From: Pseudoxanthomonas sp. CF385
Lineage (GTDB): Bacteria; Pseudomonadota; Gammaproteobacteria; Xanthomonadales; Xanthomonadaceae
Direction: 5' to 3'
Assembly (NCBI RefSeq): GCF_900104255.1
Contig: NZ_FNKZ01000001.1
Coordinates: forward strand, 774,001-838,000
DNA length: 64,000 nucleotides
The notes below the pieces were generated by a model, which saw nothing but the letters and a program-made list of their open reading frames with translations, ran no database searches and was not told the origin of the DNA. How positions within the stretch are numbered: position 1 is the stretch's first letter; the number at the start of each line of letters is the position of its first letter. This document shows, piece by piece, positions 1 through 64,000 of the stretch. Made by a program: the position numbers and the translations under genes.

Positions 1-1
1 C

Positions 2-646
2 ACGCTGCCCAAGCACGTCAACATGTACCAGCGTGAGCGACTGGGCTGGCTGCCCGCCGCGCGCAAGCGCGTCATCGACGCCGACAATACCGGGACGCAC
101 GAGATCGAGCTGGACGCCGGCAGCCTGCGCGGTTCGTCCAACACGCAGCTGGTCGTTCTCGCGATGCCGGCGCAGCCCGACCCCTACAAGACCGTGATCT
201 ACACGCTGGAGGCGCGCCGACGCACGGGCACGTACGAAGCGAAGCTCGCGGGCGACGCCGTGATCGTCCACACGCTGGAGGACTACGGCATCGCCTACAG
301 CATCGACACGGATACACCGGTCGCCGACGTGTCCAACAACGAAGGCTCGATGCTGAAGGTGGGCGAGCGCTGGAACACGCCCGACGAACGACACTGGGTC
401 GAAGTCGTTGCGGCCACGGCGGAGGGCTTCCGCGTGCGCGTGGGGCCGCGGCCCCGGATGATGAGTTCACCCGCGCCCGTGCTGGTGAAGCCTGCCACGC
501 CCACGGCGTCGTCGCAGGCGGCCGGCGGCACCGGAACGCCCTCGGCGCCCGCCCTGGCGACGCGTTCGACCACGCCGAAAAGCCGGTGCAGCGCGCTTCC
601 CCGCCTGCTGAGGCATCCGGCCCTGTGCGCGCTGCTGGAGCCCTGA
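2..646 (+). CDS. C-terminal part of a secreted protease-like protein (5' end outside window)
   Basis: The reading frame is open from the first bases of the window, so the gene starts upstream. The visible part is about 214 residues and ends at a TGA. The early segment, His-Val-Asn-Met-Tyr-Gln-Arg-Glu-Arg-Leu-Gly-Trp-Leu, resembles the stretch after the zinc site in gametolysin-like (M11) and M6 peptidases, where an Asn/His-rich loop leads into Leu-Gly-Trp. A beta-rich region follows (to about residue 150), then a Pro/Ala/Thr-rich tail. No catalytic HExxH is visible because that part would lie upstream. The protease assignment is an inference from one short motif; it could also be another secreted beta-rich protein. 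Confidence 0.4.
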   Translation, partial: TLPKHVNMYQRERLGWLPAARKRVIDADNTGTHEIELDAGSLRGSSNTQLVVLAMPAQPDPYKTVIYTLEARRRTGTYEAKLAGDAVIVHTLEDYGIAYSIDTDTPVADVSNNEGSMLKVGERWNTPDERHWVEVVAATAEGFRVRVGPRPRMMSSPAPVLVKPATPTASSQAAGGTGTPSAPALATRSTTPKSRCSALPRLLRHPALCALLEP

Positions 647-675
647 GGGTCAGGGCCACCCGGCTGCGCGGGTAG

Positions 676-684
676 TGCGATAAT
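676..684 (+). promoter_or_regulatory. extended -10 element just upstream of ubiE
   Basis: The bases read TG-C-GATAAT, an extended -10 consensus (TGN then TAnnnT-like). It ends only six bases before the ubiE ATG at 691. There is no matching -35 box at 17 bases. A start six or seven bases downstream would produce a leaderless mRNA; that consequence is inferred. Confidence 0.45.
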
Positions 685-690
685 CGGGGC

Positions 691-1452
691 ATGAGCGAAT
701 CCCCCTACGAACGCGGCACCACCCATTTCGGCTTCCGCGACGTCGCCGCCCGAGAAAAGCAGAAGCTGGTCGGCGAGGTCTTCACGTCGGTCGCCGGCAA
801 GTACGACCTGATGAACGACCTGATGAGCCTGGGCATCCATCGGGTCTGGAAGCGCTATTTCGTCGGCACCTGCCAGGTCAAGCGCGGCGACCGCGTGCTC
901 GACCTCGCCGGCGGCACCGGCGACATCGCCGCGCTGCTGAAGGATCGCGTCGGCGATGCCGGGCAGATCGTGCTGGGCGACATCAACGCCGGCATGCTGT
1001 CGGTGGGGCGCGACCGGCTGACCGACCGCGGCCTGGTGCAGGGCCTGGAGTACGTGCAGTGCAACGCCGAGGCGCTGCCGTTCCCGGACGCGAGTTTCGA
1101 CCTGGTCACCATTGCCTTCGGCCTGCGCAACGTCACCGACAAGGACGCGGCGCTGCGCGAGATGCATCGGGTGCTGAAAGTGGGCGGGCAGGCGCGCGTG
1201 CTGGAGTTCTCGGAAGTGACCGTCGACTGGTTCAAGCCGGTCTACGACTTCCACTCGTTCAAGGTGCTGCCGAAGCTGGGCCAGCTGTTCGCCCAGGACG
1301 CCGGCAGCTACCAGTACCTGGCCGAGAGCATCCGCCAGCACCCGCCGCAGGCCGAACTGCAGGGCATGATGGACGCCGCCGGCTTCGCCCGGACCAGCTT
1401 CCGCAACCTGTCCGCGGGGATCGTGGCCATCCACACCGGCTACAAGGTCTGA
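691..1452 (+). CDS. ubiE: bifunctional demethylmenaquinone/2-methoxy-6-polyprenyl-benzoquinol methyltransferase
   Basis: This 253-residue SAM-dependent C-methyltransferase acts late in ubiquinone (and, where present, menaquinone) synthesis and works at the inner face of the cytoplasmic membrane. The family signatures are clear: Tyr-Asp-Leu-Met-Asn-Asp near residue 33, the SAM-binding Asp-Leu-Ala-Gly-Gly-Thr-Gly-Asp near residue 70, and Phe-Gly-Leu-Arg-Asn-Val near 145. The length matches the UbiE/COQ5 family. It stands alone on this strand, without the usual UbiJ/UbiB neighbours, which must lie elsewhere. The ATG at 691 has no Shine-Dalgarno sequence but an extended -10 immediately upstream. 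Confidence 0.95.
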   Translation: MSESPYERGTTHFGFRDVAAREKQKLVGEVFTSVAGKYDLMNDLMSLGIHRVWKRYFVGTCQVKRGDRVLDLAGGTGDIAALLKDRVGDAGQIVLGDINAGMLSVGRDRLTDRGLVQGLEYVQCNAEALPFPDASFDLVTIAFGLRNVTDKDAALREMHRVLKVGGQARVLEFSEVTVDWFKPVYDFHSFKVLPKLGQLFAQDAGSYQYLAESIRQHPPQAELQGMMDAAGFARTSFRNLSAGIVAIHTGYKV

Positions 1453-1539
1453 GGACGCGCGCCGGTCAGGGACGGTAGGGGCCGGCCGCCGCGCGGCGCG
1501 GTAAACTTGGGGCTTCCCCCGATCGCTGGAAGTCCCCTG

Positions 1540-3453
1540 ATGCGTTCACTGGCTTTGCTGTTGTCCTGTGCCGCCGTATTGGCGGCCGGGTGCTCCAAGG
1601 AACCCGAAACCACCCCCGTGGCCACGCCCAAGAAACCCGTCGTCGCCCAGGTCGCCGACCACGACGAGCACTCCTACGCCGAGCCGCAGAAGGTCGCCAT
1701 CGCCGACCTGGCGCTGGACATCGCCGTCGACTTCGACGCCAAGACGATCGGCGGTACCGCCACCTACACCCTGGACTGGAAGGACAAGGCCGCCACCCAG
1801 CTGGTGCTGGATACGCGCGACCTGACCATCGCGAAGGTCGAGGGCGAGGCCAACAACGCGTGGTCGCCGCTGAAGTACGCGTTGGCCGCCAAGGATCCGG
1901 TGCTGGGCAGCAAGCTGACCATCGAGACGCCGGCACGCAACGCCAAGGTCAGGGTCACCTACACGAGCTCGCCTGAGGCCTCCGGCCTGCAGTGGCTGAC
2001 GCCGGAGATGACCGAAGGCAAGCAGCTGCCCTTCATGTTCAGCCAGTCGCAGCAGATCCACGCGCGCAGCTGGGTGCCGCTGCAGGACACGCCGCAGGTG
2101 CGCTACACCTACACCGCGCACGTGACCTCGCGCCCGGAAGTGATGGTGCTGATGAGCGCCGACAACGACCCGGCCGCGGTGCGCGACGGCGACTACACCT
2201 TCAAGATGCCGCAGAAGATCCCGTCGTACCTGATGGCGATCGCCGCCGGCGACCTGGTCTTCAAGCCGATCTCCGCGCGCAGCGGCGTGTGGGCCGAGCC
2301 GGCGATGGTCGACAAGGCCACGAAGGAGTTCGAAGACACCGAGAAGATGATCGCCACCACCGAGCAGCTGTACGGCCCCTACCGCTGGGACCGCTACGAC
2401 ATGCTGGTGCTGCCGCCGTCGTTCCCGTACGGCGGCATGGAGAACCCGCGCCTGAGCTTCATCACGCCCACCGTGATCGTCGGCGACAAGACGCTGGTCT
2501 CGCTGATCGCGCACGAACTGGCGCATAGCTGGTCCGGCAACCTGGTGACCTTCTCCAGCGCCAAGCACGGCTGGCTCAACGAAGGCTTCACCAGCTACGT
2601 GGAGAACCGCATCGTCGAATCCCTGTATGGCAAGGAACAGTCCAGCATGGAGTACGCGATCGCGCGCAACGGTCTCAAGAAGGAGATCGTCACCATGCCG
2701 GAGGCCACCCAGGCGCTGGCGGTGAAGCCGGGCACCACGCTGGACGCCGACGACGCGCTCAGCGCGGTGTCGTACGACAAGGGCGCCTGGTTCCTGCAGA
2801 TGCTGGAGGAGCGTTTCGGCCGGCAGGAGTTCGACGCCTTCCTGCGCGGTTACTTCGACCACTTCGCCTTCCAGAGCATCACCACGGAACAGTTCCTGGC
2901 GTACGCGAAGGCGAACCTGTTCGACAAGCATCCCAACCTGGTCAGCGACGCCGAGATCCAGGAGTGGATCTACGCCCCCGGCATTCCGGCGGGTGCGCCG
3001 CAGGTGCAGTCGCGCGGCTTCTCCAACACCGACACCGCGCGCATCGCCTGGCAGGGCAGCGGCCAGCTGCCGAATCCGCAGGTCACCAACACCTGGATCA
3101 CCCAGCAGTGGGTGCACTTCATCGAGGGCATGGGCGAGAAGCTCACCGTCGAACAGGTGAAGCAGCTCGACGACGCCTACCATTTCACCGGCACGGCCAA
3201 TGGCGAGATCGCCATGCGCTGGTATCCGCTGACGATCCGCAGCGGTTACGTGGATGCGCGTCCGGAGATCGCCAAGTTCATCGAGCGCGTCGGCCGTCGC
3301 AAACTGATCATGCCGATCTACGAGGAACTGGTGAAGACGCCGGACGGCCTGGCCTTCGCGCAGGAAACGTTCGCCCGTGCCAAGCCCGGTTACCACCCGA
3401 TCACGACCGGTTCGGTCGAGGCCGTGCTGGCGAAGGCCTCGGCAGGCCCGTAA
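1540..3453 (+). CDS. M1 family metallopeptidase, leukotriene-A4-hydrolase-like lipoprotein
   Basis: A 637-residue zinc aminopeptidase. The start at 1540 gives a lipoprotein signal (Leu-Leu-Ser-Cys-Ala-Ala-Val-Leu-Ala-Ala-Gly-Cys, Cys about residue 18), so the protein should be membrane-anchored and periplasmic; an upstream TTG at 1507 would hide this signal. The substrate motif Gly-Gly-Met-Glu-Asn-Pro precedes the zinc site His-Glu-Leu-Ala-His (residues 325-329), and the third ligand Glu lies at about 348 in Asn-Glu-Gly-Phe. The helical C-terminal domain fits the LTA4-hydrolase branch of M1. It is followed three bases later by an alpha/beta hydrolase, probably co-transcribed. The family cleaves N-terminal residues from peptides; the actual substrate is unknown. 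Confidence 0.9.
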   Translation: MRSLALLLSCAAVLAAGCSKEPETTPVATPKKPVVAQVADHDEHSYAEPQKVAIADLALDIAVDFDAKTIGGTATYTLDWKDKAATQLVLDTRDLTIAKVEGEANNAWSPLKYALAAKDPVLGSKLTIETPARNAKVRVTYTSSPEASGLQWLTPEMTEGKQLPFMFSQSQQIHARSWVPLQDTPQVRYTYTAHVTSRPEVMVLMSADNDPAAVRDGDYTFKMPQKIPSYLMAIAAGDLVFKPISARSGVWAEPAMVDKATKEFEDTEKMIATTEQLYGPYRWDRYDMLVLPPSFPYGGMENPRLSFITPTVIVGDKTLVSLIAHELAHSWSGNLVTFSSAKHGWLNEGFTSYVENRIVESLYGKEQSSMEYAIARNGLKKEIVTMPEATQALAVKPGTTLDADDALSAVSYDKGAWFLQMLEERFGRQEFDAFLRGYFDHFAFQSITTEQFLAYAKANLFDKHPNLVSDAEIQEWIYAPGIPAGAPQVQSRGFSNTDTARIAWQGSGQLPNPQVTNTWITQQWVHFIEGMGEKLTVEQVKQLDDAYHFTGTANGEIAMRWYPLTIRSGYVDARPEIAKFIERVGRRKLIMPIYEELVKTPDGLAFAQETFARAKPGYHPITTGSVEAVLAKASAGP

Positions 3454-3456
3454 GGC

Positions 3457-4434
3457 ATGCCGGTCCGCCTGACCCGTGCAAGGACGGTCGCCCTCGTGGC
3501 GGCCGTTCTCGTTTGCGGGCTGCTCGCGTGGGCGTGGCGCGATCCGATGGCACCGCTGCGCGGCACGATGGCGCTGCAGGGGTGGTGGATCGGCCTGACG
3601 GAAGCGCGCGTGCGCATCGGCGACCATCGCTGGGCCTACGACGAGCGCGAAGCGGAAACGCCGGGGGCGCCCACGGTGGTGCTGGTGCACGGCTTCACCG
3701 GCAGCAAGGAGAACTGGTACCCGCTGGCCGAGCGCCTGGGCGGGCACTACCGCCTGGTGATCCCGGACCTGCCCGGTTGGGGCGAGAGCCAGCGCGTCGC
3801 GGGCGCGGACTACGGTTTCCTGGCGCAGGCCGATCGCCTGGCGCAGTTCCTGAAGGCCATCAAGCGCGAAGGCAGCCCCATCGTGCTGGTGGGGCACTCG
3901 ATGGGCGGCGGCATCGTCGCGCTGGTGGCGGCCGATCATCCCGAGCTTGTCGCGCGCGTCGCGCTGATCGATGCGGCGGGCGTGCGTTTCCGCGACAACC
4001 GCTTCGGGCAGGCCGTGCTGGCCGGCGACAATCCTTTCGCCGTCGACGACGAGGCATCGCTGCAGCGCTACCTGGACACGGTGTTCAACGATCGGGCCGC
4101 GCAGCCTGTACTCCCGTGGCCGGTGTCGCGCGCCGTGATCGACTGGCGCATCGCCCAGGCGCCGTTCGAGCAGCGGGTGCTGGACCGCATCGGTCGCAGC
4201 GGCGAGCGCTTCCTGCCCGGCGAGGCCGCCGCCGCCATCCACCAGCCCGCGTTGCTGTTGTGGTGCCGCCAGGACCGGGTGATCGATCCCAGCGCGATGG
4301 CGCTGTACGCCGCGCGGATGCCGCAGGCGCTGCAGGTTTCACTCGATGGTTGCGGCCATATGTCCATTATCGAAAGACCCGATGACGTGGCGGCCTCCGT
4401 CGCCCTGTTGATCCAACGAGGAACGGCAAGATGA
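3457..4434 (+). CDS. alpha/beta hydrolase with N-terminal membrane anchor
   Basis: A 325-residue alpha/beta-hydrolase. A hydrophobic segment at residues 6-25 is probably an uncleaved anchor or signal. The oxyanion region Leu-Val-His-Gly-Phe-Thr-Gly-Ser lies near residue 75, the nucleophile elbow Gly-His-Ser-Met-Gly has Ser148, and the catalytic His is in Gly-Cys-Gly-His-Met near residue 303. The likely acid is the Asp in Cys-Arg-Gln-Asp-Arg near 273. This pattern resembles lipase and haloalkane-dehalogenase-like hydrolases, and no substrate can be named. The gene begins three bases after the M1 peptidase and its TGA overlaps the next ATG (ATGA), so the three genes look like an operon. Confidence 0.85.
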   Translation: MPVRLTRARTVALVAAVLVCGLLAWAWRDPMAPLRGTMALQGWWIGLTEARVRIGDHRWAYDEREAETPGAPTVVLVHGFTGSKENWYPLAERLGGHYRLVIPDLPGWGESQRVAGADYGFLAQADRLAQFLKAIKREGSPIVLVGHSMGGGIVALVAADHPELVARVALIDAAGVRFRDNRFGQAVLAGDNPFAVDDEASLQRYLDTVFNDRAAQPVLPWPVSRAVIDWRIAQAPFEQRVLDRIGRSGERFLPGEAAAAIHQPALLLWCRQDRVIDPSAMALYAARMPQALQVSLDGCGHMSIIERPDDVAASVALLIQRGTAR

Positions 4435-5168
4435 ACAAGCATGTGTGGAAGGGAGTGCTGCTGGCCGCATGCGCCGCCGCGATGGCGGGCTGCGGCGACC
4501 GCGAGGCCGAGCGCGCGGCGGCGGCCGCGGCGCAGGCGGCGGTGATCGAGCAGCAGGCCGACGAACTGGCGAAGAAGTACGACAGCGCGGCCGCGTCCCG
4601 CGACTGGGACATGGCGCGCATCCACGGCGTCGCGCTGCTCGACCAATACCCGGACAGCGCCGCCGCCAAGCGCATCGCGCCCGGGCTGGAGGAGATCAAG
4701 GCCAAGGCCGAAGGCGCGCGTGAGCAGCGCCGGATGGAATCGCTCTGGGATTATTCGCAGGTGGCGGCCGACGGCGGCACGCAGCGCTCGGCGGCCATCC
4801 TCAGCAAGGAGCCGGTCGACGTGGACGGCAGCGGCGCCAAGCCGGTGCAGCTGGTGTTCCGCGATCATCCGAAGTGGAAGCGCAGCAGCTATCTGGTGCT
4901 GCAGGCCAGCGACTTCGCCAAGGCCTGCTACAGCCGCTGCAGCGTCAGCGTGGTCGCCGATGGCGCCGCGGCGCGGAAGATGTCGGCCAACCGCCCCGAT
5001 ACCGACGAAGCGACGGCGATGTTCGTCGACGACAACAAGGCGTTGTGGCGGCTCGCGCGCAAGACCAAGGTGCTGGAGATCGAGTTCCCGGTGAAGGACG
5101 GCAGCGTGCGCAAGGCCGTGTTCGAGACCGGTGGCCTCGATGGCAGCCAGATGCCGGGCTGGGATTGA
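4431..5168 (+). CDS. putative lipoprotein of unknown function
   Basis: A 245-residue protein with a lipoprotein signal (Ala-Ala-Met-Ala-Gly-Cys, Cys at about residue 21). An Ala/Glu-rich stretch likely to form a coiled coil (residues 24-50) and a beta-rich C-terminal part follow; I do not recognise a named domain. The central segment holds the spaced cysteines Cys-Tyr-Ser-Arg-Cys, which could form a periplasmic disulfide. Its start overlaps the stop of the preceding hydrolase by four bases, which implies translational coupling. Confidence 0.75.
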   Translation: MNKHVWKGVLLAACAAAMAGCGDREAERAAAAAAQAAVIEQQADELAKKYDSAAASRDWDMARIHGVALLDQYPDSAAAKRIAPGLEEIKAKAEGAREQRRMESLWDYSQVAADGGTQRSAAILSKEPVDVDGSGAKPVQLVFRDHPKWKRSSYLVLQASDFAKACYSRCSVSVVADGAAARKMSANRPDTDEATAMFVDDNKALWRLARKTKVLEIEFPVKDGSVRKAVFETGGLDGSQMPGWD

Positions 5169-5186
5169 TCTACGCGACGAACCGAC

Positions 5187-6638
5187 TCATGACGAGGCGA
5201 TGACCCGGTTCCGCCCCATCGCCTTGGCGCGATAGAGCGCGTTGTCGGCCTGGTGCAGCAGGTCCTCGAGACGGTCCAGGCCGCTTCCCGACGACACCGC
5301 GACGCCGACGCTGACCGTCACGTCCAGCGCGCGGCCGTCATCGAGCAGCACGGCTTCGCTGGCGATATGGCGGAGCCGTTCGCCCACCGCGAGCGCGGCG
5401 TCCGCGTCGACGCCGGGCAACAGCACCGCGAATTCCTCGCCGCCGAAGCGGCCGAACAGGCCGTCCTCACGCAGGTGCGTACGCACCCGTTGCGCGAACG
5501 CCGCCAGTACGGCGTCGCCGGCGGCATGGCCGTGGCGATCGTTGACGGACTTGAAGTGGTCGATGTCGAGCATCATCGCCGCGACCGGCGTTCCGTCGCC
5601 GCGGGCCTGATCGAGCCGCTGCCGGCCGCGCCGCAGGAAGGCGCTGCGGTTGAGCACCGCGGTGAGCGCGTCGTGGTCCGCCGCATGGTTGAGGGAGGCG
5701 AGCAGGTGGTTGCGCGCCGCGTTGACGCTCGCCACCGTCAGGGGCGCGACCGCCAGCAGCGCCATACCCATCCGCAGCGAGATCACCGGCTGGACGGTGG
5801 CCTCCAGTTGCAGGTCGATCAGGCCGGTGGCGATGGCGATCAGGGTCCACATGCACAACAGCAGGGTCACCACCGCGGTGGTGAACAGCCGGTACGCCAA
5901 CGCGCACCACAGCAGCGCCGGGACCGGGAACGCGATCGCGCCCGGGCCGCCGATCAGGACGCCCAGCAGGATGGCCAGGCCCAGCGCGACGCCGGGCAGC
6001 AGCAATGCCGGGCGTTGCCGTATCCGGCCCAGCTGCCCGCGCAGGGTGCGGACGAAGCCGGCGGGTGTCGGCGCCAGCAGCACCACCGGCAGGATCGCGA
6101 CATAGCTGACCAGTTCGGCGGAGAACCAGAAGCCACTGGCGGTCAGGAAGCCCATGCGCATCATCGCGTGCGAGCTCAGGCTGCCGGCCAGCGCGGCACC
6201 GAGGGCCGCCACGGCGGAGACCGCGAGCACCCACAGCATCGACAGCGGGTGCTGCAGCCGCCGGTCCTCGTGCCGGACATGGCGGAACAGCAGGTAACCC
6301 GCCAGCACGCCGGCCAGGTTCGCCATCGTCAGTCTGAGCGTGGTGGGCAGCGAGGTGCCGGTCAGCAGGTCCGCCGCCACATAGCCCAGCGCCGCCGCCG
6401 CCCAGCCGGCGGGCGAGGCCAGTGCGGGCCGGCGCGCGAACAGGCCCAGCAGCAGCGCGTTGGTCGGCCAGAACGAAGCCAGCTGGTGCTCGGGCCGGGT
6501 CAGGATGCCCAGGCCGCTCGCGGCGAACACCACGCAGGCGACCAGCAGGGCCTGCAGGGCCAGCCGGCGGAGCGTCGCGAACGGGGATTCGGCGACGGCG
6601 GGCGCCCCTGGCGTGGAGTGTCGAACCTGCCCGACCAT
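5187..6638 (-). CDS. MASE1-type membrane sensor diguanylate cyclase (GGDEF)
   Basis: A 483-residue inner-membrane protein that should make cyclic di-GMP from two GTP. The first ~300 residues are a set of hydrophobic helices with the look of a MASE1 sensor domain, and the rest is a GGDEF domain. The active-site loop is Gly-Gly-Glu-Glu-Phe at residues 399-403, so catalysis looks intact. The inhibitory I-site, normally RxxD just upstream, reads Arg-Glu-Asp-Gly here, so product inhibition may be weak (inference). It is convergent with the lipoprotein gene ending at 5168. Confidence 0.9.
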   Translation of the reverse strand: MVGQVRHSTPGAPAVAESPFATLRRLALQALLVACVVFAASGLGILTRPEHQLASFWPTNALLLGLFARRPALASPAGWAAAALGYVAADLLTGTSLPTTLRLTMANLAGVLAGYLLFRHVRHEDRRLQHPLSMLWVLAVSAVAALGAALAGSLSSHAMMRMGFLTASGFWFSAELVSYVAILPVVLLAPTPAGFVRTLRGQLGRIRQRPALLLPGVALGLAILLGVLIGGPGAIAFPVPALLWCALAYRLFTTAVVTLLLCMWTLIAIATGLIDLQLEATVQPVISLRMGMALLAVAPLTVASVNAARNHLLASLNHAADHDALTAVLNRSAFLRRGRQRLDQARGDGTPVAAMMLDIDHFKSVNDRHGHAAGDAVLAAFAQRVRTHLREDGLFGRFGGEEFAVLLPGVDADAALAVGERLRHIASEAVLLDDGRALDVTVSVGVAVSSGSGLDRLEDLLHQADNALYRAKAMGRNRVIASS

Positions 6639-6775
6639 GCTGCCCCTGTCCGATGACCGATTGCCCGGGGCGCGACCAGCCCCGGCTCCCCGGGGACTAC
6701 CTTACGCCATGGCCATGACGGTCCGGCAAGTGCCCGAAGCGCAGGGATCCGGCGGCCGGGCGAGGGAAGGCGCGA

Positions 6776-9071
<2,296 letters not shown>

Positions 9072-9088
9072 GCGGCGTAGCGGTAAGG

Positions 9089-9107
9089 CCGCCCGCCTCG
9101 CGGGCGG
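9089..9107 (+). terminator. GC-rich hairpin between mreB and mreC (possible partial terminator)
   Basis: A perfect 8-bp stem (9089-9096 with 9100-9107) with a three-base loop lies 18 bases after the mreB stop. No T-run follows, so it is not a classic intrinsic terminator. It could reduce read-through into mreC or stabilise the mreB mRNA end; both roles are inferred. Confidence 0.35.
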
Positions 9108-9242
9108 TACAGGGGAGGGGCTCGCGGATGCGCGCCACCGGCGGAACGGAACCGGTCCGTCCACGCCTTCCCGCCGAAGTGCGCGTTACCCTTGTTCCCT
9201 GCGGGCGGCGTCGCCGCCGACCTTCCTCCTGACGGCCCCCCA

Positions 9243-10400
9243 GTGCCTTCCTACGCCGGTCCTCCCGTCGCATCCCGCCCCGGTGAAGTCGCCAGCACGT
9301 TGCGGCTGCTCGCGTACCTGGCGCTGACGATCGCCCTGGTCGTCCTCGACCATCGCGGCGGCTGGCTGTCGCAGCTCCGCGCCCAGACCAACGTCGTCAC
9401 CCAGCCGCTGTGGTGGCTGGCGGGCCTGCCGGGCCGCCTCACCACGCGCGTGCAGGACGATGCCGCGACGCGCACGGGCCTGACCGAAGAGAACCGCCGG
9501 CTGCGCAACGAGATGCTGGTGGCCAATGCGCGCCTGGCACGCCTGCAGACCGCGGCCGCGGACAACGCGCAGCTGCGGGCACTGCTCGGCGTGAAGACCT
9601 CGCGCGGCCTGGATGTACAGCTGGCGCCCGTGCTCGACATCGACCTCGCCCCGGGGCGGCAGCGGCTGGTGCTGGACGCCGGTAGCCGCGACGGCGCCAC
9701 CCTGGGCCAGGCAGTGATCGATGCGGGCGGCCTGATGGGCCAGATCATCGACACCACGCCGGCGCACGCCACCGTGCTGCTGCTGACCGATCCCGACCAT
9801 GCCGTGCCGGTCGTGGTCGCGCGCAACGGCGTGCGCCTGATCGTCTATGGCCGCGGCCGCAGCGACCTGCTGGAGCTGGCCGATGTGCCGCTCAATGCCG
9901 GCGTGGAAGTCGGCGACCTCCTGGTGACCTCGGGGCTGGGCGGGCGTTTTCCGGCCGGCTTCCCGGTCGGCAAGGTGACCGCACTCCGTCCGGACGACAG
10001 CCATGCGTTCCTTGTCGGCGACGTCACCCCGTCTGCGCGCCTGGACCGCGGCCGCGATGTCCTGCTGCTGAAATCGGCGCCGCCGCAGCCGTTGCCGCCG
10101 GCCGATCCCGAGCGCTTCCTGCCTGAGACCGCCGCTCCTCAGCAGGGTGCGGATACGCAGATGCCTGCCACGCCGACGACTCAAAGCCCCTCTCCCGCCG
10201 GGAGAGAAGCTGGGGAGAGGGGCAACGAAGGCGGAAATGGCGTGGGCAACCAGAACGTATCCGCGCCCGCGACGGTGTCCCCGCAAGCTCCGCGCCCCGC
10301 GAACGCCCCGACCCCCACCCCAACCTCTCTTCCGAGGGGAGAGGGGCTCAACGCGACGCCGCGACGCACCGAAACGCCACCGCAGGAGCCGCAGCGATGA
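9243..10400 (+). CDS. mreC: rod shape-determining protein MreC, with repeat-derived C-terminal tail
   Basis: MreC is a bitopic inner-membrane protein whose periplasmic domain links MreB to PBP2. The GTG at 9243 gives Val(Met)-Pro-Ser-Tyr-Ala-Gly-Pro-Pro and puts the single membrane helix at about residues 21-37; the frame continues 51 bases upstream without a better start. A coiled coil (about 70-105) precedes the two-lobed beta domain (about 110-275), which contains Ala-Gly-Ser-Arg-Asp-Gly and Asp-Leu-Leu-Val-Thr-Ser-Gly-Leu-Gly-Gly. The last ~90 residues are low-complexity Pro/Ala/Gly. Much of this tail is encoded by a palindromic repeat (10185-10348), described separately. The stop overlaps the mreD ATG (ATGA). 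Confidence 0.93.
   Translation: MPSYAGPPVASRPGEVASTLRLLAYLALTIALVVLDHRGGWLSQLRAQTNVVTQPLWWLAGLPGRLTTRVQDDAATRTGLTEENRRLRNEMLVANARLARLQTAAADNAQLRALLGVKTSRGLDVQLAPVLDIDLAPGRQRLVLDAGSRDGATLGQAVIDAGGLMGQIIDTTPAHATVLLLTDPDHAVPVVVARNGVRLIVYGRGRSDLLELADVPLNAGVEVGDLLVTSGLGGRFPAGFPVGKVTALRPDDSHAFLVGDVTPSARLDRGRDVLLLKSAPPQPLPPADPERFLPETAAPQQGADTQMPATPTTQSPSPAGREAGERGNEGGNGVGNQNVSAPATVSPQAPRPANAPTPTPTSLPRGEGLNATPRRTETPPQEPQR
10185..10348. repeat. REP-like palindromic repeat embedded in the mreC reading frame
   Basis: A perfect 12-base inverted repeat bounds this 164-base element: AGCCCCTCTCCC at 10185-10196 and its complement at 10337-10348. The left end also folds on itself (CTCTCCC 10190-10196 with GGGAGAG 10200-10206), and the right end carries a similar imperfect hairpin. 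Copies of CCCCTCTCCC...GGGAGAGGGG type are common between genes in this bacterial family. Here the element lies wholly inside the coding region and is translated without a stop as a Ser/Pro/Gly/Arg/Thr-rich peptide. Confidence 0.7.
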
Positions 10401-10882
10401 GCCGCGCACGCACCGGGTGGCTGATGCCGTTGAGCTTCGTTGTCGCGTTGTTGCTGGGCCTGCTGCCGCTGCCGGACCTGCTGCAGCCGCTGCGCCCGTA
10501 CTGGGTCGCGCTCGTGCTGGCCTACTGGGTGATCGAAGCGCCGGACAGTGCGGGCCTCGGTTTCGCCGTCGTCATCGGCCTCATCGCCGACCTCATGTTC
10601 GGCACGCTGCTGGGCGAACAGGCGCTGCGCCTGCTCATCATGGCCTTCATCCTGCAGCGCTTCCGTGCGCGACTGCGCTTCTTCCCGATATCGCAGCAGG
10701 CGTTGGCCATCGGCGGCCTGTTGCTCAACGATCGCATCGTGACCGCCGTGGTCCACCTGGCGCTCGGCGAACCGACGCTGCCGTGGACGTATTGGTGGGC
10801 ACCGGCCGTGGGCATGTTGTTCTGGCCGCCGCTGTTCGTGCTGATGGATGCGCTGCGGCTCGGCCGCCGCAAGCGGGGCTGA
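10397..10882 (+). CDS. mreD: rod shape-determining protein MreD
   Basis: A 161-residue integral inner-membrane protein with about five hydrophobic helices, the MreC partner in the elongasome. The segment Leu-Met-Phe-Gly-Thr-Leu-Leu-Gly-Glu-Gln-Ala-Leu near residue 70 is typical of MreD. The ATG at 10397 overlaps the mreC stop by four bases, and the mrdA ATG follows the mreD stop by three bases, so mreC-mreD-mrdA-rodA are tightly coupled. The start and length fit the family. Confidence 0.93.
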   Translation: MSRARTGWLMPLSFVVALLLGLLPLPDLLQPLRPYWVALVLAYWVIEAPDSAGLGFAVVIGLIADLMFGTLLGEQALRLLIMAFILQRFRARLRFFPISQQALAIGGLLLNDRIVTAVVHLALGEPTLPWTYWWAPAVGMLFWPPLFVLMDALRLGRRKRG

Positions 10883-10885
10883 GCG

Positions 10886-12859
10886 ATGGCGGGCCTGCGC
10901 CGGCGCAGCAAGAATCCGCATGCCGAGGCCGACCAGTTCCGCCGCCGGGCGGTGATCGGTTTCGCCGTCGTCGGCGCCTGCCTCGTCGCACTGGCGGCCT
11001 GGTACTTCAAGCTGCAGGTGCTGGACCACGACGAATACGCCACGCGCTCGGAGGCCAACCGCATCCGCCCGCGCCCCGTCGTGCCCGGCCGCGGCACCAT
11101 CTACGACCGCAACGGCCGGTTGCTGGCGGAGAACGTGCCCGCGTTCCGCCTCGACATCACGCCCGACAAGGTGAAGGAGCCGGCGAAGCTCGTCGCCGAC
11201 CTCGGCAAGATCATCGCGCTCTCGCCCGAAGACATCGCGCGCTTCGAGGACACGCGCAAGGCGTCGCGCGGCTTCCGCCCGATCACCCTGAAGCTGCGCG
11301 TGTCCGAAGAGGAAATGGCGCGCTTCGCGGTGGACCGCTGGCGCTACCCCGGCGTAGAGCTGGTGCCCTACCTGACCCGGCGCTACCCCTATGGCGACCT
11401 CTTCGCGCACATCGTCGGCTACGTGGGCCGCGTCGACGAGAAGGACCTGGAGCAGCTCGGCGAGATCAACAGCGCGCTGACCCATATCGGCAAGACCGGT
11501 CTGGAGCGCTATTACGACGAGCAGTTGCGCGGGCGCATCGGCTACGAGAAGGTCGAGACCAACGTGGAGGGCCGCGCGCTGCGCGTGGTCGGCCGCGTGC
11601 CTGCCCAGGCCGGCACGGACCTGCGGTTGAGCGTGGATGCGACGCTGCAGCAGGCCATCGTCGATGCCTTCGGCGAGCTGGAGGGTTCGGCCATCGCGGT
11701 CGATCCGCGTACCGGCGAAGTGCTGGCCATGGTCAGCCTGCCGAGCTACGACCCCAACCTGTTCGTCAACGGCATTTCCAGCAAGGATTTCAGGTCCCTC
11801 AACGACAATCCCTCGCGGCCGCAGTTCAACCGCCTGGTATTGGGCGGCGTGGCGCCGGGTTCGACGCTGAAGCCGTTGATCGCCCTGGCCGGCCTGGACA
11901 GCGGCAAGCGCACGCCGGAAGACACGGTAGTGTCGACCGGCATGTTCTACCTGCCGGGCACGAGTCGCGGCTGGGGCGATGCCAGCAGGCGCGGCCATGG
12001 CGTGACCAACCTGCGCAAATCGATCTCGCAGTCGGTCAATACCTACTACTACCGCCTGGCGCTTGACCTGGGCATCCAGCAGTTCGACGAGTACATGGCG
12101 TCCTACGGTTTCGGTGAGCCCACCGGCATCGACCTGCGCGGCGAGATCGGCGGCATCCTGCCGTCGCCGCAGGCGAAGCTGAAGGCGCGCAAGGAACGCT
12201 GGTATCCCGGCGATACCGTCAATGTCGCCATCGGCCAGGGCGACTGGAAGGTGACGCCGCTGCAGCTGGTGCGCGCCACTGCCGGCATCGCCAGCGGCGA
12301 ACTGCGTCGTCCGCACCTGGTGGCGCAGTCGCGCGTCGGCTTCGATCGTCCCTGGGAACCGACGCCGCAACCGCGGCCGGTTCCGATCAGTCCGAATCCG
12401 CAGAACGTCGCGGTCGTGCGGCTGGGCATGCAGGACACCATGCAGCCGGGCGGTACCGGCTGGCGCGTGGCGCAGGGCGCGGCGTACCTGATGGCGGGCA
12501 AGACCGGCACCGCGCAGGTGATCAGCCGTCGCGGCACGGCGGCGGTCGATCCGCGCAGCCTGCCGATGCACCTGCGTCATCGTTCGCTGTTCGTCGGCTT
12601 CGCGCCGGCCGACAACCCGACGATCGCCATCGCCATCGCGGTCGAAGGCGGCGGTTACGGTGGCAGCACCGCCGGGCCGATGGCGCGCAAGATCTTCGAC
12701 GCCTACCTGCTCGGCAAGATGCCGGAGCAGGTGGACCCGGCAGGCGTACCCATCACGCCGGACGCCACGGTCGCGCCGCCGGCCGCACCCGCCGCGGTGC
12801 CGGCCACCCCGCCGCCGTCGGCGACGTCCCCCTCCGCACCGCAGGGAGCGCGCCGATGA
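10886..12859 (+). CDS. mrdA: penicillin-binding protein 2 (elongation-specific transpeptidase)
   Basis: A 657-residue class B PBP that cross-links new peptidoglycan during elongation. A single membrane anchor lies at about residues 20-40, followed by the pedestal domain and then the transpeptidase. The three catalytic motifs are visible: Ser326-Thr-Leu-Lys, Ser-Val-Asn in the Ser-Gln-Ser-Val-Asn-Thr-Tyr segment near 378, and Lys539-Thr-Gly. E. coli PBP2 has Ser-Ser-Asp at the second position, while Ser-x-Asn here is the more general PBP form. A Pro/Ala-rich tail of about 40 residues follows the catalytic domain. Its TGA overlaps the rodA ATG. Confidence 0.95.
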   Translation: MAGLRRRSKNPHAEADQFRRRAVIGFAVVGACLVALAAWYFKLQVLDHDEYATRSEANRIRPRPVVPGRGTIYDRNGRLLAENVPAFRLDITPDKVKEPAKLVADLGKIIALSPEDIARFEDTRKASRGFRPITLKLRVSEEEMARFAVDRWRYPGVELVPYLTRRYPYGDLFAHIVGYVGRVDEKDLEQLGEINSALTHIGKTGLERYYDEQLRGRIGYEKVETNVEGRALRVVGRVPAQAGTDLRLSVDATLQQAIVDAFGELEGSAIAVDPRTGEVLAMVSLPSYDPNLFVNGISSKDFRSLNDNPSRPQFNRLVLGGVAPGSTLKPLIALAGLDSGKRTPEDTVVSTGMFYLPGTSRGWGDASRRGHGVTNLRKSISQSVNTYYYRLALDLGIQQFDEYMASYGFGEPTGIDLRGEIGGILPSPQAKLKARKERWYPGDTVNVAIGQGDWKVTPLQLVRATAGIASGELRRPHLVAQSRVGFDRPWEPTPQPRPVPISPNPQNVAVVRLGMQDTMQPGGTGWRVAQGAAYLMAGKTGTAQVISRRGTAAVDPRSLPMHLRHRSLFVGFAPADNPTIAIAIAVEGGGYGGSTAGPMARKIFDAYLLGKMPEQVDPAGVPITPDATVAPPAAPAAVPATPPPSATSPSAPQGARR

Positions 12860-13992
12860 CCGACCTGTTGCGCTGGGGACTGGACCTGCTGCGTTACCTG
12901 CTGCGCACGCTGGACTGGCCGCTGCTGGGCGCGCTGCTGGCGCTGATGGCGGTCGGCCTGGCCGTGCTGTACAGCGCCGGCGGCGAAGCGCTCGGTGCGC
13001 GGCTCGTGCTGGCGCAGGGCGTGCGTTTCGGCGTGGGCCTGGCGGCGATGTGGGCGTTGTCGCGCGTCACTCCGGTGCGCTTGCGCGCGTGGACGCCGGG
13101 CGTGTTCGCGGTCGCGCTGGTGCCGCTGGTGCTGGTGCTGTTCATCGGCACCGGCAAGCACGGTGCGCACTGGATCGACCTGAAGTTCTTCTACCTGCAA
13201 CCCTCGGAGCTGCTGAAGATCGCATTGCCGATGATGCTGGCCTGGTACCTCCACCGCGAGCCGCTGCCGCCGGGCTGGCGCACGACGATGGTGTCCGCGT
13301 TGCTGATCGGCCTGCCGACCGGCCTGATCCTGCTGCAGCCCGACTTCGGCACGGCCATGTTGGTCGCGGCCAGCGGTGTGTTCGGCCTCTACCTGGCGGG
13401 CCTGTCGTGGTGGTGGTTCATCACCGCGGGCGTGCTCGGTGGCACCGCCGTGGGGCTGGTGATGTTCGCGCCCATCTCCTGGTTCTCTTTCCTGCGCGAA
13501 TACCAGCAGAACCGCATCCTGACCTTCCGCGATCCGGAGAACGATCCGCTGGGCGCGGGCTGGAACATCCTGCAGTCCAAGATCGCGATCGGCGGTGGCG
13601 GCTGGACCGGCAAAGGCTGGGGCCAGGGTTCGCAGTCGCACCTGGATTACCTGCCCGAGCACACCACCGACTTCATCTTCTCCGTGCTGTCGGAGGAGTT
13701 CGGCTGGGTAGGCGTGGCCGTGGTGCTGCTGCTGTACCTGTTTGTCGTCGGCCGCTGCCTGTGGATCGCGATGGATGCGCGCGACACGTACTCGCGCCTG
13801 GTCGCCGGCACGCTGGGCATGGCGCTGTTCGTCTACGTGATCGTCAACGGCGGCATGGTCTCGGGCCTGTTGCCGGTGGTGGGCGTGCCGATGCCGTTGC
13901 TGAGTTACGGCGGCACGTCGGCGGTGTCGTTGCTCGCCGGCCTGGGCCTGGTGATGGCGGTGCGTGCGCACCGGCCCGTGCACGGGTATTGA
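12856..13992 (+). CDS. rodA: rod shape-determining peptidoglycan polymerase RodA
   Basis: A 378-residue SEDS-family glycosyltransferase with about ten membrane helices that polymerises lipid II together with PBP2. Signature segments are Gln-Pro-Ser-Glu-Leu-Leu-Lys near residue 115, Gln-Pro-Asp-Phe-Gly-Thr-Ala near 159 (catalytic Asp region), Glu-His-Thr-Thr-Asp-Phe-Ile-Phe near 270, and Leu-Leu-Ser-Tyr-Gly-Gly-Thr-Ser near the C-terminus. The start overlaps the mrdA stop by four bases. Confidence 0.95.
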   Translation: MTDLLRWGLDLLRYLLRTLDWPLLGALLALMAVGLAVLYSAGGEALGARLVLAQGVRFGVGLAAMWALSRVTPVRLRAWTPGVFAVALVPLVLVLFIGTGKHGAHWIDLKFFYLQPSELLKIALPMMLAWYLHREPLPPGWRTTMVSALLIGLPTGLILLQPDFGTAMLVAASGVFGLYLAGLSWWWFITAGVLGGTAVGLVMFAPISWFSFLREYQQNRILTFRDPENDPLGAGWNILQSKIAIGGGGWTGKGWGQGSQSHLDYLPEHTTDFIFSVLSEEFGWVGVAVVLLLYLFVVGRCLWIAMDARDTYSRLVAGTLGMALFVYVIVNGGMVSGLLPVVGVPMPLLSYGGTSAVSLLAGLGLVMAVRAHRPVHGY

Positions 13993-14037
13993 GCGCACGC
14001 CGCGCTGCGCTCTGTTCACCCTGCACGGAAAATCGCG

Positions 14038-14046
14038 TGCTACCCT
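14038..14046 (+). promoter_or_regulatory. extended -10 element just upstream of mltB
   Basis: TG-C-TACCCT ends seven bases before the ATG at 14054. No -35 box is seen. Together with the similar ubiE and glnE sites it suggests a local promoter giving a leaderless or nearly leaderless mRNA, in addition to read-through from rodA. Confidence 0.35.
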
Positions 14047-14053
14047 CGCGCCG

Positions 14054-15193
14054 ATGATGCGACGCGTACTTCCCTGTCTGTTGGTGCTGGCCCTTGCGTC
14101 CTGCGCCACACCGCAACCGCCGCCGCCGGGTTCCTCGGCGACTCCTCCCGCCGATGCGACGAAAACGCCTGCCGAGACCTCGGTGGAGCGCGTGGCCGAC
14201 GTGCCGCCGGAGGCGCTCGCGCCGGTCGACTTCCCCACCGCACGCGCACAGTTCGTGCGCGACACCGCGGCGAAGTACGGCATCGCGCCGGCCGACATCG
14301 AGGCGACGCTGGGCAAGGCACAGTTCCTCGACAGCGTGGTCGCGGCCATGTCGCGGCCCGCCGAGCGGGTGAAGTCGTGGAGCGAGTACCGCGTGGGCTT
14401 CCTCACCCAGACGCGCATCGACGGCGGGCGGGCGTTCCTCGCCCAGCACCGCGACGAACTCGCGCGCGTCGAGCAGCAGTACGGCGTGCCACCGGAAGTG
14501 ATCGTCTCGATCATCGGCGTGGAGACCAACTACGGCGGGTTCACCGGCCGGCACAAGGTGCTGGATGCGCTGTACACGCTGGCCTTCCGCTATCCGCGCA
14601 GCGGCAATCCCGAGCGCGTCGCCTACGAGTACCGCCGCGAGCAGTTCTTCCGCGACGAACTGGCGCAGCTGTTCGCGCTGGGCCGCGAGGAGCAGCTGGA
14701 CATCGCCACGTTGACCGGCAGCTACGCGGGCGCGATGGGGCTGGGCCAGTTCATGCCGTCGAGCTACCGCGAGTTCGCGGTGGACGGCAACGGCGACGGC
14801 CGCCGCGATCTCTTCACGACGTATCCGGACATCTTCGCCTCCATCGCCAACTACTTCCGCAAGAAGGGCGGCGAGCGCGGTGGCTGGGTGCCCGGCGGTG
14901 CCGTGGTCGCACGCGCGCAGCTGCAGGACGGCTACGCGGAGTTCAACCCGGAGACCTGGACGCCGGACTACACGCTGGCGCAGTTGGCCGAGAAGGGCTA
15001 TCGCCCGCTCGATCCGGTGGTGCCCGACGCGACCGCCACACTGGTGCAGCTGGACGGCGCCGACGGCAAGCAGTACTGGCTGGGCTTCCAGAACTACTAC
15101 GCGATCACCCGCTACAACAATTCCAAGATGTACGCGATGGCCGTGTACCAGTTGTCGCAGGCGATCGCCGGCCGCGAGATTCCGCCGGCATGA
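14054..15193 (+). CDS. mltB: membrane-bound lytic murein transglycosylase B
   Basis: A 379-residue lipoprotein with the signal Leu-Val-Leu-Ala-Leu-Ala-Ser-Cys, Cys at about residue 16. MltB cuts the MurNAc-GlcNAc bond with formation of 1,6-anhydro-MurNAc in the periplasm. The catalytic Glu is in Gly-Val-Glu-Thr-Asn-Tyr-Gly at about residue 157. The Gly-Leu-Gly-Gln-Phe-Met-Pro-Ser segment near 232 and the later Asn-Tyr-Phe are also typical. The frame is open upstream of 14054, but only this start (Met-Met-Arg-Arg; 14057 is equally possible) gives the lipoprotein signal. It is followed directly by rlpA (ATGA overlap). Confidence 0.93.
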   Translation: MMRRVLPCLLVLALASCATPQPPPPGSSATPPADATKTPAETSVERVADVPPEALAPVDFPTARAQFVRDTAAKYGIAPADIEATLGKAQFLDSVVAAMSRPAERVKSWSEYRVGFLTQTRIDGGRAFLAQHRDELARVEQQYGVPPEVIVSIIGVETNYGGFTGRHKVLDALYTLAFRYPRSGNPERVAYEYRREQFFRDELAQLFALGREEQLDIATLTGSYAGAMGLGQFMPSSYREFAVDGNGDGRRDLFTTYPDIFASIANYFRKKGGERGGWVPGGAVVARAQLQDGYAEFNPETWTPDYTLAQLAEKGYRPLDPVVPDATATLVQLDGADGKQYWLGFQNYYAITRYNNSKMYAMAVYQLSQAIAGREIPPA

Positions 15194-16329
15194 GGTGGCT
15201 TGCGCTGCCGTTGCTCGCCGTCGCCCTGGCCGCGTGCAGCACGGCACCGAAGAAGTCGCCGTCGTCCCCGCTCTCCGGTGGCACGGCCACGTCGCCCACC
15301 GCGTCGTCGCGCCCGGCGCCCGGCAAGGACTGCTCGCGCTACGCGCCCGCGCAGGAAGACCTCTCCACGCGCGGCGACTACAAGGCCGGTGGCCTGTACA
15401 AGCCCGGCGTGGCCGATACCACGCCCGACCACGTCCCTGATCTGGACTGCATCCGTGAGCCCGTCGTCACGGCCGAAGCCCGTTCGCGCGTGGGCAACAA
15501 GTCGCCGTACACGGTGCTCGGCAAGCAGTACCGCGTGCTCGATCGCGTCGACGATTACGTGGAGCAGGGCACGGCGTCGTATTACGGCAACAAGTTCCAT
15601 GGCCGGCGCACCTCCAACCAGGAGGTGTACGACATGTACGCCTACAGCGCGGCGCACAAGTCGCTGCCGCTGCCGAGCTTCGCGCGCGTCACCAACCTGG
15701 ACAACGGCAAGTCGGTCGTCGTCCGCGTGAACGATCGTGGCCCCTTCCACGAGGGACGCGTGATTGATCTGAGCTACGCCGCCGCGGTGAGGCTGGGCAT
15801 CACCCAGCGTGGCACCGGCCGGGTGGAAGTGCGTGGCCTGGCCCCGGATGGCCGCGCGCTGGCCGAGGCGCCCACGGCGCCCGCCGTGACCGCACCGGTG
15901 CCGTCGGCGATGGACGCGCTGGTCGACCGGCTGCCCTCGGCCACGGCTACGACCGCGACCGCGCAGGGCTTCGAACAGTGGATGCAGGCCAACGGCGTGC
16001 GCGTGGCGACCGGCAAGCCCGGCGGCGCCGCCGCACCGGCGGTGTCGTCGACGCCTGTCCCCGCACCCGCGGCACCTGTCGCGACCGTCGTTGCGCCGTC
16101 GCCGCTGCAATTGCAGGTCGCCAGTTTCTCCAGCCGGGATAACGCCGACCGGGCGCTCGCCCGCCTGGCGGCCGCCGGCATCGCCGATGCGCGGTTGACC
16201 GACGTGCCCGGCAACGGGGGCACCCTGTGGCGGCTGCGCGTCGGTGCGCCGGATGCCGCGACGGCGGAAGCGCTGGCGGGCCGCATCGCGGGCCTGGGCT
16301 TCGGCCGGCCGCAACTGGTGCGCGAATAG
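15190..16329 (+). CDS. rlpA: RlpA-type septal lytic transglycosylase with SPOR domain
   Basis: A 379-residue outer-membrane lipoprotein with signal Leu-Ala-Ala-Cys (Cys at about residue 16). The double-psi beta-barrel RlpA domain spans about residues 130-220, with Gly-Thr-Ala-Ser-Tyr-Tyr-Gly and Val-Arg-Val-Asn-Asp-Arg-Gly-Pro-Phe. A Pro/Ala-rich linker leads to a C-terminal SPOR domain (about 300-379, starting Leu-Gln-Leu-Gln-Val-Ala-Ser-Phe) that in this family binds denuded glycan strands. The ATG overlaps the mltB TGA by four bases; the upstream open frame inside mltB is a shadow. Confidence 0.93.
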   Translation: MRWLALPLLAVALAACSTAPKKSPSSPLSGGTATSPTASSRPAPGKDCSRYAPAQEDLSTRGDYKAGGLYKPGVADTTPDHVPDLDCIREPVVTAEARSRVGNKSPYTVLGKQYRVLDRVDDYVEQGTASYYGNKFHGRRTSNQEVYDMYAYSAAHKSLPLPSFARVTNLDNGKSVVVRVNDRGPFHEGRVIDLSYAAAVRLGITQRGTGRVEVRGLAPDGRALAEAPTAPAVTAPVPSAMDALVDRLPSATATTATAQGFEQWMQANGVRVATGKPGGAAAPAVSSTPVPAPAAPVATVVAPSPLQLQVASFSSRDNADRALARLAAAGIADARLTDVPGNGGTLWRLRVGAPDAATAEALAGRIAGLGFGRPQLVRE

Positions 16330-16441
16330 TCGCGGGAAACCGCTGGTTTTTTACGTTCTTCCAACCCACGAACGGGCCGGCATCCCTACAATATCGGCCT
16401 TGAATCGTCAGGCCCACGGCCTTGCCAGGAGTTTTCCGCCG

Positions 16442-17644
16442 ATGAAGTTCCGTTTCGCCCTCGCCGCGCTCGCGACCACCGCCATGGGCCTGGCCATCGC
16501 CCAGACGCCCGCGCCGACCCCGGCGCCTGCCGCTGCCGCGCCCGCCGCGCCTGTCGAGATCCCGCCGCCGCCCAAGCCCACCGCCACCGCGTGGGTGCTC
16601 GTGGACTACATCACCGGCCAGGTGCTGGCGGGCGAGAACTACAACGAACGCGTCGAGCCGGCCAGCATCACCAAGGTGATGACGTCGTACGTGCTGGCGG
16701 CCGAGCAGAAGAACGGCAAGATCAAGCCCGACGATCAGGTGATGATGAGCGAGCGCGCCTGGCGCGAGGGCGGTGCAGGCACCGACGGCAGCTACAGCGG
16801 CTTCGCCGTCAACAAGACCGCGCCGCTGCTGGACATGGAAAAGGGCATGGCCGTGCAGTCGGGCAACGACGCCGCCATCGCGCTGGCCGAACACGCGGCC
16901 GGCAGCCAGGAAGCCTTCGCGTCGCTGATGAACAACTACGCCGCGCAGATCGGCATGAAGGGTTCGCACTTCGTCAACGCGCACGGCCTGTCGGCGCCGG
17001 AGCACTACTCGACCGCGTACGACCTGGCGCTGTTGGGACGCTCCTTCATCCGCGATTACCCCGAGCAGTACGCGTTCAACAAGATCAAGGAATTCACGGT
17101 CGGCACGATCACCCAGCCGAACCGCAACCTGCTGCTGTGGCGCGACGCCAGCGTGGACGGCATCAAGACCGGTCACCACTCGGCTGCCGGCTACTGCCTG
17201 ATGAGCTCGGCCAAGCGTGGCGACCAGCGGCTGGTCGCCGTGGTCATGGGCTCCACCTCCGAAAAGCAGCGCGCCGATGACAGCCTGGCGCTGCTCAACT
17301 GGGGTTTCCGCTTCTACGAAACGCACCGCCTGTACGAACCGGGCAAGGTCATCGCCAGCCAGCGCGTCTGGAAGGGCCAGACCAAGGAAGTACAACTGGG
17401 CGTCGCCCAGCCGATGCTGGTCAGCGTGCCGCGTGGCCGCTATGGCGATTTGAAGCCGACGATGGACGTGCCCAAGACGCTGGTCGCGCCGATCACGCAG
17501 GGCCAGGCCATCGGCACCGTGAAGGTCACGCTGGACGGCAAGGTCGTCGCGCAGTCGCCGCTGGTGGCGATCACGGCGATCGAAGAGGCCGGCTTCTTCA
17601 AGCGCCTGTGGGATGCGTTCTGGATGTGGTGGGAGTCGGAGTGA
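16442..17644 (+). CDS. dacC: D-alanyl-D-alanine carboxypeptidase (PBP5/6 type)
   Basis: A 400-residue serine peptidase that removes the terminal D-Ala from peptidoglycan stem peptides in the periplasm. A Sec signal peptide runs to about residue 20. The active-site motif Ser75-Ile-Thr-Lys, then Ser-Gly-Asn near 140 and Lys-Thr-Gly near 243, are all present. The C-terminal amphipathic helix (Phe-Phe-Lys-Arg-Leu-Trp-Asp-Ala-Phe-Trp) is the membrane-docking element of this class. A -10-like TACAAT sits at 16387-16392, and AGGAG precedes the ATG. Paralogues dacA/dacC cannot be told apart by eye, so the symbol is a family-level call. Confidence 0.9.
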   Translation: MKFRFALAALATTAMGLAIAQTPAPTPAPAAAAPAAPVEIPPPPKPTATAWVLVDYITGQVLAGENYNERVEPASITKVMTSYVLAAEQKNGKIKPDDQVMMSERAWREGGAGTDGSYSGFAVNKTAPLLDMEKGMAVQSGNDAAIALAEHAAGSQEAFASLMNNYAAQIGMKGSHFVNAHGLSAPEHYSTAYDLALLGRSFIRDYPEQYAFNKIKEFTVGTITQPNRNLLLWRDASVDGIKTGHHSAAGYCLMSSAKRGDQRLVAVVMGSTSEKQRADDSLALLNWGFRFYETHRLYEPGKVIASQRVWKGQTKEVQLGVAQPMLVSVPRGRYGDLKPTMDVPKTLVAPITQGQAIGTVKVTLDGKVVAQSPLVAITAIEEAGFFKRLWDAFWMWWESE

Positions 17645-17665
17645 TCCGTCCCGCCCCATGAGGAT

Positions 17666-17693
17666 GAAGAAGCCGGCGAACGCCGGCTTCTTC
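17666..17693. terminator. bidirectional intrinsic terminator between dacC and the DMT transporter
   Basis: A perfect 13-bp stem (17666-17678 with 17681-17693), flanked by A/T-rich arms (GAAGAA...TTCTTC), lies between two convergent genes. It can end transcripts from both sides and closes the elongation cluster. Confidence 0.8.
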
Positions 17694-17703
17694 TTGTCCG
17701 GCG

Positions 17704-18567
17704 TCAGCCGATGCCGGCGGCGATCAGGCCGATGGCGATGATCGCCAGCGGAATGGCCAGCAGGTTGAGGCGGCTGAGTCGCTCGCCGAAGCCGAACACG
17801 CCCACGAGCGTGCCGAGTACCACCACACCGATGTTCATCATCGAGAACACCACCGCCGGATGATCCGGCAGCGCGCGATGCGCCTTCACGTAGAACAGGA
17901 TGTTGGCGAAGTTCAGCGTGCCCAGCAGCAGGCCGGCGCCCAGCGCCGCGCGCGTCGGCAGGGCCTGATTGCGCCAGGCGCGCAGTCCCTGCACGAGCAG
18001 CATCACCGTAAACGCCGCGACGAACGCGACCTGCAGCGAGGCGGCGAACGGCGTGCCCGCAGCCGCCAGCCGCTTGAGCAGCACGTCCACGCTCGCGTAG
18101 CCGACCAGCACCAGCAGCGGCAAGGCCCAGGCCTGCCAGCCGTCGCTGCGCGTGCCGCGCTCCGGCCGCGCCACCAGGCAGGCGATCGCCGCCACGCCCA
18201 GCACGAGGCCGGCGATGCGCAGTGCGTTGGCCTGTTCGCCGAACCACAGGAACGCCGCCAGCAGCGACAGCACCAGCGACATCCGCTGCGCGATGTCGGT
18301 GCGCACGATGCCGGCCGCGCGTACCGACGCCGACAGCGCCAGGAAGATGCCGGGCAGCAGCAGCGCCAGCAGCGCCAGTTCGGCCCAGGGGGCGCCGGCG
18401 TGCGTCAGCGTGGCCAACGGCGGGTCCAGCAGGCCGAAGCACAGCAGCGAGGCGGCCAGGTAGTTCCAGGTGATGCCCTGGGCGGTGTCGATGCCGCGCC
18501 GCTGCATCAGCTTGAGCAGCACGGAGACCAGCACGCTGCAGGCGACGCTGATGAGCAGGTAGGCCAC
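17704..18567 (-). CDS. EamA/DMT-family membrane transporter
   Basis: A 287-residue protein with about ten hydrophobic helices arranged as two EamA-like halves, so probably a drug/metabolite exporter of the inner membrane. The start is GTG at 18567 (Val/Met-Ala-Tyr-Leu-Leu-Ile-Ser-Val). No charged substrate motif allows a more specific call. It converges on dacC with a shared terminator and is divergent from the CsgG-like gene. Confidence 0.82.
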   Translation of the reverse strand: MAYLLISVACSVLVSVLLKLMQRRGIDTAQGITWNYLAASLLCFGLLDPPLATLTHAGAPWAELALLALLLPGIFLALSASVRAAGIVRTDIAQRMSLVLSLLAAFLWFGEQANALRIAGLVLGVAAIACLVARPERGTRSDGWQAWALPLLVLVGYASVDVLLKRLAAAGTPFAASLQVAFVAAFTVMLLVQGLRAWRNQALPTRAALGAGLLLGTLNFANILFYVKAHRALPDHPAVVFSMMNIGVVVLGTLVGVFGFGERLSRLNLLAIPLAIIAIGLIAAGIG

Positions 18568-18789
18568 AGGGGGACTCGAGGGGAGGGCGCGCGATTATCG
18601 CGCCTGAACGCGAAGCCGTGCGCCCCGGCCGCCGCTGGCCGCCACCTCTCACTCTTTGCGTGCCTAGCGGGAAGGACGGCCACCATCGCCTATCATCGGG
18701 CCCGGGAGATGCGACGCGACAGCGTCTTTCGCCCGGCCCACGGAATAACCCGCGCCATGCGGATCACCACTTTTCAAGGAGATGCACGA

Positions 18790-19749
18790 GTGAACAGGGG
18801 AACACGACATACGGTACTGGCGACGGCCTGCATGCTGATGGCGGCCGCCGCGGCGCCCGCCTTCGCGCAGCGCCAGAGCGCACAGGACCAGCGCAAGCAG
18901 CAGACGGCCGAGATCCCGACCTGCTCCAAGCCGCTGGGCACGATCTCGGTGATCGAGCCGGAGGACGGCGTGAACTGGTGGAGCGGCCAGCAGCTGCCGG
19001 CGCCGTCGAAGCTGATCAAGGTGTTCGTCAACAAGTCGCGCTGCTTCACCCTCGTCGATCGCGGCGCGGGCATGGGCGCGGCGATGGCCGAGCGCGACCT
19101 GGCGGCCAGCGGCGAGCTGCGCAACCGCTCCAATCTCGGCAAGGGCCAGATCCGCGCGGCGGACTACGTGCTGGTGCCCGACCTGATCTCGCAGAACAGC
19201 AACGCCGGCGGCAACGCCATCAGCGGCCTGCTGGGCGGGCTGGTGGGCGGCAACGTCGGTCGCGTGGTCGGCGGGCTGGACTTCAAGAAGAAGACCGCCG
19301 ACGTCGTCCTGACCGTCACCGACGTGCGCTCGTCCGAGCAGGTCGCGATGGCCGAGGGCAGCGCCAAGAAGACCGACATCGGCTGGGGTGCGGGCGGCAG
19401 CCTGTTCACCGGCAGCCACTGGGGCGGCGGCGGCGCCAGCGGCTACGCCAACACCGAGATCGGCCAGGTGATCACGCTGGCCTACCTGCAGGCCTACACC
19501 AACCTGGTCAGCGAGCTGGGCGGCCTGTCCGGCAACGCGTCGGCGTCCAACGCCCAGCAGGCGGTGGAAATGACCAAGCCCGGCCGCCTGTTCGCCAATG
19601 CCAAGGGCACCGGCAAGGCGGTACGCGACCTGGACCCCGGCATGATGCTGTACCCCACCGGCAACAAGGAGGGCGTCATGTGGGAAGTCGAGGACGAACT
19701 CGGCAACAAGGGTTGGGTCTCGTCCAGCCTGGTGCAGCTGGCGCGCTGA
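18790..19749 (+). CDS. CsgG/HfaB-family protein with signal peptide and C-terminal SH3-like region
   Basis: A 319-residue secreted protein. The GTG at 18790 is chosen because AAGGAG lies at 18776-18781 and the product begins with a clean Sec signal ending Ala-Phe-Ala-Gln near residue 23. The central part (Phe-Val-Asn-Lys-Ser-Arg-Cys-Phe-Thr-Leu-Val-Asp-Arg-Gly, then a Gly-rich Leu-Leu-Gly-Gly-Leu-Val-Gly-Gly-Asn segment and Asp-Val-Val-Leu-Thr-Val-Thr-Asp-Val-Arg) matches CsgG/HfaB lipoprotein secretion-channel homologues. The end resembles a bacterial SH3 fold. There is no lipobox Cys at the cleavage site and no curli or holdfast gene nearby. An envelope role is likely; the cargo is unknown. 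Confidence 0.75.
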   Translation: MNRGTRHTVLATACMLMAAAAAPAFAQRQSAQDQRKQQTAEIPTCSKPLGTISVIEPEDGVNWWSGQQLPAPSKLIKVFVNKSRCFTLVDRGAGMGAAMAERDLAASGELRNRSNLGKGQIRAADYVLVPDLISQNSNAGGNAISGLLGGLVGGNVGRVVGGLDFKKKTADVVLTVTDVRSSEQVAMAEGSAKKTDIGWGAGGSLFTGSHWGGGGASGYANTEIGQVITLAYLQAYTNLVSELGGLSGNASASNAQQAVEMTKPGRLFANAKGTGKAVRDLDPGMMLYPTGNKEGVMWEVEDELGNKGWVSSSLVQLAR

Positions 19750-19768
19750 GCCGCGACCGCTGCCTGCC

Positions 19769-19794
19769 GGAGGGCCGCCCCAGGGCGGCCCTCC
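19769..19794 (+). terminator. intrinsic terminator after the CsgG-like gene
   Basis: A perfect 12-bp stem (19769-19780 with 19783-19794) and a two-base loop, followed by GCGTTTCC, lies 20 bases after the stop codon. Confidence 0.75.
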
Positions 19795-19848
19795 GCGTTT
19801 CCGGGCCCGCGGCTTGGCTTTCACGCGCCGCGTCCCAATAATTCCCGC

Positions 19849-20127
19849 ATGGAAATCAAATCCGACAACCCCGAACACGGCTTCCAGTTCCCCGGCACCT
19901 TCGAGCTCAGCGCGATGGGCACCGCCGGCACCGGCCTGGAGACCGAACTGCCGCGCCTGCTGGAATCGGCCGGCGTGGACGTCCTGCACGAAGACATTTC
20001 GTGGAAGCACTCGAGCAACGGCAAGTACGTCTCGGTGCGCATCCGCTTCCGTGCCGATGACCGCGCGCAGTACGACGCCGCCCACAACGCGCTGCGCGAT
20101 CATCCGGAAGTGAAGTGGACGCTGTGA
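19849..20127 (+). CDS. DUF493 (YbeD-like) family protein
   Basis: A 92-residue cytoplasmic protein with the ferredoxin-like alpha/beta pattern of DUF493/YbeD (Phe-Pro-Gly-Thr-Phe-Glu-Leu near the start, Gly-Lys-Tyr-Val-Ser-Val-Arg-Ile in the middle). YbeD genes sit next to lipB in many proteobacteria, as here, so a regulatory role linked to lipoate is often suggested but unproven. The sequence AATAAT lies six bases before the ATG. The lipB start overlaps this stop codon. Confidence 0.88.
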
Positions 20128-20783
20128 GCGCGCCCTGCATCGTCCGCGAGCTGGGTCGCCAGCCGTACGAACCGGTGTGGCGCGCCATGCAGCGCTTCAC
20201 CGACGCGCGTACCGACGCCACCGTCGACGAGCTGTGGCTGGTCGAACACGATCCGGTGTTCACGTTGGGCCAGGCCGGCAAGGACGAGCACGTGCTGGCG
20301 CCGGGCGACATCCCGGTGGTGCACGTCGACCGCGGCGGCCAGGTGACCTACCACGGCCCCGGCCAGATCGTGGCGTACCCGCTGTTCGACCTGAAACGCC
20401 TGAAAGTGGGCGTGCGCGAGTACGTCTGCAAGATCGAGCAGGCGATGATCGACACGCTGGCCGAATGGAACATCGACGCCGTGCGCAAGGACGGTGCGCC
20501 CGGCGTCTACGTCGCCGGCGCGAAGATCGGCGCGCTGGGCATCCGCGTGCGCCGCGGCTGCACCTTCCATGGCCTGGCCTTCAACATCGCGATGGACCTG
20601 GAGCCGTTCCACCGCATCAATCCCTGCGGCTACCAGGGCCTGCAGGTCGTCTCGCTGGCCGACCTCGGCGGCCCCGGCGGGATGGACCAGGTGAAGCCGG
20701 TGCTGCTGAAGCACATGGCGGAGCAGTTCGGCCTGTCCCTGCAGCACGAGGCCGCGTTGCCGGACCTGTCGCAGGCGGCATAA
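20124..20783 (+). CDS. lipB: lipoyl(octanoyl) transferase
   Basis: A 219-residue cytoplasmic enzyme that moves octanoate from acyl carrier protein to the lipoyl domains of 2-oxoacid dehydrogenases and GcvH. The signature [12 protein letters not shown] lies near residue 70. The catalytic pair is Lys134 (in Gly-Ala-Lys-Ile-Gly) and Cys168 (in Asn-Pro-Cys-Gly). The GTG at 20124 overlaps the upstream TGA (GTGA); a GTG at 20115 would add three residues. The lipoyl synthase gene lipA, often the next gene, is absent here, and glnE follows instead. Confidence 0.93.
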
Positions 20784-20800
20784 CGAGCGCCTTGGCCGCG

Positions 20801-20809
20801 TGCCACAAT
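20801..20809 (+). promoter_or_regulatory. extended -10 element just upstream of glnE
   Basis: TG-C-CACAAT ends eight bases before the glnE ATG at 20818, with no -35 match. It is the third example in this window of an extended -10 close to a start codon. Confidence 0.35.
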
Positions 20810-20817
20810 CGGTCGCC

Positions 20818-23634
20818 ATGAACGATGCGACCCTGTTCCCCGATGCCGAACGCGATGCACTAACCGAACGCGGCCTGGCGCGCTTGCGCGCCGCGTCGAC
20901 TTCATCGGATGCGCTGCTGGCCGATCCTGGCAATGTCGAACGCGTATCGCGCGTGATCGCCACCAGCGATTTCGCCCTGGAAACATTGCGTCGGCAACCC
21001 GACCTGCTGGCGACCCTGTTTCGCGACGACGGCGCCGCACCCTGGCCGGTGCCGGCGCTGGTCGCGGACAACACCGCGCAGTGGCCCGAGTTGCTGCGTC
21101 GTTATCGCACCGCCGAATCGACGCGCCTGGTGTGGCGCGATGTGCATGGCCTCGACACCGTCGACGACACGCTGGCTGGCACCACGCGCCTGGCCGAGGT
21201 CTGCCTGCAGACCGCGCTCGAGGCGCTGGAGGCCGAGTTCGCGCAACGCCACGGCGTGGTGCGTGCGCCGGACGGCAGTGTCCAGCGGCTGGTGGTGTTC
21301 GGCCTGGGCAAGCTGGGCGGTGGCGAACTCAATTTTTCCTCCGACATCGATCTGGTCTACGCGTATCCGCAAGGCGGCGAATCCGACGGTGCGCGTGCGC
21401 TCGCGGCCGAGGACTACTTCATGCGGCTGGGCCAGCGCCTGGCGAAGCTGCTGGACGAGCTGACGGCGGATGGCTTCTGCCATCGCGTCGACCTGCGCCT
21501 GCGGCCGTTCGGCAACGCTGGGCGCGTGGCGCTCTCGTTCACGGGCATGGACCAGTACTTCCAGCGCGAAGGACGCGACTGGGAACGCTATGCCTGGCTG
21601 AAGGCGCGCGCCGTGGCCGGCGACATCGAGGCGGGCGAGCAGTGGCTGGAATCGCTGCGCCCGTTCGTCTACCGGCGCTATCTGGACTACACCGCGCTCG
21701 ATGGCCTGCGCGAAATGAAGGCGGCCATCGCCGCCGAGGTCGCGCGCCGCGAACTGGCCGACGACATCAAGCGGGGTCCGGGCGGCATCCGCGAGATCGA
21801 GTTCCTTGTGCAGGCGCTGCAGCTGATCCGCGGCGGGCGCGAAGCGGCGCTGCGCGAACGGCGTTTGCGGGTGGCGCTGCCGGCGCTGGTGGCGACGCGC
21901 CAGGTCTCGCCGGAGGAAGGCGAGATGCTGGCGCAGGCCTACCGCTTCCTGCGGCGTCTGGAGAATCGCCTGCAGATGCTGCGCGATGCGCAGACCCATG
22001 CATTGCCGGACGACGCGCTGGACCGCCATCGCATCGCACGCGGACTGGACTATCCGGACTGGGACGCCCTGCGCGCCGCCCTGGACGAACAGCGCGCGCG
22101 GGTGTCGGCGGAGTTCGCGGAGTTGCTCGCACCGCGGCAGCGGGATGCGGAACCGGGTGCGCTGGCGGTGTATTGGCGCGCCTTGCCGGAGGGCGGCGAT
22201 GCGTCACCGCTGGCGGCATCGGGCTTCACGGATCCCGGAAGCGCGGACCACGCATTGCGCGAGTTCGCGCAGTCCGGCGGCGTGCGCGCGCTGTCCGATG
22301 CCGCGCGTGCGCGTCTCGATCGTGTCGTGCCGTCGTTGCTCGACGCCTGCGTGCGCTCGCGCCAGCCCGATGCCGCGCTGCGTCGCGTGTTGCCGCTGCT
22401 GCAGGCGATCCTGCGGCGCGCCAGCTATCTCGCCCTGCTGGATGAACAACCCAGTGCGCTCGCACGGCTGGTCGACGTACTCGCGCGCAGCGCATTGCTG
22501 GCCGAGCGCCTGGCGCAGTACCCGCTGCTGCTGGACGAACTGCTGGATACACGCGTCGCCGGTCCCATGCCCGATCGCGCCGAGCTGCGCGCGGAGTGCG
22601 AAGCGGCATTGCTCGAGGACGACCCCGAGGCCTGCCTGCGCGTGTTGAACGAGCGGCGCCTGGCCCTGAGCTTCCGCGTCGCGCTGGCGGCGTTGGACGG
22701 ACGGCAGGCGGCGCGCGACAGCGTGCGCCAGCTGGCGTGGCTGGCCGATGAAGTCGTGCGCGTCGTCCTGCAGGTGGCGACGCGCGATGTCGTCGCCGCG
22801 CACGGCACGGTGCCGGACGGACGCTTCGCCATCGTGGGCTACGGCAGCCTGGGCGGTGAGGAGCTGGGTTTCGGTTCCGATCTGGATCTGGTGTTCCTGT
22901 TCGATGCGCCGGCCGGTGCGGAGTCGAACGGAACGCGTGCGCTCGAAGCCGGGCGCTGGTATGCGCGGCTGGCGCAGAAGATCGTCGCCCTGCTCGGCGC
23001 GGTCACCGCGGCGGGCCGGCTGTACGACGTCGATGTGCGCCTGCGTCCGGACGGTGCGAAAGGACTGCTGGTGTCGTCGCTGGCCAGCTTCACCGAATAC
23101 CAGCGCGATCGTGCGTGGACCTGGGAGCACCAGGCGCTGGTACGCGCGCGCGCGATGGCGGGCGACCTGTCGCTGCGCGATGCGTTCGAAGCGATCCACA
23201 GCACCACGCTGGCGGCGACGCGCGATGCGGAGGGCCTGCGCGCCGAGGTGGTGAAGATGCGCGCGCGCATGCGCGCGGAACTCGACCGCAGCGATGCCGC
23301 GCGCTTCGATCTCAAGCAGGGCGCCGGTGGCCTGGTCGACCTCGAGTTCCTGCTGCAGTACCTGGTGCTGCGCGATGCCGGCCGTCGCCCCGGCCTGCAG
23401 CGCCCGCGCGATACGCCGGGCCTGCTGGTCGCGCTCGCGGAAGCCGGGGTGCTGTCGCTGGAGCAGGCGGCCGCGCTGGATGCCGTGCATGCGACCTTCG
23501 TGGCCGAGGGGCTGGCCTGCACGCTGGACCGGCGTCCACGCCTGCTGGTGGAGAACGCTGCGCTGGCCGCCGCGCGTGCGCTCGTGATGCGGACGACGTC
23601 AGCGCATGGCCTGGATTTCGACGCGACGGCCTGA
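20818..23634 (+). CDS. glnE: bifunctional glutamine synthetase adenylyltransferase/adenylyl-removing enzyme
   Basis: A 938-residue enzyme that adds AMP to, and removes it from, glutamine synthetase in response to PII and glutamine, setting nitrogen assimilation. Two nucleotidyltransferase domains are visible. The N-terminal (deadenylylating) site has [15 protein letters not shown] near residue 165. The C-terminal (adenylylating) site has [12 protein letters not shown] near 685. Each is followed by a helical domain. The length is normal for the family. The ATG at 20818 is preferred over the frame extension at 20800 because it follows the -10-like element. Confidence 0.96.
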
Positions 23635-23638
23635 GGCG

Positions 23639-24589
23639 TCAGCGCATCAGTCGTGCGTGCACGTCCGCTGCGATGCGCGCGGTTTCCCGCAGCGGTTCGA
23701 CGGCGAACGGTGCGATCGCGCCGTTCAAGGCGCGGATGCGTCCACGCTGCTGCAAGGCGTCCAGGAAGCGACGCGGGCGCCCGCCGACGCGTTCCGGTTC
23801 GAACACCTGCACCGGTGCCGCGGTGGCGCAAGCTTCGGACAGCATGTTGACCGAATCCGGCGTGCAGACGATGCGGTCGGCCCAGGCCAGCAGGCCGGCA
23901 TAGGGATTGGGGCCGTCGGACGCATCGCACCAGAGCACCGTATCGGCGCGCGATGCGAAACGTTGGCGAAGCGCGGCGACGACATCGGCCGGCGTGCGGC
24001 GCGAGGTCGTCACCAGCAGGCTTCCATCCGTCGCGGCCTCATTGAGACGGGCGGCGAGGCGCTCGAACGCGGCGATGTCGAAGGCGTAGTGCGCACTGCC
24101 GCCACCGACCAGGATCGCCGTGCGCGGTGAGGGCAGGGCGGCGAACGCCGGGAACGCCTCGCGCGCATCGGTCAGCCACGCCTCGTCCACCGGATTCAGG
24201 CTGCCGAGCAGGGTGAGTACGTTTGGGCCGGTGAGTCCGTCGTGCGCCGGCGCGATGACCAGGTCCCAATGCGAGGGATCGATGCGCGGGTCGAGGATCT
24301 GGATCACGCGGCTGCCGCGCTCGCGCAGCAGGCGCGTCGCCAGCGCGGCCTGGCGACCGCAGCCGATGGCCAGCGCGGGCGGCGCGTCCCAGGCGGCGCG
24401 GAACGCGGGGCCGAAGGCCTGCGCGCTGCCGGGCAGTTTTCTCGGTGCCAGCCAGCGCCAGGGCGCGTGCCGGGCCAGCACGATGTCCTGTGCGGCCTGA
24501 CCCAGCGCGCGTGCCAGCGCCTGCGCCTGGCGCACGTTGCCGGCATGGCCGTCGGTGAGCGTGCAGAGGCGGGTCGAATCGGCCGTCAC
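23639..24589 (-). CDS. ELM1/GtrOC1-family (mitochondrial fission ELM1-like) protein
   Basis: About 316 residues with a glycosyltransferase-like alternating alpha/beta pattern. Near the start are [15 protein letters not shown] lies near 80, Gly-Gly-Gly-Ser-Ala-His-Tyr in the middle, and [10 protein letters not shown] near 250. These are typical of bacterial ELM1-like proteins, whose biochemical role is unsettled (a nucleotide-sugar transferase is one proposal). GTG at 24589 is chosen for the upstream GGAAAAG; GTG at 24607 would add six residues. It is convergent with glnE, four bases apart. Confidence 0.78.
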
Positions 24590-24726
24590 GGGGCTTTTCC
24601 GTTCCACTGGTTAAAACAATCCGTTCCGGGACGGCTGGATGTTGCCATAGTCAGGACACTCTACACTGCCCCCGCATTCGCTGGCCCGGGACATCGGGCT
24701 CCGTCCTCTTCTGCCGCAGGTTTCCC

Positions 24727-25314
24727 ATGCCCCAAGCCCTCGACGCCGCTTCGCTGGACCAGCTGTTCCGCACCGCCCGCACCTACAACGCCTTCGGTGG
24801 CGAGGTCAGCGACGAGACGCTGCGCCAGCTGTACGACCTGCTGAAGTTCGGCCCCACCCAGGCCAACACCACCCCGGCCCGCTTCGTGTTCGTGAAGTCC
24901 GCCGAGGCCAAGGCCAAGCTGGGTCCGGCGCTGGACGAGGGCAACTACGCCAAGACGATGGCGGCGCCGGTCACGGTGATCATCGGCCGCGATGAAGACT
25001 TCCACGAGAAGCTGCCGTTCCTGTTCCCGCATACCGACGCCAAGGCCTGGTTCGACGGCCCGCGCGAGAACCGCGGCAAGCCTGCGCTGCGCAACGCCAG
25101 CCTGCAGGCGGGCTACCTGATCCTCGCCGCGCGTGCGCTCGGCCTGGACGCGGGGCCGATGACCGGCTTCAACAGCGCCAAGGTCGACGACGCGTTCTTC
25201 GCCGGCACCGCGATCAAGTCCGACATCCTGGTCAATCTGGGCCATGGCGACCCCGCCAGCCTTTTCCCGCGTTCCCCGCGCCTGGGCTTCGACGAAGCCG
25301 CACGCATCCTCTGA
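24727..25314 (+). CDS. malonic semialdehyde reductase/nitroreductase family (RutE/HadB-like)
   Basis: A 195-residue FMN-dependent flavoprotein. The N-terminal pattern Phe-Arg-Thr-Ala-Arg-Thr-Tyr-Asn, then Leu-Lys-Phe-Gly-Pro-Thr-Gln-Ala-Asn, and the late [10 protein letters not shown] are typical of the RutE/HadB subgroup that reduces malonic semialdehyde or related compounds with NAD(P)H. No other pyrimidine-degradation (rut) gene is nearby, so a general reductase role is as likely. The YceI gene follows after 22 bases and may be co-transcribed. Confidence 0.88.
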
Positions 25315-25336
25315 CCCCACCACCTGGAGATTTCCC

Positions 25337-25915
25337 ATGCGCAAGACCCTGCTCGTCGCCGCTTTGTTCGCCTTCGCCGGTTCCGCCTTCGCCGCGCCGG
25401 TGACCTACAAGCTCGACCCCGGCCACACCAATGTGCTGGCCAGCTGGAACCACTTCGGCTTTTCCAACCCGAGCGCCAACTTCGGCCAGGCCGACGGCAC
25501 CCTGGTGTATGACGCCGACAAGGTGTCCGCCTCGAGCGTGCAGGTCACCCTGCCGCTGACCGGCCTGAGCGCGCTGGCCGACCAGTTCTACGACCATCTG
25601 ACCAGCGACAAGTGGTTCGATGCCGCCAAGTACCCCACCGCCACCTTCAAGAGCACCAAGGTCGAGGCCGCGGGCGAAGGCAAGCTGAAGGTGACCGGCG
25701 ACCTGACCATCAAGGGCATCACCAAGTCCGTCGTGCTGGACGTGACCCTGAACAAGGCCGGCGAGCACCCGATGAAGAAGGTGCCGGCGATCGGCTTCGA
25801 CGCCACCGCCACCGTCAAGCGCAGCGATTTCGGCGTGGGTGCGTACGCGCCGATGGTGAGCGACGACGTGACGCTGAAGATCACCACCGAAGCGACGGCC
25901 GACGCGAAGAAGTAA
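25337..25915 (+). CDS. YceI-family periplasmic protein
   Basis: A 192-residue protein with a Sec signal peptide (residues 1-20, ending Ala-Phe-Ala-Ala) and a lipocalin-like beta barrel. It starts Tyr-Lys-Leu-Asp-Pro-Gly-His-Thr-Asn-Val, typical of YceI. Members bind isoprenoid or other amphiphilic molecules; here the ligand is unknown. GGAGA lies nine bases before the ATG. Confidence 0.92.
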   Translation: MRKTLLVAALFAFAGSAFAAPVTYKLDPGHTNVLASWNHFGFSNPSANFGQADGTLVYDADKVSASSVQVTLPLTGLSALADQFYDHLTSDKWFDAAKYPTATFKSTKVEAAGEGKLKVTGDLTIKGITKSVVLDVTLNKAGEHPMKKVPAIGFDATATVKRSDFGVGAYAPMVSDDVTLKITTEATADAKK

Positions 25916-25951
25916 GCGCCTTTCGGCCGTCCTCCCGGCCGATGCGTCCCG

Positions 25952-25979
25952 GAACGCCGCCCCGTCCAGGGCGGCGTTC
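25952..25979 (+). terminator. intrinsic terminator after the yceI gene
   Basis: An 11-bp GC stem (25952-25962 with 25969-25979) and a six-base loop, followed by TTCGTTTG. Confidence 0.75.
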
Positions 25980-26058
25980 TTCGTTTGCGGCCCCGCGCCT
26001 TGGGACGTTCCGGAGCGGCTGGTAGACTGGCCGCCCCCGTTTCGCACCGTCCACCGCC

Positions 26059-26256
26059 ATGAGCCAGACCGCCACCGCGCCCGCCAACGCCGAGAAGCGC
26101 TACACCGTGAGCCGCGCGGACCTGCCGCTGAGCTGCCCGCTGCCGTCGATGGCGCTGTGGAATTCGCACCCGCGCGTCTACCTGCCCATCGAGGACGCGC
26201 CGGGTGGCGACGTGCAGTGCCCGTACTGCGGTTCGCATTTCGTCCTGGCCGACTGA
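26059..26256 (+). CDS. small zinc-finger (zf-CHCC/NDUFS6-like) protein
   Basis: A 65-residue protein with the C-terminal motif Val-Gln-Cys-Pro-Tyr-Cys-Gly-Ser-His-Phe. Together with an upstream Cys (Leu-Ser-Cys-Pro-Leu-Pro) and a His this forms the zf-CHCC zinc site related to the complex I subunit NDUFS6. The segment Trp-Asn-Ser-His-Pro-Arg-Val-Tyr-Leu-Pro-Ile is family-typical. The function in bacteria is unproven. The glycosyltransferase gene follows 36 bases later. Confidence 0.88.
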   Translation: MSQTATAPANAEKRYTVSRADLPLSCPLPSMALWNSHPRVYLPIEDAPGGDVQCPYCGSHFVLAD

Positions 26257-26292
26257 CAGGCGGATGCGGGCCACGCGCGCGCCCGGTCGTCG

Positions 26293-27432
26293 ATGCGCCG
26301 CCTGACCGTCGTCCAGTTGCTGCCGGCGCTGGAATCCGGCGGCGTCGAACGCTCCACCCTCGAGATCGCCGATGCGCTGGTGCGCGCCGGCCATCGCGCC
26401 ATCGTGGTCTCGGCCGGCGGCCGGCTCGTGCCGACGCTGTTGGCCTCCGGTGCGGAACACATCCCCCTCGATATCGGCCGCAAGTCGCTGCTGACGCTGC
26501 GCCATGCCGGCGCCTTGCGCCGCCTGTTCGCCGAGGTGGGCGCGGACATCGTGCATGCGCGTTCGCGCCTGCCCGCCTGGCTTGGCCTGTGGGCCTTGCG
26601 CGGCATGGCTGCGACCTCGCGTCCGCGCTTCGTCACCACCATGCACGGCTTGAATTCGCCCGGGCGCTACAGCGCGGTGATGACGCGCGGCGACCGCGTG
26701 ATCTGCGTGTCGGACACGGTGCGCCGCTACCTGCTGCAGCACTATCCGCGGGCCGATCCCGCGCGGCTCGTGGTGATCCCGCGCGGCATCGATCCGGCAC
26801 AGTTCCCGCGGGCGCCCTCACCCGATCCCGAAGCGCGGGCATGGGCTGCCGCGCAGCATCCCGCCCTCGGGGGCGAAGGCCCGCTGCTGCTGCTGCCGGG
26901 GCGGGGCACGCGCTTGAAGGGGCATGGCGACGCGCTGTCGCTGCTTCGACGGCTGCGCCAGGCGGGCGTGGATGCGCGCCTGTGGATGCCCGGTACGCGC
27001 GAACAAGGACGCGAGCCCTACGTCGCCGAGTTGGAAGCCGAAGCGCAGCGCGAGGGCATCGCCGATGCGCTGGCCATCACCGCCCCCACGTCGGCGATCG
27101 CACGCGCGTATGCCGCCAGCGATCTGGTGCTGCAACTCTCGCGCAAGCCCGAAGCCTTCGGCCGCACCGTCATCGAAAGCCTGTCGGTGGGCCGTCCTGT
27201 CGTAGGCTGGGCCCACGGCGGTGTCGGCGAACTGCTGGCCGGGCTGCAGTCGCAAGGCGCCGTGCCGGCGTTCGAGCAAGACCGCCTGTTCGATACCGTG
27301 ACAACGCTGCTCGCCCATCCACCGCCGCCATTGGCTACGATGGACGCCTGTTCCCTGCGCGCGATGCAGGAAGCGACACTGGCTCTCTACCACGACCTTG
27401 CCGATGACCGCCGACCCGTCCTCGACCGCTGA
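26293..27432 (+). CDS. glycosyltransferase family 4, probable LPS/surface glycan enzyme
   Basis: A 379-residue GT-B glycosyltransferase. The N-terminal Gly-Gly-Val-Glu-Arg-Ser-Thr-Leu-Glu near residue 18 and the C-terminal Glu-Ala-Phe-Gly-Arg-Thr-Val-Ile-Glu-Ser-Leu-Ser-Val-Gly near 292 (nucleotide-sugar E-x7-E motif) define the family. It should act at the inner face of the membrane on an LPS core or glycan acceptor. The neighbours (O-antigen ligase-like, lauroyl transferases, waaA) support an LPS role; donor and acceptor sugars are not predictable. Confidence 0.85.
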   Translation: MRRLTVVQLLPALESGGVERSTLEIADALVRAGHRAIVVSAGGRLVPTLLASGAEHIPLDIGRKSLLTLRHAGALRRLFAEVGADIVHARSRLPAWLGLWALRGMAATSRPRFVTTMHGLNSPGRYSAVMTRGDRVICVSDTVRRYLLQHYPRADPARLVVIPRGIDPAQFPRAPSPDPEARAWAAAQHPALGGEGPLLLLPGRGTRLKGHGDALSLLRRLRQAGVDARLWMPGTREQGREPYVAELEAEAQREGIADALAITAPTSAIARAYAASDLVLQLSRKPEAFGRTVIESLSVGRPVVGWAHGGVGELLAGLQSQGAVPAFEQDRLFDTVTTLLAHPPPPLATMDACSLRAMQEATLALYHDLADDRRPVLDR

Positions 27433-28723
27433 CATGCCCGCACGCCGCGCCCATGGATGGCGCTGGGCGCCCGCATGGGTGCTGACGTTCGTCGCGCTGT
27501 GGCCGGCGCCGGGATATGCGGAAGCCGTGATGGTGCTCGGTGCGCTGGCGGCGATCGTCCGTCTGCTGCTCGGGCGCTTCCGCGGTGGCACGCGCCTGCT
27601 GAGTGGCGCGGCGTGGGCGCTGACCAGCGCGTTGTTCGCGGCGTACTGGCTGCCGCAGGCCATCTCGGCCATCGACGCCGTCGATGTCGGTCGTGCGCTG
27701 CGCGAAGCGGCGGTGGACCTGCGCTACCTGCCGTTCCTGTGGCTGGTGGCGGCCGCGGTCGCCAATGCCCAGGCGCGACGCACGACGTTCAACGGCCTGG
27801 CGGTGATCGTGGGCATCTGGACGCTGGACGCGCTGGCGCAGGTCGCGTTCGGCACCAGTCCGCTGTTCTGGGGTCTGGACCAGCTCAAGCAACTGATCAG
27901 CGGGCGGCCGATGTGCACCGTCGAGCAGATGGCCGGCATCGACCGGTTGAGCGGCTTCCTCGGCCCCTGCAACCGCAAGCTCGGCGTGGTGATGGCCAGC
28001 CTGTCGCCGTTCCTGCTGTTCGCGGCCGCGGCGCGCCTGCGCGTGGCGGGGTGGTTGCTCGCCTCCGCGGCGGTCGGCGTGGTGGTGTTGTTGGCGGGCG
28101 CGCGCGCCGCGTGGATCACCTATGCGCTGGTGCTGGTGTTCTCCGGCTGGAAGCTGCTCGGCTGGAAGCGCCTGTTGGGGGTGTTCGGGTTCGGCCTCGT
28201 GCTGCTGGGCGTGCTCACCGTCGCGTCGACGCAGGTGCGCGAGCGGATCCTGTTGACCACGCACGCGCTCACCGCCGATGAAGCCGGGGTGGACACCGCG
28301 CTGTCCGGCCGCGCGCAGATCTGGTCGGCCGCCGGTTGCATGATCGCCGGGCATCCGATCAACGGCGTCGGCGCCCGGGGCTTCCGCCAGGCGTACCCGG
28401 ATTGCGACGGCAGCCCGGCGTCGCGCCCGGCCTGGGGTCAGGGACCGGCCTTCCACGCGCACCAGCTGGTGCTGGAAGTGCTCAGCGAGACCGGCATCAT
28501 CGGCTTGCTGCTGTGGCTGGCCGGGGCCGCGCTGGCGTGGCGGGCATGGCGCTACGCCACGCCGCAGGCGAAGGAGCGCGCGCGCCCGGCGATGCTCGCG
28601 CTGGCGGTGACCGTGTTCCCGTTCAACACGCACCTCGCGTTCTATTCGACGTTCTGGGGCGGACTGACCCTGATGCTGGCGGCGCTGTACGCCGGCAGCC
28701 TGCTGGCGCGCGATGACGAATGA
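27404..28723 (+). CDS. O-antigen ligase/polymerase-like membrane protein (Wzy/WaaL type)
   Basis: About 439 residues with ten or more hydrophobic helices and a large periplasmic loop (about residues 285-355) containing Gly-Val-Gly-Ala-Arg-Gly-Phe-Arg, as in O-antigen ligase domain proteins. The family joins O-antigen to lipid A-core or polymerises repeat units on the periplasmic face. The ATG at 27404 overlaps the preceding gene by 29 bases; ATG at 27434, two bases after that stop, is an equal alternative, and neither has a clear ribosome site. Confidence 0.8.
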   Translation: MTADPSSTADMPARRAHGWRWAPAWVLTFVALWPAPGYAEAVMVLGALAAIVRLLLGRFRGGTRLLSGAAWALTSALFAAYWLPQAISAIDAVDVGRALREAAVDLRYLPFLWLVAAAVANAQARRTTFNGLAVIVGIWTLDALAQVAFGTSPLFWGLDQLKQLISGRPMCTVEQMAGIDRLSGFLGPCNRKLGVVMASLSPFLLFAAAARLRVAGWLLASAAVGVVVLLAGARAAWITYALVLVFSGWKLLGWKRLLGVFGFGLVLLGVLTVASTQVRERILLTTHALTADEAGVDTALSGRAQIWSAAGCMIAGHPINGVGARGFRQAYPDCDGSPASRPAWGQGPAFHAHQLVLEVLSETGIIGLLLWLAGAALAWRAWRYATPQAKERARPAMLALAVTVFPFNTHLAFYSTFWGGLTLMLAALYAGSLLARDDE

Positions 28724-29618
28724 GGCCGGACGTGCGCGACGCTGCGCGTTCGTCGCCCCCGCTAACCTGATCGCTGCGGCGATCGCGGCCTTGCCGCAGC
28801 GCGCATTGCTCGCGCTCGGCACGCTGGCGACCTGGATGCTGTGGCCCGCACTGGGCAAGCGGCGCCGCTACGCGGCGACCAACATCGCGCTGTGTTTCCC
28901 GGAAATGGACGCGACGGCGCAGGCGCGCCTGCTGTGCGCCAACCTGCGCGCCACGGTGACCGGCGTGCTGGAACTGGTGCGCGGCTGGTTCGCTTCGTCC
29001 GACCGGCTCCGTGGCCTCGCCGATGTGGAAGGGCTGGAACACGTGCGTGCGGCGCGCGCGCGCGGGCAGGGCGTGTTGCTGTTCGGCGGCCACTTCCCGC
29101 ATTCGGAACTGTGCGCGCGCCTGCTCGGGGAAGCGCTGGGCGAGCGGGTGACGATCGTCGCGCGCCACAACAACGATGCCTGCATCGAACGCTGGCTCGA
29201 TGGCGCACGCCGGCGCGCCTTCGCCGATGTCATCGGCAAGAAGGATGTACGCGGTCTGCTGCGCACGCTGTCGCGCGGCGGCATCGTGGCGTACTCCGCC
29301 GATCAGGACTTCAACTACCAGAACGCCTTCGTGCCGTTCTTCGGCATTCCCGCCGCCACCCTGACGGCGACACCCGACCTGGCGCGACGCGGCAATGCGG
29401 TCGTATTGCCGTTCTGGTTCCATCGCAAGGCGGACGGCCGCTACGCGCTACGCGTCGAACCGACGTGGGAGGGATGGCCGAGCGGCGATCCCGCGCGGGA
29501 TGCGGCGCGCTACATGGCCGAACTGGAAACCGTCGTGCGCCAGCACCCCGAGCAATACCTCTGGGTGCACCGGCGCTTCAAGACGCGGCCCCCGGGCGAA
29601 CCCGGCCTTTACCGGTAG
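28713..29618 (+). CDS. lipid A late acyltransferase (LpxL/HtrB family), copy 1
   Basis: A 301-residue membrane-associated acyltransferase of the lysophospholipid/HtrB family that adds a secondary acyl chain to Kdo-lipid A. An N-terminal hydrophobic stretch (about 15-45) precedes the active-site HX4E motif His127-Phe-Pro-His-Ser-Glu132. Tyr-Ser-Ala-Asp-Gln-Asp-Phe-Asn near 195 and Phe-Val-Pro-Phe-Phe-Gly-Ile-Pro are also typical. It overlaps the ligase gene by 11 bases and ends Gly-Leu-Tyr-Arg. Its final ten bases overlap those of the opposite-strand paralogue. Confidence 0.88.
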   Translation: MTNEAGRARRCAFVAPANLIAAAIAALPQRALLALGTLATWMLWPALGKRRRYAATNIALCFPEMDATAQARLLCANLRATVTGVLELVRGWFASSDRLRGLADVEGLEHVRAARARGQGVLLFGGHFPHSELCARLLGEALGERVTIVARHNNDACIERWLDGARRRAFADVIGKKDVRGLLRTLSRGGIVAYSADQDFNYQNAFVPFFGIPAATLTATPDLARRGNAVVLPFWFHRKADGRYALRVEPTWEGWPSGDPARDAARYMAELETVVRQHPEQYLWVHRRFKTRPPGEPGLYR

Positions 29619-30541
29619 AGTTCGCCGCGGCCGTCGGGTTGGCGCTTGAAGCGTCGATGGATCCAGAGGTACTGCGTGGGCGCCTCGCGCACCATGGCTT
29701 CGATCGCGGCGATCACGCGCGCGGTGTCGGCGGTGGCGTCCGAAGACGGGAAGTCCTCGAACGCCGGCGACAGCGTCAGCGTGTAGCCGCCGTCGTCGCG
29801 TCGCACGTGCGAGAAGGCGATCACCGCCGCGCCGGACAGCCGGGCCAACTGGTGCGTCGAGGTCAGGCTGTAGGCGGGATGGCCGAAGAAGGGCACGAAC
29901 ACGCTCTCGCCGCGGCGCGTGTCCTGGTCCGGCGCGAACCACAGCAGGCCGCCCTGCTTGAGGTGCTTCAGCGCGGGACGCAGCTCGTCGCGGGTGAACA
30001 TCGCGGTGGCATAACGCAGGCGGCCGCGCTTCACCGCCCACTCCATCGCCCCTTGGTCGTGTGGCCGATACATGCCGGCCAGCGGTGCGTAGTCGCACAT
30101 CAGGCGGGCGGAAATTTCCAGCGTGGTGAAGTGGCCGGACACGACAATGACGCCGCGTCCCCCGGCCTGCGCCGCGGCCAGGTGCTCCAGGCCCTCGACG
30201 CGTACGCCGCCGCGCATCGGCGCGACGCTGCCCCACCAGGCGCGTGCGAATTCGAACAGGCCGATGCCGAGCTCGCCGAAGCTCGCCCGTGCGAGCGCTT
30301 CCTGCCGCGCCGCATCGAGTTCGGGGAAACACAGGGCGATGTTGCGCAGGGCCACGTGCCGGCGTTCGCGCATCAGTGCGAACAACAGGGCCCCGATGGC
30401 GCGCCCCAGCGGACGCTGCAGGCCCCAGGGCAGGCGCGCGGCGAGCCACGCCAGGCCGACGCCGGCCCAGGACGGCCACTGGCGCGGCCCCAGGGGCGGA
30501 CGCTCGGTCGCGTCGGGAGATCGCTTCTGGGATTCGGCCAT
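29609..30541 (-). CDS. lipid A late acyltransferase (LpxL/HtrB family), copy 2
   Basis: A 310-residue paralogue of the adjacent convergent gene. The catalytic motif is His137-Phe-Thr-Thr-Leu-Glu142. Asn-Ile-Ala-Leu-Cys-Phe-Pro-Glu (about 67-74), Phe-Ala-Pro-Asp-Gln-Asp and Phe-Val-Pro-Phe-Phe-Gly-His-Pro match closely the same segments in copy 1. The ATG at 30541 follows a short divergent gap to waaA. This probably is the second secondary acyl transferase, or acts on a different position or chain length; eye inspection cannot assign lpxL versus lpxM. Confidence 0.9.
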   Translation of the reverse strand: MAESQKRSPDATERPPLGPRQWPSWAGVGLAWLAARLPWGLQRPLGRAIGALLFALMRERRHVALRNIALCFPELDAARQEALARASFGELGIGLFEFARAWWGSVAPMRGGVRVEGLEHLAAAQAGGRGVIVVSGHFTTLEISARLMCDYAPLAGMYRPHDQGAMEWAVKRGRLRYATAMFTRDELRPALKHLKQGGLLWFAPDQDTRRGESVFVPFFGHPAYSLTSTHQLARLSGAAVIAFSHVRRDDGGYTLTLSPAFEDFPSSDATADTARVIAAIEAMVREAPTQYLWIHRRFKRQPDGRGELYR

Positions 30542-30580
30542 GACCCATTGTAGCGGCGGCCCCGGGTATCCTTGTCGACG

Positions 30581-31882
30581 ATGCCGAACCGAACCGCCGA
30601 ACGCCTGCTGCGTGCCCTGTATTCGGCGGTGCTGTACGTGCTGACGCCGGTGACCGTCTACCACCTGATCTGGCGCGGGTTCCGCTACCCGGAGTACTTC
30701 CAGCGCTGGAACGAGCGCTACGGCAGCTACGACGCCGCAGCGCGGCCGGTCGATGTCTGGCTGCACGCGGTGTCGGTAGGCGAGGTCAATGCCGCCGCGC
30801 CCGTCGTGGATGCGCTGCTGAAGCGCCACCGCGGGCTCCGCCTGCTGGTCACCACCATCACGCCCACCGGTTCCGAGCGCGTGCGCGCGCTGTGGGGCGA
30901 CCGCGTGCTGCATGTGTATTCGCCGTACGATCTGCCCGGCGCCGTCGCGCGCTTCCTCGACCACTTCCCGCCACGGCTCGCACTGATCATGGAAACCGAG
31001 CTGTGGCCCAGCCTGCTGTTCGGCTGCCACGACCGCAAGGTGCCGGTCTACATCCTCAACGCGCGGCTGTCGGCGCGTTCGCTGCGCGGCTACAGCGTGC
31101 TGCGGCCGCTGATCGCGCGGACCCTGCGCACCGTGCGCCGCGTGGCCGCGCAGTCCGAAGGCGACGCGGCGCGCTTCATCCAGCTCGGTGCCTCACCGGA
31201 GCAGGTGCGCGACGTGGGCAACCTCAAGTTCGATATCCCGGTGCCGCCCAACGTGGAGGAGGTGGTGGCCGGTTTCCGCGGGCACCTCGCGCAGGGCCGT
31301 CCTGTGTGGATCGCCGCGAGCACGCACGAGGACGAGGAAGCGTCGGTGCGCGAGATCCATGCGCGCCTGCGGCAACGCTGGCCGAACCTGTTGCTGCTGT
31401 GGGCGCCACGCCATCCGGAGCGCTTCCCGCGCGTGGCCGACGCCGCGCGCGAGGCAGGCTGGAAGGTCGGCACGCGTCGCGCGGACCAGTGGCCCGCCGG
31501 CGACGACGAGGTCTTCGTGCTCGACACGCTGGGCGAACTGATGGCGTTCTACGCCTGCGCCGACGTGGCCTTCGTCGGCGGCAGCCTGCAGGCGATCGGC
31601 GGCCACAACCTGCTCGAGCCCGCGGCGGTCGGCACGCCTGCCGTCACCGGGCCGCACCTGCACAACTTCAGCGAGATCTCCCGCCGCCTGAAGGAAGCCG
31701 ATGCGCTCGTCATCGCGCCGGATGCCGCCGGCGTCGCCCACGCGCTGGAAGACCTGCTGGGCGACGACGCGCGCCGCGCAGCGATCGCGGCGCACGGAAG
31801 GGCGCTGGTCGAGCATGGCCGCGGTGCGCTCGCGCGCACGCTGGTGATGATCGCGCCGCACTTGCCCGCACCGGTGGCATGA
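30581..31882 (+). CDS. waaA: 3-deoxy-D-manno-octulosonic acid (Kdo) transferase
   Basis: A 433-residue membrane-bound GT-B enzyme that transfers Kdo from CMP-Kdo to lipid IVA. A hydrophobic N-terminal anchor lies near residues 10-25. Trp-Leu-His-Ala-Val-Ser-Val-Gly-Glu near 60 and Glu-Thr-Glu-Leu-Trp-Pro-Ser near 138 are diagnostic; Phe-Val-Gly-Gly-Ser-Leu near 328 and Gly-Gly-His-Asn-Leu-Leu-Glu-Pro near 338 form the CMP-Kdo site. TATCCT lies eight bases before the ATG at 30581. Its TGA overlaps the next ATG. Confidence 0.95.
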   Translation: MPNRTAERLLRALYSAVLYVLTPVTVYHLIWRGFRYPEYFQRWNERYGSYDAAARPVDVWLHAVSVGEVNAAAPVVDALLKRHRGLRLLVTTITPTGSERVRALWGDRVLHVYSPYDLPGAVARFLDHFPPRLALIMETELWPSLLFGCHDRKVPVYILNARLSARSLRGYSVLRPLIARTLRTVRRVAAQSEGDAARFIQLGASPEQVRDVGNLKFDIPVPPNVEEVVAGFRGHLAQGRPVWIAASTHEDEEASVREIHARLRQRWPNLLLLWAPRHPERFPRVADAAREAGWKVGTRRADQWPAGDDEVFVLDTLGELMAFYACADVAFVGGSLQAIGGHNLLEPAAVGTPAVTGPHLHNFSEISRRLKEADALVIAPDAAGVAHALEDLLGDDARRAAIAAHGRALVEHGRGALARTLVMIAPHLPAPVA

Positions 31883-33102
31883 GCGCGGCGTCGCCGCGAG
31901 CGCTGGCCGGTGTGCGCGTGCTCGATCTCACGCGCGTCCTGGCGGGCCCGTGGTGCACGCAGGTGCTCGCCGACCTCGGCGCGGATGTGATCAAGGTGGA
32001 GCGTCCCGGCAGCGGCGACGACACGCGTGGCTGGGGGCCGCCGTTCCTGCGCGATGCGTCCGGGATCGATACGGACGAATCCGCCTACTACCTCTGCGCG
32101 AACCGCGGCAAGCGCTCGCTGACGGTCGATCTGTCGACCGCCGACGGGCGGGCGGTGATCCGCCGCTTGGCCACGCAGTGCGACGTGCTGGTGGAGAATT
32201 TCAAGGTCGGCGACATGGCGCGCCATGGCCTGGATGCGGCGACGTTGCGTGCGCTCAATCCGCGCCTGGTGTATTGCTCGATCACCGGCTTCGGGCAGGA
32301 CGGGCCGTATGCGCAGCGCGCGGGCTACGATTTCGCGGTGCAGGGCCTGGGTGGCCTGATGAGCCTCACCGGCGAGGCCGGTGGCGAACCGCAGAAGGTC
32401 GGCGTGGCGGTGGCGGACCTGTTCACCGGCATGTACGCCACCGTCGCCATCCTCGCGGCGCTGCGCCATCGCGACGCCACCGGCGAGGGACAGGTCATCG
32501 ACATGGCGCTGCTGGATGCGCAGGTCGCGATGCTCGCCAACCTGGGCAGCCACACCCTGGTCGGCGGCGAGCTGCCGCCGCGGCAGGGCAATGCGCACGC
32601 CAACATCGTGCCGTACCAGGTGTTCGCCGTGGCCGATGGGCACCTCATCGTCGCCGTGGGCAACGATCGCCAGTTCACCCGCCTGTGCGAACTGCTCGAC
32701 CTCGCATCGCTCGCGCAGGATGCGCGCTTCGCGACCAACGCCGCGCGCGTGCGCCATCGCGAGACGTTGGTGCCGGTGTTGCAGGATGCGTTCCGTGCGC
32801 GCGGGCGCAGCGCGTGGCTGGCATCGTTGGAAGCAGCCGGCATTCCCTGCGGGCCGGTGAACGACCTGGCCGATGTGTTCGCGGATCCTCAGGTGCGCGC
32901 GCGCGGCATGGTCGTCGAGGTGCCGCATCCGTTGTCGGGCGCGGTGCCGCTGGTGGGCAGCCCGATGAAGCTGTCGGCCACACCGGTCGATCCGCCGCGT
33001 GCGCCGCCGATGCTCGGGCAGCACACGGTGGATGTGCTGCGCGAGGCCGGGTTCGGTGATGACGAGATCGCCTTGCTGCGCCAGCGTGGCGCGATCCGAT
33101 AG
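31879..33102 (+). CDS. CaiB/BaiF-family (class III) CoA-transferase
   Basis: A 407-residue enzyme with the family start Gly-Val-Arg-Val-Leu-Asp-Leu-Thr-Arg-Val-Leu-Ala-Gly-Pro and Gly-Ala-Asp-Val-Ile-Lys-Val-Glu. The catalytic Asp is expected in the Asp-Met-Ala-Leu-Leu-Asp-Ala-Gln segment near 209. It moves CoA between carboxylic acids; the substrates (formyl, succinyl, crotonobetainyl and others occur in the family) are not predictable. It overlaps the waaA stop by four bases although no metabolic link to LPS is known, so the pairing may only reflect operon packing. Confidence 0.88.
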   Translation: MSAASPRALAGVRVLDLTRVLAGPWCTQVLADLGADVIKVERPGSGDDTRGWGPPFLRDASGIDTDESAYYLCANRGKRSLTVDLSTADGRAVIRRLATQCDVLVENFKVGDMARHGLDAATLRALNPRLVYCSITGFGQDGPYAQRAGYDFAVQGLGGLMSLTGEAGGEPQKVGVAVADLFTGMYATVAILAALRHRDATGEGQVIDMALLDAQVAMLANLGSHTLVGGELPPRQGNAHANIVPYQVFAVADGHLIVAVGNDRQFTRLCELLDLASLAQDARFATNAARVRHRETLVPVLQDAFRARGRSAWLASLEAAGIPCGPVNDLADVFADPQVRARGMVVEVPHPLSGAVPLVGSPMKLSATPVDPPRAPPMLGQHTVDVLREAGFGDDEIALLRQRGAIR

Positions 33103-33109
33103 GGGTGTT

Positions 33110-33181
33110 GTGGGAGCGACGTGAGTCGCGATGCCTTGGTGCGATAAGAGCCAAAGCGCTCGCGACTCACGTCGCTCCCAC
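33110..33181. repeat. REP-type element: 22-bp perfect inverted repeat
   Basis: GTGGGAGCGACGTGAGTCGC plus GA at 33110-33131 is repeated as its exact complement at 33160-33181, separated by 28 bases. It sits between the stop of the CoA-transferase gene and the tolC terminator, a typical intergenic position. Repeats with this core are frequent in Xanthomonadaceae and are thought to be mobilised by REP-associated transposases; none is encoded in this window. Confidence 0.85.
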
Positions 33182-33203
33182 GAGAATCCCAAGTGCAGAA
33201 ACG

Positions 33204-33231
33204 ACGACGGCGGGCCGAAGCCCGCCGTCGT
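33204..33231 (-). terminator. intrinsic terminator of tolC
   Basis: A perfect 12-bp stem (33204-33215 with 33220-33231) and a four-base loop. Read on the minus strand it is followed by TTTCTGC. It lies 24 bases beyond the tolC stop. Confidence 0.8.
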
Positions 33232-33254
33232 GATCGCGCGCGAGGCGCGAGGGG

Positions 33255-34601
33255 TTACTGCGAAACCGGCTGCGACGACAGGCGCGCTTCGGCGTCGGCG
33301 GTCAGCAGGCGGTTGACGTCCTGCACGTCGGCGCCGTCGAGCGTGCCGGCGGCCTGTTCCAGCAGCAGGCGGTTCTGCAGGAAGTTGTAGCGGGCCTGCG
33401 CGTACTCGACCTGCGCCTGGAACAGCGTGCGCTGGTTCTGCAGCACGTCCAGCACGGTGCGGGTACCGACTTCCAGGCCGACCTGCGAGGCATCCAGCGC
33501 GCTCTGCGCGGACACCACGGCCAGGCGGCGGGCTTCCACTTCGCTGACACCGGCGACCAGCGCCTGGTAGGCGTTGCTGGTGTTGCGGATCAGCGCGCGG
33601 CGGGTCTGCTCCAGGCCGTCAGAGGCGCGGTCGCGCTGGGCCAGCGCCTGGCGCACGCCGGACTGGGTGGCGCCACCGGAGAAGATCGGCACGGTCAGGG
33701 TCACGCCCCAGGAGTAGCCCTCGCCGTCCTGCGACAGGGTGCCCGGCACGCTGTCCCAGTCGGTGCCGTTGGAGTAGTTGCCGCGGAAGTTCAGCGTGGG
33801 GTAGTGGCCGGCGCGCGCGCTGGACACGCCGTGCTGCGCCGATTCCAGCTGGTACTGCGCCGACTTCAGGTCCGGGTTCTGGTCGATCGCGCGGTCGACC
33901 CACGCCTGCGCGTTCTGCTCGGCCGGCAGTTCCGGACGGAAGTCGTCCGGCAGGCCCTTCAGGCCGCTGATCGGCTGACCGGTGATCTCGGCGAGCGCGC
34001 GGTAGCTGTCGTCCAGGGCATTGCGGGCCAGGATCGTGTTGGCGCGCGCGCTGTCGTACTGCGCGCGGGCTTCATGCACGTCGGTGATCGGCGCCAGGCC
34101 GACGTCGAGGCGCTTCTGCGCATAGTCGAACTGCTTCTTCGAGGCGGCTTCGTTGGTCTCGGCGGCGGCCAGCGACTCGATGCCGATCAGCACATTGAAG
34201 TACGCAGCCGAGGTGCGGGTGATCAGGTCGTTGTTCGCCGAGGCCAGGTCGTAGTCGGCGGCCTGGCTGATGGCCTTCTGGCCACGCAGGTCGGCGATGC
34301 GGCTCCAGTCGAAGATCGTCTGGTTCAGCGACGCGCCGTAGCTGCGGCTCTTGCCGTCGCCGGTCGGGTCGCCCGGACGGCTGTTGTGGGTGAGGTCGTA
34401 ACCGGCGCTGCCGGTGATCTGCGGCAACAGCGCAGCGCGGGCCTGCACGGCGCCTTCCTTGTCGATCAGGCGGGTGGACTCCGCGATGGACAGGGTGGTG
34501 TCGCCGGCGCGCGCCAGCTCATAGGTCTGCATCAGGTCGGTGGCACTGGCCGCGGACGGCAGGGCCAGGGCGAGCGCAAGTGCGAGGGGGCGACGGCTCA
34601 T
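33255..34601 (-). CDS. tolC: TolC-family outer membrane efflux protein
   Basis: A 448-residue outer-membrane channel subunit. The signal peptide (to about residue 21, Ser-Ala-Ala-Ser-Ala) is followed by Leu-Met-Gln-Thr-Tyr-Glu-Leu-Ala near the start, the usual TolC entry. Two similar halves follow, each with long coiled-coil helices and a pair of strands, as in trimeric TolC. It is the likely exit duct for the RND pump at 36-40.5 kb and for type I export. It follows the pcm-like gene by 21 bases, so the two are co-transcribed. Confidence 0.93.
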   Translation of the reverse strand: MSRRPLALALALALPSAASATDLMQTYELARAGDTTLSIAESTRLIDKEGAVQARAALLPQITGSAGYDLTHNSRPGDPTGDGKSRSYGASLNQTIFDWSRIADLRGQKAISQAADYDLASANNDLITRTSAAYFNVLIGIESLAAAETNEAASKKQFDYAQKRLDVGLAPITDVHEARAQYDSARANTILARNALDDSYRALAEITGQPISGLKGLPDDFRPELPAEQNAQAWVDRAIDQNPDLKSAQYQLESAQHGVSSARAGHYPTLNFRGNYSNGTDWDSVPGTLSQDGEGYSWGVTLTVPIFSGGATQSGVRQALAQRDRASDGLEQTRRALIRNTSNAYQALVAGVSEVEARRLAVVSAQSALDASQVGLEVGTRTVLDVLQNQRTLFQAQVEYAQARYNFLQNRLLLEQAAGTLDGADVQDVNRLLTADAEARLSSQPVSQ

Positions 34602-34622
34602 GCGGGTTCCTTTTTGAATGCT

Positions 34623-35279
34623 TCAGAAGACGAACTGGGGCGCCGGCGCGGCGCCGACAAGATAGGGGAGGTCGGTCTCGAACAACGATTCGATGCGCGG
34701 ACCGTTGACATCGTGGGCGTGCAGCACGGCTTCCATCACCGGCGATGCCCCGCGCACGACGAACAGGCGGCCACCGGGACGCAGCCACTGCAGGAAGCGG
34801 GCCGGTACGGTGGCGACGGCGCCGGTCACGCAGACCACGTCGAAGCGGCGGTCGGTATCCCACGTCAACGCATCGGCGGTCTCGATGCGGACGTTGTTGC
34901 CCAGTCCGGTCGCGTCCAGGCGCGCACGCGCGGCGGCGGCGAGCTCGGGCTGGATTTCCAGGCTGACGACGTCACGCGCCAGGTTGCCCAGGCAGGCCGT
35001 GAGATAGCCGCTGCCGGTGCCGATCTCCAGCACGTCCTCGCTGGCCTGCGGCTTCAGCGCCTGCAGGGTGCGGCCTTCGACGACGGGCTTCATCATCGAC
35101 TGGCCGTGGCCCAGCGGCAGCTCCAGGTCCGCGTACGCGAGGGCGCGGTGCGACTCGGCCACGAAGGCTTCGCGCGGCAGCGCGGCCAGCGTGTCCAGCA
35201 CGCGCGCATCCAGCACGTCCCAGGGACGTACCTGCTGCTCGACCATGTTTTCGCGGGCCTGGGTGTAATCGATCGTCAT
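34623..35279 (-). CDS. protein-L-isoaspartate O-methyltransferase-like protein
   Basis: A 218-residue SAM-dependent methyltransferase of the PCMT family, thought to repair isomerised Asp residues. The SAM motif Val-Leu-Glu-Ile-Gly-Thr-Gly-Ser-Gly-Tyr near residue 85 and Gln-Ser-Met-Met-Lys-Pro near 62 are visible; the canonical PCMT loop reads Gln-Ser-Ile-Ser-x-Pro, so this is a divergent member. The ATG at 35279 gives the family start Met-Thr-Ile-Asp-Tyr-Thr; the frame extends 69 bases upstream without support. It lies directly upstream of tolC. Confidence 0.88.
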   Translation of the reverse strand: MTIDYTQARENMVEQQVRPWDVLDARVLDTLAALPREAFVAESHRALAYADLELPLGHGQSMMKPVVEGRTLQALKPQASEDVLEIGTGSGYLTACLGNLARDVVSLEIQPELAAAARARLDATGLGNNVRIETADALTWDTDRRFDVVCVTGAVATVPARFLQWLRPGGRLFVVRGASPVMEAVLHAHDVNGPRIESLFETDLPYLVGAAPAPQFVF

Positions 35280-35425
35280 GGGGTGGTCATCCGACGCGGG
35301 GGGCTGGGCCGGGCATTTTACCGGGCCGGCTGCGTCCGCGCTGGGCAAGGATCGGGGTACCCGTCGCGGCCGGCGCAGTGCCGGAAGTCACCGCGACCTC
35401 CTGCGTGCGGGGTTGGGCTTCAGCT

Positions 35426-36094
35426 TCACCGCCGGCCATAGGCCCTCAGGAACATGTCCACGGTGGCGTCGATGTGGCGGCCCACATCGGCCGGACGGGG
35501 CTGGCCGCACAGGCCGCAGGTCATGCGCGCATGGACTTCGCCCTTGATCAGGGTGAAGAACTGCACCGACGCGGTGGCCACGTCGGGGATGTCCAGCTCG
35601 CCCTTGGCGACCTGGGCCTGCAGCAGGGCGGCGAACGCGTCATGGGTGCGCTGCGGGCCGGCTTCCCAGAAGGTCTGCTTGAGCTTGTCGTCGATGTTGC
35701 CGGGGACCATCATCATGCGGTGCGTGCTGATGGCCTCCTCGCTGGTGATCAGCGCGAAGAAGGCCTGGGCGATGGCCTTGAGCTGGTCGCGCAGGCTGCC
35801 CTTGAGTTCGATCTCGAACAGCGCGTCCGGCAGCATCTCCTCGCACTTGGCCTGCACGGCCGCGGCGAACAGGGCGTCCTTGTCGCCGAAGTGGCTGTAG
35901 ACCGTCAGCTTGGAGACCCCGGCCTCGGCCGCGATCTGGTCCATGCTCACGCCATTGAAGCCTTCGCGCGCGAACAGCTGCTTGGCGGCTTCCAGGATGG
36001 CGGCGCGCTTGCCCAGGTCCTTGGGGCGGCCCGGCCCGCTGGCGGGCTTGGCGGTGGGCTTGCGGCGGCTGGCGGAGGGGGGTGGGCTGACCAT
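35426..36094 (-). CDS. TetR/AcrR-family transcriptional regulator
   Basis: A 222-residue repressor. The basic, Pro-rich N-terminus leads to a helix-turn-helix at about residues 25-75 (Ile-Leu-Glu-Ala-Ala-Lys-Gln-Leu-Phe, then Gly-Val-Ser-Lys-Leu-Thr-Val-Tyr-Ser-His-Phe). The C-terminal ligand domain contains Cys-Gly-Leu-Cys-Gly-Gln, an unusual Cys pair. It is divergent from an RND efflux pair, so it most likely controls that pair and itself. On the minus strand TAGTAT lies six bases before its ATG. Confidence 0.9.
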   Translation of the reverse strand: MVSPPPSASRRKPTAKPASGPGRPKDLGKRAAILEAAKQLFAREGFNGVSMDQIAAEAGVSKLTVYSHFGDKDALFAAAVQAKCEEMLPDALFEIELKGSLRDQLKAIAQAFFALITSEEAISTHRMMMVPGNIDDKLKQTFWEAGPQRTHDAFAALLQAQVAKGELDIPDVATASVQFFTLIKGEVHARMTCGLCGQPRPADVGRHIDATVDMFLRAYGRR

Positions 36095-36155
36095 GATCTA
36101 ATACTAGACTACTCGGTTCGATATTTATACTATACCGCCAAGTCCACTAATTGAA
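36095..36155. promoter_or_regulatory. AT-rich divergent promoter/operator between tetR-like gene and RND pump
   Basis: This segment is clearly A/T-rich in an otherwise GC-rich region. It holds two near-identical 11-base direct repeats, TAATACTAGAC (36099-36109) and TTATACTATAC (36125-36135), nine of eleven bases matching and 26 bases apart. A plus-strand TATACT at 36126-36131 can serve as the -10 for the pump, and TAGTAT on the minus strand (36106-36101) for the regulator. The repeats overlap both, as expected for operator sites. Confidence 0.5.
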
Positions 36156-36173
36156 ATGCCCACGGAGCGGTTT

Positions 36174-37313
36174 ATGCGCCAGTCGCGCTGGAACGGAGTG
36201 TTCGGGATCGTCCTGGTCGGCCTGGCCGCCTGCAGTGCGGAGAAGCCGGCGGAATCGGCGCGGCCCGCCCTGGTGGTGCAGCCCGGTGGCGGCGCGGAGG
36301 CCGCGCTGTCGGCCTACGCCGGCGAGGTGCGTGCCCGCGAAGAAAGCCCGCTCTCCTTCCGCGTCGGTGGCAACCTCATTCGCCGCAACGTGGATGCCGG
36401 CGCGCGCGTGCAGAAGGGCGAAGTGCTCGCCTTGCTGGACGCAGGCGACTTCGCGCTGCAGGCGCAGGCGGCAAAAGCGCAGCTGGCCGCGGCCGATGCG
36501 GACCTCGTCCGTGCGCGCGGCGACCGCGACCGCTACGCGAAGCTGGTCGGCGACAAGCTGATCAGCCAGTCCGCCTACGACGCGCAGGTCGCGGCCTACA
36601 AGGCGGCCGAAGGCCAGGCCCGCGCCGCGCGCGCGCAGATGGATGTCATGCAGAACCAGGAAGGCTATTCGCAGCTGCGCGCACCGCGCGACGGCGTGAT
36701 CGCCAGCCGCCAGGCCGAAGCCGGCCAGGTGGTCGCCGCCGGCCAGACCGTCTTCACCCTGGCCGCCGACGGCGGTCGCGAAGTGGCGATCGGCCTGCCG
36801 GAAAACCGCATCCGCGATTTCAGCGTCGGCCAGCCGGTGATGATCGAACTATGGAACGCGCCGGGCCAGCGCCTGGCGGGCGCCATCCGCGAGATCGCGC
36901 CGGCCGCCGATGCGCAGACCCGCACCTACGCCGCCCGCGTCAGCCTGGTCGGCGAAGCGATCCAGCAGGTCGAGCTGGGCCAGAGCGCGCGTGTCTACGT
37001 GCAGGAGAACGGCACCCAGGCGGCGTTGAAGCTGCCGCTGTCGGCCGTGCAGCGTGGCGAAGACGGCAAGACCTCGGTATGGGTGGTGGATCCCGCGACC
37101 GGCAAGGTGCGCGCGCAGGCGGTGCAGCTTGGCCGCTACGGCGAATCCTCGGTGCCCGTGCTCGGTGGTTTGAAGGCCACCGACTGGGTGGTCGCCGCCG
37201 GCGGCCACCTGCTGCGCGAAGGCCAGGCCGTCACGCCGGTGGACCGCAGCAACCGTCCGCTGAAGCTCGCCGCCGGTGGCGGCGCGGCCGCCATCGCGAC
37301 GCGCTCGGAGTAA
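36174..37313 (+). CDS. RND efflux periplasmic adaptor (membrane fusion) lipoprotein
   Basis: A 379-residue adaptor that bridges the inner-membrane pump and an outer-membrane channel. The lipoprotein signal ends Leu-Ala-Ala-Cys (Cys at about residue 21). Barrel-sandwich and coiled-coil hairpin segments (about 55-165) contain Arg-Val-Gly-Gly-Asn-Leu and Val-Asp-Ala-Gly-Ala-Arg-Val, and a beta-barrel and membrane-proximal domain follow. ATG at 36174 is chosen because GGAG lies at 36164-36167; ATG at 36156 would add six residues. It is followed by the pump gene with four bases between them. Confidence 0.9.
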   Translation: MRQSRWNGVFGIVLVGLAACSAEKPAESARPALVVQPGGGAEAALSAYAGEVRAREESPLSFRVGGNLIRRNVDAGARVQKGEVLALLDAGDFALQAQAAKAQLAAADADLVRARGDRDRYAKLVGDKLISQSAYDAQVAAYKAAEGQARAARAQMDVMQNQEGYSQLRAPRDGVIASRQAEAGQVVAAGQTVFTLAADGGREVAIGLPENRIRDFSVGQPVMIELWNAPGQRLAGAIREIAPAADAQTRTYAARVSLVGEAIQQVELGQSARVYVQENGTQAALKLPLSAVQRGEDGKTSVWVVDPATGKVRAQAVQLGRYGESSVPVLGGLKATDWVVAAGGHLLREGQAVTPVDRSNRPLKLAAGGGAAAIATRSE

Positions 37314-37317
37314 GCGC

Positions 37318-40300
37318 ATGCGCCGGTTCAACCTTTCCGAGTGGGCGCTGACCAACCGCAGCCTGGTGCTGTTCGCGATGATCCTCCTGGGCATCATCGG
37401 CGCGTGGTCGTACAAGCACCTGGGCCAGTCCGAAGATCCGCCGTTCACCTTCAAGGCGATGGTCGTGCGCACCGTGTGGCCGGGCGCCACCGCCGAGGAA
37501 GTCTCGCAGCAGGTCACCGAGCGCATCGAGAAGGCGCTGATGACCACCGGCAACTACGAGTTCATCCGCTCGTACTCGCGCCCGGGCGAGTCCCAGGTGA
37601 TCTTCATGGCGCGCGACTCCATGAAGTCCAAGGACGTCCCCGAACTCTGGTACCAGGTACGCAAGAAGGTCGGCGACATCCGTGCAACGCTGCCCAGCGG
37701 CGTGGTCGGGCCGTTCTTCAACGACGAATTCGGCGACACCTTCGGCAACATCTACGCCCTGACCGGCGAAGGCTTCGACTATGCGGTGATGAAGGATTAC
37801 GCCGACCGCATCCAGCTGGAGCTGCAGCGGGTGGACGACGTCGGCAAGGTCGAACTGGTCGGCCTGCAGGACGAGAAGATCTGGATCGAGATGTCCAACA
37901 CCAAGCTGGCCACGCTGGGCATCCCGCTCAGCGCCGTCCAGCAGGCGCTCGAGGAACAGAACGCGATGACCCCGGCGGGGTTCTTCGAGACCGCCAGCGA
38001 TCGCGTGCAACTGCGTGTCAGCGGCGAGTTCGATTCGGTGGACGAGATCCGCGAGTTCCCGATCCGCGCCGGCGGTCGCACGGTCAAGCTGGGCGACATC
38101 GCCGAGATCAAGCGCGGCTTCGCCGATCCGGCGGCGCCGCGGATGCGCTTCATGGGCCAGCCCGGCATCGGCATCGCCGTGGCGATGAAGGATGGCGGCG
38201 ACATCCTCAAGCTCGGCGCGACGCTGGAAGCCGAATTTCAGCGCCTGCAGAAGACGCTGCCGCTGGGCATGGAGCTGCGCAAGGTCTCCGACCAGCCGGC
38301 GGCCGTGGAGGATTCGGTCGGCGAGTTCGTGCGCGTGCTCGCCGAGGCCGTGATCATCGTGCTGCTGGTGAGCTTCTTCTCGCTGGGCCTGCGCACCGGC
38401 CTGGTGGTGGCGGTGTCGATCCCGCTGGTGCTGGCGATGACGTTCGCGGTGATGCATTACTTCGGCATCGGCCTGCACAAGATTTCGCTGGGCGCCCTGG
38501 TGCTGGCGCTGGGCCTGCTCGTCGACGACGCGATCATCGCGGTGGAGATGATGGCCATCAAGATGGAGCAGGGCTTCGACCGGCTGAAGGCGGCCAGCTT
38601 CGCCTACGAATCGACCGCGTTCCCGATGCTCACCGGCACGCTGGTGACGGCGGCCGGCTTCCTGCCGATCGCCACGGCCGCCTCGAGCACCGGTGAGTAC
38701 ACGCGCTCGCTGTTCCAGGTGGTGACGATCGCCCTGGTCGTCTCGTGGATCGCCGCGGTGCTCTTCATCCCCTACCTGGGCGACAAGATGCTGCCCGACC
38801 TGGGCAACCCGCAGCCGCCCAAGCCGGGTTCGCTGGCTGCGCGCTGGCACGGGTTCCGCGCGCGCCTGGCCGACCGCTGGCCGCAGTACGCGATGGTGCT
38901 CGCGCCGAAGGCGCACGATGCACACGACCACAACCCGTACCACACGCCGTTCTACCAGCGCTTCCGTGGCTGGCTGGAGTTCTGCCTGCGCCATCGCTGG
39001 CTGGTGATCGGCGTGACGGTGGCGGCGTTCGTGGCCTCGATCGCGCTGTTCCGCTTCGTGCCGCAGCAGTTCTTCCCGGACTCGGTACGCCCGGAGCTGA
39101 TGGTGGACCTGGAGCTCGCCGAAGGCAGTTCGCTGAAGTCCACCGACGCGCAGGCGCGCAAGCTGGAGAAGCTGCTGGCCACGCGCGAGGGCGTGCTGAA
39201 CTACGTGTCGTACATCGGCACCGGTTCGCCGCGCTTCTACCTGCCGCTGGACCAGCAGCTGCCGCAGGCCAACTTTTCCCAGTTCGTGGTGCTGACCGAC
39301 GACATCGCGTCGCGCGAAGCCACCCGGCACTGGCTGATCGACGAGGTCGCGCCGCAGTTCCCCGATCTGCAGTTCCGGGTGACGCGCCTGGAGAACGGCC
39401 CGCCGGTCGGCTACCCGGTGCAGTTCCGCGTGTCCGGCGAGCACATCGACCGCGTGCAGGCGCTGGCGCGCCAGGTGGCGGAGAAGGTGCGCGCGAACCC
39501 GCACGTCACCAACGTCAACCTCGACTGGAGCGAACCGAGCAAGATCGTGCGCCTGGAGATCGACCAGGACCGCGCGCGCGCGCTGGGTGTCAGCACCTCG
39601 CAGGTCTCGCACTTCCTGTCGGGGTCGCTGTCGGGCCTGAGCGTGAGCACCTACCGCGAGGGCAACGAACTGGTCGAGATCCTGCTGCGCGGCCCGGACG
39701 ACGAGCGCGCGCGGCTTGACCTGCTCGGCAGCCTGGCGGTGCCGACCAGCAACGGCGGCAGCGTGCCGCTGTCGCAGGTCGCGAACCTGGAGTACGCGTT
39801 CGAGGACGGCATCATCTGGCACCGCGACCGCCTGCCGACCGTCACCGTGCGCGCGGACCTCAACAGCGACGACGTGACGCCGCCGACCGTGGTCCAGCAG
39901 ATCCTGCCGACGCTGGACGAGGTGCGCGCGCAGCTGCCGCAGGGTTATCTGCTGGAGACCGGCGGCACCGTCGAGGATTCCGGGCGTGGACAGAAGTCCA
40001 TCGCCGCCGGCATGCCGTTGTTCCTGCTCGCGGTCACCACGCTGCTGATGCTGCAGCTGCGCAGCTTCTCGCGCGTCTCGCTGGTGCTGCTGACGGCGCC
40101 GCTGGGCCTGATCGGCGTGACCCTGGCGCTGTTGGTGTTCCGGGTGCCGTTCGGCTTCGTGGCGATGCTGGGGACGATCGCGCTGGCCGGCATGATCATG
40201 CGCAATTCGGTGATCCTGGTGGACCAGATCGATCAGGACATCCAGGCGGGGCATGATCGCTGGCACGCGATCATCGATGCGACCGTGCGCCGTTTCCGCC

Positions 40301-40482
40301 CCATCGTGCTGACGGCGCTCGCCGCCGTACTGGCGATGATCCCGCTCTCGCGCAGCGCGTTCTTCGGCCCGATGGCCGTGGCGATCATGGGCGGCCTGAC
40401 CGTGGCCACCGTGCTGACCCTGTTCTTCCTGCCGGCGCTGTACGCGGCATGGTTCAAGGTGAGACCGGTCGAGAACGCCTGA
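37318..40482 (+). CDS. RND-family efflux pump permease
   Basis: A 1054-residue proton-driven exporter with the RND plan: a membrane helix, large periplasmic loop, six helices, second loop, six helices. The proton-relay Asp pair is in Leu-Leu-Val-Asp-Asp-Ala-Ile-Ile near residue 402. Gly-Thr-Ile-Ala-Leu-Ala-Gly-Met-Ile-Met-Arg-Asn near 955 is typical of helices 10-11. Substrates could be drugs, dyes or metals, and no metal-binding cluster is evident. It forms a two-gene operon with the adaptor; the nearby tolC is a plausible outer-membrane partner. Confidence 0.93.
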   Translation: MRRFNLSEWALTNRSLVLFAMILLGIIGAWSYKHLGQSEDPPFTFKAMVVRTVWPGATAEEVSQQVTERIEKALMTTGNYEFIRSYSRPGESQVIFMARDSMKSKDVPELWYQVRKKVGDIRATLPSGVVGPFFNDEFGDTFGNIYALTGEGFDYAVMKDYADRIQLELQRVDDVGKVELVGLQDEKIWIEMSNTKLATLGIPLSAVQQALEEQNAMTPAGFFETASDRVQLRVSGEFDSVDEIREFPIRAGGRTVKLGDIAEIKRGFADPAAPRMRFMGQPGIGIAVAMKDGGDILKLGATLEAEFQRLQKTLPLGMELRKVSDQPAAVEDSVGEFVRVLAEAVIIVLLVSFFSLGLRTGLVVAVSIPLVLAMTFAVMHYFGIGLHKISLGALVLALGLLVDDAIIAVEMMAIKMEQGFDRLKAASFAYESTAFPMLTGTLVTAAGFLPIATAASSTGEYTRSLFQVVTIALVVSWIAAVLFIPYLGDKMLPDLGNPQPPKPGSLAARWHGFRARLADRWPQYAMVLAPKAHDAHDHNPYHTPFYQRFRGWLEFCLRHRWLVIGVTVAAFVASIALFRFVPQQFFPDSVRPELMVDLELAEGSSLKSTDAQARKLEKLLATREGVLNYVSYIGTGSPRFYLPLDQQLPQANFSQFVVLTDDIASREATRHWLIDEVAPQFPDLQFRVTRLENGPPVGYPVQFRVSGEHIDRVQALARQVAEKVRANPHVTNVNLDWSEPSKIVRLEIDQDRARALGVSTSQVSHFLSGSLSGLSVSTYREGNELVEILLRGPDDERARLDLLGSLAVPTSNGGSVPLSQVANLEYAFEDGIIWHRDRLPTVTVRADLNSDDVTPPTVVQQILPTLDEVRAQLPQGYLLETGGTVEDSGRGQKSIAAGMPLFLLAVTTLLMLQLRSFSRVSLVLLTAPLGLIGVTLALLVFRVPFGFVAMLGTIALAGMIMRNSVILVDQIDQDIQAGHDRWHAIIDATVRRFRPIVLTALAAVLAMIPLSRSAFFGPMAVAIMGGLTVATVLTLFFLPALYAAWFKVRPVENA

Positions 40483-40487
40483 GAGGA

Positions 40488-40511
40488 CGACGCGGGCCTC
40501 GGCCCGCGTCG
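40488..40511. terminator. bidirectional terminator between RND pump and leuB side
   Basis: An 11-bp perfect stem (40488-40498 with 40501-40511) separates two convergent transcripts. No strong T-run follows on either strand, so efficiency is uncertain. Confidence 0.6.
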
Positions 40512-40517
40512 GTTCCA

Positions 40518-40847
40518 TCATCGTGTGGCGAAGCGCAGCGCAGGCTCGCCTTCGCCGACCGTCTCCGGATCGGTGACCAGCGCGTTTTCGTAGCCACCGC
40601 CGCTGCCGCTGTAGAGCAGGTAGACGGGCTTCTCGTTGCGCAGCAGGTCGAGCGCGTTGGCGAAATCGTCGAGGTGGTAGTGCAGCTGCGGCTGCGTGCC
40701 GTTGAGGCCGTCGACCGGCAGCGTGGCGCCGTTGGGATGGAACACCAGCTGCCCGATGTAGGTGCCGCCGGCCATCAGGCCGATGCGGCGGTCGAAGCGG
40801 TTGGCCGAATAGATGACGTGGTACTTCTCGATCTGCGTGGTCGGCAT
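40518..40847 (-). CDS. conserved hypothetical protein of 109 residues
   Basis: I do not recognise a named family. The product is a small soluble protein, beta then alpha, with Met-Ala-Gly-Gly-Thr-Tyr-Ile-Gly-Gln-Leu near residue 24 and a Gly-Ser-Gly-Gly-Gly-Tyr-Glu-Asn loop near 79. The start at 40847 (Met-Pro-Thr-Thr-Gln-Ile-Glu-Lys) has AAGGAC upstream on the minus strand; the longer frame to 40898 looks non-coding. It lies 72 bases beyond the leuB stop on the same strand and may be the last gene of that operon. Confidence 0.65.
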   Translation of the reverse strand: MPTTQIEKYHVIYSANRFDRRIGLMAGGTYIGQLVFHPNGATLPVDGLNGTQPQLHYHLDDFANALDLLRNEKPVYLLYSGSGGGYENALVTDPETVGEGEPALRFATR

Positions 40848-40919
40848 CGTCCCTGTCCTTGCGTGAGCCCCTGTCTTCGTACCAACGCAGGGGCGCACGC
40901 GATCAGGTCAGCACGCCAC

Positions 40920-42008
40920 TCAGTCGCGCAGGTCCGCCACGTAGCAGTGCGCCTGCATCTGCTCGATCACCGCCTGGGCGGCGACCTGCGTGGACACGCC
41001 GCGACCGCCGGTGGCGAGGTCGTTGGTGAACACCTGGGCGTTCAGTGCCGCGTCCACCGCGCGCTCGATGCAGTCGGCTTCTTCATGCAGGCCCAGTGAG
41101 TGGCGCAGCAGCAGCGCGCAGCTCAGGATGGTGGCGTAGGGATTGGCGATGCCCTTGCCGGCGATGTCGGGCGCGGAGCCATGGATGGGCTCGTACAGGC
41201 CGACCTTGCCGTCGCCCAGCGACGCGGACGGCAGCAGGCCCAGTGAGCCGGCCAGCATCGAAGCCTCGTCGGTCAGGATGTCGCCGAACATGTTCTCGGT
41301 GACGATCACGTCGTACTCGCGCGGCTTGGCCAGCAGGTGCATCGCCATCGAATCGACCAGCTGGTGCTCCAGCTTCACGTCCGGGAATTCTTCGCGGCCG
41401 ATCCGCGACGCCACGTCGCGCCACAGGCGCGAAGTCTCCAGCACGTTCGCCTTGTCCACCGATACCAGGTAGCTGCGGCGCTGGCGGGCCAGCTTGAACG
41501 CGCTTCGCACCACGCGTTCGATCTCGGTGACCGAATAGCTGCACAGGTCGCTGGCGCCGCGCGCATCGCGGGTCTTCTCGCCGAAGTAGATGCCGCCGGT
41601 CAGCTCGCGCACCACCACGATGTCCACGCCGGTCAGCAGGTGCGGCTTGATCGGCGAGGCGTTCAGCGCGGCCGGGTGCGGACGCACCGGGCGCAGGTTG
41701 GCGAACAGGCCCAAGCCCTTGCGCAGCGCCAGCAGGCCCTGTTCGGGACGCACCTTCGCGTTGGGATCGGACCACTTCGGTCCACCGACGGCGCCCAGCA
41801 GCACGGCGTTCGCCTGCTGGCAGCCCTGCAGCGTCGCCTGCGGCAGCGGCTCGCCGTGGCGGTCGATGGCGATCCCGCCGATGTCGTACTCGTGGAAGTC
41901 GAAGCTGTGGCCGTGGCGGCGCGCCAGCGTGCGCAGCACGGTGATGGCGGCGGCGGTGACTTCGGGGCCGATGCCGTCCCCGGGCAGTACGGCGATGTCA
42001 GCGTGCAT
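40920..42008 (-). CDS. leuB: 3-isopropylmalate dehydrogenase
   Basis: A 362-residue NAD-dependent decarboxylating dehydrogenase converting 3-isopropylmalate to 2-oxo-isocaproate in leucine synthesis. Gly-Asp-Gly-Ile-Gly-Pro-Glu near residue 10 is the family start, and [10 protein letters not shown] near 136 and [13 protein letters not shown] near 277 form the substrate and NAD sites. The start at 42008 overlaps the leuD end by 11 bases, and the longer frame upstream is the shadow of leuD. Confidence 0.96.
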
Positions 42009-42579
42009 GGCGGGTGGCCTCGTAGGTTTCGATGTCGGTGTGGCGGGCCAGCAGGTAGCCCAGCTCGTCCACGCCTTCCAACAGGCAGGTCTGCGCGAAG
42101 GCATCCAGCGGGAAGCCGAAGACGGAGCCGTCGGGCGCACGCAGTTCGCGCGCGGCGACGTCGATGCTCAGTTCGTCGTCGGGCCGCGCCATCAGCGACT
42201 GCACGATCTCCTCCGGCAGGACGATGGGCAGCAGGCCGTTCTTCAGGCTGTTGTTGCGGAAGATGTCGGCGATCTCGCTGCTGACGATGGCCCGCAGGCC
42301 CAGGTCGGTCAGCGCCCAGGGCGCGTGCTCGCGCGAGGAGCCGCAGCCGAAGTTGCGGCCGGCCAGCAGGATGCTGCGGCCCGTGTTCTCCGGCTGGTTG
42401 AACGGGAACGCCGGGTTCGGCGACCCGTCGGCCTGCCAGCGCCAGTCGTTGAAGGCGTTCTTGCCCAGGCCTGCGCGCTCGGTCGTGGACAAGAAGCGCG
42501 CGGGGATGATCTGGTCGGTGTCGATGTTGGTCTGCGCCAACACCACGCTCTTCGAGCGCAATTCGCGGAAGCCGGCCAT
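41998..42579 (-). CDS. leuD: 3-isopropylmalate dehydratase small subunit
   Basis: A 193-residue small subunit of isopropylmalate isomerase. [10 protein letters not shown] near residue 20 and [12 protein letters not shown] near 78 are diagnostic. It pairs with LeuC. Its ATG overlaps the leuC stop (TGATG). Confidence 0.96.
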
Positions 42580-44000
42580 CACGCCACCTCCTTGTGCGCG
42601 GCGAACAGCTCGCGCGGATCGCTGACGCGACCGTTCACCGCCGCCCAGGCGGCGGTCAGCGGCGACGCCAGCAGGGTACGCGCGCCGGGACCCTGGCGCC
42701 CTTCGAAATTGCGGTTGCTGGTGCTCACGGCGAGCTGGCCCGGTGCGACCAGATCGCCGTTCATCGCGATGCACATCGAACAACCGGGCTCGCGCCACTC
42801 GGCGCCGGCCTCGCGCACGACGCGGTCGATGCCCTCGGCCTCGGCTTCGCGCTTGACGATCTCCGAACCCGGCACGACCAGCATGCGTACGCCCGCGGCG
42901 ACCTTGCGGCCGCGCAGGACCTGCGCCACTTCGCGCATGTCGCGCAGGCGGCCGTTGGTGCAGGAGCCGACGAACACCACGTCCACCGGCGTGCCCGCCA
43001 CCGCCTGGCCGGCGCTCAGGCGCATGTAGTCCAGGCCCTTCTGGTCGGCGGCGTCGGCGGGCGCGGGAATCGGCGCGTCGACCGCGATCGCGGTACCCGG
43101 GTGCGTGCCCCACGTCAGGGTGGGGCGGATGTCGGCGGCGTCGATGCGCACCTCCGCATCGAACACGGCGCCTTCATCGCTGCGGAGCGTCGTCCAGTAG
43201 GCGACGGCCGCGTCGAACGCAGCGCCCTTCGGGCCAAGCGGCGTGCGCGCCACCCAGTCGAACGTGGTCTGGTCCGGCGCCACCATGCCGGCGCGCGCGC
43301 CGGCTTCGATCGACATGTTGCACAGGGTCATGCGCTGCTCCATGTCCAGCGCCTCGATGGCGCTGCCGCGGAACTCGAGCACATGGCCGGTACCGCCGTT
43401 GACGCCGATCACGCCGATCACGTGCAGCACGATGTCCTTGGCGCCGACGCCGGGCGCCAGCGCGCCGTCGACGGTGATCGCCATGGTCTTCGGACGGCGC
43501 TGCAGCAGGCACTGCGTGGCCAGCACGTGGCCGACTTCGCTGGTTCCGATGCCGAACGCCAGCGAACCGAACGCGCCGTGCGTGCTGGTGTGGCTGTCGC
43601 CGCAGACGATGGTCATGCCGGGCAGGGTGAAGCCCTGTTCCGGCGCGATGACGTGGACGATGCCGCGGTTCGGCGACGCCATGTCGAACAGCTCGATCCC
43701 GTACCGGGCGCAGTTGCGCGCCAGCGTCTCAACCTGCGTCTCGGCGGCCTTCGTGTAGTAGGGCAGCTTGCCGTCGGCACCGGCAGGCAGGGTGGGCGTG
43801 GAGTGATCCATCGTCGCCTTGGTCCGGTCGGGGCGACGCGGCGCGATCCCGCGCGAGGCGAGCTCGGTGAAGGCCTGCGGCGAGGTGACCTCGTGGATCA
43901 GGTGCAGGTCGATGTACAGCACGGCGGGAGCCGCGTCGGTCTCGGGGACGACGACGTGGGCGTCCCACAGTTTGTCGAACAGGGTGCGTGGCGCGGTCAT
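42579..44000 (-). CDS. leuC: 3-isopropylmalate dehydratase large subunit
   Basis: A 473-residue aconitase-family subunit carrying a [4Fe-4S] cluster. The cluster Cys residues are seen in Gly-Ser-Cys-Thr-Asn-Gly-Arg near 347 and in Pro-Gly-Cys-Ser-Met-Cys near 407. [12 protein letters not shown] near 131 is the family fingerprint. The start at 44000 ([10 protein letters not shown]) fits LeuC homologues. There is a 47-base gap to leuA upstream. Confidence 0.96.
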
Positions 44001-44047
44001 GCGGGGTCCGGTGGTGCGTTGGAAAGGGGCGGGCATGCAGTGGCGGC

Positions 44048-45601
44048 TCAGGCGGCCGCCGCTTCCTGTTTCTCGATGCGACGCTGGCGCAGCAGGCGGT
44101 TGGCGACATCCAGCCAGGCCAGCGCGCTGGCTTCGATGATGTCCTTGCTGGTGCCGGTGCCCTGGTACTCCTCGCCCTCGCAGCGGACCGACAGGCTGGC
44201 CTCGCCGCGCGCATCGGCGCCGATGCCGACGCTGTGCACCTGGTAGCTCTCCAGCTGCAGCTGCACGCCGGTGGCGGCGGCGAGTGCGCTGAACAGCGCG
44301 TCGACCGGGCCGTTGCCCTGCGCGGTTTCGGACACGCGGTTGCCGTCCGGGTCGGACAGTTCGACCAGTGCGTTGGCGCGGCTGCCGACATCGCTGATCG
44401 TCATCGAAGCCAGGCGGTAGCCGTCGCTGACCGCCGCGTCCTGCATCAGCGCCTGCAGGTCGGCATCGCCGACCACGCGTTGTTTCTCGCACAGGGCCTT
44501 GAACTGTTCGAAGACCAGTTTCAGTTCGTCCTCTTCCAGCCAGTAACCCAGTGCGCGCAGGCGCTGTTCGACCGCGGCGCGGCCGCTGTGGCGGCCCAGC
44601 ACCATCTGCGACGACGGCCAGCCCACGTCCTGCGGCTGCATGATCTCGTAGGTGCCGCGATGGCGCAGCATGCCGTGCTGGTGAATGCCGGATTCATGCG
44701 CGAACGCGTTCAGGCCGACGATGGCCTTGTTGCGCTGGACGGGCATGCCGACCAGGCGCGACAGCAGCTGCGAGGTCGGCACGATGCGGCGCGTGTCGAT
44801 GCGCGTATCCAGGTTGTAGAACGCGTTGCGGACCTTCAGCGCCATCACCAGTTCCTCGATGGCGCAGTTGCCCGCGCGCTCGCCGATGCCGTTGATCGAG
44901 CCTTCCACCTGGCGTGCGCCGCCTTCGATGGCCGCCAGCGAATTGGCCACGGCCAGGCCCAGGTCGTTGTGGCAGTGGGCGCTGAACACCACCTTGTCGG
45001 CGCCCGGCACGCGGGCGATCGCGCGCTCGAACATGCCGCGGATCTCCTCCGGCGTGGTGAAGCCCACCGTGTCCGGCAGGTTGATGGTGGTCGCGCCGGC
45101 GGCGATGGCCGCGGCGATGGCCTCGTGCAGGAAATCCTCCTCGGTGCGGGTCGCGTCCTCGGCGGAGAACTCGATGTCGTCGATATGGCCACGGGCCAGG
45201 CGCACGTGCTTGTCGATGGACTCCAGCACCTGCTCGCGGCTCATCCGCAGCTTGTGCTCGCGGTGCAGCGGGCTGGTGGACAGGAACAGGTGCAGGCGCG
45301 GCTTGGCGGCGGCGGTCACCGTGCGCAGCGAGGTCTCGATGTCCGTGGCCAGGCAGCGCGACAGCACGACCAGGGTGGTGTCGCGCAGCTCGCGCGCGAT
45401 CTGCGCATGCGCCTCACGGTCGGACTGCGAACTGGCGGGGAAGCCGGTCTCGATCGCGTCGACGCCGAGTTCGGCCAGGCCGCGCGCCATCACCACCTTC
45501 TGTTGTGGCGTCATGCTGCAGCCGGGGGATTGCTCGCCATCGCGCAAGGTCGTGTCGAAGATGCGGATATGCGCGGGGGAAGGGTGGGTGGGCGTGTTCA
45601 C
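44048..45601 (-). CDS. leuA: 2-isopropylmalate synthase
   Basis: A 517-residue enzyme condensing acetyl-CoA with 2-oxoisovalerate, the first committed step to leucine. The TIM barrel starts with Asp16-[15 protein letters not shown] near 205 supplies metal ligands, and the C-terminal domain (about 390-517) is the Leu-binding regulatory domain. The GTG at 45601 overlaps the ilvA stop by four bases (GTGA), so the two are translationally coupled. Length is typical of feedback-regulated LeuA. Confidence 0.95.
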
Positions 45602-46731
45602 CAGATGGGTTCCTCGTGTACTTCGGTTTCCATGACGGCGGCTTCGAAACGTCGCACACCGGTCTTCGCGGGGGAAAGGGGGATGGCCGCGCGGGAAGCG
45701 CGGCCCTTGGCAGGCGAAGGTTCGCCCTCGGCGGTGCGGCGGCGCGGCTTGCGCGGCGGGCGCGGACGCACGTCGGACAGCAGTTGCGCCAGCACGGTGG
45801 CGTCGATATTGCCGCCGGAAACGACGGCGCACTTGCGCTTGCCGGCCACGCGACGGCCGGCGGCCAACGCCAGCGCGCCGGCACCTTCGGCGATCAGGTT
45901 CTCTTCCAGCGCCAGCCGCACCAGGGTCTCGCGCAGCTCGGCTTCACGCACGATCACCACGTCGTCCAGCAACTGCGTGCACAGGCGGCGGGTGATGAAG
46001 CCGGGCACTTTCACCCGCACGCCATCGGCCAGCGAGGCGACCGGATCCTTCGGGGCGGTGTCGCCCTTCATCGCGCGGATCATCGAATCCACGCCCTCGA
46101 CCTGGGCGCCGACCACGCGCACACCCTGCGACTTCAGCGCCAGCGCCACGCCCGAGGCCAGGCCGCCGCCGCCGATCGGGACGATGACGACGTCAGGCGT
46201 GTAGGGCGCGATCTCGATGCCCACCGTGCCCTGGCCGGCGATCACGTCCGGATCGTCGAACGCGGACAGGAACCGGTAGCCGTTCTGCTCGGCCAGCTCC
46301 TTCGCGAAGGCGAACGCCTCGTCGTAACTGTTGCCATGCTGGCGCACGGTAGCGCCCCAATGGGCGACGCCGGCGATCTTGGTTTCCGGTGCGCCATGCG
46401 GCATCACGGTGATCGCCTGCACGCCCAACCGATATGCGGCCCAGGCCAGGCCTTGGGCATGGTTGCCTGCGGACGCCGCGATCACCGGCCGCTGGTCGCC
46501 GCGCTCGCGCCCGGCCAGCAAGGCATTCAATGCGCCGCGGACCTTGTACGAACCGGTGCGCTGCAGGTTCTCCAGTTTCAGCATGACGCCGAAACGCTCG
46601 GCGTGGTGCAGCGGCGTTGGCGGCAGATACCGGCGCAGCCGCGCCTGCGCCGCCAGCACGTCGGCCACGGTGACGACGACGTCGCCTACGTCCGGTTCGT
46701 TGCTGGCGGGGGCGCGGCCGGCATCAGGCAT
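45598..46731 (-). CDS. ilvA: threonine dehydratase, short form without ACT-like regulatory domain
   Basis: A 377-residue PLP enzyme converting threonine to 2-oxobutyrate for isoleucine synthesis. The PLP Lys63 is in Gly-Ser-Tyr-Lys-Val-Arg-Gly, and the phosphate-binding loop is Gly-Gly-Gly-Gly-Leu-Ala-Ser-Gly near 190. The catalytic domain ends near residue 320. Biosynthetic IlvA of about 510 residues carries two ACT-like domains for isoleucine feedback; here that part is missing and is replaced by about 55 basic, Pro/Arg/Ala-rich residues partly encoded by a GC palindrome. Feedback control may therefore be lost or supplied elsewhere (inference). Operon position supports a biosynthetic role. 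Confidence 0.9.
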
Positions 46732-46803
46732 CGCGGCACGCGAACGGCTGATGTCGAAGAAGACGCCTCCGGACCGCGACGTCCGCGCTGGCGGGTGCGG
46801 CGT

Positions 46804-47076
46804 TCATGCAGCGCGGTCCTGGTGGCGACGATCCCGGCTCAGCTCCTGCACGGCACTGAAGGACAGTTCCTCCACGTCGTAGATTTTCAGCAGCTGCTGG
46901 CGCAGGGTTTCCGGCGCGCGGGTACTGTCGATCACGATCGCCAGGGCCCAATAGCCTTCGCTGTCATGGGTGGCATGCACCGCATGGGGCGGAAAGCCAC
47001 GACGCTCGATCATGCCCAGGACGCGGATCAGCGCGCCTTCGGCAGGTTTGAGCTTCAGTTCAAGCCGGTAACGCAT
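46804..47076 (-). CDS. ilvM: acetolactate synthase II small-subunit-like ACT protein
   Basis: A 90-residue ACT-domain protein ([22 protein letters not shown]), the size and placement of IlvM, the small subunit that pairs with IlvG. GGAG precedes the ATG at 47076. It overlaps the ilvG end by 17 bases. Its usual role is to activate the synthase; short IlvM proteins give weak valine inhibition. Confidence 0.85.
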   Translation of the reverse strand: MRYRLELKLKPAEGALIRVLGMIERRGFPPHAVHATHDSEGYWALAIVIDSTRAPETLRQQLLKIYDVEELSFSAVQELSRDRRHQDRAA

Positions 47077-48808
47077 TCTTTTTCTCCGGGCCGTCGGCCG
47101 CGTCGGCAGGCTCGGCGGATGGTTTCGCGGGATTGGCATCCAGCATCGAGCTGTTGGCGTGGTTCGGCGGCACCAGCGGCCAGACGTTCGCCTTGATGTC
47201 GATGGTGACGTGCAGCAGGGCGGGGCCGGGCTGGGCCAGCAGATCGGCCAGGGCGTCCTCGACCTCGTCGCGCAGGCTGATGTGGCGGGCCGGGATGCCG
47301 AACACGCGCGCCAGTGCGGCGAAGTCCGGGTTGTCGGACAGGTCGATCTCGCTGTAGCGCTCGGCGAAGAACAGTTCCTGCCACTGCCGCACCATGCCCA
47401 GCGCGCTGTTGTCGATCAGCACGATTTTCACGGGCAGCTTGCAGCGGGCGATGGTGGCCAGCTCCTGCACGTTCATCATGAAACCGCCATCGCCGTTGAC
47501 CAGGATGACGGTGCGGTCGGGGCAGGCGAACTGCGCGCCCATCGCCGCCGGCAGGCCGAAGCCCATCGTGCCCAGCGCGCCGCTGGTCAGGTGGTTGCGC
47601 GGATGGGTGAACTTGCAGTGCTGCGCCACCCACATCTGGTGCTGGCCCACGTCGCAGGCGACGATCGCATCCGCCGGCGCCACTTCGCTCAACCGCTTCA
47701 GGAGGCCGGGTGCGTAGATGTCGGTGCCGGGTGCGTCGTAACGGAAACCGAAGCGCTCGCGATTCGCCATGCAACGCTTGCGCCATTCTTCGCAGGTGCT
47801 GCGTGCGGCACCCAGCGTACGCAGGCTGGCGGCGACATCCCCGGGCACGGCGACGTCGGCGGTACGCAGCTTGCCGATCTCGTAGGCATCGGCATCGATA
47901 TGCAGCACGCGGGCGAACGGGGCGAACTCGGCCAGCTTGCCGGTGGCGCGGTCATCGAAGCGCGCGCCGACGACGATCAGCAGGTCGCATTCCTGCACCG
48001 CCATGTTGGCCGCCCGCGTGCCGTGCATGCCCAGCATGCCCAGGTAATGCGGGTGGCTGGCGGGCAGGGCGCCCAGGCCACGCAGGGTCAGTACGGTGGG
48101 GATCTTGGTCGCATCGACGAACTGGCGGAACGCATCCACCGCGTCTGCGATGCCGATGCCGCCGCCGCCGTAGATCACCGGCTTCTCGGCGCCGGCGATC
48201 GCGGCCAGCGCATCGGCCAGCTTCGCGTCCTCCGGTGTCGGGATCGGATCGACGCTGGCCGGCACGTGGTCCGGCAGATGCGAGGCATCCGACATCTGCA
48301 CGTCCTTGGGCAGGTCGATCAGCACCGGGCCGGGCCGGCCTTCGCGCGCGATGCGGAAGGCTTCGCGCACCATCTCCGGCAGATCGTCCACGCGCCGCGC
48401 GACGAAGCTGTGCTTCACGATCGGCAGGGTCAGGCCGAACACGTCCAGCTCCTGGAACGCATCGGTGCCCATCAGCGTGGTGGCGACCTGGCCGGTCAGG
48501 CAGACCATCGGCACCGAATCCAGCATCGCGTCGGCGATGCCGGTCACCAGGTTGGAGGCGCCGGGGCCCGACGTGGCCACGCACACGCCGACCTTGCCGC
48601 TGGCGCGGGCATAGCCGTTCGCGGCCAGCGCGGCCCCCTGCTCATGCCGCACCAGGATGTGCTTGAGGTTGGAATCCACCAGCGCGTCGTAGAACGGCAT
48701 GATGGTGCCGCCGGGATAGCCGAACAGCGTGTCCACGCCCTCGGCTTCCAGGGCGTGGGCCAGCCAGCGGGCGCCATTGCGTGGGGCAGTGGCCGCGGCG
48801 GCGTTCAT
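47060..48808 (-). CDS. ilvG: acetolactate synthase large subunit
   Basis: A 582-residue thiamine-diphosphate and FAD enzyme making acetolactate or acetohydroxybutyrate, the shared step to Val, Leu and Ile. The catalytic Glu is in Val-Arg-His-Glu-Gln-Gly-Ala near residue 51. The TPP motif Asn-Gly-Asp-Gly-Gly-Phe-Met-Met-Asn near 437, ending in Leu-Ile-Asp-Asn, is complete. The start at 48808 overlaps the ilvC stop (ATGA). The final 25 residues are an Ala/Pro/Lys-rich extension that overlaps ilvM. Confidence 0.95.
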
Positions 48809-49812
48809 GCGGCGGCCTGCTCGTCTGTCTTCGGTTGCGGGGCGTTGGCCTGCAGCCACACCATCTTCGCGCGCAGTTCCTTGCCGACCTTCTCGATCGG
48901 GTGGTCCTTGTCCGCCTGCTGGAACTTCTTGTAGTTCGGCAGGCCCGCGTCGTACTCGGCCTGCCAGTTGCGGGTGAAGGTGCCGTTCTGGATATCGGTC
49001 AGCACGTCCTTCATGCGCGCCTTCACCGAGGCGTCGATGACGCGCGGACCGCTGACGAAGTCGCCGTACTGCGCGGTTTCGGAGATGAATTCCAGCATGC
49101 GGGTGATGCCGCCTTCGTAGAACAGGTCGACGATCAGCTTCAGTTCGTGCAGCACTTCGTAGTAGGCGATCTCCGGCTGGTAACCGGCTTCCACCAGCGT
49201 CTCGAAGCCGGCCTGTACCAGCGAGGAAGCGCCGCCGCACAGCACGGCCTGCTCGCCGAACAGGTCGGTCTCGGTCTCTTCCTTGAAGGTGGTCTTGATG
49301 ATGTTGGCGCGCGCGCCGCCCAGGCCGCCGGCGTAGGCCAGCGCGAACTGCTCGGCCTTGCCGCTCTTGTCCTGGTGGACGGCGTAGATGCAGGGCACGC
49401 CACGGCCGATCTCGTACTCGCGACGCACCAGCGCGCCCGGGCCCTTCGGCGCGACCAGCACCACGTCCAGGTCGGCGCGCGGTTCGATCATGCCGAAGTG
49501 GACGTTGAGGCCGTGCGCGAACAGCAGCACGGCGCCCTGCTTCATGTTCGGCGCCAGCACGTCGGCATAGAGCTTCTTCTGCACCATGTCCGGCGTCAGC
49601 ACCGCGACCAGGTCGGCGTCCTTCACCGCGTCGGCCGGCGCCTTCACCACGAAACCATCGGCCTCCGCCTTGGCTTCCGTCGGGCCGCCCGGGCGCAGGC
49701 CCACCGTCACGTCGAAACCGGAGTCGCGCAGGTTGAGCGCGTGCGCGCGACCCTGGCTGCCGTAGCCGACGACGGTGATCTTGGGATGCGGGAGAGCGTT
49801 GGCGGTGGTCAT
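48805..49812 (-). CDS. ilvC: ketol-acid reductoisomerase (NADP+)
   Basis: A 335-residue class I enzyme that rearranges and reduces acetolactate or acetohydroxybutyrate, requiring Mg2+ and NADPH. The dinucleotide site is Gly-Tyr-Gly-Ser-Gln-Gly near residue 17. Metal ligands are expected in the Asp-Leu-Phe-Tyr-Glu-Gly-Gly-Ile segment near 195 and the nearby Glu residues. ATG at 49812 has AGGA upstream; the frame continues to 49872 through the attenuator and is not coding there. It is the first structural gene of the ilvC-ilvG-ilvM-ilvA-leuA-leuC-leuD-leuB run, downstream of the attenuator. Confidence 0.96.
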
Positions 49813-49860
49813 GGTGCGGGTTTCCTGAGGGTTGATGGGGAATCGAAGGGGCTTAAACAA

Positions 49861-49890
49861 AAAACCCCGCACTTCTCAGTGCGGGGTTTT
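49861..49890 (-). terminator. transcription attenuator of the ilv/leu operon
   Basis: On the minus strand the RNA can form a 13-bp stem (arms AAAACCCCGCACT and AGTGCGGGGTTTT, loop GAGA) directly followed by further T residues. It lies between the leader peptide stop (49913) and ilvC. An alternative pairing is visible: the segment complementary to 49929-49936, inside the leader ORF, is identical to eight bases of the terminator 3' arm and can pair with the 5' arm, which would block the terminator. The competing structures are inferred. Confidence 0.85.
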
Positions 49891-49912
49891 GCGAATCTGG
49901 CGTTTCTGCTGC

Positions 49913-50026
49913 TTACACGCCGGTCCGTCCCGCACTTGTGGGCGAGGTAATAAGGACGAGTACGAGGAAGGACGCCGCAGCGGATGCGGTGGGGTCGTTC
50001 GTCGTGGGCGTGTGGCGCTGCAACAT
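49913..50026 (-). CDS. ilv operon leader peptide (37 residues) with branched-chain control codons
   Basis: The ORF starts ATG at 50026 and ends TAA at 49913-49915. Residues 20-26 are Phe-Leu-Val-Leu-Val-Leu-Ile, six consecutive branched-chain codons (CTC GTA CTC GTC CTT ATT), several rare in a GC-rich genome. They lie before an antiterminator segment and a strong terminator, the arrangement of classic ribosome-mediated attenuation that senses Leu, Val and Ile tRNA charging. No good ribosome site precedes the ATG, so initiation may be leaderless or start elsewhere in frame. A competing frame from 50042 shows no such codon run. Confidence 0.78.
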   Translation of the reverse strand: MLQRHTPTTNDPTASAAASFLVLVLITSPTSAGRTGV

Positions 50027-50033
50027 GCAGCAA

Positions 50034-50062
50034 GAGAAACATGCCGCTCCGAACCGTGTCAA
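50034..50062 (-). promoter_or_regulatory. candidate promoter of the ilvC leader transcript
   Basis: On the minus strand TTGACA (50062-50057) matches the -35 consensus exactly. A 17-base spacing ends at TTTCTC (50039-50034), a poor -10. The expected start is near 50027, one or two bases from the leader ATG. The -35 is strong and the -10 weak, which fits an activator-dependent promoter. Confidence 0.4.
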
Positions 50063-50094
50063 GCGCTTTTCCGGCGTTTGCGACGATCGGATGA

Positions 50095-50121
50095 TTTCAG
50101 TCGAGATGGTTGCAACTGAAA
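50095..50121. promoter_or_regulatory. 7-bp inverted repeat between divergent ilvC leader and ilvD
   Basis: TTTCAGT (50095-50101) and ACTGAAA (50115-50121) are exact complements separated by 13 bases. They are central between the two divergent transcription units, where a LysR- or Lrp-type regulator would bind. No regulator gene lies adjacent. Confidence 0.35.
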
Positions 50122-50177
50122 CCTAGAAAACGCCGCAGAATCAGCCTCCCCACGCTGTCGCACCGCCGGCTGTTTCC

Positions 50178-52019
50178 ATGCCCGAGTACCGTTCCAAGAC
50201 GTCCACCCACGGCCGCAACATGGCCGGCGCCCGCGCGCTCTGGCGCGCCACCGGCATGAAGGACGAGGACTTCCACAAGCCCATCGTCGCGGTGGCCAAC
50301 TCCTTCACCCAGTTCGTGCCCGGGCACGTGCACCTCAAGGATCTGGGTCAATTGGTTGCACGTGAAATCGAACGGGTAGGCGGGGTCGCCAAGGAATTCG
50401 ACACCATCGCCGTCGACGACGGCATCGCGATGGGCCACGACGGCATGCTGTACTCGCTGCCGTCGCGCGAGGTCATCGCCGATTCGGTCGAGTACATGGT
50501 CAACGCGCACTGCGCCGATGCGCTAGTGTGCATCTCCAACTGCGACAAGATCACCCCCGGCATGCTGATGGCCGCGCTGCGGCTCAACATCCCCACCGTG
50601 TTCGTGTCGGGCGGCCCGATGGAAGCCGGCAAGACGCGTCTGGCCGATCACAAGCTCGACCTGATCGATGCGATGGTGATGGCCGCCGACCCGAACGCCA
50701 GCGACGAAGAGGTCGCCGCCGTCGAACGCAGCGCGTGCCCCACCTGCGGCTCGTGCAGCGGCATGTTCACCGCCAACTCGATGAACTGCCTGACCGAGGC
50801 GCTCGGCCTGTCGTTGCCGGGTAACGGGACGGTCGTGGCCACGCATGCCGACCGTGAGCAGCTGTTCAAGCGCGCGGGTGTGGTCGCCGTGGAGCTGTGC
50901 CATCGCTGGTACGGCGGCGAAGACGCGACGGCGCTGCCGCGCGGCATCGCCACATTCGAGGCGTTCGAGAACGCGATGACGCTCGACATCGCGATGGGCG
51001 GTTCCACCAACACCATCCTGCATCTGTTGGCCGCGGCGCAGGAGGGCGAGGTGCCGTTCGACATGCGCGACATCGACCGCCTGTCGCGCCGCGTACCGCA
51101 GCTGTGCAAGGTCGCGCCGAACACGCAGAAGTACCACATCGAGGACGTCCACCGCGCCGGCGGCATCATGGCGATCCTCGGTGAACTCGCGCGCGGCGGC
51201 CTGCTGCATACCGGGGTCGCCACCGTGCATGCGAAGTCGCTGGGTGATGCGATCGCGAAGTGGGACGTCACGACCAACGACGATGACGCCGTCACGACCT
51301 TCTACAAGGCGGGGCCGGCCGGCATTCCCACCCAGGTCGCCTTCAGCCAGGCCACGCGCTGGCCCTCGCTGGACACCGATCGCGCCGAAGGCTGCATCCG
51401 CAGCGTCGAACATGCGTTCTCGCAGGAGGGCGGCCTGGCCGTGCTCTACGGCAACATCGCGGCGGACGGCTGCGTGGTGAAGACGGCCGGTGTGGACGAG
51501 TCCATCCACGTGTTCGAAGGCACCGCGCGCGTCTTCGAAAGCCAGGATGCGGCAGTGGCCGGCATCCTCGGCGATGAGGTGAAAGCGGGCGACGTGGTCG
51601 TCATCCGTTACGAAGGCCCCAAGGGCGGGCCCGGCATGCAGGAAATGCTGTATCCGACCAGTTACCTGAAGTCGAAAGGGCTCGGGAAACAGTGCGCGCT
51701 GCTGACCGATGGCCGTTTCTCGGGCGGCACCTCCGGCCTGTCGATCGGACACGCCTCGCCCGAAGCGGCGGCGGGCGGCGCAATCGGTCTGGTGCGCGAC
51801 GGCGACCGCATCCGCATCGACATTCCGCAACGCACGATTTCGCTGCTGGTCTCCGACGAGGAGCTGTCGGCGCGTCGCGCGCAACAGGACGCGAAAGGGT
51901 GGAAGCCCGCGCAGCCGCGTATGCGCAAGGTCAGCACCGCACTGAAGGCTTACGCCCTGCTCGCGACCAGCGCCGACAAGGGTGCGGTACGCGACAAGCA
52001 GCTGCTGGATGGTGTCTGA
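50178..52019 (+). CDS. ilvD: dihydroxy-acid dehydratase
   Basis: A 613-residue Fe-S enzyme producing the 2-oxo acid precursors of Val and Ile (2-oxoisovalerate also feeds LeuA). Cluster Cys residues are in Cys-Ile-Ser-Asn-Cys-Asp-Lys-Ile near residue 118 and Cys-Pro-Thr-Cys-Gly-Ser-Cys-Ser-Gly near 190. Gly-Pro-Lys-Gly-Gly-Pro-Gly-Met near 482 and Thr-Asp-Gly-Arg-Phe-Ser-Gly-Gly-Thr are typical. It is divergent from ilvC and completes the pathway. Between ilvC and ilvD (49813-50177) I see only the leader, attenuator and the promoter elements. Confidence 0.96.
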
Positions 52020-52026
52020 TAGCGGG

Positions 52027-52878
52027 ATGACCCGCGCCCTCTTCGTCGTCGTCCTGTCGCTGTTGTCCGTCGTGCCTGCGTGGGCCCAGCAGGCGCAACC
52101 GCGCGCCTGGGTGATCGCCACCTATGCGTATCCGCAGCGCGATCGCGCGGCCGCGATCCAGCCGCTCGCCGACTATCTCGGCCTGCGTGCCCGGCATGGG
52201 GTGCAGGTCCGCGTGTTCGATTCGCCCACGGCGCTGGTCGACGCGCTGCGGCGCGGCGACGTCGACGTGGCGGTGCCAAACCTGCACGGCTATCTGCAGG
52301 CACGCCACGCCAGCGAGCCGCTGACGACCTTGCCCGTACCGCAGGTGCCGGCGTTGCAGGCGGACCGCTACCGCGCCGTGCTGGTCGGCCGGCAAGGCCT
52401 GGAGGCCGCGGGCGAGCTGGAACGGCAGGCGAGGACGCTGCGCCTGGCGCTGGTCGGTCGCGATTCGGCGTCCGGTGGGTTCGTGCCGGTGCGCGAGCTG
52501 CGCCGACGCGGTCTGGAACCCGAAACCGCGTTCGCCCATCTCGCGTACGCCGGTTCGCATGCGGCAGCCCTGGAGGCCGTGGCGACCGGGCGCGCCGACG
52601 TGGCGGCGCTTGCGGCCGATGTCTACGACGCCGACCGCCCGGCCGGCGTCGTCGAACTCTGGCGCTCGGCGCCCATCGCGCCCGGCCCGCTGCTGTGCCG
52701 CCCCGCGGCCGATGTGCCGTGCCAGCAGTTCACGGCCTGGCTGCTGGAAGCCCACGACGAGGCTCCGGCCGTGATGGCCGCGCTACGCGCGGGCTGGCCG
52801 GAGTTCGGCGATGCGCAACGCTTCACGGTGCCGGAGCGCGCGCTCCTCGATGCATCGATGATGCAGGTCGAACCCTAG
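52027..52878 (+). CDS. PhnD-like periplasmic substrate-binding protein without transporter partners
   Basis: A 283-residue protein with a Sec signal (ends Ala-Trp-Ala-Gln, about residue 21) and a two-lobed binding-protein pattern: Arg-Asp-Arg-Ala-Ala-Ala-Ile-Gln-Pro-Leu-Ala-Asp-Tyr near 40, Gly-Asp-Val-Asp-Val-Ala-Val-Pro near 80, and Ser-Ala-Ser-Gly-Gly-Phe-Val-Pro near 150. This fits PhnD-type phosphonate/phosphite-binding or related sensor proteins. No ABC permease or ATPase gene is adjacent. ATG at 52009 would add six residues. It starts seven bases after the ilvD stop. Confidence 0.75.
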   Translation: MTRALFVVVLSLLSVVPAWAQQAQPRAWVIATYAYPQRDRAAAIQPLADYLGLRARHGVQVRVFDSPTALVDALRRGDVDVAVPNLHGYLQARHASEPLTTLPVPQVPALQADRYRAVLVGRQGLEAAGELERQARTLRLALVGRDSASGGFVPVRELRRRGLEPETAFAHLAYAGSHAAALEAVATGRADVAALAADVYDADRPAGVVELWRSAPIAPGPLLCRPAADVPCQQFTAWLLEAHDEAPAVMAALRAGWPEFGDAQRFTVPERALLDASMMQVEP

Positions 52879-52904
52879 GCGCGCGGGGCGAGGCCGGCGG
52901 TGCG

Positions 52905-54851
52905 TCATGGCGTGGGCGGACCGATGTGCCGCGCAAGGAATGTTTCGAGCGTCCGATAGAACGCGATGTTGTTGGCATCGGCGTAGAAGCCGTGGCCCTC
53001 GCCGGCCACCGCCATCCATTCCGGGGCACGGCCCGCGCGTTCCAGTGCCGCGCGCATGGCCCGCGCCTGGGCGATGGGCGCGCGCTCGTCGATTTCGCCG
53101 TGCACCAACAGTACGGGTGCCGTGATCCGTGCAGCGAGCGTCGTGGGCGAGGCGGCGGCCAAGGCCGCTTCATCGCGACCGATGGCACGCACGAGGTAGT
53201 TGTTGCCGTACTGCGTGCTGCGGATATCGCCCTTGGCGTACATCATCTTGAGGTCGTATATCCCGGCGAAGCCGGCCGTGCACTTGATCTGGTCCGGTGC
53301 CCGCGCCGCCAGCATCAGGGCCGAGTAGGCGCCGAAGCTGGCGCCGTACGCGCAGACGCGGTTCCCATCGGCATACCCCTGCGCGATCGTCCAGCGCAGG
53401 CCTTCCAGGATGTCGTCCTGCACCCGCGTGCCCCATTTCAGGTAGCCGGCCTCCACGAACGCGCGGCCACGTCCGCCGGAGCCGCGGTAGTTCACCTGCA
53501 GGACCAGGTAACCACGGCTGGCGAGGAACTGCGCATCCTGGTCGAACGCCCAGTCGTCGCGGATCGCGTGGGGGCCGCCATGCGGCATCACCACGGTGGG
53601 CAGGCCGGCCGGCGTCGTGACGCCCGCCGGCAGGGTCATGAAGCCTTCCAGTTCCATGCCGTCGCTCGCACGGAAGCGGAAAGCGCGCCGCTCGCCCATG
53701 CGGGCGGTATCCAGGCCCTCCCGGCTCGAAAGCAGGAGCGATGCTTTGCTCTGCGCGCGATCGAACAGGTACCAGCTCCCGGGGTCGCGATCGCTGGAGA
53801 CGTACAGCAGCGACCTGTTGCCATCGCGGCTGTGGTCCGCGTACGCGACATAGTGATCGGGGAAGGTGTTGGACAGCGCCTGGTGCAGTACGGCGTCCGC
53901 GGACTGTGCGTCGATGTAGGTCGCGCGCGGTCGGCCGTCGTCGATCACCGCGGCGAAGGGCTCGGCAGGCGCCGCCGCCCATTCGATGTCGGATACGCTG
54001 CGCAGCGCGTGGTGCGCGAGCACGCGGCGCTCGCGACCGTCCGGCGAAGACACGACGAGGCTGGAGGGGCCGCCATTGATGGCCTGGAGCCCGAACACGC
54101 GGGTCCCGTCTGCGCTGAATGCATACGGCGTCCACGCCATTCCCGGGGCATCCGGTACGACCGGCATCCAGTTCCTGCCCTGCTCATCGGCGATGAACAG
54201 CAAAGGTCGGTCGTTGTCGTCGGTGCCCGACGCGAACCGGGGCACGCCGCGCGGGTCCAGCGTGAACTGCAGGTCCTTGACGTCGATATCGGCGACCAGC
54301 CTGCCGGTCGCGTTGCCGGCGTCCACGTCGTACAGCTGCGACCGCTGCGTGCCGCGCGACAGGCGGCGCATGTAGAAGCGGCCGTTGGGCGTGGCGGGCA
54401 CGCCTTCGATGTAGCCGAAGCCGGCTTCGACGCCGGCCGTCCGCAATGTCTGCTGATACCCGAACAGGTACTTCTGGTTCTTGCCGTCGGCGTCGGTGGC
54501 GATGATGTCGCCCGTCGGGATGGGCGCCTCGCGCGAGCCCAACTTGCGCCCCTTCGCCAGCACCAGGCGGGTGTTGCCGACCCACGCCACCTGGGTGGGA
54601 AGCTCGAAGCGCGGCAGCCGCAGGAGCGCGGTACGGTGCATGTCCCCCGTGCGGTGGATGACCAGCGCGTGGTGGCCCTCGCCGAGGTCCGCGGTGATCG
54701 CCACGTGGGCGCCATCCGGCGACAGGCGCGGCGAGTGGAGCCGATTCGCGGCGACGAACGCCTCGATGGGCACGGGTGCCTGGGCGGTCGCCGCGACGGC
54801 GGGCAGGGCCAACAGAATGCCCATAACGAACATCGTTCTGAATCCCATCAT
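52905..54851 (-). CDS. S9-family (prolyl oligopeptidase) peptidase, secreted
   Basis: A 648-residue serine peptidase with signal peptide (residues 1-24) and an N-terminal propeller-like region followed by the alpha/beta-hydrolase domain from about 400. The nucleophile is in Gly-Ala-Ser-Phe-Gly-Ala (GxSxG) near residue 480, the Asp is in His-Gly-Glu-Ile-Asp-Glu-Arg near 586, and the His is in Gly-Glu-Gly-His-Gly-Phe near 620. It degrades short peptides, probably in the periplasm. ATG at 54851 (or 54848) has AAGGACGAGGGG just upstream; the frame to 54893 is not needed. It is divergent from thiC. Confidence 0.9.
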   Translation of the reverse strand: MMGFRTMFVMGILLALPAVAATAQAPVPIEAFVAANRLHSPRLSPDGAHVAITADLGEGHHALVIHRTGDMHRTALLRLPRFELPTQVAWVGNTRLVLAKGRKLGSREAPIPTGDIIATDADGKNQKYLFGYQQTLRTAGVEAGFGYIEGVPATPNGRFYMRRLSRGTQRSQLYDVDAGNATGRLVADIDVKDLQFTLDPRGVPRFASGTDDNDRPLLFIADEQGRNWMPVVPDAPGMAWTPYAFSADGTRVFGLQAINGGPSSLVVSSPDGRERRVLAHHALRSVSDIEWAAAPAEPFAAVIDDGRPRATYIDAQSADAVLHQALSNTFPDHYVAYADHSRDGNRSLLYVSSDRDPGSWYLFDRAQSKASLLLSSREGLDTARMGERRAFRFRASDGMELEGFMTLPAGVTTPAGLPTVVMPHGGPHAIRDDWAFDQDAQFLASRGYLVLQVNYRGSGGRGRAFVEAGYLKWGTRVQDDILEGLRWTIAQGYADGNRVCAYGASFGAYSALMLAARAPDQIKCTAGFAGIYDLKMMYAKGDIRSTQYGNNYLVRAIGRDEAALAAASPTTLAARITAPVLLVHGEIDERAPIAQARAMRAALERAGRAPEWMAVAGEGHGFYADANNIAFYRTLETFLARHIGPPTP

Positions 54852-54944
54852 CCCCTCGTCCTTGTCCCATCCCGGGCCCCTGCCGCCCAGCATATCCCGA
54901 CCGCAGGGCGCCGGATCGCGCAGGCGGCGCCCGACGCCGGGTTA

Positions 54945-54953
54945 TGGTCTAAT
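54945..54953 (+). promoter_or_regulatory. extended -10 promoter of the thiC transcript
   Basis: TG-G-TCTAAT is an extended -10. Transcription six or seven bases downstream would begin at about 54960, exactly where the TPP aptamer starts. No -35 match is present at 17 bases. Confidence 0.55.
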
Positions 54954-54960
54954 TCGCGCC

Positions 54961-57089
<2,129 letters not shown>

Positions 57090-57191
57090 ACCGGGGCGCG
57101 GGTCCGTTGCGACGGATCGGCCCGGGGATGCGTAAAGGTGGAAAGGGGCCGCCGATCGCGGCGGCCCATGCCGAACCTCCGGAGACCTGCC

Positions 57192-57791
57192 ATGACCCCG
57201 ATCGCCCGCCTGACCCGCCGCAGCCTGCTGCTGGCCGCCACGTTGCTGCTGGCCGCCTGCGCGACCGGTCCCCGCGTCACCAGTGACGTCGACCCATCCG
57301 CCAACTTCGCGCAGTACCGCACGTTCGCGTTCTACACGCCCCTGGCGATCGAGAGTCAGGGCTACGCCACGCTCACCAGCGGGCGCACCAAGGATGCGGC
57401 GCGCGCGCAGATGGAAGCACGCGGCTACGTGTACGACGAGAAGTCGCCCGACCTGTGGGTGAACCTCAACGCCTACATGCAGGAGAAGACCGACGTCGTC
57501 AACACGCCGGAAGTGGATTACGACTACTACTACAGCTACCGCTCGCGGCGTTACTTCGCCGTGCCGTACTGGCGCGACCGTACCGATGTCTACAAATACA
57601 CCGAAGGCACCCTCAACGTGGACCTGGTGGATGCGAAGCAGAACCGCCTTGTCTGGACGGGCGTCGCCGTCGGCCGCGTCGGCCGCACCAAGCCGGAGGA
57701 GCGCGGGACGAAGATCGACGCCGCCGTCGCGGAGATCTTCCTGCGCTATCCGTATCGCGCCGGCAGCGGTGCGACCGCGGTGGCCCCGTGA
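57192..57791 (+). CDS. DUF4136-family lipoprotein
   Basis: A 199-residue lipoprotein with a twin-Arg-rich N-terminus and a lipobox Leu-Ala-Ala-Cys (Cys near 22). The body begins Val-Asp-Pro-Ser-Ala-Asn-Phe-Ala-Gln-Tyr-Arg-Thr-Phe-Ala-Phe, the DUF4136 pattern, and carries a Tyr-rich stretch (Asp-Tyr-Asp-Tyr-Tyr-Tyr-Ser-Tyr) near 115. Function unknown. GGAG precedes the ATG by nine bases. The stop overlaps the next GTG. Confidence 0.85.
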   Translation: MTPIARLTRRSLLLAATLLLAACATGPRVTSDVDPSANFAQYRTFAFYTPLAIESQGYATLTSGRTKDAARAQMEARGYVYDEKSPDLWVNLNAYMQEKTDVVNTPEVDYDYYYSYRSRRYFAVPYWRDRTDVYKYTEGTLNVDLVDAKQNRLVWTGVAVGRVGRTKPEERGTKIDAAVAEIFLRYPYRAGSGATAVAP

Positions 57792-57955
57792 AGGGCAGCG
57801 GCAGCGGCATCGCGAAGGCGGGCATCGGCTTCGGTACCGCACTGGCGATCACCATTTCGTGGAGCGCCAACAAGTCGCTGCTGTGGGCGGTGATCCACGG
57901 CGTGCTGTCGTGGATCTACGTGGTCTACTACGCGCTGGTCTACCACTTCAAATGA
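57788..57955 (+). CDS. small membrane protein of 55 residues
   Basis: The reading frame starts with GTG at 57788, which overlaps the preceding stop (GTGA), and ends TGA at 57953-57955. The product is Gly/Ser-rich at the start and then hydrophobic with aromatic residues (Ser-Trp-Ile-Tyr-Val-Val-Tyr-Tyr-Ala-Leu-Val-Tyr), so one or two membrane helices are likely. Function unknown. The overlap and 10-base gap to the following channel-like gene suggest it is real and co-translated. Confidence 0.6.
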   Translation: MKGSGSGIAKAGIGFGTALAITISWSANKSLLWAVIHGVLSWIYVVYYALVYHFK

Positions 57956-57965
57956 AGGTCGCGGC

Positions 57966-58655
57966 ATGACGATGCCCCTGGCGTGGCTGCGCTGGCTGGT
58001 CACGGCGCGGCGCCACCCGTGCGCCTTCCTGCTGATCGTGCAACTGGCAGGCATCCTGCTGTACCCGGTGATGGAAGACACCCAGGCCGGCCGCGCGTTG
58101 TTCGGCGCGTTCGGCATCCTGGTGCTCGCGCTGGCGCTGTGGGTCGTCAACCGTAGCGCGGCGGTGAATTGGATCGCCTGGTCGCTGGCGGTGCCCTCGG
58201 TGCTGCTGTCGGTGTCGGCGGCGCTGTTCGACCTGCCCTCGCTGGGCGTCTACGCCCACCTGCTGGAAAGCGGCCTGTACTTCTATACGGCCGGCAGCCT
58301 GATCGCCTACATGCTGCAGGACCACTCGGTCACCAGCGACGAACTGTTCGCCGCCGGGGCCACGTTCACGCTGCTGGCCTGGGCCTTCGCGTTCGCTTTC
58401 TCGGTCTGCCAGCAGTGGTATCCGGGCAGCTTCACCGCGGCGGTCGATCCGACCTCAGCGCGCAGCTGGATGGAGCTGCTGTTCCTGAGCTTCAGCCTGC
58501 TCTCGGGCGTCGGCTTGAGCGACGTGGTGCCGATCCTGCCGCAGGCGCGCGCGCTGGTGATGCTGGAGCAGTTCGCGGGGGTCATGTACATCGCCGTCGT
58601 CGTGTCGCGGCTGATCGGGCTGACGATGCTGCGTCCGCCCCGCAGGCCGGAGTGA
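57966..58655 (+). CDS. ion-channel-like membrane protein with atypical filter
   Basis: A 229-residue integral protein with about six hydrophobic helices. The C-terminal pair resembles the pore region of two-helix potassium channels: Leu-Leu-Phe-Leu-Ser-Phe-Ser-Leu-Leu before the filter, then Ser180-Gly-Val-Gly-Leu-Ser-Asp186-Val-Val-Pro189. The K+ channel consensus here is Thr-x-Gly-Tyr-Gly-Asp-x-x-Pro. Gly183, Asp186 and Pro189 align, while the Tyr and second Gly are Leu and Ser. Ion selectivity may therefore differ, or the protein may not be a channel. It follows the small membrane protein by 10 bases. Confidence 0.6.
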   Translation: MTMPLAWLRWLVTARRHPCAFLLIVQLAGILLYPVMEDTQAGRALFGAFGILVLALALWVVNRSAAVNWIAWSLAVPSVLLSVSAALFDLPSLGVYAHLLESGLYFYTAGSLIAYMLQDHSVTSDELFAAGATFTLLAWAFAFAFSVCQQWYPGSFTAAVDPTSARSWMELLFLSFSLLSGVGLSDVVPILPQARALVMLEQFAGVMYIAVVVSRLIGLTMLRPPRRPE

Positions 58656-58690
58656 TGCGGGCATCGCCCGTCCGCAGGGCCCATCAACAA

Positions 58691-58714
58691 GAAGGCCGCC
58701 CGAGGGCGGCCTTC
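58691..58714. terminator. bidirectional terminator between the channel-like gene and ppa
   Basis: A 10-bp perfect stem (58691-58700 with 58705-58714) and four-base loop, followed by CTTTTA on the plus strand and preceded by AACAAG on the other side. It lies between two convergent genes. Confidence 0.75.
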
Positions 58715-58743
58715 CTTTTACGCTTGCGGGACGTGCGAGGCGA

Positions 58744-59298
58744 TCAGAACTTGTGCTTCTCGTCTTCCGGCTGGGCGGCCTGGCGGGCGATCGCATCGAC
58801 CAGCACGGCCTTGGCTTCGGCGGCGTTGCCCCAGCCGTCGAGCTTGACCCACTTGCCCTTCTCCAGATCCTTGTAGTGCTCGAAGAAGTGGCCGATGCGC
58901 TCCAGCCAGTGCGGGCTGACCTGGTCGATGTCGCTGATGTGGCTGTAGCCGGCGAACACCTTATCCACCGGCACCGCCAGCAGCTTCTCGTCGCTGCCGG
59001 CTTCGTCGCTCATGCGCAGCACGCCGACCGGGCGGCAGCGGATCACCGAGCCGGGGATCAGCGGCAGCGGCAGCACGACCAGCACGTCGGCCGGATCGCC
59101 ATCGCCGCACAGGGTGTGCGGGACATAGCCGTAGTTGCAGGGGTAGCGCATCGGGGTGGAGAGGATGCGGTCGACGAAGATCGCGCCGCTGGCCTTGTCC
59201 ACCTCGTACTTCACCGGCTCGGCGTCCTTCGGGATCTCGATGATGACGTTGATTTCGTCCGGCGGATTCTTGCCGGCGGTGACCAGATCCAGGCCCAT
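58744..59298 (-). CDS. ppa: inorganic diphosphatase
   Basis: A 184-residue family I soluble pyrophosphatase that hydrolyses PPi to drive biosynthetic reactions. The signature Asp-Gly-Asp-Pro-Ala-Asp-Val-Leu-Val near residue 65 supplies metal-binding Asp residues; Tyr-Gly-Tyr-Val-Pro-His-Thr near 55 and Lys-Tyr-Glu-Val-Asp-Lys near 30 are also typical. The ATG at 59298 gives the usual start (Met-Gly-Leu-Asp); upstream frame to 59406 is not supported. Confidence 0.96.
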   Translation of the reverse strand: MGLDLVTAGKNPPDEINVIIEIPKDAEPVKYEVDKASGAIFVDRILSTPMRYPCNYGYVPHTLCGDGDPADVLVVLPLPLIPGSVIRCRPVGVLRMSDEAGSDEKLLAVPVDKVFAGYSHISDIDQVSPHWLERIGHFFEHYKDLEKGKWVKLDGWGNAAEAKAVLVDAIARQAAQPEDEKHKF

Positions 59299-59438
59299 TG
59301 CGTGCTCCGAGGGGGTGCGGTGAAAGAGGGCCCGCATTTTACGCGCTTGGCTGCTGCGGCGCAGCAGGACCGGCCTCGGCCCTGGCCGGCCGTCGGCGCC
59401 CGGCACGTGATTCAGGCTGTCTTACAGCGTCAGGGCCC

Positions 59439-59444
59439 TAAAAT
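59439..59444 (+). promoter_or_regulatory. -10-like TAAAAT near the lytic transglycosylase start
   Basis: TAAAAT ends nine bases before the ATG at 59454. No convincing -35 is present; CTTACA lies only 12 bases upstream. Confidence 0.3.
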
Positions 59445-59453
59445 CCGCCGCCC

Positions 59454-60239
59454 ATGCACCCCCTCCGACCCGCCGCCGGCCTCCTGCTGACGGTGCTGGC
59501 CTTGGCCAGCACCGACGCGGGCGCGCGCACGGTGTACCGGTGCGTCCAGGGCGGCACGGTCAGTCTGGCCACCGCGCCGGAGCCCGGCTCCAAGTGCACG
59601 GCCAAGGAGATAGACGACAACGCGGTCAGCACGCCGAACCTGTGGGGTTCGATGGGCGTGTTCAGCGGCACGCTCTACGAGCGCGAGCAGGACGGGCAGA
59701 AGGTGTACTCCACCCGCAAGCTGCCGGGGTCCACGCCCTACCTCAAGTTCACCGTGCAGACCCCGCCGGGCGAACCCGCGCATCCGGGCCTGGGCCGGGT
59801 CGGCAAGCCCCGCCTCGACCGCTATCCCTCGGAATTCAAGGCGGCCGCCCGCCAGACCGGCGTGGACGACGCCTGGCTGCGCGCCGTGGCGCACGCAGAA
59901 AGCGATTTCGACGCCAAGGCGGTATCGCCGAAAGGCGCCATGGGCGTGATGCAGCTGATGCCGGACGTGGCCAAGGAGTACGGGGTGGCGGACCCGTTCT
60001 CGTCCGCCGAATCGATCAACGCCGGCGCGCGCCACCTCGGCCTGCTGATGAAGCGCTACAAGGGCGACCTGACCCTGGTCGCTGCGGCCTACAACGCAGG
60101 GATCGGTACCGTGTCGCGCTACGGCGGGGTGCCGCCCTACGCGGAGACGCAGGAGTACGTGTCCAAGGTCACCGCCTTGTACGAGCTCTACCTGCGGGCC
60201 ATGGGTCGCAAGCAGGCGCCGGAACGGCCCGCGCTCTGA
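59454..60239 (+). CDS. lytic transglycosylase (SLT domain), secreted
   Basis: A 261-residue protein with Sec signal peptide (to about residue 24) and a C-terminal SLT domain. The catalytic Glu is in Val-Ala-His-Ala-Glu-Ser-Asp-Phe near residue 148, and Gly-Ala-Met-Gly-Val-Met-Gln-Leu-Met-Pro and Ala-Ala-Tyr-Asn-Ala-Gly complete the fold motifs. The N-terminal half (30-115) contains Tyr-Arg-Cys-Val-Gln-Gly and Lys-Cys, a small disulfide-type region also seen in DUF4124 proteins. It likely trims peptidoglycan for assembly or turnover. Confidence 0.9.
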   Translation: MHPLRPAAGLLLTVLALASTDAGARTVYRCVQGGTVSLATAPEPGSKCTAKEIDDNAVSTPNLWGSMGVFSGTLYEREQDGQKVYSTRKLPGSTPYLKFTVQTPPGEPAHPGLGRVGKPRLDRYPSEFKAAARQTGVDDAWLRAVAHAESDFDAKAVSPKGAMGVMQLMPDVAKEYGVADPFSSAESINAGARHLGLLMKRYKGDLTLVAAAYNAGIGTVSRYGGVPPYAETQEYVSKVTALYELYLRAMGRKQAPERPAL

Positions 60240-60352
60240 ACCGGTTTCCGCGGGGCGTTCAGCCTCGAGGCGGGTCCTTCACTCGGTGTGTGCGTACGTG
60301 CGCCTAGCGTAGCCCCATGGCCGGGGTCGCCCCACTCCCGGAGGAGACCGTC

Positions 60353-60859
60353 ATGAAGCATCGTCGCGTATTCAGCGCTCCCTCGGTCCCGGTCGCCGAA
60401 GCGGCCATGCGGCGCGCCATCGGCGTCGGCATCGATCCGGACCACGCCGCCCTGGTGGGCCGCTCGGAAATCGAAGTCGAGCAGGTTCCCGACAGCGAGA
60501 AAGAGGCCGCCCCCACCGACTTCAAGCCGGCCGCGCTGCGCGGGCTTGTCGGGGGCGCCTTGCTGGGTCTGGTCCTGGGCGTGGCCGCCATGTTCGTCCC
60601 CGCCGTCGGCATCCATGCCGCGGGGGTGGCGGTGTGCGTGGTGATCGGTGCGTGTGTCGGCATGTGGGCGGCGTCTCTGGCGGGATCGGCGGTGCCCAGC
60701 GAGGTGCGCCGCGACTACAGCCAGCAGATCGAGGCGGGACACGTGCTGCTGGTGATCGATGATCCCGATGAGGATCGGCTCGAGCGGGCCTGCGCGGCGG
60801 TGCTGGAGACGGCCGGCGTCTACCGGTTGCAGGTCCTGCCGCACGGGCTGCTGCAGTAG
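60353..60859 (+). CDS. membrane protein of unknown function (168 residues)
   Basis: A strong ribosome site (GGAGGAGA) precedes the ATG at 60353. The N-terminal 60 residues are soluble, followed by two adjacent hydrophobic helices (about 67-108, rich in Gly/Ala) and a C-terminal soluble part with Glu-Ala-Gly-His-Val-Leu-Leu-Val-Ile-Asp-Asp. This layout is like stress-related glycine-zipper or DUF1269-like proteins, but I do not recognise a specific family. Confidence 0.7.
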   Translation: MKHRRVFSAPSVPVAEAAMRRAIGVGIDPDHAALVGRSEIEVEQVPDSEKEAAPTDFKPAALRGLVGGALLGLVLGVAAMFVPAVGIHAAGVAVCVVIGACVGMWAASLAGSAVPSEVRRDYSQQIEAGHVLLVIDDPDEDRLERACAAVLETAGVYRLQVLPHGLLQ

Positions 60860-60908
60860 GTCCGTGCCGGGCCGTATGATCGGCGATTCCCGCAACGAGG
60901 ATTCGCTC

Positions 60909-61361
60909 ATGCGTCATCGGACGATCGGAATCATGTTGGCCTTGTGCGCGGGCGGCGCATGGGCCGGCGATGCTGCCCAATGGGAGAAGTTCGGCGCCGA
61001 GGTGCCCGCCGGCCCGGTGGTGCCGCTCGCGCAGGCACTCGCCGACCCCGCGGCGCACCAGGGCCAATCGCGTGTCTTCAGCGGACGCGTCGTCGATGTC
61101 TGCCAGAAGAAGGGTTGCTGGGTGATGCTGGAGGACGCGGGGCACGGCGCGCGCGTGCTGCTCGGCGACCACGATTTCTACGTGCCCAAGGACGTGCGCG
61201 GTCCGGCCCAGGTCCACGGCGTGCTGTCCAAGGTGACGCTGTCGCCGTCGGCACGCGAACACACCGCGAAGGAAACGTCGCCGGGCGCCGAGGTGCCGAC
61301 GATCGAATACCGCATCGTCGCCGACGGCGTGCAGGTGCAGGCGGACGATCCCGGCGCCTGA
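60909..61361 (+). CDS. DUF4920-family periplasmic protein
   Basis: A 150-residue protein with signal peptide (ends Ala-Trp-Ala-Gly near residue 18). The segment Val-Val-Asp-Val-Cys-Gln-Lys-Lys-Gly-Cys-Trp-Val-Met-Leu near 70 is diagnostic of DUF4920 and could bind a metal or form a disulfide. Function unknown. GAGG precedes the ATG. Confidence 0.8.
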   Translation: MRHRTIGIMLALCAGGAWAGDAAQWEKFGAEVPAGPVVPLAQALADPAAHQGQSRVFSGRVVDVCQKKGCWVMLEDAGHGARVLLGDHDFYVPKDVRGPAQVHGVLSKVTLSPSAREHTAKETSPGAEVPTIEYRIVADGVQVQADDPGA

Positions 61362-61369
61362 GCGCCGGT

Positions 61370-62005
61370 TCAACCGAGCAACTGCTCCGAAGGCACGACG
61401 TGCCGGCCGGGACGTGCGTCCAGGACCGCCTCCAGCAACGCCGCCGCGACGCGTTCCGGCGGCACCACCCGATAGCGGCGCGGCAGCACGGGGCCGAGCG
61501 CACCGAAGATCCGCTGCGCCCATCGCTCGCCCGCACGGTGTTGCGCGCGGTCGCCGCCGAGCAGTCCGGGCCGCAGCAGCGTGAGCGAATCGAATCCCAG
61601 GTTTGCCAGCGCCTGTTCCAGCTCGCCCTTGGTGCGCGAATAGAACACGCGTGACGCCGGGTCCGCGCCCAGAGCCGACACCAGCGCGAAGGCGCGTGCG
61701 CCATGGGCACGCGCGAGGCGTGCGACGGCCAGCGGATAGTCGTGGTCCACGCGATGGAAGGCGGCCCGCGATCCGGCATCGCGGATCGTCGTGCCCAGTG
61801 CGCAGGCCACGGCATCCACGTGCCACCCGTCGGCGTCGCCGGGCAGCGCATCGAAATCCACCACGGGGTTCACGAGTTTCGGGTGGGCGGGAAGCGGCCT
61901 GCGCGTGGGCGCGATCACGCGGGTCACGCGCGGCGACGCGAGCGCGAGGGTCAGGGTGATCTGGCCGATGAGGCCGGTGGCGCCTGCCAGCAGAAGACGG
62001 CTCAT
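61370..62005 (-). CDS. NAD(P)-binding Rossmann-fold oxidoreductase (atypical SDR)
   Basis: A 211-residue protein with a clear nucleotide site Leu-Leu-Ala-Gly-Ala-Thr-Gly-Leu-Ile-Gly near residue 4. The pattern matches NAD(P)H-binding atypical SDR proteins of the YwnB/HIM1-like type (Ala-Leu-Gly-Thr-Thr-Ile near 71, Val-Ser-Ala-Leu-Gly-Ala near 112, Tyr-Ser-Arg-Thr-Lys near 126). Substrate unknown. The start at 62005 is chosen because it begins right at the Rossmann motif. Convergent with the DUF4920 gene. Confidence 0.85.
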   Translation of the reverse strand: MSRLLLAGATGLIGQITLTLALASPRVTRVIAPTRRPLPAHPKLVNPVVDFDALPGDADGWHVDAVACALGTTIRDAGSRAAFHRVDHDYPLAVARLARAHGARAFALVSALGADPASRVFYSRTKGELEQALANLGFDSLTLLRPGLLGGDRAQHRAGERWAQRIFGALGPVLPRRYRVVPPERVAAALLEAVLDARPGRHVVPSEQLLG

Positions 62006-62174
62006 GCGGGGATTCCACGTGTCGGGAGCCGCATCATGCCAAGTCGGACGCATCCGCCACAGACGCTTCGGTTACGCTTCCGTGTCGGCCACGAACCCGG
62101 CGCCCGGAGCGCCACGCCATGCCTGTCGCCTCCGCCACCGCTCCTGCCCTCGAATGGACCCGGGAGCGCGCCCG

Positions 62175-62570
62175 ATGAATCTCCCGCTCCACTACGGCGT
62201 GCTGGGTGCGGTCGAGGCCGGCCTGATCGCCTTCATCATCGGCCTGCTGAGCTTCCTGTTCTGGCATTGGCTCTGCGACCGCCAGCGATGGTCGATCGGG
62301 CATGCGGTGGGATGGGCGTGCGTGACGGCCGTGCTGATCGGTGCGGGCATCGATGCCTGGAACCTGTTCTACCTCGGTATCAGCCGCCTGGAATCGCCGT
62401 TGTATGCGCGGCTCGCCCTGCAAGGCATCCACGATGCCGAATCACTCGGCTCCCGCGTCGTGCTCGAGATCGCCGGCGCCCTGAGCGGCGTCGCCCTTGG
62501 TTGGCAATGGTTCAGCAAAAAATCGCACGACGAAACGTCGCCGAAAAGCGCCGAAAAAACGGACGCGTAA
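62175..62570 (+). CDS. hypothetical membrane protein (131 residues)
   Basis: The product has three hydrophobic segments (about 10-30, 45-65, 90-110) and a charged Lys/Ser/Glu tail. No family is recognised. The ATG at 62175 is the first in-frame Met after a non-coding-looking stretch; no strong ribosome site is present. Confidence 0.6.
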   Translation: MNLPLHYGVLGAVEAGLIAFIIGLLSFLFWHWLCDRQRWSIGHAVGWACVTAVLIGAGIDAWNLFYLGISRLESPLYARLALQGIHDAESLGSRVVLEIAGALSGVALGWQWFSKKSHDETSPKSAEKTDA

Positions 62571-62779
62571 CTTCATTCCTGTTCGACGTCACGCATTCCA
62601 CGAAGTGATGACCGCGTCGTCACCGGTGCCTAACACCGTGCTAACCGATGCGATGTCGCGTGTGGTTAAGCGTGCGTGCACGTTCATATCAATGCGCATT
62701 TTCCGTTCACACGCGCCGCTGCAAGGTGGGGCCGTGCGCAATCGGACGCACTTCTAACGAAGACAGACGGAGCACTGAC

Positions 62780-63154
62780 ATGACGAAGAACACCCGCACC
62801 CCGCTGATCGCCCTGGCCGCCCTGAGCGCTGCGCTGGCCATGCCGCTGGCATTCGCGCAGGAGAAGACGGAGGACGCCGCCACGCAGCAGGCGCAGCAGA
62901 CCGAACCCACCGCCGACCAGGCGACCGGCGCGGCCACGCAGAGCCCGACCCAGAGCACGCAGTCCGCGGCCGATGGCAAGCAGGGCTGGGCTGACGTCGA
63001 CACCAACGGCGACGGCAACATCAGCAAGGAAGAAGCCGCGGCCAACCCGGGCCTGAGCCAGGTCTTCGACCAGGCCGACGCCAATACCGACGGTTCGCTG
63101 ACCGCCGACGAGTACAAGGCGTTCGTCAGCAAGAACTACGGCGAACAGAAGTAA
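62780..63154 (+). CDS. secreted EF-hand domain protein (124 residues)
   Basis: Signal peptide (to about residue 26, Leu-Ala-Phe-Ala-Gln), a Gln/Thr/Ala-rich linker, then two EF-hand loops: Asp-Thr-Asn-Gly-Asp-Gly-Asn-Ile-Ser-Lys-Glu-Glu and Asp-Ala-Asn-Thr-Asp-Gly-Ser-Leu-Thr-Ala-Asp-Glu. Both have the expected ligands at loop positions 1, 3, 5 and 12, so calcium binding is likely. The 209 bases before it (62571-62779) hold no gene. Confidence 0.85.
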   Translation: MTKNTRTPLIALAALSAALAMPLAFAQEKTEDAATQQAQQTEPTADQATGAATQSPTQSTQSAADGKQGWADVDTNGDGNISKEEAAANPGLSQVFDQADANTDGSLTADEYKAFVSKNYGEQK

Positions 63155-63207
63155 GCAACGCCGCATCACCGCGTGACGGCGCGCGACAGCGCGCTACACG
63201 CATCACC

Positions 63208-63237
63208 GGAAAAGGCGGCCGGCGTGCCGCCTTTTCC
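63208..63237 (+). terminator. intrinsic terminator after the first EF-hand gene
   Basis: A 12-bp perfect stem (63208-63219 with 63226-63237), arms ending AAAA and TTTT near the base, with a six-base loop. Confidence 0.75.
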
Positions 63238-63288
63238 GCTTCATGGCCCCGCGTACCGCTGGTAGGCGGGGCGGCACAGGAGGTCCCC

Positions 63289-63606
63289 ATGACGCAGACC
63301 ACATTCCGCTCCACCGGCCTCGCGGTCGCACTCGCGATGATGGCGACCGCCGCGCTTGCGCCCGGTGCGTTGGCCCAGGATGCCTCGCGCGCCGACCAGG
63401 CGCCTTCGAACCCGCCGCACAGCGCGCCGGCACCGTCCGCGCCCAAGCCCTTCGCAGAACTCGATGCAAATGCGGATGGCGCCATCAGCAAGGACGAGGC
63501 CGCCATGGATCCGCCGCTCGCGCAGGCCTTCGGCACCCTCGACACCGATGCCGACGGCCGTCTGACGCCCGAGGAATACGCCGTCTATGCGCAGGGCCAG
63601 TCCTGA
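63289..63606 (+). CDS. secreted EF-hand domain protein (105 residues)
   Basis: Signal peptide (to about 29), a short Pro/Ala linker, then two canonical EF-hand loops (Asp-Ala-Asn-Ala-Asp-Gly-Ala-Ile-Ser-Lys-Asp-Glu and Asp-Thr-Asp-Ala-Asp-Gly-Arg-Leu-Thr-Pro-Glu-Glu). It is a likely duplicate of the preceding gene (same order of parts). AGGAGG precedes the ATG. A Pro-rich lipoprotein gene follows 24 bases later. Confidence 0.85.
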   Translation: MTQTTFRSTGLAVALAMMATAALAPGALAQDASRADQAPSNPPHSAPAPSAPKPFAELDANADGAISKDEAAMDPPLAQAFGTLDTDADGRLTPEEYAVYAQGQS

Positions 63607-63630
63607 TCCTTCCCCCTCTGGAGAACATCC

Positions 63631-63948
63631 ATGAACACCCGTATCCACCGATTGCTCGACAAGCGGCTCCTGCTGCTCGGCACGGCCGTGCTCGGCGCAG
63701 GCCTGCTGACGGCCTGTGGTCCGAAGCCGGAAGACACCCCGGCCGCCGCGGCCCCTGAGCCGGTCGAGACCACGCCGCCGGCCGACGTTGCGCCGCCGGC
63801 CCCGACGCCGACCGATCCGGCGATGCCGACGGATCCGAACGCACCGCCGACCGATCCGAACCTGCCGCCGCCGGCCAACCCGAACGCGCCGGAAACCACG
63901 CCGCCGCCCGCCGACGGCAGCACGACGCAGCCTGCCAGCGGCGGCTGA
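63631..63948 (+). CDS. proline-rich lipoprotein (105 residues)
   Basis: Lipoprotein signal with Leu-Leu-Thr-Ala-Cys (Cys near residue 29) followed almost entirely by Pro/Thr/Ala/Asp repeats such as Asn-Ala-Pro-Pro-Thr-Asp-Pro-Asn. This looks like a flexible envelope tether or linker with no enzymatic domain. The gene is complete, ending at 63948. Confidence 0.75.
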   Translation: MNTRIHRLLDKRLLLLGTAVLGAGLLTACGPKPEDTPAAAAPEPVETTPPADVAPPAPTPTDPAMPTDPNAPPTDPNLPPPANPNAPETTPPPADGSTTQPASGG

Positions 63949-63986
63949 GTCGGCGCGTCGGGCACCTGACGTCCGCAAAGGAATGG

Positions 63987-64000
63987 CCGCCTCCGGGCGG
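63987..64000 (+). terminator. start of a probable terminator cut by the window end
   Basis: GCCGCC followed by TCC and GGGCGG could be a stem, but the 3' part is outside the window. Confidence 0.3.

Follow-up and report, generated by a model that had tools for sequence, protein, structure and literature searches.

Ribosome-mediated control of the ilv and leu operons is textbook knowledge, and a survey of proteobacterial attenuators by Vitreschak et al. in 2004 reportedly covered the branched-chain amino acid (BCAA) operons of the gamma-proteobacteria and may include Xanthomonas. A Xanthomonas start-site paper by Schmidtke et al. is said to date from 2012. In E. coli and Salmonella, attenuation of leu, ilvGMEDA and ilvBN is treated in passages of PMC1183508, which also deal with the idea that control codons are rare and with its critique in terms of selective charging. 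Upstream ORFs rich in branched-chain codons are likewise described for the ilvB-II and ilvB-OMG motifs, which lie before ilvB (PMC10272879) and which, going by that description, differ from the element considered here in gene and lineages. No description of a xanthomonad ilv attenuator, or of a leaderless leader peptide in the order, was found in searches of open PMC papers, and priority is uncertain.

Here, a locus within a 64,000-nucleotide stretch of DNA from Pseudoxanthomonas sp. CF385 (the window) was examined. The observed pairings, their conservation and a marked codon bias make it highly probable (roughly 0.9) that a ribosome-mediated transcription attenuator governs the ilvCGM-ilvA-leuA-leuCDB operon, with a start site, ribosome stalling, tRNA sensing and termination that are predicted from these features.

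The leader ORF and the operon in the window

Translation of the leader ORF, which extends from an ATG at 50026 to a TAA stop at 49915-49913, gives the 37-residue peptide MLQRHTPTTNDPTASAAASFLVLVLITSPTSAGRTGV. An initial annotation of this DNA had proposed a 37-codon minus-strand ORF with six consecutive Leu, Val or Ile codons, and such an ORF is present at 50026-49913 (Table 1). Three ORFs in the window combine a run of at least five Leu, Val or Ile codons with a subsequent stem and T tract; the leader ORF is the sole short one and has a run of six, the remaining two being inside frames that measure 226 and 297 codons from stop to stop. The description of several run codons as rare holds for CTT, GTA and ATT, which account for 2.0% of Leu, 3.5% of Val and 2.9% of Ile codons respectively (17,688 codons from 43 window ORFs chosen by a simple rule), but not for CTC (16% of Leu) or GTC (38% of Val). 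A search with three leader peptides against the Pfam and NCBIfam profiles returned no families at E≤10.

An attenuator placed ahead of ilvC and the ilv/leu genes, as annotated initially, is consistent with the eight-gene operon found downstream. The order ilvC-ilvG-ilvM-ilvA-leuA-leuC-leuD-leuB runs on one strand, with overlaps at five of the seven junctions and gaps of 72 and 47 nt at the others, and seven of the eight genes pass their NCBIfam cut-off, ilvM falling below. The ilvD gene in this genome is transcribed divergently and is outside the attenuator's control. A TPP riboswitch is also present in the window, on the plus strand at 54956-55056 (58.6 bits, cut-off 54.3).

Table 1. Features of the attenuator locus and the neighbouring genes, with positions given in window coordinates.
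Feature	Position	Strand	Remarks
Predicted -35 element, TTGACA	50057..50062	-	begins 36 nt 5' of leader ATG
Weak extended -10-like element, TGTTTCTC	50034..50041	-	poor TATAAT match
Leader peptide ORF, 37 codons	50026-49913	-	putatively read from leaderless 5' AUG
Control codons CTC GTA CTC GTC CTT ATT (L V L V L I)	49966-49949	-	six in tandem
Candidate 1:2 (protector) hairpin	49947-49930	-	arms 49947-49941 and 49936-49930 (inside segment 2)
Segment 2, antiterminator 5' arm, AGTGCGGG	49936-49929	-	identical to first 8 bases of terminator 3' arm
Stop-codon stem inside antiterminator	49927-49892	-	leader TAA (49915-49913) in loop
Segment 3, terminator 5' arm	49890-49878	-	49885-49878 also pairs with segment 2
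Segment 4, terminator 3' arm (49873-49861) and T-run	49873-49858	-	
Terminator, 13 bp, 4-nt loop, T-run	49890-49861	-	stem begins 22 nt past stop codon
ilvC, ketol-acid reductoisomerase	48805..49812	-	TIGR00465, 414.6 bits, cut-off 226
ilvG, acetolactate synthase II catalytic subunit	47060..48808	-	NF006524, 931.9 bits, cut-off 738 (scored on 47060-48826)
ilvM, acetolactate synthase II small subunit	46804..47076	-	NF008362, 38.8 bits, below cut-off 68
ilvA/tdcB-type threonine dehydratase	45598..46731	-	NF006455, 693 bits, cut-off 489
leuA, 2-isopropylmalate synthase	44048..45601	-	TIGR00973, 630.5 bits, cut-off 598.7 (scored on 44048-45619)
leuC	42579..44000	-	TIGR00170, 650 bits, cut-off 560 (scored on 42579-43994)
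leuD	41998..42579	-	TIGR00171, 190 bits, cut-off 116 (scored on 41998-42636)
leuB	40920..42008	-	TIGR00169, 476 bits, cut-off 353
ilvD	50178..52019	+	TIGR00110, 833.5 bits, cut-off 618; divergent, shared upstream region

Distribution of the leader among relatives

Among the best 80 of 593 loci in an IlvC scan of named genomes, 24 (L002-L025) either belong to the Xanthomonadales by name or show an IlvC identity of at least 69%. The leader stands directly before ilvC in eight of these (L002, L003, L004, L006, L007, L008, L011 and L013) and before an ilvD that precedes ilvC in five (L009, L010, L012, L020 and L024), while just the clipped end of a leader is visible at L015. In seven loci of Rhodanobacteraceae type (L014, L016-L019, L022 and L023) the leader is found near the start of the examined stretch, and a LeuA motif follows 170-185 nt past the leader stop; neither ilvC nor ilvD was seen to have a leader immediately ahead of it in these loci, the element sitting further upstream, before leuA. 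At L021, L025 and L005 the stretch examined yielded no leader match; by eye, that of L005 appears to open where the terminator ends.

Fourteen leaders, that of the window among them, went into a covariance model (R1); some were supplied by the 395 family genomes that were searched with it. R1 matched 309 of the 395 at E≤0.01, ten of them weakly (E of 1.4e-4 or higher), and 299 at E≤1.4e-6. An ilvC gene over cut-off was present in 299 of the same genomes, and comparison of the two lists by eye revealed 297 genomes with both a strong leader and ilvC and 94 with neither, indicating that the leader goes with the pathway. The genomes with ilvC and no strong leader are G306, where ilvC runs from base 342 of the contig, and G088, where the leader scores E 0.005; those with a leader and no ilvC over cut-off are G339, which has a partial ilvC, and G363, which has 9% contamination. 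When 15 leader-negative genomes were checked, ilvC was over cut-off in none, the control being positive in 14 of 14. Genomes lacking both occur within genera in which others have both (g4, g42 and g51). Judged by these two markers, ilvC and the leader, the distribution suggests repeated loss of BCAA synthesis in the family.

A search of the order with R1 matched 106 of 200 genomes at E≤1e-4, 74 of which lie outside the window's family. In the class, 57 of 369 genomes matched at E≤0.01, five of these being from the window's own family or order, and no match above 40 bits was found outside the order among the 369. Fifteen of the weaker class loci (L149-L163) were inspected, and a leader-like ORF is present in L149, L150 and L154; L162 precedes an acetolactate synthase gene, and the remainder are doubtful or not leaders.

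The gene downstream varies. In 63 further loci (64 minus the weak L141) the leader precedes ilvC in 39, ilvD in 22, leuA in one and a contig end in one, and for 20 leaders taken from the 74 genomes matched outside the window's family it is ilvD in 15, leuA in three and ilvG in one, with none found in one. Going by gene order, the element is placed before whichever gene heads the predicted operon, be it ilvC, ilvD or, in sister families, leuA. Individual loci of this kind include L148 (G758, a sister family), with a BCAA leader before leuA, and L149 (G759, another family of the class), with a divergent leader-like ORF before leuA and TTGACA 37 nt before its ATG. At L172 (G022:C2:162864-162980) a separate leuA-like gene has a leader of its own, SLLLIGLLL, encoded mostly by Leu codons and with an exact TTGACA ahead; the same genome also has a mixed leader before ilvD.

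Conserved pairings in the leader RNA

The terminator with a T-run that the initial annotation had placed upstream of ilvC, after a 22-base gap, is present with its 13 bp, and the eight leader bases reported to match its 3' arm can indeed pair with its 5' arm. Segment 2 begins 12 nt past the run and occupies the positions 14-21 nt ahead of the stop codon. The stop-codon stem is formed by CGGA (49927-49924) with TTCG (49895-49892) and by GGCGT (49921-49917) with ACGCC (49903-49899), and the candidate 1:2 hairpin contains one C-A mismatch in the window genome.

Alignment A2 comprised 71 leaders (69 distinct rows), drawn from 61 of the 63 loci above, L109 and L110 having been dropped as near-copies, and from 10 named loci. 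Alignment among relatives had been proposed as a check on the locus, and the codon run, terminator and antiterminator all passed it; loss of the run with persistence of the terminator was seen in none of the 71 leaders, which were found with a model that included the run, G306 and G088 being outside the set. The antiterminator is paired in 95.9% of cells in A2, as against 37-62% when slid. Five of its eight pairs are of a single standard pair type and its double-changed pairs (two) are not above those in shuffles. In its informative pair, 50 rows have UA, 12 have CG and two have UG, and five are unpaired. The terminator is paired in 96.7% of cells, with double changes at six pairs. At the base that the two structures share in the antiterminator informative pair, 18 rows lack the terminator pairing and five lack the antiterminator pairing; the antiterminator is better kept there than the terminator.

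The stem between segments 2 and 3 has a mean z of -1.61 (72% below -1, n=69); in the window, as in most ilvC-type rows, it spans the stop codon. In an alignment of 40 ilvC-type leaders made from sequence only, the stop-codon stem is paired in 86.5% of cells, compared with 16-49% when slid, and six pairs show double changes; one pair of the stem is AU in 20 leaders, UA in 10, GU in four and other in six. The inner helix alone is paired in 60.1% of cells in A2 (30-54% when slid), probably because distant leaders fail to align there. The UA state requires three changes on the IlvC tree, at least two of them on well-supported branches, indicating that the compensatory events are real but few and that counts against shuffles overstate them; an independent-pairs test on the clearest pair of the stem had too few pairs to be informative.

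The hairpin just 3' of the run (1:2) is paired in 92.2% of cells, with three double-changed pairs, in an alignment whose model held these pairs. The third hairpin of the initial annotation, GTCC with GGAC, exists in the window; no covariation is seen in relatives, and one of its four pairs is broken in 40 of 69. It pairs in 79.5% of cells (32-62% when slid) with no double change in any pair, and was not adopted as the protector.

Conservation in the same region could feasibly reflect a leader peptide that is a functional product in trans, like peTrpL of Sinorhizobium, for which a trans role is on record (PMC7298713), with attenuation being secondary. The C-terminal SPTGAGRTG is largely conserved in ilvC-type leaders, as would be expected of such a peptide, but the overlapping RNA arms can explain this conservation, and a Thr/Ser change in the peptide goes together with a base change located 3' to the ORF. 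Moreover, the N-terminus varies, as does the C-terminus in other lineages, and a role in trans is accordingly considered very unlikely to be the primary one.

Choice of control codons

Within the run of the 69 distinct leaders, counted as six codons per leader with a few rows out of register, Leu is encoded by CTC (53.7%), CTT (45.2%) and CTG (0.5%, one of 188 codons), Val by GTC (49.0%), GTA (43.7%) and GTG (5.3%, n=151), and Ile by ATT (98.5%, n=65). Genes in the window, by comparison, use CTG for 74.6% of Leu, GTG for 57.2% of Val and ATC for 96.3% of Ile codons. The control codons shun the commonest synonymous codons. Choice of isoacceptor fits the use of CTC and CTT, but not that of ATT over ATC, because one tRNA reads both of the latter, and the ATT preference therefore suggests that decoding speed or a need for an unstructured run may act too. 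Whether control codons are selected by tRNA isoacceptor or by decoding speed thus becomes a testable question.

Promoter and start of the leader transcript

Only one of the 1,526 ATGs on both strands of the window, that of the leader, has an exact TTGACA 35-39 nt upstream. A sigma-70 consensus scan found no promoter. In the first 14 leaders, TTGACA lies 36-38 nt 5' of the leader ATG in all 14. In eight of these, just one in-frame ATG precedes the run, so that no start choice was made there, and all eight are spaced at 36-38 nt. In the larger set of 71 leaders, 69 have an exact TTGACA and two a version with one mismatch; the hexamer begins 36-39 nt before the ATG in every case despite ATG-to-run distances of 17-43 codons, the ATG in the 63- and 71-leader sets having been picked partly by its closeness to TTGACA. 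The base before the ATG (-1) is C in 90% of the 71, and T occupies -13 in 79% and -12 in 85%.

Leader ATGs have a mean anti-Shine-Dalgarno energy of -1.26, with four of 71 at -4.5 or lower, as against a mean of -3.64 at the starts of downstream genes, 21 of 67 of which reach -4.5 and some of which were mis-picked. By this measure, the leader start codon appears to be without a Shine-Dalgarno sequence across the 71 leaders. The arrangement extends to other families of the order, in which TTGACA (at most one mismatch) is located 35-38 nt before the best-fitting ATG in 19 of 20 leaders. The sole exception is L223, where the alternatives are a site at 41 with two mismatches and one at 36 with three; one of the 20 reaches an anti-Shine-Dalgarno energy of -7.3. 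Six leaders of Rhodanobacteraceae type that are long enough to judge have a TTGACA site with at most one mismatch at 36-37. L154, from another family, provides a contrast, with an ilvL-like peptide that by eye is preceded by a Shine-Dalgarno sequence.

The fixed spacing of TTGACA, the C at -1 and the weak Shine-Dalgarno interaction together indicate that the leader mRNA is probably leaderless, with a transcription start that probably coincides with the leader ATG or lies no more than about 3 nt from it. Alternatively, the attenuator may be real and the leader ORF translated conventionally from a longer 5' UTR, with the spacing between TTGACA and ATG having some other cause. The poor -10 element and the unsuccessful consensus scan are compatible with this, as are the few leaders with stronger anti-Shine-Dalgarno energies, the single strong case in other families included. 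Nevertheless, a conventional start is improbable, given that the spacing is held while the ATG-to-run distance varies and is the same at the eight loci with a single in-frame ATG, and given the bias at -1 and the difference in mean energy from downstream starts.

The sequence nnGCAnCGC after the leader ATG is kept in the window (50026-50015) and in relatives, the rest of the N-terminus being variable; G is found at +6 in 86% of leaders, and C at +7 and +12 in 89% and 93%. Perhaps this conserved sequence is a signal for leaderless initiation. A leaderless start, if true, would mean that the first ribosome loads once the 5' end clears the polymerase, without the delay imposed by a UTR, and whether leaderless initiation suits ribosome-mediated attenuation is amenable to testing.

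Folding and proposed mechanism

Folding was examined with a ribosome stalled at the run, leaving RNA free from 8 nt past the last control codon. Under these conditions 2:3 folds in 68 of 69 transcripts ending at segment 3, and 64 of 69 full-length leaders have the terminator (3:4) as their minimum-energy fold. When no ribosome is present, 2:3 forms in 61 of 69 transcripts ending at segment 3, and the full-length leader adopts 3:4 in 66 of 69 cases. Placing a ribosome at the stop codon gives 3:4 in 69 of 69, a value that does not test segment 2, since all RNA upstream of the assumed footprint was omitted by construction. Because 3:4 prevails at full length and 2:3 forms even without a ribosome, the switch must depend on timing, as classic attenuators likewise do.

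The preference for the terminator in ribosome-free, full-length leaders, together with a peptide that matches no Pfam or NCBIfam family, would also fit a plain terminator or small-RNA gene ahead of ilvC, with an incidental short ORF. Such an explanation has little to commend it, however, as leaders from many genera share the run, the choice of synonymous codons in it and the pairing of segments 2 and 3, and the element precedes whichever BCAA gene leads the operon. The reading as tRNA-charging attenuation, put forward in the initial annotation, is supported by the conservation of run, terminator and antiterminator in the comparison.

In the proposed attenuation mechanism, RNA polymerase would initiate at the leader AUG or within ∼3 nt of it, and ribosomes would load onto the near-leaderless 5' end. 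Scarcity of charged Leu-, Val- or Ile-tRNA would slow the leading ribosome at CTC-GTA-CTC-GTC-CTT-ATT, permitting segment 2 (AGTGCGGG) to pair with segment 3 once that emerges; the 2:3 pairing, enclosing the stop-codon stem, would preclude the terminator and the operon would be transcribed. With all three tRNAs charged, the ribosome would reach the stop codon, melt the stop-codon stem and cover at least part of segment 2, such that 3:4 would terminate transcription near 49858. In the event of no translation, the 1:2 hairpin would form together with 3:4 and give basal termination.

Asparagine-rich leaders and other related elements

A weak match to R1 elsewhere in the window's genome (L164/L180, G000:C2:366577-366715, minus strand) lies before asnB and contains an Asn-rich leader peptide, MPCRATIANNRNNLRPNNGTGAVRLCD, with a terminator. 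A model built from three such leaders matched 67 of 149 family genomes at E≤0.001, and the matching genomes come from 27 of 54 genera. BCAA leaders or reverse-strand terminators account for some of the lower-scoring matches. All of the best-scoring 30 loci have a short ORF with 4-10 Asn codons, and an asnB-like start is located downstream in 29; a TTGC-type -35 element is found 35-37 nt before the chosen ATG in 25 of the 30, an earlier ATG having been taken in the other five. As far as its sequence goes, the asnB element looks like a leaderless asparagine-dependent attenuator, which, if true, would extend attenuation to another amino acid; no report of an Asn attenuator or asnB leader was found in a search of open PMC papers.

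Two further loci, L168 (G052:C2) and L169 (G005:C27), have leader-like ORFs ending in TTFTWAGSAGSGHV and TNFTWAHRAGIGHV respectively, with TTGACA upstream and a terminator. Both precede a small ORF and a gene that is MarR-like by eye, and no obvious amino acid run is apparent.

On balance, and with some reserve, we favour the existence of a Lysobacterales (Xanthomonadales) family of attenuators on one plan, in which a promoter is joined straight to a leaderless leader ORF, the control codons are in tandem, and a segment of the leader repeats the terminator 3' arm. The family would comprise a Leu/Val/Ile class, at the head of BCAA operons, with control codons that shun the commonest ones and a stop-codon stem, and an Asn class, with four to ten Asn codons, before asnB.

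Comparison with known systems

The attenuator is a likely regulator of an operon for which regulation is of importance in plant pathogens. The ilvCGM-leuA operon of Xanthomonas campestris is repressed by indole-3-acetic acid via an upstream reporter fragment of ∼500 bp, in a study whose main text lacks the words attenuat(or) and leader (PMC12575087). At the Xanthomonas loci L007 and L008 the leader ATG lies ∼400 bp before ilvC, and the X. campestris reporter therefore probably contained the attenuator.

Among the described RNA families, the element scores 20.5 bits against Rfam Leu_leader (RF00512, cut-off 50) and 25.6 bits against Thr_leader (RF00506, cut-off 55), and is not filed in either; placement in the leader families of Rfam, Pfam or NCBIfam was attempted, with no match over threshold. 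What it appears to add to known attenuators is a putatively leaderless plan kept over the order, the predicted stop-codon stem, and an element that seems to stand before whichever gene is first.

The ilvGMEDA (ilvL) and leu operons of E. coli and Salmonella are, according to the accounts drawn on here, likewise BCAA operons subject to leader-peptide attenuation. Set beside their descriptions, the present system differs in serving one combined ilv-leu operon, in being probably leaderless, in control codons that shun the commonest ones and in the stop-codon stem nested in the antiterminator. The control codons of Sinorhizobium meliloti trpL are Trp codons. In that system the 5' end of the attenuator RNA likewise coincides with the ATG of the leader ORF (PMC7298713), but the organism is an alphaproteobacterium and the peptide has 14 amino acids. 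Leader peptides of BCAA genes are likewise reported to be transcribed leaderless in Streptomyces lividans (ilvL, leuL and, in the same account, trpL; PMC8079986); compared by description, that system differs in belonging to the Actinobacteria and in having ilvL and leuL peptides of 12-15 amino acids with few control codons.
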